64,000 nt of DNA from Methylomusa anaerophila (GTDB taxonomy: Bacteria > Bacillota > Negativicutes > Sporomusales > Sporomusaceae): contig NZ_AP018449.1 of assembly GCF_003966895.1 (NCBI RefSeq), positions 3,985,501 through 4,049,500 on the forward strand. Direction: 5' to 3'. Under the pieces are notes generated by a model. That model had not been told where the DNA came from and did no database searches. It saw only the letters and a program-made list of their open reading frames with translations. Positions 1-64,000 of the stretch are shown one piece after another; position 1 is the first letter of the stretch, and every line of letters starts with the position of its first letter. The translations under genes were made by a program, and so were the position numbers.

Positions 1-2
1 AG

Positions 3-167
3 GCGGCAATTGCCTGCGGCGCCGATGGTTTGATTATCGAAGTGCATCCTTGTCCTGAAGAAGCGTTATCTGACGGACCTCAATCCTTAACACTCAATAA
101 TTTTACCCAGTTGATGGATGAATTGCGTATATTATCTGCTGCTCTTGGCCGACCAGTGAACACTTAA
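3..167 (+). CDS. aroF: DAHP synthase, C-terminal fragment
   Basis: The window opens inside this gene, and the last 54 codons are readable in frame to a TAA stop. The fragment has the barrel-end signature [20 protein letters not shown] followed by a helix ending in LGRPVNT, which is characteristic of the type I (AroF/KdsA-like) 3-deoxy-7-phosphoheptulonate synthase of Firmicutes. That enzyme condenses phosphoenolpyruvate and erythrose 4-phosphate in the first step of the shikimate pathway. The next gene, 24 nt downstream, is aroA of the same pathway, which supports the call. The N-terminus and any fused regulatory domain lie outside the window. Confidence 0.85.
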
Positions 168-191
168 TTTTTACATAAATGGGGTATGATT

Positions 192-1499
192 ATGAACAAT
201 ATTATTGAAATTAAACCCGTAAAAGGGTTAGTGGGGACAATAAGTATTCCTGGGGATAAATCCGTATCGCATCGCAGTGTAATGCTAGCCGGTCTGTCTG
301 AGACACCGGTCACTATCACCAACTTCTTACACGCTCAAGATTGCTGGTCGACAATCAACTGTATGCGGGCTCTGGGAGTATTGGTTGAACAAGACAACAG
401 CGGCGTGTTGACCGTTCAGGGAAAGGGATTACATAATCTTTCCGAGCCGGACAATATATTGGATGCCGGTAATTCCGGCACAACGCTGCGACTACTGACC
501 GGGATACTGGCGGCACAGCCTTTCTTCAGTGTGTTGACCGGTGACTCATCCCTGCGGCGACGCCCGATGAGCCGGGTAATAAGCCCTTTAACCATAATGG
601 GATGTAAAATAATTGGCAGGAGCCAGTCACGGTATGCTCCAGTTGCCATTAGCCCTGCCGAAAAAGTGAGCGGAATTGAATATGATACACCTGTCGCCAG
701 CGCGCAAATTAAGTCGGCTATTATGCTGGCATCACTGTTTGCCAATTCGCCGTCAACGATAACTGAACCTTCTATATCCAGAGACCATACTGAACGTATG
801 ATGGCCACGTTTGGAATAACAGTGACCCGCTCCGGATCGTCTGTAACTGTTCAGCCGGCGCAAAAGTTAGCCGCTCCTCAAAAACTTTACGTCCCCGGTG
901 ATATAAGTTCAGCGGCATTTTGGCTCGTTGCCGCCTCTATTATTCCTCACAGCCAGTTAACGCTCACTAATGTTGGGATCAATCCGACACGAACCGGTAT
1001 CTTGGATGTTCTGGTTCGTATGGGAGCTGATATTGCCGTGATTAATGAACACCGGAGCGGCGAGGAACCTGTAGCCGATATTCATGTTAGATCTTCCCAG
1101 CTAAAGGGAGTTGAAATAGAACCGGAAATCATTCCCAGGCTGATTGACGAAATTCCCATACTCGCTGTCGCCGCATTATTCGCCGAAGGAAAAACTGTTG
1201 TCAGAGGAGCCGAAGAACTTAGGGTTAAGGAAAGTGACCGGTTAGCCGCAATTACAACAGAATTAAGTAAAATGGGGGCGAATATTCAAGAAACTCCCGA
1301 TGGCTTCAGTATTGTAGGTCCGCAACGTATAACCATGGCGAGCTGTGACTCCCATCATGATCATCGAATGGCTATGGCTGCCGCAATCGCCGGAGCGGCA
1401 GGCAACGGGGTGAAAATTTCCAATGCGGAATGTGTCTCCATATCATACCCTTCTTTCTTTAAGATAATAGATGAAATTTCAGTAAACCCACTTAGCTAA
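192..1499 (+). CDS. aroA: 3-phosphoshikimate 1-carboxyvinyltransferase (EPSP synthase)
   Basis: This 435-residue protein transfers the enolpyruvyl group of PEP to shikimate 3-phosphate, the sixth step to chorismate. Visible motifs are GDKSVSHRSVML near residue 20, DAGNSGTTLRL near 90, RRRPMSRV near 120, the ELRVKESDR segment in the second lobe and DHRMAMA near the C-terminus, all typical of the two-lobed enzyme. An in-frame ATG at 186 exists, but the GGGG ribosome site at 181-184 would be only 1 nt from it. The ATG at 192 has a 7-nt spacing and is preferred. It lies in a run with aroF upstream and cmk 24 nt downstream. Confidence 0.97.
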   Translation: MNNIIEIKPVKGLVGTISIPGDKSVSHRSVMLAGLSETPVTITNFLHAQDCWSTINCMRALGVLVEQDNSGVLTVQGKGLHNLSEPDNILDAGNSGTTLRLLTGILAAQPFFSVLTGDSSLRRRPMSRVISPLTIMGCKIIGRSQSRYAPVAISPAEKVSGIEYDTPVASAQIKSAIMLASLFANSPSTITEPSISRDHTERMMATFGITVTRSGSSVTVQPAQKLAAPQKLYVPGDISSAAFWLVAASIIPHSQLTLTNVGINPTRTGILDVLVRMGADIAVINEHRSGEEPVADIHVRSSQLKGVEIEPEIIPRLIDEIPILAVAALFAEGKTVVRGAEELRVKESDRLAAITTELSKMGANIQETPDGFSIVGPQRITMASCDSHHDHRMAMAAAIAGAAGNGVKISNAECVSISYPSFFKIIDEISVNPLS

Positions 1500-1523
1500 C
1501 TTTATTCTCTCATGGAGGAACCA

Positions 1524-2207
1524 ATGAAGCCAAAGCATTTAGTTATTGCCATTGACGGTCCCGCCGGCGCTGGAAAAAGCACGGTTGCTCAGATTGTTGC
1601 TCAACGTCTCGGCTATACCTATATTGATACCGGCGCCATGTACCGCGCGGTCGCCTGGGAATCCATACATCGCGGATTATCGTCCTGTGACTCTGGCGGT
1701 ATTGCTAGTATTGCCAAAAATATCAATTTAAAGTTATCTTATGTCAATGGAATGACAAATGTAACTATCAACGGATTAGATGTAACAGACGCCATCCGTA
1801 CACCCGAAGTTTCCAAAACGGTTTCATCCGTCGCCCAAATTCCTGCTTTACGCCAGGTCATGCTAAAAATGCAACGTGATATGGCCAGCTCCGGCGGAGT
1901 CGTAATGGATGGAAGAGATATTGGAACCCATGTGTTGCCGGGAGCTGATATCAAAGTATTTTTAACCGCTTCCATTAAAGAACGAGCCAAACGCAGATGG
2001 GAAGAACTTAGTGATAAAGGATTCGATGTTGACTTGTCGCAATTGGAATCTGAGATCGCCTCCAGAGATAAACAAGATTGTGAAAGAGAAGCGGCGCCAT
2101 TGGTTAAAGCCCCGGATGCTATTCCTATTGATACTACAAACTTATCGATAGACGAAGCCGTACAACAAATATTGTGTTTATGTGAGGAGAAGATGAATGT
2201 TTCTTAG
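1524..2207 (+). CDS. cmk: cytidylate kinase
   Basis: The 227-residue protein phosphorylates CMP and dCMP with ATP. Motifs: P-loop GPAGAGKSTVAQ at residues 10-21, DTGAMYRA for nucleotide binding, and DGRDIGTHVLP followed by KVFLTAS in the core. The length matches the family. An in-frame ATG at 1512 contains the GGAGG ribosome site (1514-1518), so the ATG at 1524 is the real start. The 3' end overlaps plsC by 11 nt, which indicates translational coupling. The order aroA-cmk-plsC is common in Firmicutes. Confidence 0.97.
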   Translation: MKPKHLVIAIDGPAGAGKSTVAQIVAQRLGYTYIDTGAMYRAVAWESIHRGLSSCDSGGIASIAKNINLKLSYVNGMTNVTINGLDVTDAIRTPEVSKTVSSVAQIPALRQVMLKMQRDMASSGGVVMDGRDIGTHVLPGADIKVFLTASIKERAKRRWEELSDKGFDVDLSQLESEIASRDKQDCEREAAPLVKAPDAIPIDTTNLSIDEAVQQILCLCEEKMNVS

Positions 2208-2802
2208 TCTGGCCCGTATTTTGTTTACTGCTGTTTTTACCATATTTTTTCGCTGGCGAGTATATGGAACGGAAAACATTCCCACAACTGGCGGGGTGGT
2301 AATCGCCTCTAATCATATTAGTCTGTTTGACCCGCCTGTAATTGGCACAGCTGTTCCGAGACTCATTCATTTCATGGCCAAGGAAGAACTCTTTCAAATA
2401 CCGGTTTTCGGTTGGCTCATTAAGAAATTTAATGCTTTTCCCGTTCGTCGCAGTACTGCAGACCGGACCGCCATACGCACCGCTCTGTCTCTTCTTGCAA
2501 CCGGCAACATCGTAGGTATTTTTCCCGAAGGAACACGCAGTAAAACCGGGAAATTAGGTTCGCCGGAACCGGGAATAGCAATGATAGTTGCGAAGGCCGG
2601 CGTTCCGGTGGTTCCTGCCGCAGTGATCGGGACAAACAGAGTATTTCGTAACGGTTGTTTATTTCCCCAATTTATCGTGAAATTCGGGCCGCCTATCATG
2701 GTTACAAAAGGTAAGACTGACAAGGAATCAATGGAATTTATCACTACCCGCATTATGTCGGAAATATCCTGCCTGCTTGAAAATCAGCCAATGTATCAAT
2801 AA
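2197..2802 (+). CDS. plsC: 1-acyl-sn-glycerol-3-phosphate acyltransferase
   Basis: This 201-residue membrane-associated acyltransferase converts lysophosphatidic acid to phosphatidic acid in phospholipid synthesis. The catalytic NHISLFD (HX4D) box is near residue 48 and the substrate-binding FPEGTRS box is near residue 110, with a hydrophobic N-terminal segment before them. The start overlaps the end of cmk by 11 nt and has the ribosome site GAGGAG at 2184-2189. A terminator at 2826 ends the unit. Other steps of the same lipid pathway (plsY, gpsA) are encoded at 13.8-15.5 kb. Confidence 0.95.
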   Translation: MFLSLARILFTAVFTIFFRWRVYGTENIPTTGGVVIASNHISLFDPPVIGTAVPRLIHFMAKEELFQIPVFGWLIKKFNAFPVRRSTADRTAIRTALSLLATGNIVGIFPEGTRSKTGKLGSPEPGIAMIVAKAGVPVVPAAVIGTNRVFRNGCLFPQFIVKFGPPIMVTKGKTDKESMEFITTRIMSEISCLLENQPMYQ

Positions 2803-2825
2803 TATATATCGCATAAGAGAAGTTC

Positions 2826-2866
2826 AAAAAAACCTGGGTAATTTTACCTGGGTTTTTGTCTTTTTT
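2826..2866 (+). terminator. Rho-independent terminator after plsC
   Basis: An 11-bp RNA stem (AACCTGGGTAA against TTACCTGGGTT, with two G-U pairs) is followed by T-rich sequence. It ends the aroF-aroA-cmk-plsC transcript. Confidence 0.75.
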
Positions 2867-2990
2867 ACGCGGTTGTATTGCCATTCAGTACAATTTGATA
2901 TATTCTAAATATATAAACTTCCAAAATAGGTAAATTTAGTAAAAATACCTACCTGTCGATTCCAATATGAAAAGGGGGAGAAACGTTAAA

Positions 2991-4844
2991 GTGAATTCAA
3001 TTAGTCTTCTTGTAATTGCAATATGTGTGTTTGTACTTGCATACCGTTATTATTCATCGTTTATTGCCACGAAAGTATTAATGCTCAACGACGCGAATGT
3101 CACGCCGGCGCATCATTGCAACGACGGCCGGGAGTATGTTCCTACCAACAAATGGGTGCTGTTCGGCCACCATTTTGCGGCAATTGCCGGCGCCGGTCCG
3201 CTGGTAGGTCCGGTTCTGGCTGCTCAATACGGCTGGGGTCCCGGCTTTGTCTGGATTTTATTAGGTTCTGTTTTCGCCGGGGCGGTCCACGACTTTATTA
3301 TTTTATTTGCATCTACCCGTCATAACGGTCAATCACTGGCGGTCATTGCCCGCCGTGAAGTCGGTCCCGTCACTGGTATTGCCAGTTCGCTGTCCATCTT
3401 GTTCATCATCATTGTCGCTCTGGCCGGCTTAGCTATCGTTGTTGTGAACGCCTTGTTCAAGAACTCCTGGGGTGTTTATACTCTGTCCATGACTATTCCC
3501 ATTGCTATTGCCGTGGGTTTGTATATGTTCAAGATTGTTCCCGGTGCAGTTCGTTCCGGTTCAATTGCCGGATTCTTATTAGTAATAGCAGCCGTAATTA
3601 CAGGACACTGGCTAAATCCGGGACAGCCATGGGCCGGCATCGCCGGCATCTTCGATCTGACAAAACAGCAGTTGTCCATAGCACTGCCGCTTTACGGCTT
3701 TTTCGCCGCCATATTGCCCGTTTGGCTGCTGCTGGCTCCCCGTGATTATTTGAGTTCTTATATGAAAATTGGCACTGTGCTCGCGTTAGCTCTTGGCATC
3801 CTGATTGTTCAACCGGCGGTGAATATGCCTGTTACTACCCGGTTTCTCGATGGTGGCGGACCGGTAATTCCCGGTCCCTGGTGGCCGTACGTGTTTATTA
3901 CCATTGCCTGTGGCGCTATTTCCGGCTTCCATGCCTTGATTAGTTCCGGCACCACCCCTAAAATGATGGAACTTGAGTCTCATGCTCGTCCAATTGCCTT
4001 TGGCGGCATGCTCACGGAAGGATTTATCGCCGTCATGGCCCTCATTTCGGCAATAGTGCTGATGCCCGGCGACTATTTTGCCATTAATACCTCTCAAGCT
4101 ATTTTCGCGAAACTTAACATGCCTACGGTTGAGTTAACAGAACTTTCCCGCCTGGTAAATATTGATGTTTCCCATCGGCCGGGCGGCGCGGTTTCACTGG
4201 CGGTTGGCATGGCTCATATTTTTTCAAGTATTGGCGGCATGAAATACTTAATGAATTATTGGTACCAATTTGCCATTATGTTTGAGGCGCTGTTTATTTT
4301 AACAACTATTGATGCCGGTACCCGGGTGGCAAGGTATATTTTGCAGGATATCGCCGGTGAATACCTGTATGCGCCGCTGAAACAAGCCAACTGGTGGCCG
4401 GGAATTCTGATTACCAGCGCTATTGTAACTTGCAGTTGGGGTTATCTGCTGTATAGCGGTGATGTTGCCACAATTTGGCCGCTGTTTGGAGTGGCTAACC
4501 AGCTATTGGCGGTTGTCGCACTGGCTATCGGCACCACGATTGTTTTGAAGATTGCGGCAAAGAAAGCCTACGTCTGGATAACGCTGGCGCCGCTGTCTTT
4601 TCTGTCGGTTACAGTCCTTGCGGCTGGAATTATGAATGCGCAAATGTTCCTTAAACGCGGTGACGCTTTAGGTATCGCTAATGGTACTATAAGCATCATT
4701 CTTATTGTCTTGGTCATCGTTACCTTGCTCGACTCCATCAGGGTTTGGCTTAGTTTGCTAAAAAGCGATAAACCTGTTGGTTTGAACACTGAAGTGGGTG
4801 TATCCTGTGAATATGGCAATACCAAGCCGAATCTTCCAGGTTAA
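2991..4844 (+). CDS. cstA: CstA-family carbon starvation / pyruvate (peptide) transporter
   Basis: This 617-residue polytopic membrane protein has about 16 hydrophobic segments. The CstA signature FGHHFAAIAGAGPLVGP lies near residue 58 and is followed by AGAVHDFIILF. CstA relatives import pyruvate or peptides, and the substrate cannot be told from sequence. The likely start is the GTG at 2991, 10 nt after GGGGGAG (2974-2980). An in-frame ATG at 2967 overlaps that site and has no ribosome site of its own. The gene stands alone between two terminators. In many Firmicutes plsC is directly followed by ispH, so cstA looks inserted into that order here (inference). Confidence 0.93.
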   Translation: MNSISLLVIAICVFVLAYRYYSSFIATKVLMLNDANVTPAHHCNDGREYVPTNKWVLFGHHFAAIAGAGPLVGPVLAAQYGWGPGFVWILLGSVFAGAVHDFIILFASTRHNGQSLAVIARREVGPVTGIASSLSILFIIIVALAGLAIVVVNALFKNSWGVYTLSMTIPIAIAVGLYMFKIVPGAVRSGSIAGFLLVIAAVITGHWLNPGQPWAGIAGIFDLTKQQLSIALPLYGFFAAILPVWLLLAPRDYLSSYMKIGTVLALALGILIVQPAVNMPVTTRFLDGGGPVIPGPWWPYVFITIACGAISGFHALISSGTTPKMMELESHARPIAFGGMLTEGFIAVMALISAIVLMPGDYFAINTSQAIFAKLNMPTVELTELSRLVNIDVSHRPGGAVSLAVGMAHIFSSIGGMKYLMNYWYQFAIMFEALFILTTIDAGTRVARYILQDIAGEYLYAPLKQANWWPGILITSAIVTCSWGYLLYSGDVATIWPLFGVANQLLAVVALAIGTTIVLKIAAKKAYVWITLAPLSFLSVTVLAAGIMNAQMFLKRGDALGIANGTISIILIVLVIVTLLDSIRVWLSLLKSDKPVGLNTEVGVSCEYGNTKPNLPG

Positions 4845-4893
4845 TTTATCGAATCGACACTACAGCAATACAGACAGACCTTATTTTAAAGAT

Positions 4894-4922
4894 AGGGGGG
4901 CGAAAAAGCCCCTCTTTATTTT
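4894..4922 (+). terminator. Rho-independent terminator after cstA
   Basis: AGGGGGGC pairs with GCCCCTCT around a GAAAAA loop, followed by TTTATTTT. Confidence 0.8.
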
Positions 4923-4948
4923 GAAATCATCAATCAAAAGAGTATAAT
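4921..4948 (+). promoter_or_regulatory. Sigma-A-type promoter of ispH-S1
   Basis: TTGAAA at 4921-4926 and TATAAT at 4943-4948 are separated by 16 bp. The promoter lies about 50 bp upstream of the ispH-S1 ATG and immediately after the cstA terminator. Confidence 0.65.
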
Positions 4949-5000
4949 ATATATTGGCGATTGTCCCAGAAGCTACCCGACAGGAGGGAGTCAAGCCGTT

Positions 5001-7004
5001 ATGGATATATTCTTAGCAAAGCATCGGGGATTTTGCTATGGTGTAAAAAGGGCAATTGATCTAGCGATAAAATCTCTTGAAAATGCTGAGCCGGTTTATA
5101 CATTAGGACCAATCATACATAACCCTCAGATGGTGAGACATCTTAAAGACAAGGGGATTGAAGTGGCAGATACGGTTGAAGAAATAGCAAAAGGAACGAT
5201 AATTATCCGTTCCCATGGTGTTGGTCCCGATATTTTTGCGAAAGCAAAAGAAAAGCAACTAACTATCGTTGACGCGACATGCCCTCATGTAAAAAAAGCG
5301 CAACAGGCAGCCAGCAGACTGACGCAGAATGGGTATCAAGTTGTTGTGGTTGGCGAACGAAACCATCCGGAAGTACAGAGTATTCTTGAGTGGACGCATA
5401 ATAAAGCGCTGGTGATTGAGAATTCTGCTGAGGCCCGAAATATTGCCTTTTTTCCGCGATTGGGGGTTGTGGCGCAAACAACCTTTTCTGCTGGTGAATT
5501 TAATACCATTATTGATATATTAGAGACTAAATGTGATGAGCTAAATGTGGAGCGCACAATATGTATGGCTACAGACCAGCGGCAGCAAGCAGCAATACAA
5601 CTTGCGGGTGAAATTGATGTTATGGTAGTAGTTGGCGGACGAAATAGCGCTAATACATCCAGACTGGCTGAAATATGCGAATCTGCCGGCTGCAAAGCAT
5701 ATCATGTGGAAACAGCTGAAGAACTCAGGCCAGAATGGTTTCATGGGGTAAAAAAAGCCGGGATCACGGCTGGCGCTTCTACCCCCGACTGGATAATCGA
5801 GGAGGTAAACAATCAAATGACCCAATTTCAAAATGATTCTCAGTTTGAACAACTTGAACAACAATTGCAGGAAAGTGATACAATTACATTAGAACCCGGA
5901 AGCATCATTAAGGGAAAAATAATTGGGGTACGCCGCGAGGAGGTATTTGTAGATATTGGCTACAAATCCGAAGGGATAATTCCGCTAAGCGAATTGGCTT
6001 ATCCTACACCCGAACAAGCATCTGAAGTGGTTGCCGAAGGAGACATTATTAACGTTTACGTCATTAACGCGGATAGTACCGATGGAACAATTAAACTTTC
6101 CAAGATCCAAGCAGACAAATTAACGGCATGGAAAAAATTAGAAACCTCCATGGCTGAAATGACACCCCTTACAGGTAAAGTGGTGGATGCAGTAAAAGGG
6201 GGGCTGCTTGTTGCAGTTGAGGGAATCCGCGGCTTTGTGCCGGCTTCGCAAATGGAACTTAAGTTTGTTGAGGACCTCTCATCCTATGTGGGTCAAACAA
6301 TTACTTTACTCCCCCTAGAGATAGACCCCTCGAAACAAAAAGCAGTCTTTTCCCGGAAGCGGTTGTTGCTGGAAGAACGGGAAAAGCTGGCAGGGGAACT
6401 TGTAGCAAAACTAACACCAGGGCAAATTGTTAGCGGTACTGTTCGCCGTTTAACTAATTTTGGCGCCTTTGTGGATATTGGTGGCATTGACGGACTTATA
6501 CATATTTCCGATCTTTCCTGGCAGAGAGTAAAATCACCGCAAGAAGTGGTGAATGTTGGTGATGAGGTAAAAGTAGTAGTATTAAAAGTTGACCCGGCAA
6601 CAAAAAAGATTTCATTGAGTCTTAAACAAGCTACCCGTGATCCTTGGCTTGACGTCGCCGACCAATTACTTGAAGGTACGGTAATTACCGGCACAGTATC
6701 CAAGATTGCAAAATTTGGGGTCTTTGTTGAAATAGCGCCAGGGGTGGAGGGACTGGTTCATCTCTCGGAACTCTCTGACCGGAGAGTGGCAAACGCAGAA
6801 GAAGTAGTGAAAACAGGCCAGTCTGTTTCTGTAAAAATACTAAGCATAAATAGAGAAAGTAAAAAGATTTCTCTTAGTATGGCCAAGGCACAACAGGACA
6901 AGGAAAAAGCCGAGTACCAAACCTATTTAACCAACCGGCCGGATAAAAATAAAATTACACTGGGTGATAAATTCGGACATTTATTTACCAGCCGTGAAGA
7001 CTAA
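5001..7004 (+). CDS. ispH: HMBPP reductase (IspH) fused to four S1 RNA-binding domains
   Basis: Residues 1-280 are IspH (LytB), the [4Fe-4S] enzyme that reduces HMBPP to IPP and DMAPP in the last MEP-pathway step. Cluster cysteines are visible in FCYGVKRA (about 12), DATCPHVKKA (about 95) and ICMATDQRQ (about 188). From about residue 300 four S1/OB domains follow, each with a GxIVxGxV...GFVDIG...GLIHxSxL pattern. They resemble ribosomal protein S1. This single-chain IspH-S1 fusion is known in Clostridia and Negativicutes, and no independent rpsA is seen here. The start has the strong site CAGGAGGGAG. The gene is followed 11 nt later by fni, which acts on the product IPP, so the two form an isoprenoid unit. 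Confidence 0.96.
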   Translation: MDIFLAKHRGFCYGVKRAIDLAIKSLENAEPVYTLGPIIHNPQMVRHLKDKGIEVADTVEEIAKGTIIIRSHGVGPDIFAKAKEKQLTIVDATCPHVKKAQQAASRLTQNGYQVVVVGERNHPEVQSILEWTHNKALVIENSAEARNIAFFPRLGVVAQTTFSAGEFNTIIDILETKCDELNVERTICMATDQRQQAAIQLAGEIDVMVVVGGRNSANTSRLAEICESAGCKAYHVETAEELRPEWFHGVKKAGITAGASTPDWIIEEVNNQMTQFQNDSQFEQLEQQLQESDTITLEPGSIIKGKIIGVRREEVFVDIGYKSEGIIPLSELAYPTPEQASEVVAEGDIINVYVINADSTDGTIKLSKIQADKLTAWKKLETSMAEMTPLTGKVVDAVKGGLLVAVEGIRGFVPASQMELKFVEDLSSYVGQTITLLPLEIDPSKQKAVFSRKRLLLEEREKLAGELVAKLTPGQIVSGTVRRLTNFGAFVDIGGIDGLIHISDLSWQRVKSPQEVVNVGDEVKVVVLKVDPATKKISLSLKQATRDPWLDVADQLLEGTVITGTVSKIAKFGVFVEIAPGVEGLVHLSELSDRRVANAEEVVKTGQSVSVKILSINRESKKISLSMAKAQQDKEKAEYQTYLTNRPDKNKITLGDKFGHLFTSRED

Positions 7005-7015
7005 GGAGTGAAATA

Positions 7016-8074
7016 GTGCGTCAATCGCGCAAGCTGGAACATCTGAAATATTCTGTGCTATTAGCAGACGGACCAACAAAAACAGGGTTTGAAGATTTTA
7101 CACTTATCCATAATTGCCTTCCTGAACTTGAGTGGAAGGAAATCAATACCGCATGCAGTTTAGCTGACATATCATTACAGCATCCCATCATTATTAATGC
7201 GATCACAGGCGGCTCCAAAGACGTAACGTCAGTTAATACCGAACTTGCCGAGTTTGCCGGGCTAACTGGTTTAGCTATGGCTGTCGGATCGCAATACTCT
7301 GCCTTGGAAGATTCAGAGGTTTTGGAGTCATATCAAATTGTCCGGGAAAAAAATCCTAATGGAATAATATTGGCAAATCTCGGAGCTCACGCGTCTGCCG
7401 AAGAGGCAGTCCGAGCCGTTGAAATGATTAATGCCCAAGCAATACAAATCCACCTTAATGCCGGACAGGAAATCATTATGGATGAAGGTGACCGATCTTT
7501 TAAGGACTACATACATAACATTCAAAGAATCGTTGCCAAAGTCTCCGTCCCGGTCATTGTAAAAGAAATTGGCTGTGGAATTGCGCGTGAACAAGCTAAG
7601 ATTCTAATTGGTATTGGGGTAAAAGTAATTGATGTTGGCGGCAGCGGCGGTACCAATTTCTTAGCCATAGAAGCCGCTCGCAGTCATCTAAGTTTGGACC
7701 CGGAGCTAGTTTCCTGGGGCATACCTACTGCAGTAGCGGCAGTTGAGACTCTGTCCTTAAAGGAGCCGAATATCGATATCATTGTGTCCGGAGGAATACG
7801 AACTCCGCTGGATGCCCTGAAAGCTTTAGCATTAGGTGCTGCGGCAGTAGGAATTGCAGGCCCTGTCGTTAAAGTCATCCGCAACAAGGGTGTGGAAGGT
7901 GCAATTAAGTGGTTTAACAAATTTATGGTCGATTTTAAGCGCTATATGTTACTTACCGGAACACAAAATCTAGAGAAAATTAAGACTGTTCCGGTGGTAA
8001 TATCCGGCTTTAGCCGGGAGTGGCTCACTGCCCGCGGCATCGATATAACCCAATATGCCCGAAGGAAATATTAA
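7016..8074 (+). CDS. fni: type 2 isopentenyl-diphosphate delta-isomerase
   Basis: This 352-residue FMN-dependent enzyme interconverts IPP and DMAPP. It has a TIM-barrel fold with NAITGGS near residue 63, the conserved QIHLNAGQE-type strand near 140, VKEIGCGI near 185 and the phosphate-binding GGSGGTNF near 207. The start is GTG with AAGGAG 7 nt upstream. The 11-nt gap to ispH-S1 suggests co-transcription, and a terminator follows at 8075. Confidence 0.96.
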   Translation: MRQSRKLEHLKYSVLLADGPTKTGFEDFTLIHNCLPELEWKEINTACSLADISLQHPIIINAITGGSKDVTSVNTELAEFAGLTGLAMAVGSQYSALEDSEVLESYQIVREKNPNGIILANLGAHASAEEAVRAVEMINAQAIQIHLNAGQEIIMDEGDRSFKDYIHNIQRIVAKVSVPVIVKEIGCGIAREQAKILIGIGVKVIDVGGSGGTNFLAIEAARSHLSLDPELVSWGIPTAVAAVETLSLKEPNIDIIVSGGIRTPLDALKALALGAAAVGIAGPVVKVIRNKGVEGAIKWFNKFMVDFKRYMLLTGTQNLEKIKTVPVVISGFSREWLTARGIDITQYARRKY

Positions 8075-8100
8075 AGCATGGCAAGCGCCATGCTTTTTTT
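8075..8100 (+). terminator. Rho-independent terminator after fni
   Basis: The stem GCATGGC/GCCATGC with loop AAGC is followed by seven T residues. Confidence 0.9.
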
Positions 8101-8167
8101 GCATTAATATTGGCTTATCCGTGCAAACTACATCTGAAATTCAAAGTGAGTCATGAGGTGAAAAAAT

Positions 8168-8938
8168 ATGATGAATTTGCCTTTGGGAATGATTTTGTTG
8201 TTAGTTGTCAGCGTCCTGATCTATTTTGGTCTGGCCCAGCGCATTCTGGACCGCATGCGTATGACCGATAAACAAGCGTTATTGTTTATTGCGGGTATTA
8301 TCGTCGGTAGTTTTATTGACATTCCTTTAATGAGAACACCGGTAGACGTCAGCATCAACGTTGGTGGCGCCTTACTGCCGGCGTTACTATGTTTCTGGCT
8401 GATATATAAAGCGGATGAAACAGCCGAACGTGTGCGGGCGGTACTTGCCGCTGTTCTAGTTGCCGCAGCGGTATTCCTTGGTTCCCGCTACCTGCCGTAC
8501 GAACCTGAAAATATGTTCCTTGATCCTAAACTCATTTATGGATTGGCTGCCGGTATAATTGCCTATATTGCCGGACGTTCGCGAAGAAGTGCTTTCATTG
8601 GCGGGGTTTTAGGCATAATCTTAAGCGATATTGTTCACATGGTCACCCTAACCGGGCTTGGAATACCCGGAACTACCGCCATTGGCGGAGCCGGTGCGTT
8701 TGATGTGGTTATTATCGCCGGCACTGTAGCAGTTATGATTGCGGAACTGGTAGGAGAAACGCGGGAAAAGCTCCAAGGAGGTCCGGTTCTCGGCCCCAAC
8801 CGCCCTGAAGGTTTATACGAGTTTAGCAAGGAGATTCAGCCAACTTCTAAAAAAGACAATGAAAAGAATGCGGATGGAAACGCAAGCGAAAATACGTCGG
8901 AAAGTACCTCTGGCAGTAGAGGTGAAAAAAGTGAATAA
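8168..8938 (+). CDS. polytopic membrane protein, DUF1614-like
   Basis: This 256-residue protein has about six or seven hydrophobic segments up to residue 205. A hydrophilic tail rich in Glu, Lys, Ser and Asn follows (about 210-256). Its pattern, including SINVGGALLPALL near residue 63 and GGAGAFDVVIIAGTVA near 180, resembles the DUF1614 family of unknown function. That assignment is from memory of the family and not from a search. The ATG at 8168 has GAGGTG 7 nt upstream. The 3' end overlaps spoIIP by 8 nt, so the two are translationally coupled, which suggests but does not prove a sporulation role. Confidence 0.8.
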   Translation: MMNLPLGMILLLVVSVLIYFGLAQRILDRMRMTDKQALLFIAGIIVGSFIDIPLMRTPVDVSINVGGALLPALLCFWLIYKADETAERVRAVLAAVLVAAAVFLGSRYLPYEPENMFLDPKLIYGLAAGIIAYIAGRSRRSAFIGGVLGIILSDIVHMVTLTGLGIPGTTAIGGAGAFDVVIIAGTVAVMIAELVGETREKLQGGPVLGPNRPEGLYEFSKEIQPTSKKDNEKNADGNASENTSESTSGSRGEKSE

Positions 8939-10160
8939 ATTATATAAATTTGTATTTATCTCATCTCTCTCATCTTTTCTCTCATCTTTGCTGATTTTAT
9001 TTCTAACAGTTACAATTACACTTTCGGTCCATGCCAACGAAAGGAACGATGGAAAATACTCAACAATAGTAGATGAATCAGGTAACACAGTTTACATTAC
9101 CGCTTGGAAAATTGACGTTGGCGATCAAGTTCTAACGGAAACCAACCGTAGGTATGAAGTTGTATCAGTTGATGGGGATGTTGCCAATGCGAAATTTATT
9201 GGCGAAGTTAATTTATCTCAATACTTAGATACTGATAAAGGCATACTGAGCCGGGCAAAAACATTTTTGCACCCAGCAATAGCCGGGGCGCAAGGAAAAG
9301 GAAAAGTGGCAATTTACCACACTCATTCTGATGAATCTTATGTGCCGACAGACGGGAAAGAAAGCATTTTAGGAGCAGGCGGTGTATACAAAGTTGGCGA
9401 CTCATTTTCGGAAGCACTAAAAGCCAAAGGGATAGATGTACTTCATTCCGATGCCAAACATGATCCTCATGATGATATGGCTTATGAACGCTCGCGCCGG
9501 ACTGCTCTTGATATGATCAAAAGTTTTCAGCCAGACGCTATTTTTGATGTTCATCGTGATGCTGTCCCGCCGCAAGTTTACCAGGCGAACGTTAACGGCC
9601 AAAACGTAACAAAAGTACAATTGGTTGTCGGCAAATATGGTCCCACCGGCAAACAGATCGAAGATTACGCGCTTCAGCTTAAGGCAGCGGCTGACCAACA
9701 ACATCCCGGGCTGGTTAAGGGAATTTTTTTCGCCAAGGGTGGTGACTATAATCAAGATCTCCATCCCCGTTCCATGCTATTAGAAGTCGGATCCCATACT
9801 AATGACCGCACGTCAGCTGAAAAAGGGATTGCTTTATTCGCTGACGTGGTGCCTACCGTCATTGGCCAAACAAGCGGGGGCGGAGGTGCTGCTGCGGGCA
9901 CAACGGGTACCGGTGGAACCACCGGCCTCGGCAGCGCCGCAAGTGGCCTATCAGGCGCTGCAAAATCTATCGGGTGGATAATTGGCATAGTTATTGTTGG
10001 GGGAGCCGCTTTCTTGCTCTTAAGCACCGGGAGTCTAAAAGAAGCCGGATCCAAGCTGAAACAGTTTACAACTACTGAATTTGCCAACTTTTTCGGTCCG
10101 CGTGTGAAGAAAAAAGATAAACTGCAATCTGATGATAGGGAATCTGACGATAAACATTAG
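8931..10160 (+). CDS. spoIIP: stage II sporulation protein P (peptidoglycan hydrolase)
   Basis: SpoIIP is the amidase/endopeptidase that, with SpoIID and SpoIIM, thins septal peptidoglycan during engulfment of the forespore. The 409-residue protein has an N-terminal membrane anchor (about residues 5-30) and the family signatures VAIYHTHSDESYVP near residue 126, FDVHRDAVP near 205 and MLLEVGSHTN near 280. After a Gly/Ala/Thr-rich linker there is a second hydrophobic helix (GWIIGIVIVGGAAFLLL, about 345) and a charged tail, an addition not present in the Bacillus protein. The GTG at 8931 is preferred because AGAGGTG ends 6 nt upstream. An ATG at 8859 would lie inside the upstream gene with no ribosome site. 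Confidence 0.93.
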   Translation: MNKLYKFVFISSLSSFLSSLLILFLTVTITLSVHANERNDGKYSTIVDESGNTVYITAWKIDVGDQVLTETNRRYEVVSVDGDVANAKFIGEVNLSQYLDTDKGILSRAKTFLHPAIAGAQGKGKVAIYHTHSDESYVPTDGKESILGAGGVYKVGDSFSEALKAKGIDVLHSDAKHDPHDDMAYERSRRTALDMIKSFQPDAIFDVHRDAVPPQVYQANVNGQNVTKVQLVVGKYGPTGKQIEDYALQLKAAADQQHPGLVKGIFFAKGGDYNQDLHPRSMLLEVGSHTNDRTSAEKGIALFADVVPTVIGQTSGGGGAAAGTTGTGGTTGLGSAASGLSGAAKSIGWIIGIVIVGGAAFLLLSTGSLKEAGSKLKQFTTTEFANFFGPRVKKKDKLQSDDRESDDKH

Positions 10161-10165
10161 ATGTT

Positions 10166-10203
10166 AAAAGAGTGGGAGATCGATTCTCCACACTCTTTTC
10201 TTA
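10166..10203 (+). terminator. Rho-independent terminator after spoIIP
   Basis: AAAAGAGTG pairs with CACTCTTTT, with an inner GGAGA/TTCTCC stem, followed by a T-rich run. Confidence 0.85.
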
Positions 10204-10315
10204 TGTTGCCGGCAAAGTTTTATGTCTTAAACCATATAAATTTCTATCGTAATGAGGTAAAATAAAGGAAAAAATAAAGCAAGAACGGAATACTATGTAG
10301 AAAGGGGAAGAAGTT

Positions 10316-11623
10316 TTGCCATATAAAGGTATTATCGCAGGAGTCGTACCCCACAGCATTGCTGCTGAAACCGGTCTCTTGCCGGGAGATAGGTTAATTG
10401 CTGTTAATCACCGGAATGTCAGAGACCTAATTGATTTGAGCTTTGCCTTATCAGACCAAAGGGTAGAACTACTGGTTGAAAAACAGAATGGACAACAGCA
10501 GCTAATTACTATTGAAAAAGATTATGATCAAGACTTAGGCATCGAATTTGAAAGTGCCGTGTTTGATAAAATACGTCAATGCGTGAATCATTGTATATTT
10601 TGCTTTGTCGACCAGATGCCCCCAGGAATGCGAGAAAGCCTGTATATTAAAGATGATGATTACCGCTTGTCATTTTTATATGGAAACTTTATAACCCTGA
10701 CCAATCTTAGGCTTAGTGACATGAGGCGCATTCGGCAATTACACTTGTCACCATTATATATTTCAGTGCATACGACCAACGGTCCGCTCCGAGCTAAAAT
10801 GCTGGGAAATGAGCGGGCCGCTTCGATTATGGAACAAATTAACATTCTTGCTGCCAACGGCGTGGAAATGCACACGCAAATCGTATTATGTCCGGGAATA
10901 AATAATACCAACGAACTCGACAAAACAATTGGCGATTTATTCAATATTTACCCTTCCGTACTGTCCATAGCTATTGTTCCGGTTGGGTTAACTAAATTCA
11001 GAAAAAACTGTTATCCCCTACACTGTTTTACGGCAGAGCAAGCACGATCAACTATCTCTCAGGTAAACCAATGGCAGGAAAAAAGCCGTAATACCTTTGG
11101 CAATACTTTTGTTTATTTAGCCGACGAGTTCTATATACAGGCAGGCTGTCCAATACCGGCTTATGAATATTATGACGGGTTCCCGCAACTGGAAAACGGC
11201 GTAGGAATTGTACGTAATTTTATTGAGGATTGGAAACAAAGTCCTGGGAATTCCACTCTATATGCCAAGCCGCTTTATATAGATGTGGTGTGCGGGAAAT
11301 CAGCAGAAAAAATTATTAAACCGCTTTTGGCTGAATTAACCATTCCTAATCTGTATACGCGTTTAATTGCCGTTGAAAACGAATTTTTCGGCAACAATGT
11401 TACGGTAACCGGACTTCTGACGGGCGGGGATATTCTAGAGCAACTTCAGCAATTGGCCGGTCCCAGAACCGGGGTTATCATTCCCGGAATAGCATTCCGC
11501 AGGGGCGAACACGTTTTCCTTGACGGCATGACATTGGATGAACTTTACCGTAATCTGGGAAATGAACTCCGCATTGCCTATAACGGCTCTGATTTGAAAG
11601 AGCTTTTATGCAACTGGCATTAA
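10316..11623 (+). CDS. DUF512 protein with PDZ and radical-SAM-like domains
   Basis: This 435-residue protein starts with a PDZ-like segment (about residues 1-65; GVVPHSIAAETGLLPGDRL). It continues with CVNHCIFCFVDQ near residue 91, which has the C-x3-C-x2-C spacing of radical SAM iron-sulfur sites. The C-terminal DUF512 region has TGLLTGGDIL near 358. The family is widespread in Clostridia and Negativicutes, often near der, as here, but its reaction is unknown to me. The start is TTG with AGGGGAAG about 6 nt upstream. It is followed by a repeat-bearing gap before cobA. Confidence 0.87.
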   Translation: MPYKGIIAGVVPHSIAAETGLLPGDRLIAVNHRNVRDLIDLSFALSDQRVELLVEKQNGQQQLITIEKDYDQDLGIEFESAVFDKIRQCVNHCIFCFVDQMPPGMRESLYIKDDDYRLSFLYGNFITLTNLRLSDMRRIRQLHLSPLYISVHTTNGPLRAKMLGNERAASIMEQINILAANGVEMHTQIVLCPGINNTNELDKTIGDLFNIYPSVLSIAIVPVGLTKFRKNCYPLHCFTAEQARSTISQVNQWQEKSRNTFGNTFVYLADEFYIQAGCPIPAYEYYDGFPQLENGVGIVRNFIEDWKQSPGNSTLYAKPLYIDVVCGKSAEKIIKPLLAELTIPNLYTRLIAVENEFFGNNVTVTGLLTGGDILEQLQQLAGPRTGVIIPGIAFRRGEHVFLDGMTLDELYRNLGNELRIAYNGSDLKELLCNWH

Positions 11624-11657
11624 TTAATTCTTGTATTGCTTAGCTTATCAAATGCAC

Positions 11658-11849
11658 GAACTGCTTAGAAATCGTCAGATACCGTTGCATATGAAAAAAA
11701 CTTATTGTAATGATATTTGCTAATTAGACTTCGAACTATCATAGTCAGACCGTAGGCGCGACGAGGACCGCAGCGGAGGCGTACTGGCGGTACGTTGGAG
11801 CGAGGACCACAGAAGCAACGACGCAGATGGCGGTTTATAAGCAGTTCCC
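11658..11849 (+). repeat. Palindromic intergenic repeat, family A, copy 1 (interrupted)
   Basis: Left arm GAACTGCTTAGAAATCG (11658-11674) and right arm CGGTTTATAAGCAGTTC (11831-11847) form an imperfect long inverted repeat. The core contains CGCAGCGGAGGCGTACTGG and ends with AACGACGCAGATGGCGG. Compared with the copy at 52375, about 70 bp is inserted between the left arm and the core (roughly 11681-11750). The insert is flanked by the imperfect direct repeats GTCAGATACCG and GTCAGACCG. No coding capacity is seen. Confidence 0.75.
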
Positions 11850-11885
11850 CACTTAAAGCGAATGGTATAAGGAGAGGACGGACAC

Positions 11886-12428
11886 ATGACTACCCTTGAC
11901 AAATTTGGGCTCATTCAAGTATATACGGGTAATGGAAAAGGAAAAACTACTGCTAGTCTGGGGCTGGCTTTTAGAGCTGCGGGGCATGGCTTCAAAGTAT
12001 GCATGATTCAGTTTATGAAAAAAGGCTCACAATATGGCGAAGCAAAAGCCGCTCAGCTCATTCCCGGATTTAATTTGATCCAGGTGGGACGGGAGGAGTT
12101 TGTTAACCTGAACAACCCAGACAGCATTGATTGTAAGCTGGCCCGTGATGGTTGGGAATTGGCGAAAGCCAAAATTGATTCCGGTGAGTACGCAATCGTC
12201 ATATTGGATGAGATTAATGTGGCCATGAACTATGGATTACTGGAAACCAAAGGGGTGGTAACCTATTTAAACAACCATAAAAACCAAAACGTAAATACCG
12301 AAATTATATTGACCGGCCGTTACGCGCCGACCGAAATATTGGAAATTGCCGATCTCGTAACAGAAATGCGGGAAATCAGGCATCCGGCCCAAAACGGCGT
12401 GCCGGCACGTAAGGGTATCGATTATTAA
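11886..12428 (+). CDS. cobO: cob(I)yrinic acid a,c-diamide adenosyltransferase, CobA/BtuR type
   Basis: This 180-residue P-loop enzyme transfers the adenosyl group of ATP to reduced corrinoids, making adenosylcobalamin. The P-loop variant [12 protein letters not shown] is near residue 16, with the Walker B-like [10 protein letters not shown] near 104 and TGRYAPTEI near 142. The start has GGAGAGG about 8 nt upstream. It lies next to der, away from cobalamin-synthesis genes. A second, unrelated adenosyltransferase of the PduO type is encoded at 26283. Confidence 0.95.
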
Positions 12429-12448
12429 TAGGATTGGTGGTCTTATCA

Positions 12449-13780
12449 GTGAGCAAACCGATTGTGGCAATTGTCGGCCGGCCGAATGTCGGCAAATCAA
12501 CCTTATTTAATTATATCGGGAAAAAACGCGTTTCCATCGTTGAAGATACGCCGGGAGTAACCAGAGACCGGATCTACATGGATGCCGAATGGCTGGGCCG
12601 TCAGTTTACAATGATAGATACCGGGGGCATAGAGTTTGAAACAAATGATAAGATTCTTACGGCCATGCGACATCAAGCCCAGCTGGCTATAGACGAAGCA
12701 GATGCCATACTATTTATGGTAGACGGCAAAACAGGAATTACTTCCTCTGACCATGAAGTTGCAGCCGTTTTACGCAATACACGTAAACCGGTATTATTAG
12801 TGGCTAACAAAATCGATACCATAAAAAACGTTCATGAAACCTATGAATTTTATAATCTCGGGTTAGGAGAACCAATTCCTATTTCGGCCGCCAACGCTCT
12901 TAATATTGGGGATATGTTGGATGCGTTAGTTGCTTGTCTGCCGGAAGAACAAACTGATCAAACAGAGAATGACGAGATTAAAGTCGCGGTAATTGGACGA
13001 CCCAATGTGGGCAAATCTTCCTTAGTAAATGCTATAATCGGCGAAGAACGGGTTATTGTCAGCGACATCCCGGGGACTACCCGGGATGCGATTGATACTC
13101 ATTTTACCAAGGATGGCCAGTATTTTGTGCTTATTGATACCGCCGGCATGCGGCGTAAAGCCAAAATAGCCATGCCTGTGGAACGCTACAGTGTTATTCG
13201 TTCGCTGCGGGCGGTAGACCGGGCTGATGTCGTTCTAATGGTTATTGATGCCATAGACGGAGTTACCGAGCAGGATAAAAAAATTGCCGGTTATGCCCAT
13301 GAAGCAGGCAAAGGAAATATAATTGTAGTCAACAAATGGGACTTGGTTGAAAAAGACAGTAAGACATCTCTACGGTTTACGGAAACTATTCGTCATGAAC
13401 TTGGATTCTTGCAATATTCGCCGGTTTTATTTGCGTCAGCACTGACAAAACAGCGGGTACAGCGGGTTTCGGAATTAATTAAATATGTGGCCGACCAGCA
13501 CTCTATGCGGGTGGCTACAAGCGTCCTAAACCAGGTAATTGAAGATGCGACGGCGGTAAATCCCCCCCCTTCTGATCGTGGCAAGCGGCTTAAAATATAT
13601 TATACAACCCAGCCGGATGTAAAGCCGCCCACATTTGTTTTCTTCGTAAATGAGCCGGAAATTATGCATTTTTCCTATTTGCGATATTTGGAAAACAAAT
13701 TAAGGGAATCATTCGGGTTTGAAGGGACACCTTTGAAACTGGTAGTGCGGGGACGAAAAGAGAAAGAGGCGGGGAGCTGA
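12449..13780 (+). CDS. der: ribosome-assembly GTPase Der (EngA)
   Basis: This 443-residue protein has two tandem GTPase domains and a C-terminal KH-like domain, as expected for the factor needed in 50S subunit assembly. G1 motifs: GRPNVGKST near residues 9 and 185. G3: DTGGIE and DTAGMRRK. G4: NKID and NKWD. The GTG at 12449 gives the typical N-terminus [13 protein letters not shown] with GGTGG 8 nt upstream. An in-frame TTG at 12434 adds five residues and lacks a ribosome site. Confidence 0.97.
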
Positions 13781-13844
13781 GGAGGTCAGAAAACCTAATT
13801 TTTTTTTTTGAATACTGAATACTGTGTAGCAGGAGAGTAGGAAA

Positions 13845-14471
13845 ATGGACTATTTGCTAATTATAATTGCCAGCTACCTGGTTGGTTCGATTCCCAATGG
13901 GTTAATCGTCGGAAAACTTATGCGAGGAGTTGACTTACGGCAGTTTGGCAGCAAAAATATTGGTGCAACCAATGCTTATCGCGTGCTGGGACCCTGGCCG
14001 GCGTTTTGGGTATTTCTTACCGATGCGTTGAAGGGGATAGTGGGAGTCTTATTAGGTCAGTTGCTTTCAGGTACGGCATTGGCCCAACTAGCAGGCGGAA
14101 TGGCCGCTATTGCGGGACACAACTGGTCAATTTATTTAAAGTTTAAAGGTGGCAGAGGAGTAGCGACCAGTCTTGGCGTAATTGCGGTTATCACTCCCCA
14201 GGCAACTTTAATTGTGTTTATAGTTTGGATGTTGATCGTCTATTTTACCCGTTACGTGTCCTTGGCTTCCATAGTTGCGGCCGCGCTGGCCCCAGTTTGC
14301 ATATGGCTGCTGGGAGGACAGCAGGAATTTTTTTATTTTGCGGTTGTGGCAGCCTTGTTTGTAATAATAAGACATCGGCCGAATGTTGAACGGCTGCTGA
14401 AGGGAGAGGAACCCAAAATAAAAGCGGCCGGCAGTACCAAAGATCATGAAGATAATATTAAGGAGAAGTGA
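13845..14471 (+). CDS. plsY: glycerol-3-phosphate acyltransferase PlsY
   Basis: This 208-residue integral membrane enzyme acylates glycerol 3-phosphate from acyl-phosphate. Motifs: VGSIPNGLIVGK near residue 12, GSKNIGATNAYR near 37 and KFKGGRGVATSLG near 102, all cytoplasmic active-site loops of the PlsY family, set between hydrophobic helices. The next gene, gpsA, supplies the substrate and begins 9 nt after this stop, so the pair is functionally and probably transcriptionally linked. Confidence 0.96.
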   Translation: MDYLLIIIASYLVGSIPNGLIVGKLMRGVDLRQFGSKNIGATNAYRVLGPWPAFWVFLTDALKGIVGVLLGQLLSGTALAQLAGGMAAIAGHNWSIYLKFKGGRGVATSLGVIAVITPQATLIVFIVWMLIVYFTRYVSLASIVAAALAPVCIWLLGGQQEFFYFAVVAALFVIIRHRPNVERLLKGEEPKIKAAGSTKDHEDNIKEK

Positions 14472-14479
14472 TCAACTCG

Positions 14480-15520
14480 ATGCATATTGCTGTAATCGGC
14501 GCCGGAAGTTGGGGGACGGCCCTCGCTGGAATGCTGGGACAAAAGTACAATAACGTTATTCTCTGGGTAAGGTCAGAGGCTTTGGCGCAGGAATTAGCTA
14601 GAACAAGGCAAAATAGCCGTTATCTTCCCGGTTATCTTCTTCCATCTGCTGTAGAAGTCACATACAATCTTAATCGTGCGGTGACAGGAGCACAGGTCAT
14701 TGTAATTGTAACCCCGTCACATTCAGTGCGACAATTGGCAGCGCAGATTGGTTCCATCGTCTTAAGAGAACCTGTCCAACCTTTTATTGTCTCTGCGGCC
14801 AAGGGGTTTGAATTAAACACTCTCAAACGGATGTCGGAAGTAATCCAGGAGGAAATCCCCGTTTCGACCGATAAAATAGTGGCTTTATCCGGACCTAACC
14901 ACGCTGAAGAAGTAGCTGCATCCCAACCTACAGCCACCGTTGTCGCTTCCATATCGCGTAAATCTTGTGAATATATTCAGAACGTTTTCATGTCACCGCA
15001 ATTCCGGGTGTATACCAATCCTGACATTATCGGGGTGGAACTAGGAGGATCCCTAAAAAACATCATTGCTCTTGGTTGTGGAGTTGCTGACGGGCTTGGT
15101 TTAGGAGATAATGCCAAGGCGGCCTTGATGACCCGCGGATTGGCGGAAATAACCCGCCTGGGAACTGCTATGGGGGCCAGTCCGCATACTTTTGCCGGTC
15201 TGTCCGGATTGGGGGATTTAATCGCTACTTGTACCAGCCGTCATAGTCGCAACCGGCGGGCCGGTGTTCTGCTGGCCAGCGGCAAAACCAAAGATGAAAT
15301 ATTAACTGAGACCTCGATGGTGGTTGAAGGAATACGGGCAACTTCAGCGGCTTTCCAAATAGCGCAAAAATTACACGTTGAAATGCCAATTACCAAGCAA
15401 ATCTATCAAGCTTTATATGATGAAAAATCGCCTAAGGACGCTGTTATGGAACTAATGACCCGGGGGAAAACTCATGAAATAGAGGATGTTGCGGCAGATA
15501 ACACCTTTAGCAAAGAATAA
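14480..15520 (+). CDS. gpsA: NAD(P)H-dependent glycerol-3-phosphate dehydrogenase
   Basis: This 346-residue cytosolic enzyme reduces dihydroxyacetone phosphate to glycerol 3-phosphate. It has a Rossmann motif (GAGSWGTALA, residues 7-16), SGPNHAEEVA near 138 and GLSGLGDLIATC near 250. I chose the ATG at 14480 (MHIAVIGAGS). An in-frame GTG at 14468 overlaps the plsY stop and is only 2 nt from the AGGAG site at 14461-14465. A terminator hairpin follows. Confidence 0.96.
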   Translation: MHIAVIGAGSWGTALAGMLGQKYNNVILWVRSEALAQELARTRQNSRYLPGYLLPSAVEVTYNLNRAVTGAQVIVIVTPSHSVRQLAAQIGSIVLREPVQPFIVSAAKGFELNTLKRMSEVIQEEIPVSTDKIVALSGPNHAEEVAASQPTATVVASISRKSCEYIQNVFMSPQFRVYTNPDIIGVELGGSLKNIIALGCGVADGLGLGDNAKAALMTRGLAEITRLGTAMGASPHTFAGLSGLGDLIATCTSRHSRNRRAGVLLASGKTKDEILTETSMVVEGIRATSAAFQIAQKLHVEMPITKQIYQALYDEKSPKDAVMELMTRGKTHEIEDVAADNTFSKE

Positions 15521-15543
15521 AAGAATAAGGAAAAAAATAGTAA

Positions 15544-15606
15544 TAAAAGAGTATGGGGACTAATAAGTTATTGTATAGTTACTTTTTAGTTACCATACTC
15601 TTTTTA
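15544..15606 (+). terminator. Terminator after gpsA
   Basis: AAAAGAGTATGG pairs with CCATACTCTTTT around a long AT-rich loop, followed by TTTTT. The 12-bp stem is perfect. Confidence 0.75.
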
Positions 15607-15619
15607 CTCTTTTTAATTT

Positions 15620-15648
15620 GTAATATTTTAAGCAGCCTGTCATATATT
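15620..15648 (+). promoter_or_regulatory. Candidate sigma-E promoter of spoIVA
   Basis: GTAATATT (15620-15627) and CATATATT (15641-15648), 13 bp apart, resemble the sigma-E -35 and -10 boxes. The spacing is about 1 bp short and the -10 is not exact. spoIVA is sigma-E dependent in Bacillus, which favours the reading. Confidence 0.4.
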
Positions 15649-15689
15649 TATATTGATGAATTACCGTAATCAGGGAGGGAGAAAACCAG

Positions 15690-17168
15690 ATGGAAAAGTT
15701 CGACCTATTTCGAGATATTGCCGAACGCACTGGTGGAGATATTTATATTGGCGTTGTCGGCCCGGTCCGCACTGGTAAATCGACTTTTATTAAACGCTTT
15801 ATGGAAACCATGGTATTACCCAATATAGTTGATCCATATGATAAAGAGCGAGCAAAAGATGAGCTGCCCCAAAGCGCCGCCGGTAAAACAATCATGACGA
15901 CGGAACCGAAGTTCATACCCAATGAAGCTGTCGAAATCACTGTAAGGGACAACGTTTCAGTTCGGGTTAGGGTTGTCGACTGCGTAGGATACACAGTAGA
16001 GGGAGCCCTTGGCTATGAAGAGGAAGACGGTCCAAGGATGGTTTTAACGCCGTGGTTCGAAAATGAAATCCCTTTCCAAGAGGCGGCTGAAGTAGGCACA
16101 AGAAAAGTAATAGCCGAGCATTCTACTATCGGTTTAGTAATTACCACTGATGGTACCGTTACTGATTTAACCCGGGAAAAATATGTACTCGCCGAAGAAC
16201 GGGTAATCAATGAACTCAAAGAGTTGCAAAAACCTTTCCTTGTCATTTTAAATACTAATAGGCCTAACTCCAAAGACACCAGAGAGCTAGTTGCAAAGAT
16301 GGAAGGAAATTATGATGTTCCGGTAATTCCCGTTGATTGTGCTCAGCTTAACCATGATGACGTATATGGAATTTTACAGGAAGTTTTGTATGAATTCCCG
16401 GTGAAAGAAGTCAATATTTCGCTGCCGAAATGGGTGGAAGAGCTGGAGAGTGAACACTGGCTGCGTCAAAAATTTGAAGGAGCAGTTAACGACGTTGTTC
16501 AGTATATCAAAAGACTTAGAGATATTGACAGAGCTATAGATGATTTATCCGGCTATGATTTTGTCGCTGACGTAATTCTTCACGATATGGATCTTGGCAA
16601 TGGTATTGCAGTTATTGAAATGACAGCCCGCGTCGACCTTTTTTACCAAGTGCTTGAAGAATTAACAGGATTCACCATTAGCGGTGAACATCATTTATTA
16701 CGTTTGATGAAAGATTTGGCTATAGCCAAGAGCGAGTATGACAAAATGGCCGGTGCGTTAGAAGATGTTCAGCTAACCGGTTATGGAATTGTTCCGCCGC
16801 AACTGGATGAAATGATCCTGGAAGAGCCTGAGATTATCCGGACTGGAAATCGTTTCGGGGTAAAACTTAAGGCATCCGCTCCATCGTTACATATAATTAG
16901 AACGGATGTTCAAGCAGAAATCTCACCTATAATAGGTACGGAAAAGCAAAGTGAAGAATTAATCCAGTATTTAATGCGGGAGTTTGAAGGAGAACCGGAA
17001 AAAATTTGGCGGACCAATCTTTTTGGCAAATCCCTGAATGAATTAGTACGTGAAGGAATTCAAAACAAACTTTCCGGCATGCCGGAAAATACCCAGTTGA
17101 AACTCCGTGACACTCTGCAAAAAATCGTAAACGAAGGCAGTGGTGGACTAATATGTATTATTTTTTAA
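15690..17168 (+). CDS. spoIVA: stage IV sporulation protein A (spore coat basement ATPase)
   Basis: SpoIVA polymerises on the outer forespore membrane in an ATP-dependent way and forms the platform for coat assembly and cortex formation. The protein is 492 residues. The N-terminal MEKFDLFRDIAERTGGD, the Walker A motif GPVRTGKST (residues 24-32), the VVDCVGY box near 95 and the GYDFVADVILHDMDLGNG segment near 288 are family hallmarks. The C-terminal end GSGGLICIIF is the membrane-targeting region. It is monocistronic between terminators. Its expected anchor SpoVM is encoded 10 kb downstream at 27320. Confidence 0.98.
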   Translation: MEKFDLFRDIAERTGGDIYIGVVGPVRTGKSTFIKRFMETMVLPNIVDPYDKERAKDELPQSAAGKTIMTTEPKFIPNEAVEITVRDNVSVRVRVVDCVGYTVEGALGYEEEDGPRMVLTPWFENEIPFQEAAEVGTRKVIAEHSTIGLVITTDGTVTDLTREKYVLAEERVINELKELQKPFLVILNTNRPNSKDTRELVAKMEGNYDVPVIPVDCAQLNHDDVYGILQEVLYEFPVKEVNISLPKWVEELESEHWLRQKFEGAVNDVVQYIKRLRDIDRAIDDLSGYDFVADVILHDMDLGNGIAVIEMTARVDLFYQVLEELTGFTISGEHHLLRLMKDLAIAKSEYDKMAGALEDVQLTGYGIVPPQLDEMILEEPEIIRTGNRFGVKLKASAPSLHIIRTDVQAEISPIIGTEKQSEELIQYLMREFEGEPEKIWRTNLFGKSLNELVREGIQNKLSGMPENTQLKLRDTLQKIVNEGSGGLICIIF

Positions 17169-17197
17169 TACATATTAAAATTCAATACCATTCTAGA

Positions 17198-17228
17198 AGT
17201 CAGTCTGTAAGGCTGACTAATTTTTTTT
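17198..17228 (+). terminator. Rho-independent terminator after spoIVA
   Basis: AGTCAGTC pairs with GGCTGACT (one G-T pair), followed by TAA and eight T residues. Confidence 0.85.
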
Positions 17229-17323
17229 AGCCTAAATTACTTGTGCTATGTGATAAAATGATGATATAATGTCTACTGTATAAAGATAACTATCCGCAAC
17301 AGTTGTACCGAAGGAGGAGGAGC

Positions 17324-17773
17324 ATGGTTACAGGTCAAAAGGCTGTTTTTTATCTTGTTCGCGAAGAGATTTTACCGGAAGCTATAAAAAAAACTATTAA
17401 AGTAAAAGAATTATTAAAGCGCGGCGAAGCGCGCACCATCAATGAAGCAGTTGAAAAAATGGAATTAAGCCGCAGTGCCTATTATAAATATAAGGATTAT
17501 GTTTTTCCTTTTTATGAAGCTAGTAAAGAGAAGATAGTGACCTTAGCACTGCTGTTAGAGCATAAACCCGGCGTTCTGTCACGTGTTCTCAATACAATAG
17601 CGAACGAAAGAGGCAGCGTTTTGACCATTAATCAAGGGATTCCCTTACAAGGAGTGGCAAATGCAACTATTTCTCTGGAAACCGCAGATTTGGCAATAGA
17701 TTTAGAAGCTATGCTTGATAAACTCAGAATGGTAGATGGAGTAAAAAGATTGGAAATATTGGGCCAAGCATAG
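17324..17773 (+). CDS. ACT-domain protein, PheB/UPF0735 family
   Basis: This 149-residue protein has an N-terminal helical, possibly DNA-binding part (KVKELLKRGEARTINEAVEK near residue 25; MELSRSAYYKYKDYVFPF near 45) and a C-terminal ACT domain (VTLALLLEHKPGVLSRVLN near 72). ACT domains bind amino acids, and this family is thought to regulate aromatic or threonine metabolism. The ATG at 17324 follows AAGGAGGAGG. An upstream in-frame TTG at 17303 overlaps that site. It begins the unit with hom and thrB. Confidence 0.9.
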   Translation: MVTGQKAVFYLVREEILPEAIKKTIKVKELLKRGEARTINEAVEKMELSRSAYYKYKDYVFPFYEASKEKIVTLALLLEHKPGVLSRVLNTIANERGSVLTINQGIPLQGVANATISLETADLAIDLEAMLDKLRMVDGVKRLEILGQA

Positions 17774-17792
17774 CTGAAAGGAGAATAATATT

Positions 17793-19091
17793 ATGGACAA
17801 AGCCATTCAGATCGCCCTCCTTGGCTTTGGCACAGTCGGCACTGGCGTCGTCAAAGTATTGGAAAGCAATGCTGACGACATAATGAAGAAAGTTGGCGCG
17901 GCAATTGTTCTTAAAAAAATTTTGGTACAAAGCGCTAATAAAGCTAGGAAGGTAGCTACAGGGGCCAAAATCGTAACTGATATAGAGTCAATTGTAAACG
18001 ATCAAGATATTCAAATTGTGGTAGAAGTCATGGGAGGGGAGAAACCTGCTAAGGATTATATCCTTCAAGCCTTAAGGGCTGGAAAACATGTCGTAACCGC
18101 CAATAAGGACGTGGTAGCGAAACATGGCAAGGAATTATTTGAAGCTGCTGAAGCCAGTCATGTAGATTTTTTGTTTGAGGCCAGCGTAGGTGGCGGTATT
18201 CCTATCATCAGGCCGCTTAAGCAGTGTTTGGCTGCCAACCGAATTAGTGAAATCATGGGTATTGTCAACGGTACAACAAACTACATGCTGACCAAAATGA
18301 CTAAGGAACACATGGACTTTGCCACAGTTCTCGCCGAAGCCCAGGCAAAAGGGTACGCCGAAGCCGATCCAACTGCTGATGTCGGCGGTTTTGATGCCGC
18401 CCGAAAAATTGCTATTTTAGCCTCTATCGCCTTCGGTGCCCGGGTTACCTTAGACGATGTCTATGTTGAAGGCATTACGAATATTGCGATTCAAGATATT
18501 GAATACGCCAGGGAACTTGGTTATGTTGTAAAATTATTGGCCATTGGCAAACAGGATGACCAAGGCATTAACGTCCGTGTTCACCCTGCGCTGTTGCCTA
18601 ACAGCCATCCGTTGGCGGCGGTTAACGATGTTTTTAACGCGATATTTGTCAAGGGAGACGCAGTAGGAGAAACTATGTTCTACGGACGCGGCGCCGGCGA
18701 ACTGCCGACAGCTAGCGCGGTAACTGCCGATATCATCGACGTGGCCCGTGATATTCGCCATGGAGTTAGCAGTCGAATTCTATGCACCTGTTTTGAAAAA
18801 AAGGCTATTTGTCCGGTTGGTACGACAGAGTCCCCGTATTATATTCGTCTCTTAGTTGAAGATAAGCCGGGAGTACTGGCAGCCATTGCCGGCGCCTTCG
18901 GTGCGCAGCAAGTAAGCCTGCATTCGGTTATTCAGAAAAGAAAAGTCAATGGCCGTACCGAAATTGTACTGATTACTTACCGGGTAACCGATGAAAGCAT
19001 ACGTCTGGCTATGAGCACTTTAGCCGGCATGTCTGTTGTAAATAAAGTAGGCAATATAATTAGAGTGGAAGCCGAAGAAATTATTTCATAA
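17793..19091 (+). CDS. hom: homoserine dehydrogenase
   Basis: This 432-residue enzyme reduces aspartate semialdehyde to homoserine, the branch point to threonine and methionine. The NAD(P)-binding motif GFGTVGTGVVK is near residue 10, NKDVVAKHG near 104, and the catalytic domain has GIVNGTTNYMLTKM near 150 and KGYAEADPTADVGG near 185. The C-terminal 80 residues form an ACT domain (RLLVEDKPGVLAAIAGAFG) for feedback control by threonine. It lies 19 nt after the ACT protein gene. Confidence 0.97.
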   Translation: MDKAIQIALLGFGTVGTGVVKVLESNADDIMKKVGAAIVLKKILVQSANKARKVATGAKIVTDIESIVNDQDIQIVVEVMGGEKPAKDYILQALRAGKHVVTANKDVVAKHGKELFEAAEASHVDFLFEASVGGGIPIIRPLKQCLAANRISEIMGIVNGTTNYMLTKMTKEHMDFATVLAEAQAKGYAEADPTADVGGFDAARKIAILASIAFGARVTLDDVYVEGITNIAIQDIEYARELGYVVKLLAIGKQDDQGINVRVHPALLPNSHPLAAVNDVFNAIFVKGDAVGETMFYGRGAGELPTASAVTADIIDVARDIRHGVSSRILCTCFEKKAICPVGTTESPYYIRLLVEDKPGVLAAIAGAFGAQQVSLHSVIQKRKVNGRTEIVLITYRVTDESIRLAMSTLAGMSVVNKVGNIIRVEAEEIIS

Positions 19092-19103
19092 AAACTGTTA
19101 ATA

Positions 19104-19144
19104 TTAGTTTTCTATTTTCTATTTTCTATTTTTCTATTTTCTAT
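19104..19144. repeat. TTTTCTATT tandem tract between hom and thrB
   Basis: Five near-perfect 8-9-nt units of the TTTCTATT type lie directly before the thrB translation start region. The tract is a candidate slipped-strand site. Confidence 0.6.
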
Positions 19145-19164
19145 GGTGTATGGTGGAGACAAAG

Positions 19165-20094
19165 ATGAAAAAAACTATAAAGATCCGGGTACCAGGTACC
19201 ACGGCCAACTGTGGGCCAGGGTTTGACTCAATTGGAATAGCTTGTACCATTTATAATGAAATAGAATTTACGTTCACGCCGGCAGGACCTATCGAAATCG
19301 TCATCGAAGGAGAAGGCGCCGGGCTTCTGCCTGAGACAGCGGATAATGTTATCATTAAGGCCGTGCAAATGGTTTTTGATAGAATATACAGCCGATATCC
19401 ACATTGTCAGCAATCCCGGTGGCAGGGAATTCGCCTTCATATGAATAATGCCATTCCACTCTCCCGGGGGCTGGGAAGTAGTGCCGCCGCAATAGTGGCC
19501 GGTCTGGTTGCCGCAAATGAATTATGTGGAAATAATCTTAATAAGGAAGAAATCCTGGAAATTGCCTCGGCGATGGAAGGCCATCCCGATAACGTAGCTC
19601 CTGCAGTATACGGCGGCATTACCGTAAGTGTAGCGGAAGCATCTCAGGTTCATTGCATCCGGTTTATTCCAAAGGCTGACTTTTCCATGGTTGTGGCTAT
19701 TCCGGAATTTAATTTGTCAACCAAACTTGCCCGAAAAGTTCTTCCCGACTCAGTACCCTTCCAGGATGCTGTTTTCAATATTGGTAGAACAGCGTTGCTG
19801 GTGAGCTCGTTGTATGAGGGAAAACTGGATTTTCTGCAATATGCACTGATCGATAAAATTCATCAACCTTATAGAAGTAAGCTGATACCTGGCATGCCGG
19901 AAGTTTTTACGGCTGCGCGAAAAGCTGGCGCGCTGGGAGCAGCACTAAGTGGAGCCGGGCCTTGTCTGATCGCCTTTGCGTTATCCGACTTGAATAAAAT
20001 AGGAAAAGCAATGGTAAATACGTTTAGTCAGCATAATGTTAAAGCGTATTATAAAGTGTTGGGAATTGATCAGGAAGGCGCAAAAATAATATAA
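19165..20094 (+). CDS. thrB: homoserine kinase
   Basis: This 309-residue GHMP-family kinase phosphorylates homoserine on the way to threonine. It has the N-terminal VPGTTANCGPGFDSIGIA, the ATP loop PLSRGLGSSAAAIVAGL near residue 98 and the C-terminal GALGAALSGAGPCLIAF. The ATG at 19165 has GGTGGAG ending 6 nt upstream. An in-frame ATG at 19150 overlaps this site. A strong terminator follows. Threonine synthase is not in the window. Confidence 0.96.
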   Translation: MKKTIKIRVPGTTANCGPGFDSIGIACTIYNEIEFTFTPAGPIEIVIEGEGAGLLPETADNVIIKAVQMVFDRIYSRYPHCQQSRWQGIRLHMNNAIPLSRGLGSSAAAIVAGLVAANELCGNNLNKEEILEIASAMEGHPDNVAPAVYGGITVSVAEASQVHCIRFIPKADFSMVVAIPEFNLSTKLARKVLPDSVPFQDAVFNIGRTALLVSSLYEGKLDFLQYALIDKIHQPYRSKLIPGMPEVFTAARKAGALGAALSGAGPCLIAFALSDLNKIGKAMVNTFSQHNVKAYYKVLGIDQEGAKII

Positions 20095-20121
20095 TAATGC
20101 AGACTGCTTAAATCTGAATTT

Positions 20122-20160
20122 GAACCTTTTTCGCAATATGGCGAAAAGGGTTCTTTTTTT
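20122..20160 (+). terminator. Rho-independent terminator after thrB
   Basis: GAACCTTTTTCGC pairs with GCGAAAAGGGTTC (one G-T pair), followed by seven T residues. Confidence 0.9.
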
Positions 20161-20290
20161 ACATATTTATTGCATTTCACGGTAAAATATTAAAGAATTT
20201 AGTACCAGATATGCAGTGAAATAGTGAAACTAATTGAAATCACCCGCCGGCACGCTGGAATTGAGTGACAGCGCTAGGGAGGAATACTAA

Positions 20291-21580
20291 TTGCCTACAG
20301 TAGTTGTAATCGGCGGTGGCTGGGCAGGTTGCGGCGCCGCCGTCGCCGCCAAAAAAGCCGGTGCGGAAAAAGTAGTGTTGCTTGAACGTACCGACATGTT
20401 ATTGGGTACCGGACTTGTGGGGGGAATTATGAGAAATAACGGTCGCTTCACCGCCACTGAGGAAGCCTATGCCCTAGGTGGCGGCGACCTATTTGACGCA
20501 GTGGAAGAAGCTGCACGGCACCGTAACATTGAATTTCCCGGTCATCTGCATGTTACCTTATATGATGTCGCCAGAATTGAACCTGCTGTCAGGAAAGTAC
20601 TCGATAAATACGGCATAATTTACAATACCCAAGTCCGGGTCCGGGATATTACTATGAATGGAGCGCAGATAAAATCAGTTATTACTGATAGTGACGCCGA
20701 AATATACGGCGACGTATTTGTCGAAGCTACCGGCACTGCCGGTCCACAAGGTCATTGCAGCAAATACGGCAATGGCTGCGTAATGTGCATCATCCGCTGT
20801 CCCGCCTTTGGTCCCCGCATCAGCGTGGCGTCACGGGCAGGAGTCACAGAAATGATTGGTAGGAAAGGGGACGGGTCGTATGGCGCTATGAGCGGTTCCT
20901 GCAAGCTGCATAAAGAATCTCTCAGCCAATCCTTGGTTAAGGAATTAAATACCAAGGGTGTCGTTATCGTTCCCATACCGGCAGAGTTGCGAAAGAGTGA
21001 ATCCTTAACTATTAAAGCCTGTCAACAGTATGCATTGAAAGAATTCGCTGAAAATATCATTCTCTTGGATACAGGTCACGCCAAACTGATGTCGCCCTAT
21101 TACCCGCTCAATAAGCTGCGTAAAATTCCCGGGTTTGAAAATGCCAGATTTGAAGATCCCTATGCTGGCAGCACAGGTAATTCCATACGGTTTACGGCAT
21201 TGTCACCGCGGGATAACGCCTTAAAAGTAAAGGGAGTAGACAATCTATTCTGCGGCGGTGAAAAGGCCGGACTGCTGGTGGGACATACGGAAGCCATTGT
21301 TACAGGCACATTAGCCGGTCATAACTCGGTTCGCCAAGTTCATGGCAAAAATCTCCTGGTATTGCCTGAATCTTTGGCAATCGGTGATGCCATTGCCCAC
21401 GTCAATGAACGTATGCAAACGGAAGAAGGATTAAAACTCAAGTATACTTTCTCCGGCGCTAACTACTTTCAGCGCATGCAGGAAAAAGGCCTGTATACAA
21501 CCGATGTTAATGTCATTAAAGAACGCGTCGAAAAAACCGGACTGACAGATATATTTGCCAAACCTGTCAAGATTTTTTAA
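20291..21580 (+). CDS. FAD-dependent oxidoreductase, unknown substrate
   Basis: This 429-residue soluble flavoprotein has an N-terminal dinucleotide fold (VVIGGGWAGCGAAVAAKKAG, residues 4-23), an acidic residue at the second strand (LLERTDMLLGTG) and the C-terminal FAD motif NLFCGGEKAGLLVGHTEAI near residue 318. The overall layout is GidA/FAD_binding_2-like. A Cys-rich stretch near residue 155-170 (C-x6-C-x2-C-x3-C in GHCSKYGNGCVMCIIRCP) could bind an iron-sulfur cluster or zinc. The start is TTG after GGGAGGAA. It is monocistronic, so context gives no substrate. Confidence 0.82.
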   Translation: MPTVVVIGGGWAGCGAAVAAKKAGAEKVVLLERTDMLLGTGLVGGIMRNNGRFTATEEAYALGGGDLFDAVEEAARHRNIEFPGHLHVTLYDVARIEPAVRKVLDKYGIIYNTQVRVRDITMNGAQIKSVITDSDAEIYGDVFVEATGTAGPQGHCSKYGNGCVMCIIRCPAFGPRISVASRAGVTEMIGRKGDGSYGAMSGSCKLHKESLSQSLVKELNTKGVVIVPIPAELRKSESLTIKACQQYALKEFAENIILLDTGHAKLMSPYYPLNKLRKIPGFENARFEDPYAGSTGNSIRFTALSPRDNALKVKGVDNLFCGGEKAGLLVGHTEAIVTGTLAGHNSVRQVHGKNLLVLPESLAIGDAIAHVNERMQTEEGLKLKYTFSGANYFQRMQEKGLYTTDVNVIKERVEKTGLTDIFAKPVKIF

Positions 21581-21711
21581 AAGCCATCCACAAGGAGTGC
21601 TGGGCAGCCGAAGGCACCTATCCAGGTAGGACAGGCAAAAATACAGTAGAGATTATTAAGTAAAACGACTCAATCAAAAAATTTAACCTGTGCAAAATTT
21701 AACCTGTGCTA

Positions 21712-21740
21712 TTGACATTAACTATAAAAATAAGTAAAAT
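21712..21740 (+). promoter_or_regulatory. Sigma-A promoter of tRNA-Pro
   Basis: TTGACA (21712-21717), 17 bp, TAAAAT (21735-21740). Transcription would begin about 40 bp before the tRNA. Confidence 0.75.
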
Positions 21741-21788
21741 AACATTTGTCAGCTAAGAGCTTTGTAATAATGGTTGCCAAATGAATGC

Positions 21789-21865
21789 CGGGGCGTAGCT
21801 CAGTTTGGTAGAGCGCTACCTTGGGGTGGTAGAGGCCGCACGTTCAAGTCGTGTCGCTCCGACCA
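21789..21865 (+). tRNA. tRNA-Pro(GGG)
   Basis: The 77-nt sequence folds as a cloverleaf. Acceptor CGGGGCG pairs with CGCTCCG, D stem GCTC/GAGC, anticodon stem CTACC/GGTAG with loop TTGGGGT (anticodon GGG, G37), T stem GCACG/CGTGT with loop TTCAAGT. The discriminator is A and CCA is encoded. It reads CCC and CCU proline codons. It is a single tRNA with its own promoter and terminator. Confidence 0.95.
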
Positions 21866-21879
21866 GAAGAATCAAAGTA

Positions 21880-21912
21880 ATCCGGAGACTCAACAGTCTC
21901 CGGATTTTTATT
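21880..21912 (+). terminator. Rho-independent terminator after tRNA-Pro
   Basis: ATCCGGAGACT pairs with AGTCTCCGGAT around CAAC, followed by TTTTA. Confidence 0.9.
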
Positions 21913-21913
21913 A

Positions 21914-22040
21914 TGGCTTCAGCCAATGGAGCGCGTGAATTTTGCGCTCCACAATAAACCACCCGCTACGCGGGTGCGGAAACGAAAGTTATACAAAAAA
22001 CTACCTTACCGTTAGGTATCGTCCCCAAATGTGGGGACAA
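21914..22040. other. Cluster of short hairpins, non-coding
   Basis: Hairpins follow each other closely: GGAGCGC/GCGCTCC (21928-21950), CACCCGC/GCGGGTG (21960-21976), TACCT/AGGTA (22002-22018) and GTCCCC/GGGGAC (22021-22038). There is no ORF. The stretch may be a structured RNA or the leftover end of an IS200/IS605-like element. I cannot decide from sequence alone. Confidence 0.45.
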
Positions 22041-22125
22041 TGCACTGATAATGGGATCTATTTTGTATATACCCTTTGGCCTAATGCGTTTTGAAAACGT
22101 AAAGTTCCGTTCTCAGTCCAGCAGA

Positions 22126-22154
22126 TAAAAATAAAACCTGGCGGGATGGCCGGG
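22126..22154 (-). terminator. Likely terminator of the coiled-coil gene
   Basis: On the minus strand an imperfect CCCGGC/GCCAGG hairpin is followed by TTTTATTTTTA just after the stop codon. Confidence 0.5.
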
Positions 22155-22156
22155 AG

Positions 22157-22591
22157 CTACTTGACTGCTTTCAGTTGATGGATGGCCGCTTCCTGATGGA
22201 ATAGACGGGAATTAAGCACTTCAAATTTGGCGTTCAACTCGGATACATCTTCTTTGGTAGCGGCTTTGCCGGTAAGAACATCAAGATTGTGGCCGATATT
22301 GTGAAGCTGGGCGTTAACTTCCTCAGAGTTATGCCGGAGGGCATGAATAATGCGGCTGTTTTCTATTTGTTGGCCTTCGATATTGCTGACGGTGGTTTTT
22401 AAGTCGGTAATGTCGGACTTGATGCCGGTAATGTCGGACTTGATACCGGTAATATCGGACTTGATACCGGTAATATCGGACTCAATACGGTCAAAACGTT
22501 GATTGGTCTGCTGCTGACCGACGAATAGCTGCTGCTGGCCTTGTTCCATCTGGTCAAGCCGGGAGAGTATCTGCCTTAATAATTCTTCCAT
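22157..22591 (-). CDS. coiled-coil protein with heptad tandem repeats
   Basis: This 144-residue, fully helical, soluble protein is predicted to be a coiled coil. After MEELLRQILSRLDQMEQ and a Gln-rich stretch (about residues 15-30), the unit SDITGIK is repeated about four times (about residues 38-63). This corresponds to four near-identical 21-nt units at roughly 22400-22487. No enzymatic motif is present. Proteins of this style, with variable numbers of heptads, occur in Negativicutes, and their role is unknown to me. The ATG at 22591 is chosen because AGGCAGG lies just upstream. A longer reading to 22642 lacks support. It is the first minus-strand gene of the window. Confidence 0.75.
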   Translation of the reverse strand: MEELLRQILSRLDQMEQGQQQLFVGQQQTNQRFDRIESDITGIKSDITGIKSDITGIKSDITDLKTTVSNIEGQQIENSRIIHALRHNSEEVNAQLHNIGHNLDVLTGKAATKEDVSELNAKFEVLNSRLFHQEAAIHQLKAVK

Positions 22592-23086
22592 ATTGATACC
22601 TGCCTTTCGGTTACTATTTGTGAGTTTCAGCATGCAACTCACAAGTTAGGTACTTTATTACTATTCTACACTGTAGCCGGGAAAAGGGACAGCCCCAAAC
22701 TATTGTTTGATGGTGGTTATCGGACATTCTGCCTCGACCTGGTGGCAGCTTCGCTGGTACTGGGGGGGCTTAAAACCAGAAGGAAATTTCCCTATAGCGC
22801 GACTCCTGGAGAGCGTTACTGTCGATCTGGAAGTGGCGCAAAAAAATGTAGTCATTGTGTACACGGTGACTACATTTTTTTGCGCTATAATAATAGTGTA
22901 GCAGCTTTAATATAAAATTACATTTGAATCCCCATGTTTAAAAGAAGCTTTTAATTAACACCGGTAAAGGAGGAGGTGTATTTAGAGATTGAAAGGGGAT
23001 AAATAATATATATCTTGAACAAGGTAGACTTTCAAGATATTTCTGCGGAGTAATTTCTCCGCTTACTAAAAGGAAATATATACCAA
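22592..23086. other. 495-bp gap with inverted repeat, no convincing gene
   Basis: The gap holds the promoter region of the coiled-coil gene, a GGGACAGCCCC string at 22685-22695 of the sort seen at transposon-related repeats, a perfect 19-bp inverted repeat at 22836-22885, and two very short reading frames with ribosome sites before 23087. The 64-70-codon frames at 22703-22915 run through the inverted repeat and show no protein-like features. Confidence 0.5.
22836..22885. repeat. Perfect 19-bp inverted repeat
   Basis: GCGCAAAAAAATGTAGTCA (22836-22854) is perfectly mirrored at 22867-22885 around a 12-nt loop. It could be a bidirectional terminator, since the stem includes A7/T7, or the palindromic end of a mobile element. 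Confidence 0.8.
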
Positions 23087-23401
23087 ATGAAAATTTTAAA
23101 TGTACGGGATACAAGGCAGCATTACAGCGAGGTCAACCAAAAAGTATTAGCGGGGTTGGAAATTACCACCGTTATGGGTCGATCAAATGAAAACGCTGTA
23201 AGCCATATTAGGAGGGAGTATCTCGACTACTTGCTGACTAAAATTAAATTATCCGCATATGCGGTTAAAGATACTCAAATTGGTGGTTTCACTGTAGTGT
23301 GTGAGACAATTGATATGTATAGAGAAGGAGATACCTTAGAATCAGCTATCGACAAACCTAGTTGCTGCTGTCGCCAGTTATGCTCCTTTGGATTTTTTTA
23401 G
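23087..23401 (+). pseudogene. Frameshifted Phd/YefM-like antitoxin gene
   Basis: The N-terminus MKILNVRDTRQHYSEVNQKV followed by LAGLEITTV resembles Phd/YefM antitoxins. The later part, VCETIDMYREGDTLESAIDK, resembles the HicB-like tail seen in some antitoxins. At 23351-23357 the reading goes GAC AAA CCT. Removing one A gives AIDNLVAAVASYAPLDFF, a natural helical continuation, while the actual frame ends in the unlikely PSCCCRQLCSFGFF. I therefore read it as a 1-bp frameshift near 23354. No toxin gene is adjacent. The alternative is an intact 104-residue protein of unknown role. Confidence 0.5.
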
Positions 23402-23414
23402 ATACTCTCTTCTA

Positions 23415-23450
23415 ATCAGCACCACCCGTCTAACGGGTGGTGCTGATTTT
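23415..23450 (+). terminator. Strong hairpin, probable terminator
   Basis: ATCAGCACCACCCGT pairs perfectly with ACGGGTGGTGCTGAT around CTA, followed by TTTT. It is shortly downstream of the antitoxin-like pseudogene. Confidence 0.7.
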
Positions 23451-23552
23451 CTAGTTTTAATGTTTGTAGTATACCTTTATACCTTGCGTGACCTTGGCTG
23501 AGTGTTCCTCTGAACTTTGTAGCTTGTGAATATACTTTTTAAGACCAGCTAT

Positions 23553-23578
23553 AAAAAAGCCGCCCGCAAAGGACAGCT
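23553..23578 (-). terminator. Terminator of the small minus-strand gene
   Basis: On the minus strand AGCTGTCC pairs with GGGCGGCT (two G-U) around TTTGC, followed by six T residues. It begins at the last base of the stop codon at 23578. Confidence 0.7.
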
Positions 23579-23751
23579 TAAAAACGCTTAAATCTCATCC
23601 GCATAGGCCTATATGCTGGTTTACTTGCTCTCCGGACCGCTAATAATGCCCGGTCTACAACTTTTTCAACCTGACGTTTGCCTAATCCCAAAGGGCGGAC
23701 CATATTTTTAATTTCACTTATATAGATTTGTTCATCAAAGTCAATAAGCAA
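23578..23751 (-). CDS. small basic protein, 57 residues
   Basis: The frame begins at a TTG with AGGTGG about 6 nt upstream and encodes a 57-residue protein. It is acidic at the start (LIDFDEQIYISEIKNM) and strongly basic in the second half (LGLGKRQVEKVVDRALLAV, then PMRMRFKRF at the end). A good terminator begins at its stop codon, which argues that it is a transcribed unit. A TATAAT-like box lies upstream on the minus strand. No family is recognised. It could also be a remnant of a longer gene. Confidence 0.5.
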   Translation of the reverse strand: MLIDFDEQIYISEIKNMVRPLGLGKRQVEKVVDRALLAVRRASKPAYRPMRMRFKRF

Positions 23752-23931
23752 ATTATCACCACCTAATACTGCTTACTTTATTATATGGATTATGTTGATA
23801 GAAGGTGACTATCATGTATGACAATCCCCGCACCATTTATCTTTTTTATAAATTTTATAAATTATGAATAAAAAGGAATTATTTTGTCATCAATAGAAAA
23901 TAATACCATATATTGAATTGTGTATTCAAAT

Positions 23932-23952
23932 TGTCAGCTGACTTAGCTGACA
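23932..23952. promoter_or_regulatory. Operator-like inverted repeat before the aminotransferase
   Basis: TGTCAGCT and AGCTGACA are separated by GACTT, a perfect 8-bp inverted repeat. It ends 22 bp before the start codon at 23975. It may be a regulator site or an mRNA hairpin near the ribosome site. Confidence 0.5.
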
Positions 23953-23974
23953 CTGATAGTCGGGAGGTATGACC

Positions 23975-25231
23975 TTGCGGGAAAATCGCGATGTAATTGC
24001 AGATACAATTACTAAATACGAACAGTTTATTAATCCGGCAATAGCCAGGTTGTTTCGATTTATGGGACTGTCTACTGTGGAGTGGGAGGCAGAAGGATCT
24101 GTAATCCGGGATATCGATGGTAAAGAATATATAGATTGTTTGGGTGGATATGGCGTTTTTAATCTAGGCCACAGACATGCCAAGGTTGTAGCTGCCGTAA
24201 AACAACAACTGGATAAAATGCCTCTATCCAGTAAAGTATTGTTTGATAAACCTACTGCTGATCTAGCCGCTCTTTTGGCAGAAATATCACCCGGCGATTT
24301 GCAATATAGCTTTTTTACCAACAGCGGCACGGAATCGGTGGAAGGCAGCCTCAAATTGGCCCGCATTCACACCGGGAGAGATAAGATTATTGCAGCTGCC
24401 AACGCTTTTCATGGTAAAACTTTCGGGGCTTTAAGCGCAACCGGCAGGGAAATGTTCCGGACACCCTTTCAACCTTTGTTACCCGGCTTTTCCCATGTTC
24501 CGTTCGGTAATATTGATGCAATGCATAAGGCAGTTGACGCCGATACGGCTGCTGTTATCTTAGAACCGATTCAAGGGGAAGGAGGCATTATTATACCGCC
24601 GGCTGAATACTTGCCTGCGGTCCGCGAGATATGTGACAAACGAGGAGCATTGCTTATCTGTGATGAGGTACAGACAGGTTTAGGCCGTACAGGGAAAATG
24701 TTTGCTGTAGATCACTACCAGGTAGTACCGGATATAATGGCTACAGCCAAAGCTCTCGGTGGCGGTGTCATGCCAATCGGTGCTTTCACTGCCAGACCCC
24801 ATATTTGGGACAAATATATGACCAGTCCGTTTTTACACACTTCTACTTTCGGTGGTAATCCATTGGCTTGTGCAGCGGCAGTTGCAGCCATCCATACCAT
24901 CCGCGAAGAAGGTTTGGTTGATAAAGCTGCGGCTATGGGTGATTACCTTTTCTCAGGACTGTTTCATTTATACAAAACCTTCCCGGATGTCATCCAGGAA
25001 GTTCGCGGCAAAGGACTGTTGATTGGTATTGATTTAACCAAAGAAGGAATAGGGGGATTTCTTATGGCGGAATTGATTGGCAAAGGCGTGTTAGCCGCCT
25101 ACACCTTGAATAACCCGAAAGTCATTCGTATTGAACCTCCGCTCATTATTACCAGAGAACAAGTAGATAAAGTGGTGCATATTTTTGCCGGCGCTTTGGA
25201 AAAAGCAAACGAAGTGCTTGACGACCTATAG
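23975..25231 (+). CDS. class III PLP aminotransferase, putrescine/ornithine type
   Basis: This 418-residue fold-type I aminotransferase has FTNSGTESVEGSLKLAR near residue 111, EPIQGEGGI near 197, the cofactor-binding ICDEVQTGLGRTGKMFA near 228 and the PLP lysine in ATAKALGGGVMP near 255. It resembles putrescine and 4-aminobutyrate/acetylornithine aminotransferases, and I favour a putrescine-type substrate with modest confidence. The TTG at 23975 has GGGAGG 7 nt upstream. The ATG at 23969 is only 1-2 nt from that site. The adjacent SRPBCC gene is probably co-transcribed. Confidence 0.88.
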   Translation: MRENRDVIADTITKYEQFINPAIARLFRFMGLSTVEWEAEGSVIRDIDGKEYIDCLGGYGVFNLGHRHAKVVAAVKQQLDKMPLSSKVLFDKPTADLAALLAEISPGDLQYSFFTNSGTESVEGSLKLARIHTGRDKIIAAANAFHGKTFGALSATGREMFRTPFQPLLPGFSHVPFGNIDAMHKAVDADTAAVILEPIQGEGGIIIPPAEYLPAVREICDKRGALLICDEVQTGLGRTGKMFAVDHYQVVPDIMATAKALGGGVMPIGAFTARPHIWDKYMTSPFLHTSTFGGNPLACAAAVAAIHTIREEGLVDKAAAMGDYLFSGLFHLYKTFPDVIQEVRGKGLLIGIDLTKEGIGGFLMAELIGKGVLAAYTLNNPKVIRIEPPLIITREQVDKVVHIFAGALEKANEVLDDL

Positions 25232-25271
25232 TCCTTCCATGTTATCATATTTGAATAGGAGTGAATGAACA

Positions 25272-25706
25272 GTGCCGTACGTTGAAGTCACAATGCCGGT
25301 TAATTGTAACCGGTCAGAAATATATCCCATATTAAAAGGAATGGAAAAATACCCCGAATTTATGACTGATCTTATTAGCGTCGAAATTATAGAACAACAA
25401 GACAATACAACGATTACCCAATGGGTATCCAATGTAGATGGACGCATCATCAAGTGGACTGAACTTGACACCTTTGATGATGCTAATATGCATATTTCTT
25501 ATAGACAAATTGATGGTGATTTAAAAAAATTTGAAGGTGAATGGATACTCACAACCATTCCCTGCGGTACCGAAATCAAACTTACTGTTGACTTTGAGTT
25601 TGGCATCCCGATGATTGCCGGTCTCCTAAACCCGATACTCAAAAAGAAAGTTCGTGACAACAGCTTGAGCATGCTGACCGCAATTAAAGATAAAATGGAA
25701 GGCTAA
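25272..25706 (+). CDS. SRPBCC (START-like) lipid/polyketide-binding fold protein
   Basis: This 144-residue protein matches the aromatase/cyclase-like or COQ10-like SRPBCC pattern. It has VTMPVNCNRSEIYPILKGME at the N-terminus, the strand-rich middle with FEGEWILTTIPCGTEIKLTV, and a long C-terminal helix (ILKKKVRDNSLSMLTAIKDK). Such proteins bind hydrophobic ligands in a helix-grip cavity, and no specific ligand can be inferred. The start is GTG with AGGAG about 10 nt upstream. It follows the aminotransferase by 40 nt. Confidence 0.8.
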   Translation: MPYVEVTMPVNCNRSEIYPILKGMEKYPEFMTDLISVEIIEQQDNTTITQWVSNVDGRIIKWTELDTFDDANMHISYRQIDGDLKKFEGEWILTTIPCGTEIKLTVDFEFGIPMIAGLLNPILKKKVRDNSLSMLTAIKDKMEG

Positions 25707-25841
25707 TAGCCCTTGCCTGGCAGCCATACTGCCGCCCAATTGCTAATAGTTGTCGAATCGGAATGGAAACAATTATTTCAGGGTATACTAAAATTTGCCA
25801 AAATTATATGATTTGAATTTCAGGATGGGTGATTTATAGTC

Positions 25842-26258
25842 ATGGAAACAACATTGGTCTTGCTCAAACCCGATGCTGTATCCCGGGGACTATGCGGGGA
25901 AGTTATACGTCGCTTTGAACAGCGCGGTTTAATAATTGCGGGAATGAAAATGCTGAAAGTATCGCCACAGCAGGCCAAAAGGCATTACCAGGAACATGTA
26001 GGAAAACCGTTTTACCCGGATTTAATTGACTACATTACTTCCGGTCCGGTTGTTGCCCTGGCCGTGAAAGGCAATCAGGCTGTTAAAGTTCTTCGGACGA
26101 TGATGGGAGCAACGAATCCGGTTGATGCTTTGCCGGGAACAATAAGAGGAGATTTCGCGACCCAAATGGAAAATAACATCATTCACGGATCAGACAGCCT
26201 TAATAACGCAACCAGAGAGCTGGACATATTTTTCTCTAAGGAAGAAATATATGAATAA
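25842..26258 (+). CDS. ndk: nucleoside diphosphate kinase
   Basis: This 138-residue cytosolic enzyme transfers the gamma-phosphate between nucleoside triphosphates and diphosphates through a phosphohistidine. Motifs: TLVLLKPDAVSRGLCGEVI at residues 4-22, the nucleotide-binding RTMMGATNPVDALPGTIRGD near 85, and the active-site histidine in NIIHGSDS near 115. The length is standard. It lies 24 nt ahead of the PduO-type adenosyltransferase. Confidence 0.97.
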   Translation: METTLVLLKPDAVSRGLCGEVIRRFEQRGLIIAGMKMLKVSPQQAKRHYQEHVGKPFYPDLIDYITSGPVVALAVKGNQAVKVLRTMMGATNPVDALPGTIRGDFATQMENNIIHGSDSLNNATRELDIFFSKEEIYE

Positions 26259-26282
26259 ATACAGTATTTAGAGGTGAGAGGC

Positions 26283-26798
26283 ATGAAAATTTATACAAAA
26301 ACCGGTGATAAGGGAACTACCAGTTTACTCACCGGTGAAAGAATCAATAAGGTCAGCATCCGGGTTGAAAGTTACGGAACAATTGACGAGATCAACTCTG
26401 CTCTCGGGCTGGCCCGAGCCCTAAGTTCCTCCGTTGAACTCAAAGAGACAATCTGTAATTTACAAAAATTGCTGGTCATGCTCATGGCGGAGCTTGCCAG
26501 CGCAAATTTAGAAAAACCCTATATCACTGCCGAACATGTGCAACAATTGGAAGAATTGATTGATAAGTACGACGCTAAATTGCCGCCTTTGAAAGACTTT
26601 ATTGTCCCAGGGGATACTCCCGGCGCCGCTGCCCTTGATTTAGCCCGTACAGTGGCAAGGAGAGCCGAACGGCAGGTATGGCGGCTGCGTGACAGTGAAG
26701 AATCCACAGTAAGTGAAAATACATTAATTGCGCTAAATCGTTTATCAGACTTGTGTTTTACCCTGTCCCGTTTTGAAACACAAGAATCTATTCGATAG
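26283..26798 (+). CDS. ATP:cob(I)alamin adenosyltransferase, PduO type
   Basis: This 171-residue protein forms the trimeric helical-bundle type of corrinoid adenosyltransferase. The N-terminal MKIYTKTGDKGTTSLLTGER is the ATP-binding signature, and the C-terminal half contains DLARTVARRAERQVWRL near residue 123 and NRLSDLCFTLSRFE near 152. The start at 26283 follows GAGGTGAG. An in-frame GTG at 26274 lies within that site. It is unrelated to the CobA-type enzyme at 11886 but catalyses the same chemistry, so the organism has two routes to adenosylcobalamin. Confidence 0.94.
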   Translation: MKIYTKTGDKGTTSLLTGERINKVSIRVESYGTIDEINSALGLARALSSSVELKETICNLQKLLVMLMAELASANLEKPYITAEHVQQLEELIDKYDAKLPPLKDFIVPGDTPGAAALDLARTVARRAERQVWRLRDSEESTVSENTLIALNRLSDLCFTLSRFETQESIR

Positions 26799-26821
26799 TT
26801 TGGATGGCAGGTGATTTTGAG

Positions 26822-27025
26822 ATGCCGATTTATGAATTTCAATGCAATCAATGTGGTATGACTTTTGATCAACTCTGCCGGATAAACTGGCAGGGCTCGG
26901 TAAAATGCCCTTCCTGTGGCAAGGAAGATTTAACGAAAATAATCTCACAGGTTAGTGGGCTTGGCCGAGGCGCAGGTGATCATTGCAGTTCCTGTTCAGG
27001 AAAAAGTTGTAACGGCTGCAACTAG
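26822..27025 (+). CDS. FmdB-family zinc ribbon protein
   Basis: This 67-residue protein starts MPIYEFQCNQCGMTFDQLC and has a second pair in VKCPSCGKEDL, giving the CxxC...CxxC zinc ribbon of the FmdB regulatory family. The C-terminus adds a second Cys-rich tail (CSSCSGKSCNGCN) that could bind more metal. The ATG at 26822 fits the family start. A longer reading from 26804 includes the AGGTG site. The TAG stop (27023-27025) is the end of the MITE-like element starting at 27022, so that insertion may have set the C-terminus. Confidence 0.87.
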   Translation: MPIYEFQCNQCGMTFDQLCRINWQGSVKCPSCGKEDLTKIISQVSGLGRGAGDHCSSCSGKSCNGCN

Positions 27026-27186
27026 TACCTCATCTGCATTAAAATCTCTGCTAATTTAGCGGTCTTTTTCCGTCCTGCTTCGTTATCGTTGCCTTGCATA
27101 TTCCCGATATGCAAGGCTCCTCCGCCTTGCAGGCCAGAAAAATCCCTGCTAAATTAGCTATCGTTTTAACACAGATGAGGTACTAG
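27022..27186. repeat. MITE-like element, family B, copy 1 (165 bp)
   Basis: A 15-bp perfect terminal inverted repeat CTAGTACCTCATCTG (27022-27036) is mirrored at 27172-27186. The interior is palindromic over most of its length (for example GCTAATTTAGC and GCTAAATTAGC). It shares blocks such as GCAAGGCGGAGGA, CATATCGG and AACGAAGCA with the 163-bp copy at 48448 when reverse-complemented. It has no coding capacity and lies between the zinc ribbon gene and the spoVM promoter. Confidence 0.85.
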
Positions 27187-27229
27187 CATGGTTTGTTAAC
27201 TTTTTCTCAGCACAACTTTGTTTGGCCCG

Positions 27230-27237
27230 CATACAAT
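27230..27237 (+). promoter_or_regulatory. Candidate sigma-E -10 box of spoVM
   Basis: CATACAAT matches the sigma-E -10 consensus exactly. The -35 region is not clear. It lies about 80 bp before the spoVM start. In Bacillus subtilis spoVM is sigma-E dependent, in line with this. Confidence 0.5.
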
Positions 27238-27244
27238 ATATAAA

Positions 27245-27272
27245 ACGACTAACGACTAACGACTAACGACTT
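27245..27272. repeat. Four tandem 7-bp ACGACTA units
   Basis: ACGACTA is repeated three times and followed by a fourth unit with one change (ACGACTT). It is in the probable spoVM leader. Confidence 0.8.
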
Positions 27273-27319
27273 AGGATGTCTAATTGACTAGAAAAGGGCA
27301 AAATAAGGGGGCGATCACC

Positions 27320-27394
27320 GTGAAATTTAGATTTTACGTTGTGTCAGTGCCAGGACCACTGCGAAAAATAATGCGCTTATTTTGGAAAGGATAA
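27320..27394 (+). CDS. spoVM: stage V sporulation protein M (24 residues)
   Basis: SpoVM is a tiny amphipathic helix that senses the curvature of the forespore membrane and anchors SpoIVA there. This GTG-started frame encodes 24 residues and has AAGGGGG 8 nt upstream. Its part FYVVSVPGPLRKIMR aligns without gaps to FYTIKLPKFLGGIVR of the 26-residue Bacillus subtilis protein. The proline at 11, leucine at 14, isoleucine at 17 and arginine at 19 are retained, and the former two-residue offset comes from an extra N-terminal pair. A sigma-E-like -10 box precedes it and a strong terminator follows 17 nt after the stop. Its partner spoIVA is at 15690. The Bacillus sequence is recalled, not searched. 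Confidence 0.8.
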   Translation: MKFRFYVVSVPGPLRKIMRLFWKG

Positions 27395-27411
27395 TATATA
27401 AACCCTAACAA

Positions 27412-27459
27412 AAAGAAGAGCTGTTACCATATAAAAAAGGTATACAGCTCTTTTTTTTG
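27412..27459 (+). terminator. Rho-independent terminator after spoVM
   Basis: AAGAGCTGT-TACC pairs with GGTA-TACAGCTCTT around an A-rich loop, followed by seven or eight T residues. Confidence 0.9.
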
Positions 27460-27767
27460 TATTAATGTTCCGAACTGATTATTACACTTATTAATGATTT
27501 ACTGCTTACCCCGTACACTTGTTTTGTGCCGGCTTGCGGCTATTTTCCTGTCACATGAACGTTTCACTCTATATACACATAATTGTTTATAAATGGGAAT
27601 AAATAATAATACTGGAATATTTTATCCGAGAATCAGTTCAACGCAAATAATAGAATATACTGAAAAGAAGGAAAATTTATATTTAACAGAGAATTGATTA
27701 AGTAATTTTCACACATTATGGATTATCTGTGTGGGACAGGAATTACACTTTATAGGAGGGACTGAAC
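27460..27767. other. 308-bp AT-rich gap before the EF-G paralogue
   Basis: There is no ORF with a ribosome site except the downstream gene's own. A CACACA/TGTGTG hairpin (27710-27733) sits about 35 nt before the start codon and could affect translation. I see no clear promoter. Confidence 0.5.
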
Positions 27768-29852
27768 ATGAAAGAGTACAAGAGTGACAAGCTAAGAAAC
27801 GTTGGAATTGTATCTCATGGGGGAGCTGGGAAGACCTCGCTGACTGAAGCGTTGCTTTTTAATTCCGGCGCAGTAAGTCGCCTAGGACGAGTTGATGACG
27901 GTTCCACAACAACTGATTTCGAACCGGAAGAAGTGAAGAGGAAGGTTACTATTAGCACGGCTTTGGCTCCTTGTGAATGGCATGAAAATAAAATCAATTT
28001 TTTAGATACACCGGGCTATGCCGATTTTGCTGCCGAAGTAAAAAGCTCATTACAGGCGGCGGACAGTGCGCTGGTAGTACTGTGCGCTGCTGCCGGCGTC
28101 GAAGTTGAAACGGAAAAAGTTTGGCAATATGCCGCTGATTTAAACTTGCCGCGTATTGCGTTTATTAATAAAATGGATCGTGAAAATGCTGACTTTTATA
28201 GTGTTGTAGACACAATGAAAGAGAAATTTGGCAATGGGATTGTTCCTATTCAACTGCCAATTGGCGCCCAAGACACATTTAAAGGCATCATTGACTTAAT
28301 TAAGATGAAAGCCCTAATTCCCGCAAACAATCAGGGTGCTCAATATAGCGAAACTGACATTCCCGCCGATATGGAAGCTAAGGCGGGCGAGGCCCGTACG
28401 GCCCTGATCGAAGCCGCCGCTGAATCTGACGATGATCTTCTCACCAAATACTTGGATAGCGGTGAGTTGACGGATGAAGAGATAAAGACCGGTCTTATCA
28501 CCGGTATTTATCAGGCCAAAGTATTCCCTGTTCTTTGCGGTTCCGCTTATAAAAACATTGGAGCAGTTCAGGTGCTGGACGCAATAGTATCCTATCTGCC
28601 GGCTCCCGGCTTCAGAACATTTACCGGTTTCCACCCATCAACCAAGGACCCGGTGGAAAGAAAAATTTCTGATCCATTTTCAGCCATGGTATTTAAAACA
28701 ACAGCTGATCCATTTGTCGGGCGTCTTAGCTTTATTCGCGTGTTCTCCGGAACCCTGAAGCCGGATAGTACACTATACAACATAAGCAAAGACAAATCTG
28801 AGCGTATCGGTAATATTTTCAGCATGAAAGGCAAAAACCAAGATCCTATGGCAATCGCCCATGCCGGCGATATTGTAGTAGTAGCTAAAATGCAGGAAAC
28901 CGGTACCGGCGAATCTTTGTGCGATAGGGAAAAACCGGTAATGTTTGAGCCGGTTGCCTTCCCTAAGCCAATGTTTACCAGAGCGATTGAGGCTAAAAAT
29001 AAGGGTGACGAAGATAAAATTGGTAATGCTCTGACCCGTTTGATGGATGAGGATCCTACTTTTAAAACCCGGAAAGATGTAGAGACGCATCAGCTATTGA
29101 TCAGTGGTATGGGGGAACTTCATCTGGATATCATGGTTGAAAGAATGAAGCGAAAATTCAGTGTTGACGCCCTTCTTCATGCTCCTAAAGTACCGTACCG
29201 GGAAACAATACGCAGTTCCGTTAAAGTAGAAGGAAAACACAAAAAGCAAAGCGGTGGTCACGGTCAATACGGACATGTATGGCTGCAGCTTGATCCCTTG
29301 GCGCCGGGTGCTGAATTTGAATTTGTTGACTCTATCTTTGGCGGCGCAGTACCGCGTCAGTATATCCCGGCGGTAGAAAAAGGAGTACGTGATGCCATGG
29401 CCGGAGGCATCTTAGCCGGTTATCCTATGGTGGATGTTAAAGTTACCCTTTGCGACGGCTCCTACCATACTGTAGACTCTTCTGAGATGGCCTTCAAAAT
29501 TGCCAGTGCCATGGCATTAAAGAAAGGTGTACTCCAAGCTAAGCCGGTATTGCTTGAGCCTATCTATTCAGTTGAAGTAATTGTGCCCGAATCTTACATG
29601 GGTGACGTAATAGGCGACCTCAACACCAAACGTGGTCGTATTCAGGGTATGGAACCGCTGGAACGGGGTCTGGGCCGTGTAAAAGCGCAAGTGCCATTGT
29701 CAGAATTATTCCGCTATAGCATTGATTTACGTTCCATCACGCAAGGACGCGGTAATTTTGATATGAATTTTTCCCATTATGAGGAAGTCCCCCAGAAAAT
29801 TGCCGAAAATATTATTGTCAACGCCAAGAAAGATAAAGTAGAAGAAGCTTAA
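27768..29852 (+). CDS. elongation factor G paralogue (EF-G2-like GTPase)
   Basis: This 694-residue five-domain translational GTPase has G1 SHGGAGKTSLTEA near residue 16, where canonical EF-G has GHIDAGKTTTTE. G3 is DTPGYADF near 78, with Tyr in place of the canonical catalytic His, and G4 is NKMD near 132. Domain IV contains QSGGHGQYGHVWLQL near 487. These substitutions mark the EF-G2/EF-G-like subfamily, as in Thermus EF-G2, and not the main fusA product, which normally sits with rpsL and rpsG. Its role is uncertain. The start has TAGGAGGG. The gene is monocistronic. Confidence 0.9.
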   Translation: MKEYKSDKLRNVGIVSHGGAGKTSLTEALLFNSGAVSRLGRVDDGSTTTDFEPEEVKRKVTISTALAPCEWHENKINFLDTPGYADFAAEVKSSLQAADSALVVLCAAAGVEVETEKVWQYAADLNLPRIAFINKMDRENADFYSVVDTMKEKFGNGIVPIQLPIGAQDTFKGIIDLIKMKALIPANNQGAQYSETDIPADMEAKAGEARTALIEAAAESDDDLLTKYLDSGELTDEEIKTGLITGIYQAKVFPVLCGSAYKNIGAVQVLDAIVSYLPAPGFRTFTGFHPSTKDPVERKISDPFSAMVFKTTADPFVGRLSFIRVFSGTLKPDSTLYNISKDKSERIGNIFSMKGKNQDPMAIAHAGDIVVVAKMQETGTGESLCDREKPVMFEPVAFPKPMFTRAIEAKNKGDEDKIGNALTRLMDEDPTFKTRKDVETHQLLISGMGELHLDIMVERMKRKFSVDALLHAPKVPYRETIRSSVKVEGKHKKQSGGHGQYGHVWLQLDPLAPGAEFEFVDSIFGGAVPRQYIPAVEKGVRDAMAGGILAGYPMVDVKVTLCDGSYHTVDSSEMAFKIASAMALKKGVLQAKPVLLEPIYSVEVIVPESYMGDVIGDLNTKRGRIQGMEPLERGLGRVKAQVPLSELFRYSIDLRSITQGRGNFDMNFSHYEEVPQKIAENIIVNAKKDKVEEA

Positions 29853-29880
29853 TATTTTGTGCATAGCAGTTTAAAAAAAT

Positions 29881-29925
29881 CAAAATCCTCATTATAATTA
29901 AGTATTATTATAATGGGGAGTTATT
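29881..29925 (+). terminator. Likely terminator after the EF-G paralogue
   Basis: CTCATTATAAT pairs with ATTATAATGGGGAG (one bulged base pair region), followed by TTATTTTT. Confidence 0.6.
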
Positions 29926-29949
29926 TTTATGGAGTATGGAGGTTAAGCT

Positions 29950-30768
29950 ATGGAAGAATTTTTGCTGCGGCAGGCAAAAAATAGTGTTTGGTATGGTTTT
30001 TTCACCCATCTCACACGCAAGGGAGTAGTGCACGGCATATCCACCCGTTTAGGCGGTGTCAGTCAACTTCCTTATGCTTCCTTGAATCTAGGCCTGCATA
30101 CAGGTGATTGCCGGGAAGATGTTTGGACTAACCGCAGTTTATTCTGTAAATCCCTTGGTCTTAACGCGTCCGACGCGGTGACTGCCGAGCAGACACACGG
30201 CGACCAAGTATGGGTCGTGAACAACGAAGATAAAGGAAAAGGAGCACGAAATTATTCTGACTCTATTCGGGGAACAGATGCCCTGATAACCAATGTTTCC
30301 CATCTTCCGCTTATGTTATTTTATGCCGATTGTGTACCGGTGATCATTTACGATCCGGTAAAAAAAGCCATTGGCGTGAGCCATGCCGGTTGGAAAGGGA
30401 GCGTAGCGAAAATAGCACAAAAAACTATTTTGGCCATGGCAAATAATTATGACTCCAAGCCATCGGACTGCCTGGTAGGCATCGGCCCCTCAATTGGACC
30501 ATGCTGCTATGAAGTTGATCAAATAGTAGTTGAAAAACTTAGGAGCAATTTTTCAGATTGGAATGATTTTGTAACGGCACATAACGATAGGTGGAAACTT
30601 AACCTTTGGGCAGTGAACCAACGGCAATTAGAACAAATTGGTGTAAAATCAGAGAACATTGTTGTCAGCGGTATTTGCACATCCTGTAATACAGCAGTTT
30701 ATTTTTCCCATAGGGCAGAGCTTGGGACTACCGGTAGATTAGCAGCGGTAGTATCCCTGTCCTTGTAA
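29950..30768 (+). CDS. pgeF: peptidoglycan editing factor PgeF (laccase-domain protein)
   Basis: This 272-residue protein belongs to the YfiH/multicopper-oxidase-like family. In Escherichia coli it removes mis-incorporated L-serine-containing muropeptide precursors. The metal-binding residues are in TAEQTHGDQVW near residue 80, YADCVPVII near 126 and VSHAGWKG near 145, followed by GIGPSIGPCCYEVD near 178. Some relatives act on purine nucleosides, so the exact activity is open. The start follows GGAGG and is well placed. Confidence 0.93.
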   Translation: MEEFLLRQAKNSVWYGFFTHLTRKGVVHGISTRLGGVSQLPYASLNLGLHTGDCREDVWTNRSLFCKSLGLNASDAVTAEQTHGDQVWVVNNEDKGKGARNYSDSIRGTDALITNVSHLPLMLFYADCVPVIIYDPVKKAIGVSHAGWKGSVAKIAQKTILAMANNYDSKPSDCLVGIGPSIGPCCYEVDQIVVEKLRSNFSDWNDFVTAHNDRWKLNLWAVNQRQLEQIGVKSENIVVSGICTSCNTAVYFSHRAELGTTGRLAAVVSLSL

Positions 30769-30774
30769 ATTTGT

Positions 30775-30803
30775 TTGCAAGCGAAAGAATGTTAGACTAT
30801 AAT
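30775..30803 (+). promoter_or_regulatory. Sigma-A promoter of the sigma-54 activator gene
   Basis: TTGCAA (30775-30780), 17 bp, TATAAT (30798-30803). The predicted start site is near 30810, right before the palindrome at 30815. Confidence 0.75.
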
Positions 30804-30814
30804 TAAATCATACC

Positions 30815-30830
30815 TGTCAAATATTTGACA
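30815..30830. promoter_or_regulatory. 16-bp palindrome, likely autoregulatory activator site
   Basis: TGTCAAATATTTGACA is a perfect palindrome of the same type as the two sites at 32635 and 32654. Its place just after the -10 box would let a bound regulator block its own gene. Confidence 0.7.
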
Positions 30831-30836
30831 CCAAAA

Positions 30837-30890
30837 AGACGCCATTAGTATCCAATTAATATTCACGGGGATATGGCGTCTTATTTGTTT
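30837..30890 (+). terminator. Hairpin between pgeF and the activator gene
   Basis: AGACGCCAT pairs with ATGGCGTCT (9 bp, 27-nt loop), followed by TATTTGTTT. It could end pgeF transcripts, but it lies downstream of the activator promoter and so might also attenuate the activator's own transcription. Confidence 0.6.
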
Positions 30891-30909
30891 ACCGAGGGAG
30901 AGAAGGGCT

Positions 30910-32643
30910 ATGTCGTCATTAACTGTTGCCGATTTTTTATGTGATAAATTCGTTCAAATGTCACCAGATACACCTGCATCAGACGCTATTATCGTTTTGG
31001 AGCCTGATAAAATTGAAGCAGTAATAACCAATAATGGCGGTAACTGGGGAATTGTGACCAATGACAACCAATTCAAAGGAAATAAGTTGGGCGACGCCGC
31101 CGATTATTCTGTAAAAACTGTCACTATAACAGCTTTGGATAAACCAGTCGTCTCCCTGTTAAAAATACTTTCCTCCGTAACGGTTTTCGTGCTGGATAAT
31201 GCGACTGTCATCGGAGTATGTACGCCGGACATGTTTGTTAAAAAACTATTTCACTATTACCAGTTACAGCAAGCAATGTTTGACGCCGTACTGGGTACGG
31301 TAGGGGAAGCTGTATGCGGTATCAATGACCGGGATCAAGTCGTCCTATGGAATAAGAGCGCCGAAAAACTGTATGGTATTGTTGCCGAAGAAATTATCGG
31401 CAATCCAATTGATAACTTTTTCTCCAACTTATTGTTACGCAAAGTAATAACTGAAAAACGGGCAGTTAAAGATCAATATCACAATCCTTGTTTACATAAA
31501 CATGTATTAATTAATGCGGCGCCAATTCAATTAAACAGCCGTTTCGTCGGGGGAATATCCGCTGAACGGGATATAACCGATATTGTTCAGTTAAACCAGG
31601 AATTGTCGAAGACAAGTAACAAAATAAAGTCTTTGGAAAATGAAATCGATAAAATCAGTAGTAATACCGATGTCTTTGCCGTCATCTCGGGACACAGTCC
31701 CCAGATTGCCAATGCTATCGGCATGGCCCGCAGAGTGGCATCTGCCAATGTACCGCTCCTGCTTCGCGGCGAAAGCGGCACCGGTAAAGAAATATTCGCC
31801 CGGGCGATCCATGCGGCAAGTGGACGCCGAGGCAAATTTATTGAAATTAACTGTGGTGCCATACCGGCCAGTTTATTTGAAAGCGAGCTATTCGGCTATC
31901 AGCCTGGAGCTTTTACCGGCGCCGACCGTAAAGGAAAACCGGGTCTCTTCGAACTTGCTGATACCGGTACTTTGTTTTTAGATGAAATCGGGGAATTGCC
32001 AAAAGATATGCAGGTTAAACTTCTTCGTGTTTTGCAGGAAAAAAACTTTTACAGAATTGGCGGTGACAAGCCGGTTCAGGTAGATGTCAGAATTATTGCG
32101 GCAACTCACCGGAATTTAGAGGAAATGATAGGCCGTAATGAGTTTCGGGATGATTTATATTACCGCCTTAATGTAGTGACAATCAATCTTCCCCCCTTAA
32201 GGGACAGACGTGAAGACATTCCCGAACTTGTCTACAAAGGCATAAAACGTTTCACTGCTATGCATAGTTCCGGCACCGTCATAAATAAAGTTGAACCGGA
32301 GCTTATGGCTTTGTTCCTTGAATGTGATTGGCCGGGAAACGTGCGTGAGCTAAACAATACCTTAGAGCGACTAGTTCTTTTGGCCGATGGTGAAATGCTG
32401 AGCACTACCAATTTACCGGCAAACTTCCGGGGCAATATCGCAAAAAAACAAGAATCCATCCCCAATAGTACTGGAAGGCAATTAACGATATCCGAACTTG
32501 CCAAAATTGAACAGTCGCTAATTGAACAGGTCCTAAAAAAGGAAAATTATAATAAAACTGCCGCCGCTAAGCGGTTAGGTATTCCCCGCAGCACGTTGTA
32601 TTACAAAATGAAGCTGTTTAATATCCGTTGTTCTTGTCAATAA
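30910..32643 (+). CDS. sigma-54-dependent transcriptional activator (CBS-like, PAS, AAA+, Fis)
   Basis: This 577-residue enhancer-binding protein has, in order, a degenerate CBS-like sensory region (about 1-115), a PAS domain (about 118-225; GINDRDQVVLWNKSAEKLYG), and the AAA+ domain (about 255-480). The AAA+ domain has Walker A GESGTGKE, the sigma-54 contact loop GAFTGA, Walker B LFLDEIGELP and FRDDLYYRLNV. A Fis-type helix-turn-helix (NKTAAAKRLGIPRSTLYYKM) follows at the end. All residues needed for remodelling sigma-54 polymerase are present. It lies head-to-tail with the imino acid oxidation operon and probably controls it, much as RocR controls rocABC in Bacillus. PrdR is another possible relative. 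Confidence 0.93.
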   Translation: MSSLTVADFLCDKFVQMSPDTPASDAIIVLEPDKIEAVITNNGGNWGIVTNDNQFKGNKLGDAADYSVKTVTITALDKPVVSLLKILSSVTVFVLDNATVIGVCTPDMFVKKLFHYYQLQQAMFDAVLGTVGEAVCGINDRDQVVLWNKSAEKLYGIVAEEIIGNPIDNFFSNLLLRKVITEKRAVKDQYHNPCLHKHVLINAAPIQLNSRFVGGISAERDITDIVQLNQELSKTSNKIKSLENEIDKISSNTDVFAVISGHSPQIANAIGMARRVASANVPLLLRGESGTGKEIFARAIHAASGRRGKFIEINCGAIPASLFESELFGYQPGAFTGADRKGKPGLFELADTGTLFLDEIGELPKDMQVKLLRVLQEKNFYRIGGDKPVQVDVRIIAATHRNLEEMIGRNEFRDDLYYRLNVVTINLPPLRDRREDIPELVYKGIKRFTAMHSSGTVINKVEPELMALFLECDWPGNVRELNNTLERLVLLADGEMLSTTNLPANFRGNIAKKQESIPNSTGRQLTISELAKIEQSLIEQVLKKENYNKTAAAKRLGIPRSTLYYKMKLFNIRCSCQ

Positions 32644-32650
32644 ATTGACA
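32635..32650. promoter_or_regulatory. Upstream activator site 1
   Basis: TGTCAATAAATTGACA, nearly palindromic, overlaps the end of the activator gene. Its centre is about 177 bp before the predicted sigma-54 start site. Confidence 0.75.
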
Positions 32651-32653
32651 TAT

Positions 32654-32669
32654 TGTCAGTTTATTGACA
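32654..32669. promoter_or_regulatory. Upstream activator site 2
   Basis: TGTCAGTTTATTGACA lies 19 bp downstream of site 1, about two helical turns, and about 158 bp before the predicted start site. Paired sites suit cooperative binding by activator dimers. Confidence 0.75.
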
Positions 32670-32755
32670 TATTACTTACTTACCATTTAATCTCCAATAA
32701 GAGGGGCATATGAAGTAGGAAGACAGTGAGACAAATAAATGAGTAGATAAAATGT

Positions 32756-32787
32756 TTAAGACTCGCTTCCGCGGGTCTTTATTATTT
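32756..32787 (+). terminator. Rho-independent terminator of the activator gene
   Basis: AAGACTCGC pairs with GCGGGTCTT around TTCC, followed by TATTATTT. It lies between the activator sites and the sigma-54 promoter. Confidence 0.8.
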
Positions 32788-32794
32788 ATTCGCT

Positions 32795-32808
32795 GGCATG
32801 AAATATGC
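32795..32808 (+). promoter_or_regulatory. Sigma-54 promoter of the imino acid oxidation operon
   Basis: TGGCATGAAATATGCA contains GG (32795-32796) and GC (32807-32808) with exactly 10 bp between them, the invariant sigma-54 spacing. The consensus would be TGGCAC-N5-TTGC. The predicted start is near 32820, 14 nt ahead of the first gene. Confidence 0.8.
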
Positions 32809-32833
32809 ATTATCAGTTTATGGGGGTGTGGGA

Positions 32834-33139
32834 ATGCGTATTACAAATCATCCGATATTAACATTCGCCCAAGGTAATTTTGTTAAATTTACTTTCAATG
32901 GGCAAGAACTGGAAGGTATTGCCGGCGAACCAATTGCTGCCTCACTTCATGCTGCCGGCATCAAGGTCTTTAGGCATAGTCATGAACGTAGTCGCCCGCG
33001 TGGATTGTTCTGCGCTATTGGCAACTGTTCATCATGCCTTATGGTGGTTAATGGGGTGCCCAATGTGAGAGTATGTGTGGCGCCTCTGGAATCAGGCATG
33101 AAGATTGAGACGCAAACAGGGAGAGGAATACTGCTATGA
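32834..33139 (+). CDS. [2Fe-2S] subunit, HcnA/LhpE-like
   Basis: This 101-residue protein has the plant-type ferredoxin pattern in its second half, with cysteines in LFCAIGNCSSCLMVVNG and RVCVAP, preceded by a beta-grasp start (FTFNGQELEGIAGEPIAASL). It matches the small subunit of opine/hydrogen cyanide synthase-like and D-hydroxyproline dehydrogenase complexes. A longer reading from ATG 32798 overlaps the sigma-54 promoter, and the predicted mRNA begins at about 32820, so the ATG at 32834 must be the start. Its ribosome site is GGGGGTG. It overlaps the next gene by 4 nt. Confidence 0.92.
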   Translation: MRITNHPILTFAQGNFVKFTFNGQELEGIAGEPIAASLHAAGIKVFRHSHERSRPRGLFCAIGNCSSCLMVVNGVPNVRVCVAPLESGMKIETQTGRGILL

Positions 33140-34248
33140 CTGAAATAGATATTGCAGTTATCGGTTCAGGCCCTGCAGGATTAATGGCAGCCATTAATGC
33201 AGCTAAAGCGGGTGCCCAAGTCCTGATAATTGAAAGAGCCAATTATCAGGGTGGGCAGTTGATAAAGCAGACCCATAAGTTCTTTGGCTCTAAAAATGAA
33301 TATGCCGGGGAACGGGGGATTGATATTGCAAACCTTCTTGCGCGGGAAACAGGCAACACGCCAAATATTACTTCCTGGCTGAGCGCTACAGCTTTAGGCT
33401 ATTATCCGGATAGTGGTATATTAACCATTAATCACAACGAAAAATTTGAGACGATTAAAGCTGGAAAAATAGTAGTGGCTACCGGCGCAGCCGAAAAGAC
33501 TTTGCTGTTCCCTAATAATGACTTGCCTGGTATTTCAGGCGCCGGCGCAGTGCAAACTTTGATGAATGTTCACGGGGTTCTGCCAGGCAAACGTATGCTG
33601 ATGGTCGGGGCGGGCAATATCGGCTTAATTGTTGCTTATCAATTGCTGCAAGCCGGCGTGGAGGTGGCCGGCATCGTTGAAGCTGCGCCAACCGTAGGCG
33701 GTTATTGGGTTCATGCTGCCAAAATCCGTCGGGCAGGTGTGCCAATTTTTACCTCTCATACGGTAAAATCTGCCCATGGGAAAAATGCTTTGGAAAAAGT
33801 CACCATTTGGCGTTTGGATTCTAAATGGCAACCGGTAGCCGGCAGCGAAAAGGATATCGAAATAGACGGCTTGTGCCTTGCAGTAGGCTTGTCGCCACTC
33901 ACCGAATTATTGTGGCAAGCAGGATGCAAGCTCTCCCATGTGCCCGCGCTGGGAGGATACGTTCCATGGCGCGATTATAATATGCTTACCAGTCACCCCG
34001 ATATTTACGTTGCCGGAGACGTGGCGGCAGTTGAGGAAGCATCGGTTGCCATGGTAGAGGGTAAAATCGCCGGCATCGCCGCAGCCCTTGCCTTAGGTTT
34101 TAATGATCTCTCTTCTGGGCAAGAATTACAAGCGGCCCACCTGCAATTAACAGCTCTGCGTTCTGGTCAAGTAAGCGCAAAAATTCGATCCGGTTTGGCT
34201 AAGGTCACTGTTTCGTCTGAGCGGAGCTTTTGGGAGAAGGTGATATAA
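33136..34248 (+). CDS. FAD/NAD(P)-binding oxidoreductase subunit, HcnB/LhpF-like
   Basis: This 370-residue flavoprotein has two dinucleotide-binding folds: IAVIGSGPAGLMAAINAAKA near residue 6 for FAD and MLMVGAGNIGLIVAYQLLQA near residue 155 for NAD(P). The FAD-closing motif DIYVAGDVAAVEEASVAMVE is near residue 290. It resembles the alpha subunit of archaeal dye-linked proline dehydrogenases and HcnB. In such complexes it passes electrons between the amine dehydrogenase subunit and NAD(P) or another acceptor. Its stop is directly followed by the next ATG. Confidence 0.92.
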   Translation: MTEIDIAVIGSGPAGLMAAINAAKAGAQVLIIERANYQGGQLIKQTHKFFGSKNEYAGERGIDIANLLARETGNTPNITSWLSATALGYYPDSGILTINHNEKFETIKAGKIVVATGAAEKTLLFPNNDLPGISGAGAVQTLMNVHGVLPGKRMLMVGAGNIGLIVAYQLLQAGVEVAGIVEAAPTVGGYWVHAAKIRRAGVPIFTSHTVKSAHGKNALEKVTIWRLDSKWQPVAGSEKDIEIDGLCLAVGLSPLTELLWQAGCKLSHVPALGGYVPWRDYNMLTSHPDIYVAGDVAAVEEASVAMVEGKIAGIAAALALGFNDLSSGQELQAAHLQLTALRSGQVSAKIRSGLAKVTVSSERSFWEKVI

Positions 34249-34746
34249 ATGCTGGCACAAACAGGTGTACCAACAGTAGAAGACATTGCTTCGATTACGC
34301 CCAACGGTGAAAGATTAAAAAAAGGACCGATTGCTGTTTTGGAATGCTTTCAAAATATACCTTGCAACCCCTGTGTCGACGCTTGCTCCCGGAAAGCTAT
34401 CCGGATGGAAAGTGATATAAACCAATGTCCGCAACTTGACGATTCACTCTGTAATGGCTGTGGTATATGTTTGGTCCATTGTCCCGGTCTGTCCGTTTTT
34501 ATTATTGATCAGTCCTATAGTGATACCGAAGCCGTAATAAAAATCCCTTTCGAGTTTTACCCGCTCCCGGCAATAGGCCAGTGTGTAGACGCGGTAAACC
34601 GGGCGGGTCAGGTTATCGGCAGCGCCAAAGTTCTAAAAGTGCAAACCACTAATAACAAGACCAATATATTATGGCTGGCGGTTCCTAAAGAATTGTCCAT
34701 GGAAGTGCGAAACATTGCCTGGCGGAAGGAAGGAGAAGATGAATGA
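34249..34746 (+). CDS. 4Fe-4S ferredoxin-like subunit
   Basis: This 165-residue protein has one half-motif CNPCVDACSRKAI near residue 43 and a full motif CNGCGICLVHCPG near residue 72, enough for one or two [4Fe-4S] clusters. The C-terminal 80 residues lack cysteine clusters and recall a small beta-rich domain. It is absent from the simple HcnABC and two-subunit proline dehydrogenases and may extend the electron chain toward ferredoxin. It starts on the base after the upstream stop and overlaps the next gene by 4 nt. Confidence 0.9.
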   Translation: MLAQTGVPTVEDIASITPNGERLKKGPIAVLECFQNIPCNPCVDACSRKAIRMESDINQCPQLDDSLCNGCGICLVHCPGLSVFIIDQSYSDTEAVIKIPFEFYPLPAIGQCVDAVNRAGQVIGSAKVLKVQTTNNKTNILWLAVPKELSMEVRNIAWRKEGEDE

Positions 34747-35018
34747 CAGACTCGATTATTGTTTGCCGTTGTGAAGACATTACACTAGCTGAGATTCGGG
34801 CAGCAATAGAAGATGGCAAGCACTCTATTGATGAAATCAAACGTACTTGCCGCTGCGGTATGGGCCCCTGTCAAGGCCGAAACTGTATTCCTTTAATTGT
34901 TGAGGAAATCGCCAGGCAACTAAATAAACCGGTTGGTGAAGTGGAGTTACCCACCTTCCGCCCACCCGCGTCACCAATCAAGTTAGGAGTATTGGCCGGA
35001 GGTGCGGAAAATGATTGA
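34743..35018 (+). CDS. BFD-type [2Fe-2S] subunit
   Basis: This 91-residue protein carries the bacterioferritin-associated ferredoxin pattern: VCRCEDITLAEI near residue 7 and CRCGMGPCQGRNC near residue 37, giving C-x-C...C-x4-C-type ligands. In related opine/hydroxyproline dehydrogenases this domain is usually fused to the C-terminus of the FAD subunit, whereas here it is a separate chain. It overlaps both neighbours by a few nucleotides, so stoichiometric translation is likely. Confidence 0.92.
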   Translation: MTDSIIVCRCEDITLAEIRAAIEDGKHSIDEIKRTCRCGMGPCQGRNCIPLIVEEIARQLNKPVGEVELPTFRPPASPIKLGVLAGGAEND

Positions 35019-36165
35019 TCATGCCGATATAGTAGTAATTGGCGGCGGAGTTGTGGGCTGCTCAATCGCTTATAATCTGGCCAGGCAGGGAGTTAAAGGA
35101 ATTGCCGTTATTGAGAAGGGATATCTTGCCAGCGGCGCAACCGGCCGTTGCGGGGCGGGAGTAAGAACGCAATGGGGGACAGAAACCAATTGCATTCTGT
35201 CCCGCGAAAGTATAAGAATGTATGAAAACCTGCCTGAAATATTAGATGTAGCTGGAGATATTGAATTTAAGCAAGGCGGTTACCTGCTTCTTGCCTACAC
35301 TGACAAAATGGTAGATCAATTCCAAAAAAATTTAGAACTGCAGAACTCTTTGCATATACCTTCCTTCTGGGTTTCCCCCCCTGAGGCGAAGGAAATTGTG
35401 CCGCATTTAAATATTGAAGGTCTGTTAGGGGCAACATTCTGCCCGCAGGACGGTCACTGCAATCCCTTTAAAGTCAGCGAGTTATATGCCCAAGCTGCTA
35501 AAAATTTAGGAGTTGCAATTTATACTTATACCGAGGTAACCGGAATTGACAGTGTTTCAGATAGAATTACTGCGGTTAAGACGACGAAAGGAGATATTAA
35601 AACAGGTATTGTGGTCAATGCCGCCGGGAGTCATGCCGGGTTAATTGGCCGGATGATTGGGGTTAATCTGCCAATTTCCCCTGAGAGGCATGAAATTTTG
35701 GTGACTGAACCGGTAGAACCAATCCAAAAGCCAATGGTAATGAGTTTCTATCATAATCTTTATTGTCAGCAAACACCTCATGGCAGTTTCATCATGGGTA
35801 TCGGACATCCTGATGAGCCGGAAAGCTTTAATATTAAATCAAGCTGGGAATTTTTAATAGAAATGGCTAAAAAAATCACCAATCTGCTCCCGCCATTAGC
35901 CAGCCTGAATGTGGTCAGACAATGGTCAGGGCTTTATGATATGTCGCCTGATCGCCAGCCAATTCTAGGCGAAGACCGCAGCATTAAAGGATTTTTCACC
36001 GCCGCTGGCTTTAGCGGGCACGGTTTCATGATTGCGCCGGCAGTTGGCAAACTGATGTCAGAAGTCATCGTTGGCAAACCGGCATCGCTGTCTATCGATA
36101 TCAATGTATTTCACGCTGAGCGCTTTGAACGCGGCGAATTGTATATTGAGCCTTCCGTTGTTTAA
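35011..36165 (+). CDS. DAO-family FAD amine/imino acid dehydrogenase (proline dehydrogenase-like catalytic subunit)
   Basis: This 384-residue protein has the DAO fold: DIVVIGGGVVGCSIAYNLAR near residue 7, the GATGRCGAGVR loop near 46, and the C-terminal GFFTAAGFSGHGFMIAPAVG near residue 328. It resembles HcnC, sarcosine/glycine oxidase and the beta subunit of heteromeric L-proline dehydrogenases. The RocA gene that follows makes proline (or a proline derivative) the best guess as substrate, but hydroxyproline, sarcosine or another N-alkyl amino acid cannot be excluded. The ATG at 35011 follows GGAGG by 8 nt, while the GTG at 35002 is inside that site. Confidence 0.9.
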   Translation: MIDHADIVVIGGGVVGCSIAYNLARQGVKGIAVIEKGYLASGATGRCGAGVRTQWGTETNCILSRESIRMYENLPEILDVAGDIEFKQGGYLLLAYTDKMVDQFQKNLELQNSLHIPSFWVSPPEAKEIVPHLNIEGLLGATFCPQDGHCNPFKVSELYAQAAKNLGVAIYTYTEVTGIDSVSDRITAVKTTKGDIKTGIVVNAAGSHAGLIGRMIGVNLPISPERHEILVTEPVEPIQKPMVMSFYHNLYCQQTPHGSFIMGIGHPDEPESFNIKSSWEFLIEMAKKITNLLPPLASLNVVRQWSGLYDMSPDRQPILGEDRSIKGFFTAAGFSGHGFMIAPAVGKLMSEVIVGKPASLSIDINVFHAERFERGELYIEPSVV

Positions 36166-36201
36166 TGGCGGATTAACAATTTATTGTACAGGAGGAATAT
36201 T

Positions 36202-37749
36202 ATGTATATTGAATTCAAAAATGAACCTTTTACCAATTTTGCTTTACCGGAAAACAAGCTTGCTATGGAACAGGCTTTAAAAAGTGTTGCCGTACAAAAA
36301 GGAAAACATTACCCGCTGGTAATTGGCAATGCAAAAGTTGATACCGAAGCCCGGATTACTTCGGTAAACCCTTCAAATTTCCAAGAAATAATCGGCACTA
36401 CCGCCAGGGCCAATGTCGAACTGGCCGAACAAGCTGTTCAAAGTGCCTTAAAAGCTTATGAATCTTGGCAATATGAAAGTCCCGAAGTACGGTCCCGCTA
36501 TCTATTCAAAGCGGCGGCTATTATGCGGCGACGTAAATTTGAGTTTTCTGCCTGGCTGGTTGAAGAAGCCGGCAAGAACTGGGCCGAAGCCGATGCCGAT
36601 ACAGCGGAAGCCATCGACTTTTTGGAGTACTACGCGCAGCAAATGCTTAAATATGCGCAAGGCATGCCGATTATTTCGATTCCCGGGGAGCAAAACGATT
36701 GCTTTTACATCCCTCTGGGTGTAGGGTTGATTATACCGCCTTGGAACTTTCCACTGGCTATTTTGACAGGTATGACGGCGGCAGCAGTGGTTGCAGGTAA
36801 CACTGTAATTATGAAACCTGCCAGTTCCACTCCCGTAATTGCCGCCAAATTCATGGAGCTATGGGAAGAAGTAGGGTTGCCTGCCGGAGTAGTAAATTAT
36901 CTTCCTGGCAGTGGCGGAGCCATCGGGGACTATTTGGTAAGCCATACTCAAATCAGATTTATCAATTTCACCGGCTCAAAAGAGGTAGGGTTACGTATCA
37001 ATGAACTGGCAGCCAAAACCTCTCCCGGCCAAAAATGGATTAAACGTGTTATTGCCGAGATGGGAGGAAAGGACGCCATTGTTGTTGACAGTGAGGCCGA
37101 CCTGGATGAAGCTGCAGCCGGCATCATAACCTCCGCTTTTGGATTTCAGGGACAAAAGTGTTCAGCCTGTTCCCGCGCCATCGTCGTCGCCGATGTTTAT
37201 GACGAGGTTGTATCTAAAGTGGCTGCCAAAGCATCTCAGTTGAAACTGGGTTCTGCCAGTGATCCCACAGTGAATCTCGGACCGGTTATTGATAAAAATG
37301 CCTATAGCAAAATACTTGAATATATTGAGATCGGTAAATCGGAGGGACGTCTGGTTACAGGCGGAGAAAAAGGAGCAACTGAAGGTTACTTTATTCAGCC
37401 TACCGTATTTGCCGAGATAGATCCGCAGGCCAAAATTGCTCAGGAGGAAATCTTCGGTCCGGTTGTCGCGATTATTAAAGCAAAGGATTATGACGACGCC
37501 ATTCGCATTGCCAATGACACCGAGTACGGTCTTACAGGCGCTGTGTATTCAAAAAACAGAGTAAAACTCGAGAAAGCGCGCCGCGAATTCCACGTGGGTA
37601 ACTTGTATTTTAACCGGAAATGCACCGGAGCGCTGGTAGGTGTTCATCCTTTTGGCGGCTTTAATATGTCCGGAACCGACTCCAAAGCCGGCGGAGCGGA
37701 TTATTTGCTACTTTTCCTACAGGCCAAGTCAGTTTGTGAAAAGTTGTAA
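36202..37749 (+). CDS. rocA: L-glutamate gamma-semialdehyde dehydrogenase (P5C dehydrogenase)
   Basis: This 515-residue NAD-dependent aldehyde dehydrogenase has the same length as Bacillus subtilis RocA. It shares its features: N-terminal NEPFTNF, PPWNFPLAILTGM near residue 172, the catalytic Cys in FGFQGQKCSACSRAI near 320 and the Glu in IAEMGGKDAIVV near 286. It oxidises glutamate semialdehyde, the open form of P5C, to glutamate. The ATG at 36202 follows AGGAGG. A TTG reading from 36184 runs through that site. It is the last gene of the operon and identifies the pathway. Confidence 0.94.
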   Translation: MYIEFKNEPFTNFALPENKLAMEQALKSVAVQKGKHYPLVIGNAKVDTEARITSVNPSNFQEIIGTTARANVELAEQAVQSALKAYESWQYESPEVRSRYLFKAAAIMRRRKFEFSAWLVEEAGKNWAEADADTAEAIDFLEYYAQQMLKYAQGMPIISIPGEQNDCFYIPLGVGLIIPPWNFPLAILTGMTAAAVVAGNTVIMKPASSTPVIAAKFMELWEEVGLPAGVVNYLPGSGGAIGDYLVSHTQIRFINFTGSKEVGLRINELAAKTSPGQKWIKRVIAEMGGKDAIVVDSEADLDEAAAGIITSAFGFQGQKCSACSRAIVVADVYDEVVSKVAAKASQLKLGSASDPTVNLGPVIDKNAYSKILEYIEIGKSEGRLVTGGEKGATEGYFIQPTVFAEIDPQAKIAQEEIFGPVVAIIKAKDYDDAIRIANDTEYGLTGAVYSKNRVKLEKARREFHVGNLYFNRKCTGALVGVHPFGGFNMSGTDSKAGGADYLLLFLQAKSVCEKL

Positions 37750-37869
37750 GAAAAAATACTGAGGATGCTTGTAAGATTATTCAAAAAAATGCTTGCCAAA
37801 ATTATTAAAACATACTAGAATGTATAATCATAGGAGACAATAGTCTCTGATATACCTTAAGGCAATGAT

Positions 37870-37921
37870 GCTTTTTGGAGAATTAAGTTGTATTTTTAAT
37901 TCTCCAAGAAGCTTTGTTTTT
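37870..37921 (+). terminator. 17-bp hairpin after rocA with flanking outer stem
   Basis: A 17-bp stem (37870-37886 against 37896-37912, one G-T) is followed by TTTGTTTTT. An outer 7-bp stem ACCTTAA/TTAAGGT (37854-37860, 37920-37926) encloses it and would sequester the T-run. A TATAAT box at 37823-37828 raises the possibility of an attenuator in the leader of the next gene. Confidence 0.65.
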
Positions 37922-38044
37922 AAGGTAATACATAGGTTTATCTATCTTTATCTATTCATGTTGCTATTGTGGAGGTGATTTGAATCAAATTTTAGGATAA
38001 CCACGGATTATACATATCTAAATGACGGATAGGAGAGGGGACTT

Positions 38045-39211
38045 ATGAGTAAAGTTAGTTTCAAAATCACCTGTTTAGTAATGATGCTCACTTTGGTCGC
38101 AGGTATGATAGCAGGCTGTGGTGATACCGGCAGCAAAGACATAAAAATCGGGGTCGTCTACGAACTGACCGGAAATACCGCTTCCTTCGGAACGGCTGCC
38201 GCTAACGGCACCAAACTTGCTATTAAGGAAATTAACGCCAAAGGTGGCGTACTAGGCAAGCAAATTCAAATTGTGGTAGCGGATAACAAAGGTGAACCTT
38301 CTGAATCCACTAACGCTATGACTAAAGTTATTACTCAAGATAAGGTAATAGCTGTTGCTGGCTTCACTGTCAGTTCCAACGGAATTGCCGGATCGACGGT
38401 TGCTGAAGTCAATAAAATTCCTTTTGTAGCGACAGCTACTACTAACCCCAAAGTCACTCTTGACGAAAAAACCGGTAAAACGAAAGACTACGTATTCCGC
38501 GCCTGCTTCATTGACCCGTTTCAAGGTACAGTTGGCGCTAACTTTGCACTGAACGCTCTGAAAGTGAAAAAAGCCGCCATTATGGTTGACAACTCCAGCG
38601 ACTACAGCAAAGGCTTGACTCAATTCTTCAAAGACGCCTTTACTAAAGGGGGAGGCCAAATCTTGGCTGAAGAAGCATTCCTCCAAAAAGATCAGGATTT
38701 CAAGGCTATCTTGACCAAGATTAAAGCCCAAAATCCGGATTTGATATACCTTCCCGCTTATTATGAAGAAGTCGGCAAGATTGTAAAACAAGCTCGTGAA
38801 ATGGGTATCAACGTACCAATTCTCGGCAGTGACGGCTGGGATTCTCCTAAACTGGTAGAAATCGGCGGTAAGGAAGCCATGAACAATACCTATTTTACCA
38901 ATCTTTATTCAGTAGAAGATACTAATCCTGCGTCCAAGGCTTTTGTTGAAGCTTACAAGAAAGAATATGGTCAAATACCTGACGCGATGTCTGCTATGGG
39001 ATATGATGCCGCCTATTTGCTGGTGGACGCCATCAAGCGGGCTAACAGCACAGAAGCAGCCAAAATCCGCGAAGCTCTTGCCGCAACCAAAGGATTTAAA
39101 AGCTTAAGCGGTGATATGGATTTAAGCGCTACCCACGATGCTATTAGAAGCGCAGCCATTATTGAAATGAAAGATGGAAAGCAAGTTTACAAGGATACAG
39201 TTAAACCTTAA
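38045..39211 (+). CDS. LivK-type amino-acid ABC transporter substrate-binding lipoprotein
   Basis: This 388-residue type I periplasmic binding protein has a lipoprotein signal (basic start, hydrophobic core, lipobox MIAGC with Cys near residue 25). It is followed by IKIGVVYELTGNTASFG, the LivJ/LivK-family beginning. The typical GFKSLSGDMDLSATHD tail for this family is near residue 345. It binds branched-chain or related amino acids. No permease or ATPase gene is adjacent, so it must work with a transporter encoded elsewhere. Placement after the proline oxidation operon suggests uptake of a related substrate, which is inference. Confidence 0.92.
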   Translation: MSKVSFKITCLVMMLTLVAGMIAGCGDTGSKDIKIGVVYELTGNTASFGTAAANGTKLAIKEINAKGGVLGKQIQIVVADNKGEPSESTNAMTKVITQDKVIAVAGFTVSSNGIAGSTVAEVNKIPFVATATTNPKVTLDEKTGKTKDYVFRACFIDPFQGTVGANFALNALKVKKAAIMVDNSSDYSKGLTQFFKDAFTKGGGQILAEEAFLQKDQDFKAILTKIKAQNPDLIYLPAYYEEVGKIVKQAREMGINVPILGSDGWDSPKLVEIGGKEAMNNTYFTNLYSVEDTNPASKAFVEAYKKEYGQIPDAMSAMGYDAAYLLVDAIKRANSTEAAKIREALAATKGFKSLSGDMDLSATHDAIRSAAIIEMKDGKQVYKDTVKP

Positions 39212-39222
39212 TAAAGTTACTG

Positions 39223-39262
39223 AAATGCACCGCCGAAAAATTAACGGCGGTGCATTTTTATT
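39223..39262 (+). terminator. Rho-independent terminator after the binding protein
   Basis: AATGCACCGCCG pairs with CGGCGGTGCATT, followed by TTTATTTT. Confidence 0.9.
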
Positions 39263-39372
39263 TTAAAACCATATTTATAGTTTTATGTAAAAACGATAAA
39301 ATAATATATATATCACTGAAAGGAAAATTCTGTTTATGAGCGAATAAACTAAATATAAATGGAGGGTTTGTT

Positions 39373-40086
39373 TTGTCTGTTAAACAAAATATAATAGAAA
39401 TTACCAATAAGATTAATGAATCACTGAATAGGCGTACTGCCGCTAATATAACTGATAGCGTCAAAATTATTGCCGTAACTAAGAATCAGACCGTGACAGC
39501 CATGCTGGAGGCAATTGACGCCGGAATAACCGCCGTCGGGGAAAACCGTATACAAGAAGCGCTGACAAAATATCCTGAAATAACCGGAACAGCCAATTGC
39601 AAGGTTGAATGGCACCTTATCGGTCATCTGCAAACCAATAAAGCCCGTTTAGCCGTACAGTATTTTGACATGATTCATTCTGTTGACAGTGAACGATTAG
39701 TTACTGATATTGACCGCGCCGCAGCTAAACTATCGAAACGGCAAGACATTCTGATTCAAGTAAATGTGGCTGGTGAAGACACAAAGTATGGCATACCGCC
39801 TAAAATCAGGGATCTGCTTGCCTTGGTCCGGGCCGTTAGCGAACTGGAAAATGTCCGTTTATGCGGCTTGATGACCGTCGCTCCTTATTGCGATGACCCT
39901 GAAGCTGTAAGACCCTTCTTCCGGGAACTGTATTATCTTTATAATGAAATTGTTTCTTTAAATATTGCCCGTGTTGAAATGAAATGGCTCTCGATGGGAA
40001 TGACAAATGATTATTGTGTCGCCATTGAAGAAGGGGCTAATATTGTCCGAATCGGTACGGGAATCTTCGGAACTCGATATTATTGA
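39373..40086 (+). CDS. YggS-family PLP homeostasis protein
   Basis: This 237-residue single-domain alanine-racemase-like PLP protein has the Schiff-base lysine in IIAVTKNQTV near residue 33, the ENRIQEALTK segment near 57, EWHLIGHLQTNKA near 78 and MKWLSMGMTNDY near 198. It regulates intracellular PLP and amino/keto-acid balance and has no known enzymatic reaction. The start is TTG with GGAGGG 6 nt upstream. It opens the ylm-type cluster that runs through ileS. Confidence 0.95.
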   Translation: MSVKQNIIEITNKINESLNRRTAANITDSVKIIAVTKNQTVTAMLEAIDAGITAVGENRIQEALTKYPEITGTANCKVEWHLIGHLQTNKARLAVQYFDMIHSVDSERLVTDIDRAAAKLSKRQDILIQVNVAGEDTKYGIPPKIRDLLALVRAVSELENVRLCGLMTVAPYCDDPEAVRPFFRELYYLYNEIVSLNIARVEMKWLSMGMTNDYCVAIEEGANIVRIGTGIFGTRYY

Positions 40087-40098
40087 GGAGGTATTCAT

Positions 40099-40551
40099 AT
40101 GAAATTCATGGAAAAAGTGTGGGGCAGCTTGGGCCTGTTTGAATCCGTGGAGGGGGATGACCAGCGTCCCAAAAACGAAGAATCAGAAACAAAGGCCAAG
40201 AAGAATAATAATGTAGTTTCATTGCCTATGCCTCATCAACAGCAACAAAGTCCCGCAGCAAAGCAGGTAAAAGTAATGGTAGTAGAGCCGTTCTCTTTCG
40301 ATGATGCTCAACACGTGGCCGATTTCCTGAAAAATAGAAAACCGGTTGTTGTTAATCTGGAAAATACTGATGTCGATATTGCCAAACGCATGATTGATTT
40401 CATTAGTGGTACAACTTATGCATTAAGCGGTTCAATTCAAAAAGTGGGGAATAATATTTTCCTGTGTGCACCGGCAAATGTAGATGTAGCGTATAGTTCC
40501 CGCGAAGAAAATATGGACAAGGCTTTCCTGCCTTGGAATAAACAGAGTTAA
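40099..40551 (+). CDS. sepF: cell division protein SepF
   Basis: This 150-residue protein has an N-terminal amphipathic helix (MKFMEKVWGSLGLF), a Gln/Pro-rich linker and the C-terminal SepF/DUF552 domain, with VMVVEPFSFDDAQHVADFL near residue 59 and MIDFISGTTYALSGSIQKVG near 99. SepF tethers FtsZ to the membrane and shapes Z-rings. It has GAGGAGG 7 nt before the ATG. It lies between yggS and proC, in the position occupied in Bacillus by ylmF. Confidence 0.95.
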   Translation: MKFMEKVWGSLGLFESVEGDDQRPKNEESETKAKKNNNVVSLPMPHQQQQSPAAKQVKVMVVEPFSFDDAQHVADFLKNRKPVVVNLENTDVDIAKRMIDFISGTTYALSGSIQKVGNNIFLCAPANVDVAYSSREENMDKAFLPWNKQS

Positions 40552-40575
40552 GACCGAAGTAAAATCGGAGGTAAT

Positions 40576-41388
40576 ATGCTATTAAATAAAACAATAGGAT
40601 TTATTGGCGGTGGAGCCATGGCCGAAGCGCTCATTCGCGGTATTCTAAAATCGGGAATGATTGAAGCATCCCAGTTAATTGTAAATGACATCTCATCTGA
40701 GCGTCTTCGATATCTAACTAATCTATTTTCTGTAGAGACTACGAGTGACAGTCAGGAATTGGCTAAAAAAGCCGATGTGTTGTTTTTGACTGTGAAACCC
40801 CAAGTCATGAACCATGTTGTCGACCAAATTACCCCGGTGGTTTCAAAGTCCACGATAATTGTTTCCGTGGCAGCCGGTGTAACATTATCCACTTTACAAA
40901 ATAAAATGCCGGGAGTACCCGTAGTTCGGGTAATGCCCAACACCGCTGTTGCCGTAGGCGAAGGTATGTCGGCCATTGCCCTCGGCAAATATGCGACAAG
41001 TTCCATTGGTGAAATGGTATCCTCTGTTTTCGCTTCGGTTGGTAAGGTTGTTACAGTGGGCGAGGACTTAATGGATGCGGTAACCGGTTTGTCCGGTAGT
41101 GGGCCGGGATATGTCTATGTTCTGATTGACGCGCTTACTGACGCCGGGGTTCGAGTAGGATTTTCCCGCCAAACAGCTTTGTTACTGTCAGCTCAAACAT
41201 TACTGGGTGCGGCAAAGATGGTCCTGGAAACGGGGGAACATCCCGCCAAATTGCGCGACATGGTTACTTCTCCCGGCGGTACCTCTATCACCGGCATTCA
41301 CGTTTTGGAGCAGAAAGGCGTAAGAGCGGCTTTGATTGACGCCGTGGTAGCGGCAACGGAAAGGTCCAAGGAAATGGGGCGGAAGTAA
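40576..41388 (+). CDS. proC: pyrroline-5-carboxylate reductase
   Basis: This 270-residue enzyme reduces P5C to proline. It has the N-terminal NAD(P) motif GFIGGGAMAEALIRG, VRVMPNTAVAVGEG near residue 115 and the family signature TGLSGSGPGYVY near 170, with the C-terminal MVTSPGGTSITGIHVLE. Together with rocA at 36202 the window holds both the synthetic step and the catabolic step around P5C. It replaces ylmG (yggT), which is usual at this place of the cluster. It abuts the ylmH start. Confidence 0.96.
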   Translation: MLLNKTIGFIGGGAMAEALIRGILKSGMIEASQLIVNDISSERLRYLTNLFSVETTSDSQELAKKADVLFLTVKPQVMNHVVDQITPVVSKSTIIVSVAAGVTLSTLQNKMPGVPVVRVMPNTAVAVGEGMSAIALGKYATSSIGEMVSSVFASVGKVVTVGEDLMDAVTGLSGSGPGYVYVLIDALTDAGVRVGFSRQTALLLSAQTLLGAAKMVLETGEHPAKLRDMVTSPGGTSITGIHVLEQKGVRAALIDAVVAATERSKEMGRK

Positions 41389-42183
41389 ATGAGCGAACGA
41401 GATAAGATTCTTCGCTATTACAGTGCTTCCGGTGAAGGGGAACTCGCCGCTAAACTTCTTGATTTGGCCGAGTGGGTTTTAAAAAATCACAAATATAAAA
41501 TCAGTGAATTTTTAGACCCCCATAGTCAGACTATCGCGGAAACCATTGCAGCTCATTATAATCGCCTGACATTACTTAGTAATGGTGGGTATACGGGAGC
41601 AGAAAGACGAAAAGTCGCCTTTGCCGATAATGATTTTTTGGCTATTACAGAAGATGTGGATTTTTCAATTAATGCCCTCAGTATCAACTGGGATATCCGC
41701 TATTACAGCTTATCTCATCGCGACGTACTGGGCGCCGTTTTAGGGCTGGGAATTAAACGTGAAGTCACTGGCGATATTATTATGCTGAAAGACCATTGTC
41801 ATATTATCGTGGATAATATGATGACGGAATATATCATCAACAACCTGACTACTGTCGGTCAGGCTCCGGTGACAATAGAAAAAATTATGCTAAATGAAAT
41901 TGCGCCCCGGGAAGAGAAAGTGAAAGAGATAAGATCGACGGTGGCTTCCTTGCGGCTTGACGCGGTGGCTGCAGCCGGTTTTGGCACATCCCGTACCAGG
42001 ATGGCGGAAGAAATTGCGGCCCTGAAGGTCAAAGTGAACTGGCAAGAGGCAAAAAGTTCTTCTCAAACCGTGAAAATAGGTGATGTAATCTCTATGCGAG
42101 GACGCGGTCGGGTAGAAGTGTGTGAAATTCCTGGACAAACTAAAAAAGGGCGCTTCAGCGTCGTATTACGACGCTTCATATAA
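41389..42183 (+). CDS. YlmH-family S4-domain RNA-binding protein
   Basis: This 264-residue protein has an N-terminal alpha/beta region (about 1-170; TGAERRKVAFADND near residue 64) and a C-terminal S4-like RNA-binding domain (EIRSTVASLRLDAVAAAGFG near 184). The S4 part is followed by KIGDVISMRGRGRVEV. YlmH associates with ribosomes and supports ribosome quality control, and RqcH of this same system is encoded at 50444. The ATG follows the proC stop with no gap. Confidence 0.93.
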   Translation: MSERDKILRYYSASGEGELAAKLLDLAEWVLKNHKYKISEFLDPHSQTIAETIAAHYNRLTLLSNGGYTGAERRKVAFADNDFLAITEDVDFSINALSINWDIRYYSLSHRDVLGAVLGLGIKREVTGDIIMLKDHCHIIVDNMMTEYIINNLTTVGQAPVTIEKIMLNEIAPREEKVKEIRSTVASLRLDAVAAAGFGTSRTRMAEEIAALKVKVNWQEAKSSSQTVKIGDVISMRGRGRVEVCEIPGQTKKGRFSVVLRRFI

Positions 42184-42253
42184 ATATCTATTCAGATTAT
42201 AAATGCCACGAACTATCCTGAAAATCTAAAACGTCGTAAGATAAAGGAACCGG

Positions 42254-42369
42254 AACCACAGAGACACAGAGAACGCAGAGGGACACGGAGAAAGGATAAC
42301 GAAGAGTGTTGAAAAAACATAAATAATTAAACCCTCTGCGTTTCTCTGCGCCCTCTGCTCCTCTGTGGT
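42254..42369. repeat. CACAGAG-type palindromic repeat
   Basis: AACCACAGAGACACAGAG (42254-42271) continues as GAACGCAGAGGGACACGGAG, and its mirror, CCCTCTGCGTTTCTCTGCG with CTCCTCTGTGGT, lies at 42333-42369. Similar CCACAGAG repeats are scattered over many unrelated bacterial genomes. On either side are partial family A arms (GCCACGAACT at about 42203 and TTTATAAGCAGTTCCC at 42385-42400), so it seems to sit within a decayed family A repeat. Confidence 0.75.
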
Positions 42370-42450
42370 AAAACGTTCTCCATTTTTATAAGCAGTTCCC
42401 TATTTAAAGACGAATAGTTACTAAAATAAATTATGGGAGTGTATGTAAGT

Positions 42451-42906
42451 ATGCTGACGCCGTTGGATATTCATAACAAAGAGTTTAAGCATGGTTTTCG
42501 GGGCTACAATGAAGAAGAAGTTGACGAATTTCTTGACCAGGTAGTAAAGGATTATGAAACTTTATACCGGGAAAATATTGATCTAAAAGAAACAGTTGAA
42601 CGGCTCAACGGAAAATTGGAACATTATCAACATATGGAAAATACACTTCACAGTACACTGGTCATTGCCCAAGAAACAGCCGAAGAAGTGAAACTCAATG
42701 CCAAAAAGGAAACCGAGCTGATTATTAAAGAAGCGGAGATTCGCGCCCAGGGAATGGTTGATGAAGCTTTTGCAAAAGTTCGTAGGTTAACAGGTGAATA
42801 TGAAGATTTGCAAAAACAGTCCCAAATTTTCCGTACAAGGCTGCGTACCTTATTGCAGGCTCAAATGGATATGCTTAATAACGCCAAGGAAGAGGATGAA
42901 AACTAA
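42451..42906 (+). CDS. divIVA: DivIVA-family cell division/polarity protein
   Basis: This 151-residue protein starts with the DivIVA membrane-binding signature LTPLDIHNKEFKHGFRGYNE followed by EVDEFLDQV. It then forms a long coiled coil (about residues 30-130). It marks negative membrane curvature at poles and septa. The ATG at 42451 gives the family N-terminus, with GGGAGTG 9 nt upstream. A longer frame from 42433 contains that site. It sits 2 nt before the DUF167 gene. Confidence 0.94.
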   Translation: MLTPLDIHNKEFKHGFRGYNEEEVDEFLDQVVKDYETLYRENIDLKETVERLNGKLEHYQHMENTLHSTLVIAQETAEEVKLNAKKETELIIKEAEIRAQGMVDEAFAKVRRLTGEYEDLQKQSQIFRTRLRTLLQAQMDMLNNAKEEDEN

Positions 42907-42908
42907 TA

Positions 42909-43217
42909 TTGAATATTCAAAACCTGAATATCAAGGAATTTGCTGACGGCATCGCTTTTAAGGTGAAGGTGCAGCCGCGAGCCAGCAAAAATTGCGTTGC
43001 CGGGATTGTAGAAGATTCCCTAAAAATCAGTTTGACTTCACCGCCGGTTGATGGCGAAGCAAATATTGCTTGCATAGCTTATATTGCCGAATTGTTTAAT
43101 GTATCCAAAAGTCAGGTGCGTATTACCACTGGGGAAAAAAGCCGCACTAAGATTATTAAAATTGAGACAATCGACAAAAACCAATTTACAGCCATATTAT
43201 CCCGCTATTTAGCCTGA
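42909..43217 (+). CDS. DUF167/YggU-family protein
   Basis: This 102-residue protein has the UPF0235 pattern KVKVQPRASKNCVAGIVED near residue 18 and SPPVDGEANIACIAYIAELF near 44, followed by a KSRTKIIKI strand. The function is unknown, though it is widely conserved next to the yggS/divIVA genes. The start is TTG, and AGGAAGAGG in the end of divIVA serves as ribosome site at a wide spacing. It is the last gene of the sepF-divIVA run. Confidence 0.9.
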   Translation: MNIQNLNIKEFADGIAFKVKVQPRASKNCVAGIVEDSLKISLTSPPVDGEANIACIAYIAELFNVSKSQVRITTGEKSRTKIIKIETIDKNQFTAILSRYLA

Positions 43218-43232
43218 ATATAGATATAATGC

Positions 43233-43327
43233 ATTAAAGAATTGACATCCGGGTATTAGGATAAGCGGAGGTTAAGCGGCAGCGTCGAAGCGTTCCTAAT
43301 ATCCGGATATAATTTCAATTCTTTAAT
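43233..43327. repeat. Inverted-repeat element D (95 bp)
   Basis: Arms ATTAAAGAATTGA (43233-43245) and TCAATTCTTTAAT (43315-43327) are perfect complements. Inner arms with CCGG-GTATTAGGA and TCCTAATATCCGG extend the pairing. The loop contains GCGGAGGTTAAGCGG. It lies between DUF167 and the ileS T-box and may be a terminator-like or MITE-like structure. Confidence 0.7.
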
Positions 43328-43394
43328 ACGTTCCATATAGATATTATAATTTGACTTTATCCCCCAATGTTAATATAATATTGTATGCATATAT

Positions 43395-43645
43395 CCTTAT
43401 ATTGTTATGGTAATGACGGAGACATTAGCCTCAGATTTATAGGTTACAGCGAGCCGGCGGAATGGTGGAAGCCCGGTTATACCTTGTCTTTGGTGAAAAT
43501 CACTCCTGAACTGCGAACCGAATTTTTCAGGTAGGCTTCGCCGTTTGACGCCCGTTAGCGCGTTGAAAGAGCTGCAATACTGTAGCAAATAGGGTGGTAC
43601 CACGGGATTGACCTCTCGTCCCTTGCGGGATGCGGGGTTTTTATT
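43395..43645 (+). promoter_or_regulatory. T-box riboswitch (tRNA-Ile) before ileS
   Basis: The leader holds a stem I region with GACGGAGACATTAG and GCGAGCCGG. The probable specifier is ATC (43499-43501) followed by a purine, reading tRNA-Ile(GAU). The conserved T-box AGGGTGGTACCACG lies at 43591-43604. A terminator with stem CCTCTCGTCCC against GGGATGCGGGG is followed by TTTTTA (43611-43645). Uncharged tRNA-Ile should stabilise the antiterminator and switch ileS on. Confidence 0.92.
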
Positions 43646-43661
43646 TTTGGAGGTGTACAGA

Positions 43662-46451
43662 TTGGACTACAGCAAATCCCTTAACTTACCGCAGACTGAA
43701 TTTCCTATGCGGGGAAACTTGCCGGAACGGGAGCCAAAATTACTAGAATACTGGCATAACGAAGCCATATACCAAAAGAAGATTAAACGGAATCAAGGTA
43801 ATCCGAAATTTATTTTGCATGACGGTCCTCCGTACGCAAATGGAAACATCCATATTGGTACGGCATTAAATAAAATTTTAAAGGATATTATCGTAAAATA
43901 TAAATCATTGCACGGTTTTGCAGCTCCTTATGTTCCCGGTTGGGATACTCACGGCTTGCCTATTGAACATGCAGCCATTAAAATTCTTGGTCTTAACAGA
44001 CATGAACTAAATCCCCTGGATTTAAGACGCGAATGCAGACAGTACGCGTTTAAATGCCTTGATATGCAGCGTGAAGACTTTAAACGTCTGGGAATTACCG
44101 GTGATTGGGAGAACCCCTATGTAACTCTTTATCCGGAATACGAGGCCAAACAGATTGAAGTATTTGGCGAAATGGCGAAAAAAAATTATATATACAAAGG
44201 TCTGAAATCGGTATACTGGTGTACCTCTTGCGAAACAGCCCTGGCGGAAGCTGAAATTGAATATGCAGAAAAAAAGTCCCATTCAATCTTTGTTAAATTT
44301 CTGTTAGTTGACGACAAAGGCAATTTACCTGTTGGCGTTGATCGTGAACGGGTCTTTGCCGTGATTTGGACGACCACTCCCTGGACGATGCCAGCTAACG
44401 TAGCCATTGCTGTAAACCCTGACCTGGAATACGCCTGGGTAGAAGTCAACGACGAAATATATCTGTTGGCGAAAGAATTGGTTGAAACGGTTACCAAAGC
44501 CAACGGCTTGGAAAACTATACAATATTGTCCACGCTGAAAGGCTCAGCCACCGAAGGAATGCTTTTTCATCATCCGTTCTTTGACCGTGAGGCACCGGTC
44601 ATTTTAGGTGACCATGTTACTTTAGAGCAAGGCACAGGCTGTGTCCACACCGCTCCCGGACACGGCCAGGAGGACTTTGAGGTTGGCGCCAAGTATGGAT
44701 TACCGGTAATTAGTCCGGTAGATCCAACAGGCCACTTTACAGCCGAAGCCGGTAAATTTCAGGGTATGTCAGTAAACGATGCCAACGTTCCTATCATCAA
44801 AGAATTGGCTGAGCGCAGCATGCTTCTCGGTAAAAGCTCAATTAAGCACCAGTATGCGCACTGCTGGCGGTGCAAAAATCCAATTATCTATCGGGCAACG
44901 GAACAGTGGTTTGCTTCGGTAGAAGGTTTTCGACAAGAAGCTTTGAATGCAATCAAAGACGTAACCTGGATTCCTTCCTGGGGCGAGGACCGCATTCACA
45001 ACATGGTTGCCGACCGTCAGGACTGGTGCATCTCGCGGCAAAGAGTCTGGGGGGTGCCTATACCAATTTTTTACTGCACCGAATGTAACACTCACATTAT
45101 CAACGACACTACCATTACTGCAGTTGCCGATCTCTTCCGCCGGGAGGGGTCAGATGCCTGGTGGGCAAGAACAGCTGCCGAAATTTTACCTGACGGATTT
45201 ATATGTCCGCACTGCGGTCATAATACTTTCCGGAAGGAAACAGATATCATGGACGTTTGGTTTGACAGCGGGTCCAGTCATGCCGCTGTTTTAAAGCAAC
45301 GAGACGAACTTGTCTGGCCGGCGGACCTGTACCTGGAAGGCAGTGATCAACATCGTGGCTGGTTCCAGTCGTCTCTCCTTACTTCGGTGGCAACTACCCA
45401 TACCGCTCCGTACAAGGCTGTATTGACCCATGGCTTTGTGGTTGACGGTGAAGGTCGCAAGATGTCCAAGTCTATCGGCAATGTAATTTATCCGCAAGAA
45501 GTTATCAAGCAGTATGGCGCTGATATATTGCGTCTATGGGTTGCCTCAGCGGATTACAAGGCGGATATCCGCATATCCAATGATATACTAAAGCAAATGG
45601 CTGAGGTATACCGTAAAATCCGCAATACTTTTCGTTATATTCTTGGCAACTTACAAGATTTCGACCCCAATACCTGCAAAGTTGAATATGGAGATTTGCT
45701 TGAAATCGACCGCTGGGCTCTTCTTCGTCTTGAGCAGGTTCGCTCCAAAATTACTCAGGCCTATGAAGATTACGAATTCCATCTCTTATACCACAGCGTG
45801 CACAATTTCTGCGCCATTGACTTAAGCTCCATTTATCTTGATATATTAAAAGACCGGGTCTATACGGAACTGCCGAATTCGCTGGAACGTCGGGCCGCTC
45901 AAACGGCTATGTATGAAATTTTAACTACGCTGGTAACCTTGGTCAGCCCAGTACTGACTTTTACGGCGGAAGAAGTTTGGCAGCATATGCCCAAAGAAGC
46001 AGGTATGCCGGAAAGTGTCCAGCTAACCACTTGGCCCAAAGTCCGTAAGGAATACCTGGATGCCGAATTAGAAATAAAATGGGATACCCTGTTGACCATT
46101 CGCAGTGAAATAACCAAAGCACTGGAAAATGCGCGCCGCAACAAGGTAATCGGCCATTCTTTGGATGCATCTGTGGCCTTATACGCTACGGGAGATGTAT
46201 TTGCCGCTTTAGCCGCAGTAAAGGATGACCTGGCTACGTTATTAATCGTATCCGGGGTGGAGTTATTTGAAAATCTCGCAGCGGCTCCTTCCGAAAGCTA
46301 CAAAGCTGAAGATATGAACTTGGCGATTGCCGTTTTACCTGCACAAGGTCAAAAATGCGAGCGTTGCTGGATTTATAATGACACAGTTACACAAAATTCC
46401 GAACACCCGACACTGTGCCATAGATGCGCCACTGTAATAAAACAGCTATAG
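43662..46451 (+). CDS. ileS: isoleucyl-tRNA synthetase
   Basis: This 929-residue class I synthetase attaches isoleucine to tRNA-Ile. It has the HIGH-type motif in YANGNIHIGTALNK near residue 60, KMSKS in GRKMSKSIGNVIY near 604, an editing (CP1) domain between them with TTTPWTMPANVA near 245 and VHTAPGHGQEDFE near 330, and a C-terminal zinc finger (CERCWIYNDTVTQN, then CHRC). The TTG at 43662 has GGAGGTG 7 nt upstream. An upstream frame from 43608 runs through the T-box terminator and is not translated. It is regulated by the T-box leader. Confidence 0.97.
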   Translation: MDYSKSLNLPQTEFPMRGNLPEREPKLLEYWHNEAIYQKKIKRNQGNPKFILHDGPPYANGNIHIGTALNKILKDIIVKYKSLHGFAAPYVPGWDTHGLPIEHAAIKILGLNRHELNPLDLRRECRQYAFKCLDMQREDFKRLGITGDWENPYVTLYPEYEAKQIEVFGEMAKKNYIYKGLKSVYWCTSCETALAEAEIEYAEKKSHSIFVKFLLVDDKGNLPVGVDRERVFAVIWTTTPWTMPANVAIAVNPDLEYAWVEVNDEIYLLAKELVETVTKANGLENYTILSTLKGSATEGMLFHHPFFDREAPVILGDHVTLEQGTGCVHTAPGHGQEDFEVGAKYGLPVISPVDPTGHFTAEAGKFQGMSVNDANVPIIKELAERSMLLGKSSIKHQYAHCWRCKNPIIYRATEQWFASVEGFRQEALNAIKDVTWIPSWGEDRIHNMVADRQDWCISRQRVWGVPIPIFYCTECNTHIINDTTITAVADLFRREGSDAWWARTAAEILPDGFICPHCGHNTFRKETDIMDVWFDSGSSHAAVLKQRDELVWPADLYLEGSDQHRGWFQSSLLTSVATTHTAPYKAVLTHGFVVDGEGRKMSKSIGNVIYPQEVIKQYGADILRLWVASADYKADIRISNDILKQMAEVYRKIRNTFRYILGNLQDFDPNTCKVEYGDLLEIDRWALLRLEQVRSKITQAYEDYEFHLLYHSVHNFCAIDLSSIYLDILKDRVYTELPNSLERRAAQTAMYEILTTLVTLVSPVLTFTAEEVWQHMPKEAGMPESVQLTTWPKVRKEYLDAELEIKWDTLLTIRSEITKALENARRNKVIGHSLDASVALYATGDVFAALAAVKDDLATLLIVSGVELFENLAAAPSESYKAEDMNLAIAVLPAQGQKCERCWIYNDTVTQNSEHPTLCHRCATVIKQL

Positions 46452-46482
46452 CCATTTGTATTATTATATTTATATATATTTA

Positions 46483-46512
46483 CAAACCGGGGACTCCCCG
46501 GTTTATTTTTTC
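46483..46512 (+). terminator. Rho-independent terminator after ileS
   Basis: AAACCGGGG pairs with CCCCGGTTT around ACT, followed by ATTTTTT. Confidence 0.9.
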
Positions 46513-46550
46513 CTCATTGGGAATAATAATTATAGTGGGTGAGTATTGGC

Positions 46551-46880
46551 ATGGATTTGAATAATAAAAAAATAGATAAAATAAAGGAAACTCACGGTAA
46601 GGCCCCGGAATTGATAGCAACCCAATTGAATAAATTGGTTCAGCATTTGGAAGCTCTGCGCATTGCGGAATATCTCGAATTGCTGGAACGTCCGGGACGT
46701 CTAATTTTTACCAACTTTGTTGCCGGGATTGCAAGAGGTTTAGGTATCGCAATAGGAGCCAGCTTAGTATTCGCTTTACTTTTATCCTTTTTAAAACATT
46801 TGATTTTGCTCAACATTCCTCTAATCGGTGGTCTGATTGCAGATATTGTACGTATCGTTGAAACTAAAAACGGCATATAA
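46551..46880 (+). CDS. DUF5665 membrane protein
   Basis: This 109-residue protein has a charged, coiled N-terminal half (residues 1-45, with LVQHLEALRIAEYLELLERP) and two hydrophobic segments (about 52-85 and 85-100). The sequence RLIFTNFVAGIARGLGIAIG is the family signature. The function is unknown. The ATG at 46551 has GGGTGAG about 7 nt upstream. The longer frame from 46539 lacks a ribosome site. It is followed by a hairpin terminator. Confidence 0.85.
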   Translation: MDLNNKKIDKIKETHGKAPELIATQLNKLVQHLEALRIAEYLELLERPGRLIFTNFVAGIARGLGIAIGASLVFALLLSFLKHLILLNIPLIGGLIADIVRIVETKNGI

Positions 46881-46927
46881 ATCTGAATAGATTGATGGGA
46901 GGACTACAATGATTAATAAAGATTAAC

Positions 46928-46960
46928 AAACCGGACGCAATTTGAAGTGCGTTCGGTTTT
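46928..46960 (+). terminator. Rho-independent terminator after DUF5665
   Basis: AACCGGACGCA pairs with TGCGTTCGGTT, followed by TTATTCTTT. It starts two bases after a 5-codon frame at 46909. Confidence 0.8.
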
Positions 46961-47105
46961 ATTCTTTGCAGTACCATAAGTAGTTGTCTTTCTCGATAAG
47001 TGAAGGATTTTGTTTATTTATGTATAACTTATATTAAAAAATTTCAGTTTGGGATATGCTTATTTTAGTTGTTATATCCTGATAGCGCTTAAAGGGGAAG
47101 GCTTA

Positions 47106-47828
47106 ATGGAAAAACCGGAAACCCAGCAACCGTTTTTATATTACATAAAATTAAGTGTTTTGGTTCTAATAATAGCTTTTTACCTATATTTACCCGGAGT
47201 ACAAAACTTCGTCACCAGCGGAATTTTTTACTTACATCACAGGGATTTTGATGGTTTGCGCCTATTTATTCTGTCTTACGGCATTTGGGCGCCTGTTACA
47301 AGTGTTGCCTTAATGACTTTACAATCCATTGTGCCGTTAGTACCAGGATTGATTATTACCCTTACCAACGCTTGGATTTTTGGCTGGAAATTTGGCGCCC
47401 TCTATTCGTGGGCAGGTGCTTTGTTAGGAGCCACGCTGGATTTCGGAGTAGCCCGCTGGTATGGTCGCCCAGTGGTTGAGCATTTTCTTAATATAAAATA
47501 CCTTAAATACCTTGACTGGATGGACACTTTTTTCAAGCGCCATGGAGTATTAACGATATTCATTACCAGACTTACTCCGGTCGTACCTTTTAAAGTTATC
47601 AGTTACGGTGCAGGTCTTACTGCCATATCCTTGCCTCAGTTTAGCATTGCTACGGCGGTTGGACAAACTCCGGCGATCGTACTATACTCAATACTTGGCC
47701 AAAACTTAACTCATAATGTATTTTCGTTAATTACCGTCACATCTTTACTCATCATCGCCGGCGCTGTGGCTTTTTATTATCGCAAAACGATCGAGCGGTA
47801 TTTATTAAGTAATAAAGGCGGCAAGTAA
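47106..47828 (+). CDS. TVP38/TMEM64-family membrane protein
   Basis: This 240-residue protein has an N-terminal helix (about 18-40) and a VTT/SNARE-associated domain with PLVPGLIITLTNAWIFG near residue 80, GALLGATLDFGVARWYG near 104 and FITRLTPVVPFKVISYGAG near 156. The pattern is typical of DedA-like/TVP38 proteins, possible lipid scramblases. The ATG at 47106 follows AAAGGGGAAGG. The longer frame from 47049 has no ribosome site. It precedes lspA by 92 nt. Confidence 0.9.
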   Translation: MEKPETQQPFLYYIKLSVLVLIIAFYLYLPGVQNFVTSGIFYLHHRDFDGLRLFILSYGIWAPVTSVALMTLQSIVPLVPGLIITLTNAWIFGWKFGALYSWAGALLGATLDFGVARWYGRPVVEHFLNIKYLKYLDWMDTFFKRHGVLTIFITRLTPVVPFKVISYGAGLTAISLPQFSIATAVGQTPAIVLYSILGQNLTHNVFSLITVTSLLIIAGAVAFYYRKTIERYLLSNKGGK

Positions 47829-47920
47829 AATGCTTCTTTACCCTATTTACCCTCGGGTAAAAATCAGGTAATATGTATGATATACTTAATTTACTTACTT
47901 TCGGGACAGGAGGAACAAGG

Positions 47921-48391
47921 ATGTCTATGTTCTTAGTAGCGCTTATAACAATTACTACGATAATCATCGACCAAACTGTGAAATATTATGTTCAGTCACA
48001 AATGCTGCCTGGTCAGTCAATTCCGGTAATAGAGGGCATTTTTCACATTACATATATTCTCAATCCTGGTGCAGCCTTCGGGGTTTTAGAAAACCAAACT
48101 ATTTTTTTTGTTACGGTTGCTTTTTTAATGCTGGGAATTAGCATCTACTTTTTTTCCCAAATACCACAGCACTATCGGTTGATGCGTTTCGGCCTCAGTT
48201 TGATGGCTGGTGGAGCAGTCGGCAATGTCATTGATCGAGTTAAAGCAGGCGTTGTAGTAGATTTTTTTGATTTTCGTATTTGGCCCGTGTTTAATATAGC
48301 CGATATGGCAATCGTAACGGGAGTCAGTTGTATCATTTATTCAATTATATTTTTAATCCCGCGTAGTGAGTTAAAGGAAAAAAACGGATAA
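47921..48391 (+). CDS. lspA: lipoprotein signal peptidase (signal peptidase II)
   Basis: This 156-residue membrane aspartic protease cleaves prolipoproteins. It has four hydrophobic helices. The conserved catalytic aspartates are in GNVIDRVKAG near residue 106 and PVFNIADMAIV near 126, and NPGAAFGVLENQ is near 46. The ATG at 47921 follows AGGAGG by 7 nt. The order lspA-rluD-pyrR is classical, but two palindromic repeats (48448-48715) separate lspA from rluD here. Confidence 0.96.
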   Translation: MSMFLVALITITTIIIDQTVKYYVQSQMLPGQSIPVIEGIFHITYILNPGAAFGVLENQTIFFVTVAFLMLGISIYFFSQIPQHYRLMRFGLSLMAGGAVGNVIDRVKAGVVVDFFDFRIWPVFNIADMAIVTGVSCIIYSIIFLIPRSELKEKNG

Positions 48392-48447
48392 GGAGCGTGT
48401 TTCAAAAAACACGCAACCATAATGTAGGTAAGGGTGGTTCAAAATGC

Positions 48448-48610
48448 CTAGTGGCCTGTCTACATTGAAAGCGTAAATGAATTCGCGGGAATTTTTTCGC
48501 AAGGCGAGGCGGAGGAAGCGCACATATCGGACATATGTAAGCTGACGACAACGAAGCATGGCGGAAAAAGGCCCGCGAAGTAATTATGATTTCAGTGTAG
48601 ACAGACCACT
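48448..48610. repeat. MITE-like element, family B, copy 2 (163 bp)
   Basis: Terminal inverted repeats CTAGTGGCCTGTCTACA (48448-48464) and TGTAGACAGACCACTAG (48594-48610) differ at one position, and the pairing continues to GAAA/TTTC. Inside is a GCGGG/CCCGC arm and a core with GGCGGAGGAAG, CATATCGGACATATG and ACGACAACGAAGCA. The copy at 27022 is homologous. It lies inside the family A repeat listed next. Confidence 0.85.
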
Positions 48611-48715
48611 AGATGCTAGGCGCGATGAGGACGTGAGCGGAACAGTACAAGTAAGTACGTGAAGCGATCGCCCGCAAGGAGCAACAACGCAGATGGGCGT
48701 TTTGAAACAGCCTTG
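48611..48715. repeat. Family A repeat, copy 3, core and right arm
   Basis: Starting just after the family B element, ATGCTAGGCGCGATGAGGAC leads to CAACAACGCAGATGGGCG and a right arm TTTTGAAACAGCC. A matching left-arm remnant (GGTTCAAAATGCC at 48436-48448) lies on the other side of the family B element. Confidence 0.65.
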
Positions 48716-48735
48716 ATAAGGAGCGAGCTTACCTA

Positions 48736-49683
48736 GTGCATGAAAACTGGTCGGATTTTAATGCCACATATCGGTTCGAAGCAGCTCACGCTGAAAAAGG
48801 AACCAGACTTGATGTGTTTATCGCAGCCAAAATACCTTCTCTATCCCGATCTCATATTCAAAGGTTGATAGCCGCAGAATGCGTATGGGTCAATAGTAAA
48901 ACGGTAAAAGCAAACTATAAAGTACAAATAAATGATAAGATTGAGATAACCATCCCTGAAGTTGAGCCGATTGATGTAATCCCGGAAAGCATTCCGCTGG
49001 ATATATTATATGAAGATCAAGATATTATTGTTATCAATAAGCCGCGCGGTATGGTAGTACATCCGGCAGCCGGCAACTACAGAGGAACTTTGGTAAATGC
49101 TCTGTTGGAACACTGTAAAGATTTATCCGGAATTAATGGCGTCATTCGTCCCGGGATAGTACATCGCCTGGACAAAGATACTTCCGGCGTTATTGTGGCT
49201 GCCAAGACAGATCGCGCCCATCTTAACCTGGCCGAACAAATCAAATCCCGGGTCGCCAGCCGTAAATATTTGGCGATTGTTCATGGAAATATCATAGAAG
49301 AGCAGGGAGTTATTAACGCCCCTATCGGCAGACATCCGTCGGACCGGAAAAAAATGGCTGTTACTTTTAGCAACAGCAAAGAAGCGGTAACCCGCTTTCG
49401 GGTGCTGGAACGATTCGGTAATTATACATTGGTAGAATGTAAATTACTTACCGGACGCACACACCAAATCAGAGTACATATGAGTTATATTGGTCATCCG
49501 GTAGCCGGTGATCCCAAATATGGTCCTGAACGCCGGCATTTTGATATTGCAGGTCAAGCGCTGCATTCCGCCGAACTATCCATAATACATCCGGTCACCG
49601 GTCGGCCAATGAGCTTTAGCGCCCCTTGTCCCCAAGATATGACGAATATTATGTCAATATTACATAAGAATAATAACAATTAA
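48736..49683 (+). CDS. rluD: 23S rRNA pseudouridine synthase, RluD family
   Basis: This 315-residue protein has an S4 domain (about residues 22-80; LDVFIAAKIPSLSRSHIQR) and a catalytic domain with GIVHRLDKDTSGVIVAAKT near residue 143. The active Asp is in RLDKD. LLTGRTHQIRVHM is near 236. Family members modify uridines in helix 69 or similar sites of 23S rRNA. The start is GTG, with AAGGAG about 12 nt upstream. It is followed by pyrR after 20 nt. Confidence 0.94.
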   Translation: MHENWSDFNATYRFEAAHAEKGTRLDVFIAAKIPSLSRSHIQRLIAAECVWVNSKTVKANYKVQINDKIEITIPEVEPIDVIPESIPLDILYEDQDIIVINKPRGMVVHPAAGNYRGTLVNALLEHCKDLSGINGVIRPGIVHRLDKDTSGVIVAAKTDRAHLNLAEQIKSRVASRKYLAIVHGNIIEEQGVINAPIGRHPSDRKKMAVTFSNSKEAVTRFRVLERFGNYTLVECKLLTGRTHQIRVHMSYIGHPVAGDPKYGPERRHFDIAGQALHSAELSIIHPVTGRPMSFSAPCPQDMTNIMSILHKNNNN

Positions 49684-49700
49684 TTATGGGAGGAAATTAG

Positions 49701-50258
<558 letters not shown>

Positions 50259-50281
50259 ACAGTATTGACGGCGTTAAGTGG

Positions 50282-50409
50282 GGAACTGCTTAGAAACCGC
50301 CATCTGCGTTGTTGTTCCTGCGGTCCTCACTACAGCGTACGACCAGTACGCTTCCGTTCCGGTCCTCGTCTCGCCTAGCATCTGGCAGTTTCTAAGCAGT
50401 TCGTGGCAT
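50282..50409. repeat. Family A repeat, copy 2 (minus orientation)
   Basis: GGAACTGCTTAGAAACCGCC (50283-50302) and GGCAGTTTCTAAGCAGTTC form the outer arms. The core contains CATCTGCGTTGTTGTTCCTG and CGTACGACCAGTACG. Relative to the copy at 52375 it is reversed. It separates convergent pyrR and rqcH and could terminate both. Confidence 0.8.
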
Positions 50410-50443
50410 TTAATAAACTGGGCAAAGGCAAGTAACGTTTAGT

Positions 50444-52213
50444 TTAATTATTGTTAATAAGTGCGGTTACAGCGGTTTCATCAGGTGTAACGAAAATAGT
50501 GGTTTGGTTTTCGTAGTAGACAAATCCCGGTTTGGCGCCGGAAGGTTTACGGACATGTTTGCGGCGGGTATAGTCTACCGGCACGGTGGCGGAATGTCTG
50601 GCTTTGCTGTAATAGGCGGCCAACAGAGCTGCCTCTGACAGCGCCTGGTCTGACACCTGCTTGTTCTCGGTCCGTAAGATTACGTGGGAGCCGGGGATAT
50701 CTTTGGTGTGCAGCCAGATGTCGTGGGGGGAGCTATGTTTAAAAGTGACCAAATCATTCTGGCGGTTGTTTTTTCCTATCAGGATGGAGAAACCGTCCGT
50801 GGTCTTAACTGTTAAAGGTTGCGATGCGGCAGCGGGTAAGCGGCGCTTACCTGCTTCTTTTATGTATCCGGCTGAAATAAGTTCTTGGCGAATGTCTGAT
50901 ACCTCCGCCGAGTTTTCGGCGTTTTCCAGGGCTGCGGCGATACTTTCCAGATAGAGGATGTCATCCCGGCACAGTCCAAGCTGGATTTCCAGCGTTTCCC
51001 GGGCCCGTTTGGCTTTATTATATTTATGATAATAGTTTTGGGCGTTTTCCAGCGGTGAGCAAGACGGCTCCAGGGGGATTACGATTTCTGCGTTCTCTGT
51101 AGCACAATCGGGAGAATCATTGTAAAAGTCGTATAGAGTAACCGTGTCTATTCCCGGCGGAATGTTATATAAATTGGCCATTAATATATCGGCATATTTC
51201 TTTAACAGGTGGCTTTGTTCCGCTTCCGCTATTTCCTGAGTCAATATACCTTGTTTTTTGGTGAGGCGCGTCAATTCAGTTGTAAGCAGTTTTTTTAAAA
51301 TATCCCTGTCAGCAATGACAGGGCGTCCTTTTGTCCGGGAAAAGAATTCAACCGCTGCACTCATAGTATCAAAACGGTGAGTAGTGTATTGCTTGAGATG
51401 CTCAATTAAAAAGGCGGCTATGCCTATAGCCCGGCCTGAATCCATCACTACATTGGGAACCATCCCGCTCCCTGATTGCATCGGCTCTATCACACTTAAA
51501 ACAGCTTCATGCAAAGCAGCCATATCGGCTTCATCCAGGTCGTTAACCTTTATATCGGCGGAAAATCCGGCCCGCCAGGCAATTTCTTTAGCAGTCAGGG
51601 GACCCAAACCGACTGCCGTATTCATAATTGCTTTGGCTAATGAATTGCCGGAATTAGATTGTACCATATGTTGTACAAACTGATTTACGGGTGTGGAGAA
51701 TAAATTGATTCTGTCCTGCCCGGGCGGGTAAACATATTCTCTGCCGGGCAAAACCTGGCGATACCGGCTGGTATTAAAGCCGACCCGCTTGATGGAATCT
51801 ATTATTAGATTATCTTGCAGCAATATAATATTGCTATGTTTGCCCATTAACTCAACAACCAACTGCTTTGTTACGATCACGCCCCGCTCTCCCAGCACAT
51901 CCACCGCGATAACAACAATCCGGTCAAGACTGTGTTGGCATACTCCCGCTACCCGGCCGTCTTCCAGATGCTTTCTGAGCAACATGCAAAAATTCGGCGG
52001 AGTAGCCGGGTTTTCTGGTAAAGTCTCAGTCAGATGAATTTCAGAGCGCTCCGGGTTGACCGATATCATTAGGCGGAGGCTGGCCCCGGGCTGTCGCAGC
52101 CACAGCAAAAGTGAATGGGGTTCAGGCTGAAAAATCTTTTCCACCCGTCCGCCGGCCAATTTATTATGTATTTCCGCCACCAGCGGCGCCAGCGACAATC
52201 CATCCAAACTCAT
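50444..52213 (-). CDS. rqcH: RqcH/NFACT-family ribosome quality-control factor
   Basis: This 589-residue protein has an NFACT-N domain (about 1-200; MSLDGLSLAPLVAEIHNKL, PNFCMLLRKHLEDGRV near 80), a middle coiled-coil and helix-hairpin region, and a C-terminal NFACT-R domain with DIWLHTKDIPGSHVILRT near residue 500. It binds obstructed 50S subunits and adds alanine tails with tRNA-Ala. Older names (fibronectin-binding protein FbpA) reflect the same family. The ATG at 52213 follows GGAGG, and the ATG at 52228 overlaps that site. YlmH, a partner pathway, is encoded at 41389. Confidence 0.94.
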   Translation of the reverse strand: MSLDGLSLAPLVAEIHNKLAGGRVEKIFQPEPHSLLLWLRQPGASLRLMISVNPERSEIHLTETLPENPATPPNFCMLLRKHLEDGRVAGVCQHSLDRIVVIAVDVLGERGVIVTKQLVVELMGKHSNIILLQDNLIIDSIKRVGFNTSRYRQVLPGREYVYPPGQDRINLFSTPVNQFVQHMVQSNSGNSLAKAIMNTAVGLGPLTAKEIAWRAGFSADIKVNDLDEADMAALHEAVLSVIEPMQSGSGMVPNVVMDSGRAIGIAAFLIEHLKQYTTHRFDTMSAAVEFFSRTKGRPVIADRDILKKLLTTELTRLTKKQGILTQEIAEAEQSHLLKKYADILMANLYNIPPGIDTVTLYDFYNDSPDCATENAEIVIPLEPSCSPLENAQNYYHKYNKAKRARETLEIQLGLCRDDILYLESIAAALENAENSAEVSDIRQELISAGYIKEAGKRRLPAAASQPLTVKTTDGFSILIGKNNRQNDLVTFKHSSPHDIWLHTKDIPGSHVILRTENKQVSDQALSEAALLAAYYSKARHSATVPVDYTRRKHVRKPSGAKPGFVYYENQTTIFVTPDETAVTALINNN

Positions 52214-52374
52214 AATATCCTCCATCATCAGTATTTACCCAGATCATCGATTATCAATTTGGCACTAGTATACCATCACGCCACCATGCGGTCAAACCGG
52301 TCTAATTCCCAACTGTCAAGAATAACATGATTAATAAGTAATAAGCTTGTATTCGCTAGCTTACCAACTGCCCC

Positions 52375-52496
52375 GAACTGCTTAGAAATCGCCAGATGCT
52401 AGGCGTGACGAGGAGCACAGCGGAGGCGTACTGGGATGTACGTTGGAGCGAGCACCGCAGGAACAACGACGCAGATGGCGGTTTATAAGCAGTTCC
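52375..52496. repeat. Family A repeat, copy 4 (reference copy)
   Basis: The left arm GAACTGCTTAGAAATCGCC and right arm GGCGGTTTATAAGCAGTTC are an almost perfect inverted repeat. The core reads GACGAGGAGCACAGCGGAGG, then GTACTGGGATGTACG, and ends GAACAACGACGCAGATGG. It sits between rqcH and the P-type ATPase. The rest of the 325-bp gap is the divergent promoter region, without ORFs. Confidence 0.8.
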
Positions 52497-52538
52497 CAAC
52501 TTTAAGTGAACAATCATTATATATTGCGAGGTGGCGGC

Positions 52539-55301
52539 ATGGATAAAGAAAAGTGGTATGCTCGTTCTGCAGATGAGGTTGTTGCTTTTTGGCAGACCTG
52601 TTTTAATGATGGATTGTCGTCGGCAGCAGTAAAAAATCGTCTAAGCAAATTCGGCTATAATGAAATTGCTGAAAAATCAAAGGAGCCTTGGTGGAAAAGG
52701 TTTTTGTCACAATTTCAGGATTTTATGGTCTTGATTCTTTTAGCCGCCACGTTAATTTCAGGTTTTTTAGGTGAATATGCGGATGCAATAACAATCTTAG
52801 CCATCGTATTACTCAATGCCCTATTAGGTTTTTTTCAAGAATACCGGGCCGAGCAATCCCTTAATGCTTTAAAAAAACTATCGGCGCCGACGGCGCGAGT
52901 GATTCGCAACGGTATAATCCAACAAATCCCGGCACGTGAACTGGTTCCGGGCGATATTTTGGTTCTTGAAGCAGGAGACAAACTGGCAGCGGATGGCCGT
53001 TTACTCAGTGTTCATAATTTGGAAGTTGAAGAAGCTGCCCTCACCGGTGAATCATTACCTGTCAGAAAGGTTGCCGACAAAAAATTTTCTGAAAATGCAC
53101 CGTTAGGAGACAGGAAAAATATGATTTTTGCCGGTACAAGTATTTGTCGCGGCAGAGGGAAAGCAGTGGTCTGCGCAACTGGTATGTCAACCGAAGTTGG
53201 ACACATTGCCAATATGATCCAAGCCGCTGCGGTTGAGCCAACACCTTTGGAAAAACGCCTGGAACATTTGGGACGCTGGCTAGTCTGGGGTTGTCTCGCC
53301 ATATGTATGATAGTTGTCATTACAGGCATAATGAAGGGTGAATCCCTGTTTCTTATGTGCATGACCGGTATTAGCCTGGCAGTGGCGGCTATACCGGAAG
53401 GACTGCCGGCTATTGTAACAGTGGCCTTAGCGCTTGGCGTTCAGCGAATGATCAGACAACACGCCATTATCCGCAAGTTGCCGGCAGTGGAAACTTTAGG
53501 CTGCACAACTGTAATATGTTCCGACAAAACAGGTACCTTAACCCAGAACGCTATGACAGTACGTCAGGTCTTCGCCGGCAATGATATTTTTGAAGTAACC
53601 GGATTAGGTTACGATATAAAGGGATCATTTTTGTTAAATAACCAGCCGGTCTCCGCAAACAAACACCCGTCATTGCTTCAGTGCTTAAAGATTGGGGCTT
53701 TATGCAACAATAGTTCATTAAAGCAAAATAATGTTATCATTAGCGGGACATGGCGAAAAAATGAGGTAAGCGGTCTTTCAGTTGAAGGTGACCCAACGGA
53801 AGGCGCTATTACGGTAGCAGCCGCGAAAGCAGCCGTATGGCGGCAAGATTTTGAAAAAAACAGTGACCGGGTAGGGGAAATACCTTTTGAATCTGAACGT
53901 CGCCGTATGTCGGTTGTTTATCATGATAAAGACACCGATACACATTGGCTCTATGCCAAAGGAGCTCCCGATACAATTATTGACTTATGCCGGCACTGTC
54001 TAACTGAAAGCGGAATTATTCCTCTTAACCAAGAAATCATAAAAAAAATTTCTGCTGTTAATGAATCAATGGCAGGCAAAGCACTCCGGGTACTGGCTGT
54101 TGCCTACCGCCCCTTTGATAAAAATCAAGTAGAATTATTGAATGAAAACCATGAAAACAATCTTATATTTGTCGGCTTACTAGGCATGATCGATCCGCCG
54201 CGGGAAGAAGCTAAAAAATCTATCACTTTATGTCTTCAGGCCGGCATTAAAACTGTAATGATTACCGGCGACCACCGGGATACGGCGGTTGCTATCGCGC
54301 GTGAGCTTCAAATTTATCAAGAAGGTAAACATAAGGCGCTAACCGGCCATGACCTCGACACCATGAGTGACAAGGACCTGGCGGCGGTTGTAAATGAGAT
54401 CACGGTTTATGCCAGAGTGTCACCGGCGCACAAACTAAGAATTGTTAAGGCCTTAAAACGGCGCGGTCATATTGTTGCCATGACGGGAGACGGCGTTAAC
54501 GACGCCCCAGCCATAAAAGAAGCCGATATCGGAGTAGCAATGGGGTTAACCGGAACTGATGTATCCAAAGAAGCCTCGGCAATGATATTGGCTGACGACA
54601 ACTTCGCCACTATTGTAGCAGCAGTGGAAGAAGGCAGAGGCATATATGACAATATTCGAAAATTCATCCGCTATTTGCTGGCATGTAATATTGGGGAAGT
54701 ACTCACCATGTTTTTGGCTGCTTTGTCGGGACTGCCCATGCCGCTGCTTCCGGTTCAAATATTGTGGGTCAACTTAGTAACCGATGGATTGCCTGCCATG
54801 GCCCTGGGTGTTGACCCAAATGATCCTCATATTATGCAACGCCCGCCCCGCCATCCGAAAGAAAGTGTATTTTCCAGAGGCTTAATCCGAAAAATTATCA
54901 GCCGGGGATTTCAAATCGGTTTAAGCACACTTTTGGTGTTTAGTGTGGTATACTATCTTAAAAACGATTTACCTCTGGCCCGGACGGCGGCATTTACCAC
55001 CCTGGTATTCTGCCAGTTATTCCACGTTTTCGATTGCCGCTCGGAAATCTTGACTATATTCGAATTAAAGTTTACTACTAATAAATATCTGCTGGGAGCT
55101 GTCTTTTTTTCCACTGTCATGGAGTTAGCCGTAATATACGTGCCAAGTTTACGATCAATATTTTCGACTGTTCCACTGTCATTATCTGATTGGACACTTG
55201 TCCTGATTGCTTCAGGCTGGTCACTCATCCTGAACGGGGTTAAACATGTTTTTAGACAGCGACGGCTGGCGAATCGTCCGGCATTTAATAAAGTCCGCTA
55301 A
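52539..55301 (+). CDS. calcium-type P-type ATPase (SERCA/PMCA-like)
   Basis: This 920-residue P2-type ATPase has an N-terminal cation ATPase domain (residues 5-75), TGES near residue 164, the phosphorylated Asp in [11 protein letters not shown] near 326, KGAPD near 480, GDGVNDAPA near 645 and eight to ten transmembrane helices. The membrane motifs [15 protein letters not shown] near residue 285 and [13 protein letters not shown] near 743 are those of calcium pumps. It should export Ca2+ (or Mn2+). The ATG at 52539 follows GAGGTGG. A longer frame from 52506 includes that site. Confidence 0.92.
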
Positions 55302-55348
55302 ATAATTAACAAACCATAATTAACAAAGCACAATCTGGAGGAATGAAA

Positions 55349-56182
55349 ATGGAATTTAGTAAGTGGCATGGCTTAGGTAATGATTTTATTTTGGTTAATG
55401 GTTCTAAAGAAACGATTTCCAATTATCAGCAATTGGCGACACAACTTTGTAACCGCCATTTCGGAGTTGGCGCCGACGGGTTAGTCATCGTTTCTCCAGG
55501 CGATTCAGCCGATTTCAACATGCGCATATTTAACTCAGACGGCAGTGAAGCAGACATGTGCGGCAATGCTACCCGCTGTGTTGCCAGATATGTATATGAA
55601 AACGGTATGACAGATAAAACCACAATAACGTTAAGTACTTTAGCCGGAATTATTACACCGGAGTTACTCTTCCGGGATGCTGTTCTCGAAACTGTTAAAG
55701 TTGATATGGGTGAGCCGCGTTTGACCAGAAAAAAGATTCCGATGACGGGAAATCCGGACGAGCAAGTCATCAATATCCCAATAACTGTGAACAACAGCGT
55801 TTATAACGTCACTGCAGTATCCATGGGTAATCCCCACTGCATTATTTTTGTCGATGATGTAGAATCTATCAATTTAACAGTTATAGGACCGCTCCTTGAA
55901 ACTCATTCCTTTTTCCCCAGAAAAACGAATGTAGAATTTGTTCAAGTGATAGATCGAAACACAGTCCGAATGCGGGTTTGGGAGCGAGGGGCGGGAATAA
56001 CCCAAGCATGCGGCACCGGGGCTTGCGCAACATTAGTGGCAAGCGTTCTGAACGGACATACCGAGCGTCAGGCTGTAATTAAGCTTGACGGCGGCGATTT
56101 GTATGTGGAATGGGGTGCTGATAACCATCTGAGCATGTCCGGTCCTGCTGTTGAAGTATTCCGTGGCAAATTCCTTCTTTGA
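55349..56182 (+). CDS. dapF: diaminopimelate epimerase
   Basis: This 277-residue enzyme converts LL- to meso-diaminopimelate for lysine and peptidoglycan synthesis. Both catalytic cysteines are seen: MCGNATRCVARYVYENG near residue 72 and ACGTGACATLVAS near 217. WHGLGNDFILVNG is at the N-terminus. The ATG at 55349 has GGAGG 7 nt upstream. An ATG at 55343 is only 1 nt from it. A terminator starts 7 nt after the stop. Confidence 0.97.
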   Translation: MEFSKWHGLGNDFILVNGSKETISNYQQLATQLCNRHFGVGADGLVIVSPGDSADFNMRIFNSDGSEADMCGNATRCVARYVYENGMTDKTTITLSTLAGIITPELLFRDAVLETVKVDMGEPRLTRKKIPMTGNPDEQVINIPITVNNSVYNVTAVSMGNPHCIIFVDDVESINLTVIGPLLETHSFFPRKTNVEFVQVIDRNTVRMRVWERGAGITQACGTGACATLVASVLNGHTERQAVIKLDGGDLYVEWGADNHLSMSGPAVEVFRGKFLL

Positions 56183-56188
56183 TCTTGG

Positions 56189-56219
56189 TACCCGGCTACC
56201 GCTGGCCGGGTTTTTTCTT
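56189..56219 (+). terminator. Rho-independent terminator after dapF
   Basis: ACCCGGC pairs with GCCGGGT around TACCGCTG, followed by six T residues. Confidence 0.9.
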
Positions 56220-56304
56220 TTGGATAAAGGAATTTTATCGCAAACAGCGTAATATAATTACGCCAGAAAGTTTTGGGAAGGTATTAAACTTCGGAGGTGT
56301 TAAG

Positions 56305-56910
56305 GTGAAAATTAAAAGCTGCATCGTCATCTCTTTGTTCATCCTGCTGATTGGCCATAATATGTCTTGGGCAATATCGCCAATTAACCAAACCGTGATT
56401 AAAGATGCTCAGAAATATGGAATGTCAAATATCCAGAAGCCTCTTACGGATTTTTTGTTGCCATGGGTTGCATACGAAGAACAAGCGAATATATTAAACG
56501 CAACGACTGAAAGCGCTTATCTATATACTCCTTATCTACTGATTGCAGCAGATGCCAGGGATAAAGCATTAAATCAGCAAACTGTCAAACTTACCGATAC
56601 CGAAAAAATTTTGTCAGATTATGCCGGTTATTTGGTATTTAGTGTTACTTTATACAGCGACGGGCCATCTTTCATGGATGATTACCAAATAATTTTACGG
56701 CAGGAAAAAACCACACTAAAACCCTATCAATCCTTAACTAATCCAGTTGTAAAATCACCCTGGCACCCTCAGAATCCTCAATTTATGTCCCAGTGTTACT
56801 TCTATTTTTCGCAAAAGACTGTCAACTTAACTAAAGTGGTATCTTTGATCCTTATTACCGGCGACAAACGGGAACATAGATTTCATTTTGACCTGTCAAA
56901 AATCAAATAA
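56305..56910 (+). CDS. secreted protein of unknown function
   Basis: This 201-residue protein has a clear signal peptide (KIKSCIVISLFILLIGHNMS followed by WA and ISP, cleavage near residue 24). The mature part is polar without recognised domains. It has YLYTPYLLIAADARDKALNQ near residue 72 and PFLVFSVTLY-like strands later (GYLVFSVTLYSDGPSF near 113), so an exported single-domain beta-rich protein is likely. The GTG at 56305 follows GGAGGTG. The longer frame from 56179 overlaps the dapF terminator and is rejected. Terminators stand on both sides. Confidence 0.7.
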   Translation: MKIKSCIVISLFILLIGHNMSWAISPINQTVIKDAQKYGMSNIQKPLTDFLLPWVAYEEQANILNATTESAYLYTPYLLIAADARDKALNQQTVKLTDTEKILSDYAGYLVFSVTLYSDGPSFMDDYQIILRQEKTTLKPYQSLTNPVVKSPWHPQNPQFMSQCYFYFSQKTVNLTKVVSLILITGDKREHRFHFDLSKIK

Positions 56911-56918
56911 TTAATTTT

Positions 56919-56945
56919 GAATGGGGCTTAGCCCCATTTTATATT
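56919..56945 (+). terminator. Rho-independent terminator after the secreted protein
   Basis: ATGGGGC pairs with GCCCCAT around TTA, followed by TTTATATT. Confidence 0.8.
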
Positions 56946-57072
56946 GTTATCATATCGTCGAAAAAAGGATTTAGGATGAGAAAAGCGAAGTAAAGGATAT
57001 ATATTAAAAAAATACGGGTTAAATTTGCCGTTATAGTCAATAATAACATACGCAAAGGAAGGTGCTCTATTC

Positions 57073-57957
57073 GTGCTAAAAAGTATGACCGGCTTTGGTA
57101 GGAGCGAGTACATAGATTCGACTCACCGTTTTATTGTTGAAATTAAAGCCGTAAACCACCGCTATAATGAAATTGTAATTCGTATGCCTAAAAACTTAGG
57201 CAGCTTGGAAGATAAAATCCGCCGTAGCGTTGCCAACACATTGCTTAGAGGGAGAATAGACGTATATGTCACTGTTGACGAATATGGGGAAAAGAAACGA
57301 ACTATCAGGGTTGACAAAGAATTGGCAATCGCTTACCATAATGCAATAAGAGAATTAGCCAGTCTGCTGGCAACCACTACTGTCGATAATGTTTATCATA
57401 TAGCGAAATATCCTGATATTTTAAAGGTTGAAGATGTTTCCGACGATATAATGGAGCTTTGGCCCAAACTATCCGAAGCAATAAACGGAGCCGTGGCTAA
57501 CTTGATGTCCATGCGTCTTGCTGAAGGTGCCAGCATTGAAAAAGATTTATTAGGCCGCATTGAAAAACTAAACGGTTGGATAGCCACCATATCTGAACAG
57601 GCACCCCAACTGTTGGTCGACTACCGGGAAAAACTTTTAGGCAGAATGCGTGATCTTTTATCTGCAGTCGGTATGGAACCGGATGAAACAAGAATAATAC
57701 AGGAAACCGCCCTGTATGCTGATCGTATTAATTTTACCGAAGAACTAGTCCGCTTGCAAAGCCATCTGGACCAATTTCGTGCTACCCTGAACTCAGATGG
57801 TGCAGTCGGCCGAAAACTTGACTTCATCATTCAGGAAATCAATCGTGAAACGAATACAATTGCTTCCAAGGCCAACGATTTTACCATTGCCAATGTAGTT
57901 GTGGAAATTAAAAGTGAAATAGAGAAGATCAGAGAGCAAATCCAAAACATAGAGTAA
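57073..57957 (+). CDS. YicC-family endoribonuclease
   Basis: This 294-residue protein starts with MLKSMTGFGRSEY, the signature of the YicC/YloC family, and contains EIKAVNHRYNEIVIRMPKNL near residue 24. Its C-terminal DUF1732 part has GRKLDFIIQEINRETNTIAS near 249. Family members are metal-dependent ribonucleases that affect stress and cell-envelope RNAs. The start is GTG, with AAGGAAGGTG upstream. It heads the remA-gmk-rpoZ-coaBC run, as in Bacillus. Confidence 0.94.
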   Translation: MLKSMTGFGRSEYIDSTHRFIVEIKAVNHRYNEIVIRMPKNLGSLEDKIRRSVANTLLRGRIDVYVTVDEYGEKKRTIRVDKELAIAYHNAIRELASLLATTTVDNVYHIAKYPDILKVEDVSDDIMELWPKLSEAINGAVANLMSMRLAEGASIEKDLLGRIEKLNGWIATISEQAPQLLVDYREKLLGRMRDLLSAVGMEPDETRIIQETALYADRINFTEELVRLQSHLDQFRATLNSDGAVGRKLDFIIQEINRETNTIASKANDFTIANVVVEIKSEIEKIREQIQNIE

Positions 57958-58048
57958 TATAGGAAGATCAATTAGTGACGACTTGTAGCATGACAAAAAT
58001 ACTGTAATTTCAGTTATGTATAGAATTCATATTACAGGAGGAATGATT

Positions 58049-58315
58049 ATGGAAATCAAACTTATCAATATTGGCTTTGGCAATATCGTTTCTGCTAACC
58101 GGATTATTTCAATTGTCAGCCCTGAATCAGCGCCGATTAAACGGATTATTCAGGAAGCCCGGGATCGTGGCATGCTTATAGATGCTACATATGGCCGCCG
58201 CACCCGCGCGGTTATTATTACGGATAGCGATCATGTCATATTATCTGCGGTCCAGCCCGAAACGGTCGCTCATCGTCTGACCAATAAAGAAACAACCGAT
58301 GAACCCGCTGAGTAA
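58049..58315 (+). CDS. remA: extracellular matrix regulator RemA (DUF370)
   Basis: This 88-residue DNA-binding protein closely follows Bacillus RemA, with [20 protein letters not shown] at the N-terminus and [19 protein letters not shown] near residue 48. RemA activates matrix and osmoprotection genes in Bacillus, and here its targets are unknown. The ATG at 58049 follows AGGAGG by 7 nt, and an ATG at 58043 is too close. It ends 16 nt before gmk. Confidence 0.93.
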
Positions 58316-58331
58316 TCCTGGGAAGGGAGAT

Positions 58332-58976
58332 ATGCGAACCAATATGACGCAGCAAGGAATTTTGATAGTTCTCTCCGGCCCATCCGGTGCCGGTAAAGGA
58401 ACCATTTGCCGGGAATTGCTGCGTAGCAATCCTAATTTACAGTACTCAATATCAGCAACCACCCGCCAGCCTCGCGCCGGAGAAGCTAATGGAATAAATT
58501 ATTGGTTTCTCTCAAAACATGAGTTTGAATCAATGGCCGAACAGAATGATTTACTGGAGTGGGCAGAAGTTTACGGAAATTACTATGGAACTCCCCGCCG
58601 CTATGTAGCAGAGCAATTAGAAAGTGGTAAGGATGTTGTACTGGAGATTGATATTCAGGGTGCTATGCGGGTCAAAGAAAAATTTCCTGAGGGAGTATAT
58701 ATTTATATAATTCCTCCTTCTTCCGATGAGTTGGCAGAGCGTATAAATAAACGCGGTACGGATAGCCCGGATTCAATAAAAAAACGGCTTGGTTGCGCCA
58801 GTGAAGAATTATCATGCGTTTATAATTATCATTACTTAGTTGTTAACGATAAAATAGCTTCTGCCGTAAGGAATATTGAAGCCATTATTGCAGCAGAAAA
58901 ATGTAAAGTGCAGCGCAATCACAACTTAATTGAGAATTTTTTCCGCCACAGTTGTGTGAGAAAAGAAGATTTATAG
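58332..58976 (+). CDS. gmk: guanylate kinase
   Basis: This 214-residue enzyme phosphorylates GMP to GDP. The P-loop LSGPSGAGKGTICR is near residue 12, and TTRQPRAGEANGINYWFLS near 40 and LEIDIQGAMRVKEKFP near 103 are standard. The ATG at 58332 has GGGAG 5 nt upstream. A frame from 58299 overlaps the end of remA and has no ribosome site. Confidence 0.96.
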   Translation: MRTNMTQQGILIVLSGPSGAGKGTICRELLRSNPNLQYSISATTRQPRAGEANGINYWFLSKHEFESMAEQNDLLEWAEVYGNYYGTPRRYVAEQLESGKDVVLEIDIQGAMRVKEKFPEGVYIYIIPPSSDELAERINKRGTDSPDSIKKRLGCASEELSCVYNYHYLVVNDKIASAVRNIEAIIAAEKCKVQRNHNLIENFFRHSCVRKEDL

Positions 58977-58997
58977 TTTAAAACAGGGGGGAACTCC

Positions 58998-59204
58998 GTG
59001 ATTCATCCTTCGCTAGATATTCTTGTAGGAAAAGTGGATAGCAAATATACGCTAGTGGTTCTTGCTGCCAAGAGAGCCCGTGAAATCATGGACGGACAGT
59101 CACCGCTTGTTGAAAGCAAATCAAATAAGCCGGTAACCATCGCTCTTGAAGAAGTATCTCATGGAAGAATTACATACGAACGTACCAAAACAGGTATAAA
59201 GTAG
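58998..59204 (+). CDS. rpoZ: RNA polymerase omega subunit
   Basis: This 68-residue protein has the omega signature SKYTLVVLAAKRAREIMDG and the downstream VESKSNKPVTIALEEVSHG. It promotes RNA polymerase assembly. The start is GTG after GGGGGG. It sits between gmk and coaBC, the usual place. Confidence 0.94.
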   Translation: MIHPSLDILVGKVDSKYTLVVLAAKRAREIMDGQSPLVESKSNKPVTIALEEVSHGRITYERTKTGIK

Positions 59205-59213
59205 GAGGCAAGA

Positions 59214-60416
59214 ATGTCTCAGTACAAAAATGTTGTTATGGGAGTAACGGGCGGAATTGCTGTATATAAATGCGTAGAGGTTGTCAGCCGGCTTAAAAAA
59301 GCCGGCTGCCGGGTACATGTCATAATGACGAAAGCGGCAACTCATTTTGTGACGCCTTTAACGTTTAGAGAAATTAGCGGTAATCCAGTTGTGGAAGACA
59401 TGTGGGAAGATCCGAAAACGTGGAATATTGAACATATTGCTTTGGCAACGCTAGCCGATATATTTCTAATCGCTCCGGCTACCGCTAATATCATTGGCAA
59501 GATTGCCAACGGTATCGCCGATGACATGCTTACCACTACAGTAATGGCTACGAAGGCGCCGGTTTTGCTGGCCCCGGCTATGAACGTCAACATGTATTTA
59601 AATCCGATTACACAGCATAACTTGTCCAAGCTACGCAATTTAGGTTATCAAGTGATGGAACCTGATTCGGGAATGCTGGCTTGCGGCGTGGAAGGACTAG
59701 GACGTTTACCGGAGCCGTCGGTAATAGTTGACAAAACACTGGGTTTACTTAATACAGGGAACAACTTTACAGGTAAGCGAATCTTGATCACCGCCGGCGG
59801 AACTCGTGAGCCGGTCGACCCGGTTCGCTATATAGGAAACCGTTCCAGCGGCAAGATGGGTTATGCGCTGGCGCAGGCTGCAAAATCCCGGGGGGCAGAA
59901 GTAATCTTAATTTCAGGGCCAGTAAGCCTTTCTCCGCCTGCGGGGGTTGAATTTGTTAAAGTTGAAACAACTCAGGAAATGCGCGAAGCCGTCCTGGCTA
60001 ATTTTAATCAAGTGGATATTGTAATCAAGGCGGCGGCTGTTGCCGATTATCGCCCCCTCGAACCGCAAGAACAAAAGATTAAAAAAACCGGTGAAATAGT
60101 AACCTTACAGCTTGCCAAAAACCCGGATATATTAAAAGAATTGGGAACGTTGAAAAAACATCAGTTATTAATTGGTTTTGCAGCCGAAACAGAAGAGTTA
60201 ATTGCCAATGCTGCAGAAAAAATTAGACTTAAGAAGCTTGATATGATAATAGCCAATGACGTTACTCTACCAGGCGCCGGGTTTGACGCCGATACTAATA
60301 TTGTTAAACTCCTTTACCCCAGCGGAAGGGTGGAGGAGCTTCCCCAAATGTCGAAAACCGAGCTTTCAGCTGTCATTTTAGATAAAATCTATAATTTAAT
60401 GATAAATTTAACTTGA
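59214..60416 (+). CDS. coaBC: bifunctional CoaBC (Dfp), coenzyme A synthesis
   Basis: This 400-residue protein has an N-terminal FMN-dependent phosphopantothenoylcysteine decarboxylase (VMGVTGGIAVYKCVEV near residue 8, PAMNVNMYLNPI near 121, active-site Cys in GMLACGVEGLGRLPEP near 152). The C-terminal domain is the CTP-dependent synthetase (ILITAGGTREPVDPVRYIGN near 190, KAAAVADYRP near 274, IANDV near 345). Together they make 4'-phosphopantetheine from phosphopantothenate and cysteine. The start follows AGGAGG. Confidence 0.96.
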   Translation: MSQYKNVVMGVTGGIAVYKCVEVVSRLKKAGCRVHVIMTKAATHFVTPLTFREISGNPVVEDMWEDPKTWNIEHIALATLADIFLIAPATANIIGKIANGIADDMLTTTVMATKAPVLLAPAMNVNMYLNPITQHNLSKLRNLGYQVMEPDSGMLACGVEGLGRLPEPSVIVDKTLGLLNTGNNFTGKRILITAGGTREPVDPVRYIGNRSSGKMGYALAQAAKSRGAEVILISGPVSLSPPAGVEFVKVETTQEMREAVLANFNQVDIVIKAAAVADYRPLEPQEQKIKKTGEIVTLQLAKNPDILKELGTLKKHQLLIGFAAETEELIANAAEKIRLKKLDMIIANDVTLPGAGFDADTNIVKLLYPSGRVEELPQMSKTELSAVILDKIYNLMINLT

Positions 60417-60469
60417 TTTTTATGCGGATATAAATTAAAATTTTTATGGTGTAAATTACATATTCAATT

Positions 60470-60612
60470 CTCATCAAGAGTTGGTGGAGGGACTGGCCCG
60501 ATGAAACCGCGGCAACCCTTGGGCGGCAAATTGCCCAAAACGGTGCCAATTCCTGCGGATTTCCGCAAGATGGGAGAGTGACAAAATCACCTCCCTTCGG
60601 GAGTTTTTTTAT
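60470..60612 (+). promoter_or_regulatory. SAM riboswitch (S-box) before metK
   Basis: The leader contains the S-box core ATCAAGAGTTGGTGGAGGGA, then GACTGGCCCGATGAAACC, GCGGCAACC and GGTGCCAATTCCTGC. The expression platform ends with CTCCC/GGGAG around TTCG and TTTTTTT. High S-adenosylmethionine should close the aptamer and terminate transcription before metK, which makes SAM, so this is direct feedback. Confidence 0.96.
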
Positions 60613-60648
60613 TCTTTTTTTGATACGATAAGGAGGTAATATGTTTAA

Positions 60649-61839
60649 ATGACCAAAAAAAGTGTACTTTTCACCTCAGAATCTGTAACCGAAGGACATC
60701 CTGATAAGATTGCCGACCAAATTTCCGACAGTGTACTTGACGCTATCATTGCACAGGATCCTATGGGTCGCGTGGCTTGCGAAACATTAATAACAACCGG
60801 ATTAGTCCACGTTGTTGGTGAAATCACTACAAATTGCTATGTTGATATCCCGAAAATTGTACGTGAAACAGTAAAAAGCATTGGTTATACCAGGGCTAAA
60901 TTCGGGTTTGACGCTGAAACCTGCGGCGTGCTCACTTCAATTGATGAGCAATCTTTAGATATTGCGCTTGGTGTAGATAGAGCACTGGAAGCCAAACAGG
61001 GAGAAATGGATGCCATTGAAGCGATCGGCGCCGGTGACCAGGGAATGATGTTTGGTTATGCAACAAACGAGACGCCGGAATATATGCCTCTGCCGATTTC
61101 GTTGGCGCATAAGCTAGCCCGCCGCCTCTCCGAAGTTCGTAAAAACGGCGATTTAGCTTACCTTCGTCCCGATGGAAAGACGCAAGTCACTGTAGAATAC
61201 GTAGACGGAAAACCGGTTAGAATCGACACCATCATTGTGTCTACACAACATAGTCCGGATGTTGACCAAAAGACCATTGAGCAGGATCTGATCACCAAAG
61301 TGATTACTCCCATTGTGCCCCATGAACTTCTTGACGCCCAAACAAAATATTATATTAATCCTACCGGCAGATTTGTAGTGGGTGGACCTCAAGGTGATGC
61401 CGGTCTTACCGGCCGTAAAATCATTGTAGACACATACGGTGGTATGGCCCGCCATGGCGGCGGAGCATTTTCCGGTAAAGATCCAACAAAAGTAGACCGC
61501 TCCGCAGCTTATGCCGCCCGTTATGTGGCAAAAAACGTTGTTGCTGCCGGTCTGGCTGATAAATGTGAAATACAACTTGCTTATGCCATTGGTATCGCCC
61601 GTCCTGTTTCTGTTATGGTAGAAACTTTCGGGACGGCCAAAATTGATGAAGACCAAATTGTAGAATTAATTAATAAGCACTTTGATTTAAGACCAGCAGG
61701 CATCATTCAATCCTTGGATCTTCGGCGCCCAATCTATAGGCAAACAGCGGCGTACGGCCATTTTGGCCGTACAGACGTTGATTTACCGTGGGAGCGTACT
61801 AATAAAGCTGAAATTCTACGCAAAGAAGCCAATATCTAA
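60649..61839 (+). CDS. metK: S-adenosylmethionine synthetase
   Basis: This 396-residue enzyme makes SAM from methionine and ATP. Motifs are [20 protein letters not shown] near residue 8, the hexapeptide [12 protein letters not shown] near 119 and [19 protein letters not shown] near 267. AAGGAGG (60630-60636) is 12 nt from this ATG but 4 nt from an ATG at 60641 that opens a three-codon frame, M-F-K, whose TGA overlaps the metK ATG as ATGA. It is regulated by the S-box riboswitch. Confidence 0.97.
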
Positions 61840-61918
61840 GAGCTAACATATTTCATAACAGTCTATGGTAATACTAAGATTGCTAGGTGAACAAGCGTCA
61901 TCAAAGGAGGTACTACCA

Positions 61919-62146
61919 TTGGCTGATCAAAATACCTTAAACCGTTCAGTGTTCCGCGTCGGCGGCCTAAAAGGCGATCATTGCCGCGAGCGCATAGAAC
62001 ATACCCTATCCCATTTACACGGCGTTGTATCAGTAAAGATTGATCTAACTGGTAAACAAGTCTCTGTCGATTATGACTCATCTGTAACGCCCAGCGGCTA
62101 CATTGAAGAAACCCTACAATCCCTTGGCTACTCGATTCAAGAATAA
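61919..62146 (+). CDS. HMA-like small protein, degenerate metal site
   Basis: This 75-residue protein has the ferredoxin-like betaalphabeta-betaalphabeta pattern of heavy-metal-associated domains. HTLSHLHGVVSVKIDLTGKQ and YIEETLQSLGYSIQE are typical. The metal loop reads GLKGDHCRERIE where active members have GMxCxxC, so only one cysteine remains. It may have lost metal binding or bind differently. The TTG at 61919 follows AAAGGAGG by 8 nt. It lies between metK and priA. Confidence 0.8.
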   Translation: MADQNTLNRSVFRVGGLKGDHCRERIEHTLSHLHGVVSVKIDLTGKQVSVDYDSSVTPSGYIEETLQSLGYSIQE

Positions 62147-62147
62147 C

Positions 62148-62294
62148 ATGTCTCGAATGCGACTTCATTTTTCCCCTTTGGGCCTGGGTAAACGCAGATT
62201 AAAGCGGTTTTACAAACGATTAGAGATGGATACCGGTATGGAATGGGATATTGTGTCCACTACTTTCACCGAAGCTAAAAAAGCAGGTATTTGA
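62148..62294 (+). CDS. small basic protein, 48 residues
   Basis: This 48-residue frame begins 1 nt after the HMA stop. The protein is basic in its first half (RMRLHFSPLGLGKRRLKRFY) and acidic in the second. The ribosome site is weak, and no family is recognised. A terminator follows at 62330, so if real it is the last gene of the metK transcript. Codon usage looks ordinary. Confidence 0.4.
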   Translation: MSRMRLHFSPLGLGKRRLKRFYKRLEMDTGMEWDIVSTTFTEAKKAGI

Positions 62295-62329
62295 CTTTAC
62301 AACGCGAATATAATTATTGAGTTGACATG

Positions 62330-62360
62330 AAAGGGGACTTTAAAAAGTCCCCTCTCTTTA
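62330..62360 (+). terminator. Rho-independent terminator before priA
   Basis: AAAGGGGACTTT pairs with AAGTCCCCT around a short A-rich loop, followed by CTTTA and T-rich bases. Confidence 0.8.
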
Positions 62361-62413
62361 TAGCTCTTTCCAACCATAAAACTTATATAAACTTATAACT
62401 TAAGTGGTGTAAA

Positions 62414-64000
62414 ATGAAAAAGATTGCCCAAGTCATAGTCAATATACCTACACGCAATATTGATAAAGCGTTTTCTTACATCATTCCGGATCATTATGCT
62501 TATATTGATATAGGTTGGCGGGTCATAGTACCATTCGGTCAACGCACTGTGGAAGGGTTTATAATTAATATATCGGATATATCGGAAAGGGATGAAACTG
62601 CTTTAAAACCGATCACTGACATTCTGGACGATTTCGCCTGGTTTGGCAATCACATGCTTAAAACTGCCGAATGGTTGGCCGAGTATTATTTAACTTCTTT
62701 AGCTGAATCTTATAGAATGTTTATTCCTGGAAAAGCAGGGGTAAAGACTCAGGAGTTGTACAAGATTGCCGACAGTGTCAGTGAAGTACAACTGGCTGAA
62801 CTTAAGGAGGCAAGCAAGGATAATGATAATAAGGATAATTTTAAGATAATTGAACACATATATAAAAAAGGACCGCTGAAATTATCGGAATTAAGAAAGG
62901 AATTTAGGCACACAATCAGCGATTCTTCTTTAGAAGATATAATTAAATCTTTACTGCGCCAGAAAATACTCTGTAAACACAGTAAAATATATAAATCCGG
63001 TCTTCCGCGCCTTACCACGGTATACTCACTTGCTGTAGATGCGGCAACAGCTATTAATACCATTAACGCCACTTCAAAAAGAAAGCCGGCTCAACTCCGG
63101 TTAATTGAAGAGCTCCTTAAGTACAACAGCCTTGACAGCAGTCAATTGCGTCAATTAAGCATCACCCTTGATACTGTCAAAAGACTGGTCAAATTAGGAC
63201 TGATCCATACCAAGCAAGTCCAGATAATCCGTGATAGTTATGCAGACAGAGAATTTTCCGCGCCCAAACTTAAGCCCACCCAAGACCAGGAACAGGTCCT
63301 GGGCCAAATAATACCCGCTATATTAGAAAAAAAATTTAAATCATTTCTTCTTCGCGGCGTCACAGGCAGCGGGAAAACACAAGTGTATATAGAAGCAGTA
63401 CGTACTGCCAGAAACTTAGGAAGGCAAGCAATTGTTCTTGTTCCGGAAATTGCCTTAACCAGTCAAATTGTCTCCCGTTTTAAGGCAGCCTTTAATAATG
63501 ATGTTGTCGTTATTCACAGTAGATTATCCCTGGGGGAAAGATATGATGCCTGGCAACGGTTGCGATGTAATCAAGCCGGTATTGTAATTGGAGCAAGATC
63601 CGCCATATTTACACCGGCAGACAATTTGGGCTTAATCGTTATTGACGAAGAACACGAATTTACATACAAACAAGAAGAAGCACCCAGATACCATGCCAAA
63701 GAGGTGGCTTTAACCCGGGCGAAGTTTTCAGAAGCTGTAGTGATCTTAGGAAGTGCCACTCCTTCAGTAGAAACATATTTTCAAGCATTGCAAGGTGAGC
63801 ATAGTCTTGTTTGTCTAACCAGAAGAATTGACAGCGTTCCCCTCCCACCCGTTACGGTTGTAGACATGCGAAATGAATTAGCGCAAGGAAGGCGGGGAGT
63901 TATCTCGCCGGCCATGCAAGATATGCTTAGTGAAACATTTTCCAAGGGTGAGCAAGCTGTAATTCTTCTTAATCGCCGCGGCTATTCCACTTTCATTATG
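62414..64000 (+). CDS. priA: primosomal replication protein PriA, N-terminal part
   Basis: The gene runs off the window end, with 529 codons visible of about 730-830. The N-terminal DNA-binding domain (KKIAQVIVNIPTRNIDKAFSYI) is followed by a winged-helix region, and the superfamily 2 helicase core begins at residue 305: FLLRGVTGSGKTQVYIEAVR is motif I, VIDEEHEFTYKQE is motif II near 413 and LGSATPSVETYFQ is motif III near 444. PriA restarts stalled replication forks. Its place after coaBC is classical, with metK inserted here between them. Confidence 0.95.
   Translation, partial: MKKIAQVIVNIPTRNIDKAFSYIIPDHYAYIDIGWRVIVPFGQRTVEGFIINISDISERDETALKPITDILDDFAWFGNHMLKTAEWLAEYYLTSLAESYRMFIPGKAGVKTQELYKIADSVSEVQLAELKEASKDNDNKDNFKIIEHIYKKGPLKLSELRKEFRHTISDSSLEDIIKSLLRQKILCKHSKIYKSGLPRLTTVYSLAVDAATAINTINATSKRKPAQLRLIEELLKYNSLDSSQLRQLSITLDTVKRLVKLGLIHTKQVQIIRDSYADREFSAPKLKPTQDQEQVLGQIIPAILEKKFKSFLLRGVTGSGKTQVYIEAVRTARNLGRQAIVLVPEIALTSQIVSRFKAAFNNDVVVIHSRLSLGERYDAWQRLRCNQAGIVIGARSAIFTPADNLGLIVIDEEHEFTYKQEEAPRYHAKEVALTRAKFSEAVVILGSATPSVETYFQALQGEHSLVCLTRRIDSVPLPPVTVVDMRNELAQGRRGVISPAMQDMLSETFSKGEQAVILLNRRGYSTFIM

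Follow-up and report, generated by a model that had tools for sequence, protein, structure and literature searches.

A putative IS630-type MITE with a conserved and apparently portable 79-nt hairpin core, located at the stop codon of an FmdB-like gene in Methylomusa anaerophila

The window analysed here is a stretch of 64,000 nucleotides from Methylomusa anaerophila (NZ_AP018449.1, positions 3,985,501 to 4,049,500). It contains an FmdB-like zinc-ribbon gene and, at the 3′ end of this gene, a short palindromic sequence termed element A. Two covariance models of the core of the element were used, R1 and R2, the latter built solely from the window's phylum, Bacillota; E-values are from a shortened calibration. 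The features of the locus, in window positions, are as follows.

26804–27025, + strand: FmdB-like zinc-ribbon gene, assigned by homologues; the probable start is at 26822, outside of the element
27022–27186, + strand: element A, CTAG to CTAG, 165 bp, from family search, terminal repeats and fold
27022–27036, + strand: left terminal inverted repeat, CTAGTACCTCATCTG, also scored by the IS630 end profile
27023–27024: left TA target duplication, within CTAG, from boundary variation over 61 elements and from empty sites; they coincide with the initial TA of the TAG stop codon of the FmdB-like gene
27025–27183, + strand: element A proper, inside the TA copies
27064–27142, + strand: 79-nt conserved core hairpin with its pyrimidine strand on + (R1 88.7 bits, E 4e-20; R2 81.6 bits, E 5e-19)
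27172–27186, − strand: right terminal inverted repeat, complementary to the left one without mismatch over 15 bp, also scored by the IS630 end profile
27184–27185: right TA target duplication, from boundary variation and empty sites

An earlier note on this DNA had described the element as 165 bp long from CTAG to CTAG, with perfect 15-bp inverted repeats, mostly self-complementary and non-coding, and it is so in each respect. The sequence CTAGTACCTCATCTG is present at both ends, and arms of 48 nt, which are 77% complementary, continue inward from the 15-bp repeat. The DNA fold has an energy of −45.2 kcal/mol, whereas shuffled sequences average −12.5 (z −13). There is no open reading frame of 60 aa or more inside the element and no transposase gene. 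A comparison with Rfam gave no family above its gathering score, and an Rfam-family RNA was rejected as its identity. Downstream of element A is a 24-codon open reading frame (VKFRFYVVSVPGPLRKIMRLFWKG) at 27320–27394 (+), a sequence that likewise follows the FmdB-like gene in two related genera (genomes G003 and G007). Between the two are short tandem ACGACTA heptamer repeats (27242–27270), which are absent from the aligned relatives. The + strand of the window also carries a T-box leader (43404–43626), a SAM riboswitch (60468–60576) and a tRNA (21789–21862).

The 4.78-Mb genome has five places with the end type of element A and approximately 24 more that share only its middle, i.e. about 30 dispersed copies. 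The earlier note had proposed a genome search with both window elements; in targeted searches the two are not sole copies at identical sites in distant relatives, which the note had named as evidence against a mobile family. Twenty-three of the 24 own-genome copies examined are outside long open reading frames. The proposal of a CTAG-ended MITE family is upheld by the dispersed copies together with the empty orthologous sites and IS630-like ends described below, and the family occurs in several taxonomic families of the window's class. Copies of the A type differ from one another by 7–10% and so give no sign of recent movement of this type. The second window copy is termed element B.

48448–48612, − strand: element B, same family, end type CTAGTGGYCTGTCTAC, 165 bp
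48492–48570, − strand: core hairpin of element B (R1 95.1 bits; R2 91.2 bits)

Element B had been given a length of 163 bp, which should read 165 bp. It had also been described as matching element A in reverse complement; this holds for the 79-nt core that the two have in common, but not for their ends, which differ. Element B is represented by five copies in the genome, with 92–100% identity, and copies of the B type are up to 99% alike. A side-by-side reading of the own-genome copies shows at least five end types.

End type A: CTAGTACCTCATCTG
End type B: CTAGTGGYCTGTCTAC
End type C: CTAGTGGTCTGTAAACCCTAATTC
End type D: CTAGTACTCTGCGTCACC
End type E: CTAGTACCTTGTTACC

One copy (L012, G000:C1:1037026-1037189) is chimeric and displays a D-type left arm and an E-type right arm around one core; arms therefore seem to recombine between copies. 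Palindromes of about 50–70 bp without the core exist as well, and adjacent elements sometimes have one CTAG in common.

The window also contains a second MITE-like family, one copy of which is interrupted by element B, the others in the window being uninterrupted. Copies of this second family are at 50286–50391 (−), 52386–52492 (+), 11753–11844 (+) and about 48395–48735. The ends of this family differ (GGGAACTGCTTAGAAA... in two copies). Its interior, AGGCGnGACGAGGA ... AACAACGCAG, resembles the core of the first family by eye, and one copy scores only 13.7 bits with R2 (E 0.62).

Many end types flank one 79-nt core at nearly fixed spacing, and most of 59 full-length elements measure 163 bp between and including their terminal TAs. 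In these elements the mean pairwise identity is 0.80–0.86 in the core and 0.46–0.52 in the arms, a contrast that is somewhat inflated by the collection of most copies via the core, although searches with the ends only also yield mostly core-bearing elements. The core consists of an outer stem, a near-invariant internal loop and an apical hairpin. With 29 diverse cores, two-sided changes are seen in 12 of 25 base pairs and the covariation score is 0.211, where slid controls do not exceed 0.076. A phylum-wide set of 46 cores gives 20 of 25 pairs and 0.472, with controls of at most 0.101; this second alignment was adjusted to the structure and so favours the score.

The internal loop, TTCGTTGTCGTC facing CTCCTCCGCCTC, is purine-rich and mostly non-complementary, and is among the best conserved parts of the core. 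Template switching at palindromes can yield covariation in stems without selection. It is less fitting here because the internal loop should then also have become palindromic, and it has not. A possible reading of the loop, on the purine strand with a one-base shift, is a series of repeated G-C, G.A and A.G steps. In one element (L295, 730–892) the apical stem is replaced by a different self-complementary sequence and the internal loop is retained. Rfam holds no family that corresponds to the core, and no earlier description of the core strings or of a shared MITE core was found in the full-text literature, a body from which subscription papers are mostly absent.

Plain blastn detects a match in 15 of 60 relatives. 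R1, run on 398 genomes from the window's phylum, detects the core in 17. The R1-positive genomes have many elements of 158–164 bp with CTAGT ends, and others with different ends. The cross-phylum sample was picked for containing IS630, so the frequencies in it are not general. R2 finds the core in genomes as well as plasmids of Streptomyces (best E 8.9e-15), in Pseudonocardia (E 3.4e-4) and in a Candidatus Aegiribacteria MAG (E 3.6e-5); there are 67 matches in an Oscillospiraceae MAG and 53 in a Selenomonas MAG. A single match in a 2.17-Mb Neisseria gonorrhoeae record (E 1.5e-4) is a Correia element. At 2.17 Mb, two records labelled as gonococcal plasmids (NZ_CP119140.1 and NZ_CP119142.1) resemble chromosomes.

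The ends in these distant hosts include TAGGGCCTGTCCGGCGGATCA, TTAGACCGACCGGCAATTGGGGG, GCCTAAGGGCTGTCCCGTAATT, TAAGGAACTG and TATAGTGGATTAA, and those of the Streptomyces elements are TAGGGCCTGTCCGG. Two annotated Streptomyces cases have a neighbouring IS630 gene whose stop codon is overlapped by the repeat. An element on a Cupriavidus megaplasmid displays the apical hairpin of Correia under other ends. Because the ends differ in Streptomyces and the other distant hosts, the core looks like a portable module, judging from the sequences. A plasmid collection searched with the window elements gave no match, as did E. coli genomes searched with one relative and phages searched with a Correia query (checked against N. 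gonorrhoeae records). In viral contigs, matches to a 17-base core string look like chance hits in coding sequence; a two-part loop pattern finds three elements.

The chances appear about even for a wider proposal. Here unrelated ends would surround a single hairpin module, CTGCGTTGTCGTC-[apical hairpin]-TCCTCCGCCTTGCAG on the pyrimidine strand, in MITEs of at least three phyla (the window's, Actinomycetota and Pseudomonadota), and this module would be the selected common part of elements that have been described singly, including Correia. It may aid transposition, or a widely conserved host factor may recognise it. Against this stands the possibility that the interior is decayed filler, and that the likeness to the Streptomyces and Correia elements is a convergence of GC-rich hairpins that satisfy the model. 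A model rich in hairpins may pick up other hairpins, Correia elements score only modestly (20–33 bits), and the arms also remain complementary without evident function. However, convergence does not readily account for the E-value of 8.9e-15 in Streptomyces, where plain blastn with a more distant relative gives 86–90% identity over 50 bases on plasmids, nor for a non-complementary loop that is retained in sequence. The model is also selective: an unfiltered R2 scan of 100 kb of gonococcal DNA places at its top (33 to 19.8 bits, the next hit at 17.0) exactly the five Correia elements found by blastn, and a scan of the window returns elements A and B and then only noise. Filler with convergence is thus rather unlikely, and a conserved core kept on changing ends is the preferred reading.

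A CGTC-tagged REP hairpin captured in a MITE is a much poorer candidate for the origin of the core. The pyrimidine strand does have GTCGTC directly 5′ of the apical hairpin, and tagged REPs, with CGTC or GTAG, are likewise dispersed intergenic hairpins, the CGTC type being known in several phyla (PMC3733652). The REPs, however, are 20–40 bp, consist of a tag and a short hairpin and lack IS630 ends; in the CGTC type the stem is 8–9 bp, starts with AT pairs and mostly has a CCA tail at the end (PMC3733652). The core has neither such a stem nor the tail, and its conserved block spans both sides of a long internal loop. This identity was rejected.

The termini indicate the type of transposon. Of 61 full-length elements, 14 have a base outside the terminal TA that departs from CTAG; on the inner side, the left TA is always followed by G and the right TA always preceded by C. 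The boundary finder, which demanded TA and scored G slightly higher, favours this invariance a little. For example, a deviating copy has aTAG at the left and CTAc at the right, which implies an original target aTAc. No candidate 4-bp duplication fits the deviating copies among these elements. The target duplication is thus TA, and CTAG is the preferred target. The title of Tenzen and Ohtsubo 1991 (cited in PMC2170065) states the same for IS630, i.e. a TA duplication with a preference for CTAG.

An IS5-type MITE comparable to MITEPsy1 of Pseudomonas syringae would display CTAG as a 4-bp target duplication. MITEPsy1 is similarly short and non-coding, and duplicates CTAG or YTAA (PMC3189936), so that CTAG at both ends of element A would agree with it. 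In the deviating flanks, however, the left side stays xTAG and the right side CTAy, and the two 4-bp copies disagree. Also, MITEPsy1 has IS5-like ends (GGAAGGTCTGAAAAAGCC), whereas the ends here match IS630 elements. The IS5-type identity was rejected as very improbable.

The likeness to IS630 was scored with a profile built from 70 insertion-sequence ends. MITE ends have a mean of 10.1 bits compared with −16.5 at background TAG sites of the window, and 97% of 118 MITE ends exceed the 99th background percentile. For each end of elements A and B, approximately 0.1–0.2% of background sites score equal or higher. An insertion sequence of the IS630 family (NCBIfam NF033545) is present in the genome in three copies, with ends CTAGTGTAGTGACATATTGATATTT and CTAGTGTATCGACACGTTGATATTT; this resident element has CTAGT at both ends and CTAGTGTAGTGACATATTG ends, which differ from the A type. 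Relatives of its transposase are found at 80 loci in many phyla, and most of those with located ends start and finish with CTAGT. Several pairs of insertion sequence and MITE agree at 17–19 of 21 end bases, and a MITE of a viral contig agrees with an IS630 of G001 at 20 of 25. No insertion sequence exactly matching the A-type ends was found among the located IS630 ends, some IS630 fragments being without locatable ends, nor were A or C ends found paired at the spacing of an insertion sequence. Judged by its sequence, i.e. short, gene-less, with inverted repeats, a TA duplication and IS630-like ends, element A is an IS630-type MITE.

The TAG stop codon of the FmdB-like gene (27023–27025) is within the target CTAG of element A. 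The earlier note took this as a sign of insertion, with the element supplying the stop codon. The stop codon does not, however, indicate that the element truncated the gene, as the FmdB-like homologues in G003 and G007 terminate at about the same residue as the window gene, and in G007 a TAG, then CAT, is at the position equivalent to the window stop. The site of element A is empty in both genera, where the gene continues directly into the intergenic sequence and small open reading frame found 3′ of the element in the window. When the window sequence is joined across element A it aligns through the junction (GGCTGCAACTAGCATGG versus GGCTGTAAATAGCATTGGG in G007). Because of this alignment with the empty sites the stop codon is ancestral in position; the insertion hit the CTAG of the stop codon and restored TAG. 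Two other elements also have empty sites: L282 of G004 in the same-genus genomes G005, G006, G008, G010 and G011, and L063 of G001 in the same-genus G005 and G006.

By position, the ends of three further elements of the genome (L017, L027 and L028) overlap the TAG stop of a neighbouring open reading frame as in the window, and so do those of L431 and L432 at 1502. On Streptomyces plasmids, the stop codon of an IS630 gene lies under a repeat end that is of a different type. Insertion into cTAG stop codons may be common. The least probable reading, that the element is not mobile and serves the upstream gene as a fixed regulatory RNA or a terminator, would suit the strong fold and same-strand position after the gene, but was rejected on the empty sites (as to origin), the copies at unrelated loci, the lack of an Rfam family at threshold and the A, not T, that follows the core hairpin on both strands.

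Among known systems, RUP of Streptococcus pneumoniae (IS630-Spn1; PMC2229807) is similar in being gene-less, with IS630-like inverted repeats, a TA duplication and many intergenic copies. The window family differs in that one conserved, covarying core of fixed size carries several end types; no such core was found described for RUP in the literature consulted (PMC2229807). Correia (CREE/NEMIS) of Neisseria is also a palindromic MITE with TA termini, its ends being TATAGTGG... (PMC2649163, PMC2229807). Its core is the first picked by R2 in gonococcal DNA, with modest scores that could reflect either descent or convergence. Correia differs in end sequence beyond TAGTGG, in length (about 105 or 155 bp) and in the apical stem sequence; its terminal repeat TATAGTGGATTAA... 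is absent from the window element ends, which differ beyond TAGT. Correia hairpins in mRNA are bound by RNase III and can be cut, and long ones bind IHF (PMC2649163, PMC2229807).

The reading that we prefer, with a probability of about 0.8, is a non-autonomous IS630-type transposon at CTAG with a portable 79-nt core that is kept as the ends change and is probably recognised as a folded single strand. An IS630-family transposase would act in trans, recognise the ends (TAGT...) and excise the element, which would then insert at the TA of a CTAG and duplicate TA; a cTAG stop codon would survive this. Mobilisation of this type is supported by the anatomy of the termini. Since the core is kept while ends change, its selected property would not be binding by one transposase. 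Our preferred view, from the pattern of conservation, is that the core may act as a folded single strand, as RNA in the first place (by read-through from the neighbouring gene) and as single-stranded DNA in the second. Element A is probably transcribed, because a gene on the same strand precedes it. The copies and their ends, the TA duplication, the empty sites, a core conserved in both structure and sequence, and its presence in several phyla are observed; the transposase responsible, continued movement and the binding partner of the core are what we infer.

What is known at this locus is the IS630-type MITE, and what is unexpected is the conserved portable core, whose presence beyond the family was unnoticed in the first reading of the sequence. 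The interiors of MITEs are usually regarded as decayed filler, and Correia is the best-studied bacterial MITE. In the present elements it is the ends that change and the interior that persists, in different genera and classes and probably in different phyla, the stems varying by compensatory changes and the loop being near-invariant. For annotation, the family accounts for about 30 loci in the genome and for harmless hits on cTAG stop codons. If the relationship is true, Correia, which binds RNase III and IHF, would be linked to a large set of undescribed elements. The covariance model lets such elements be found, and the question of why bacterial MITEs retain a structured core would become directly testable.
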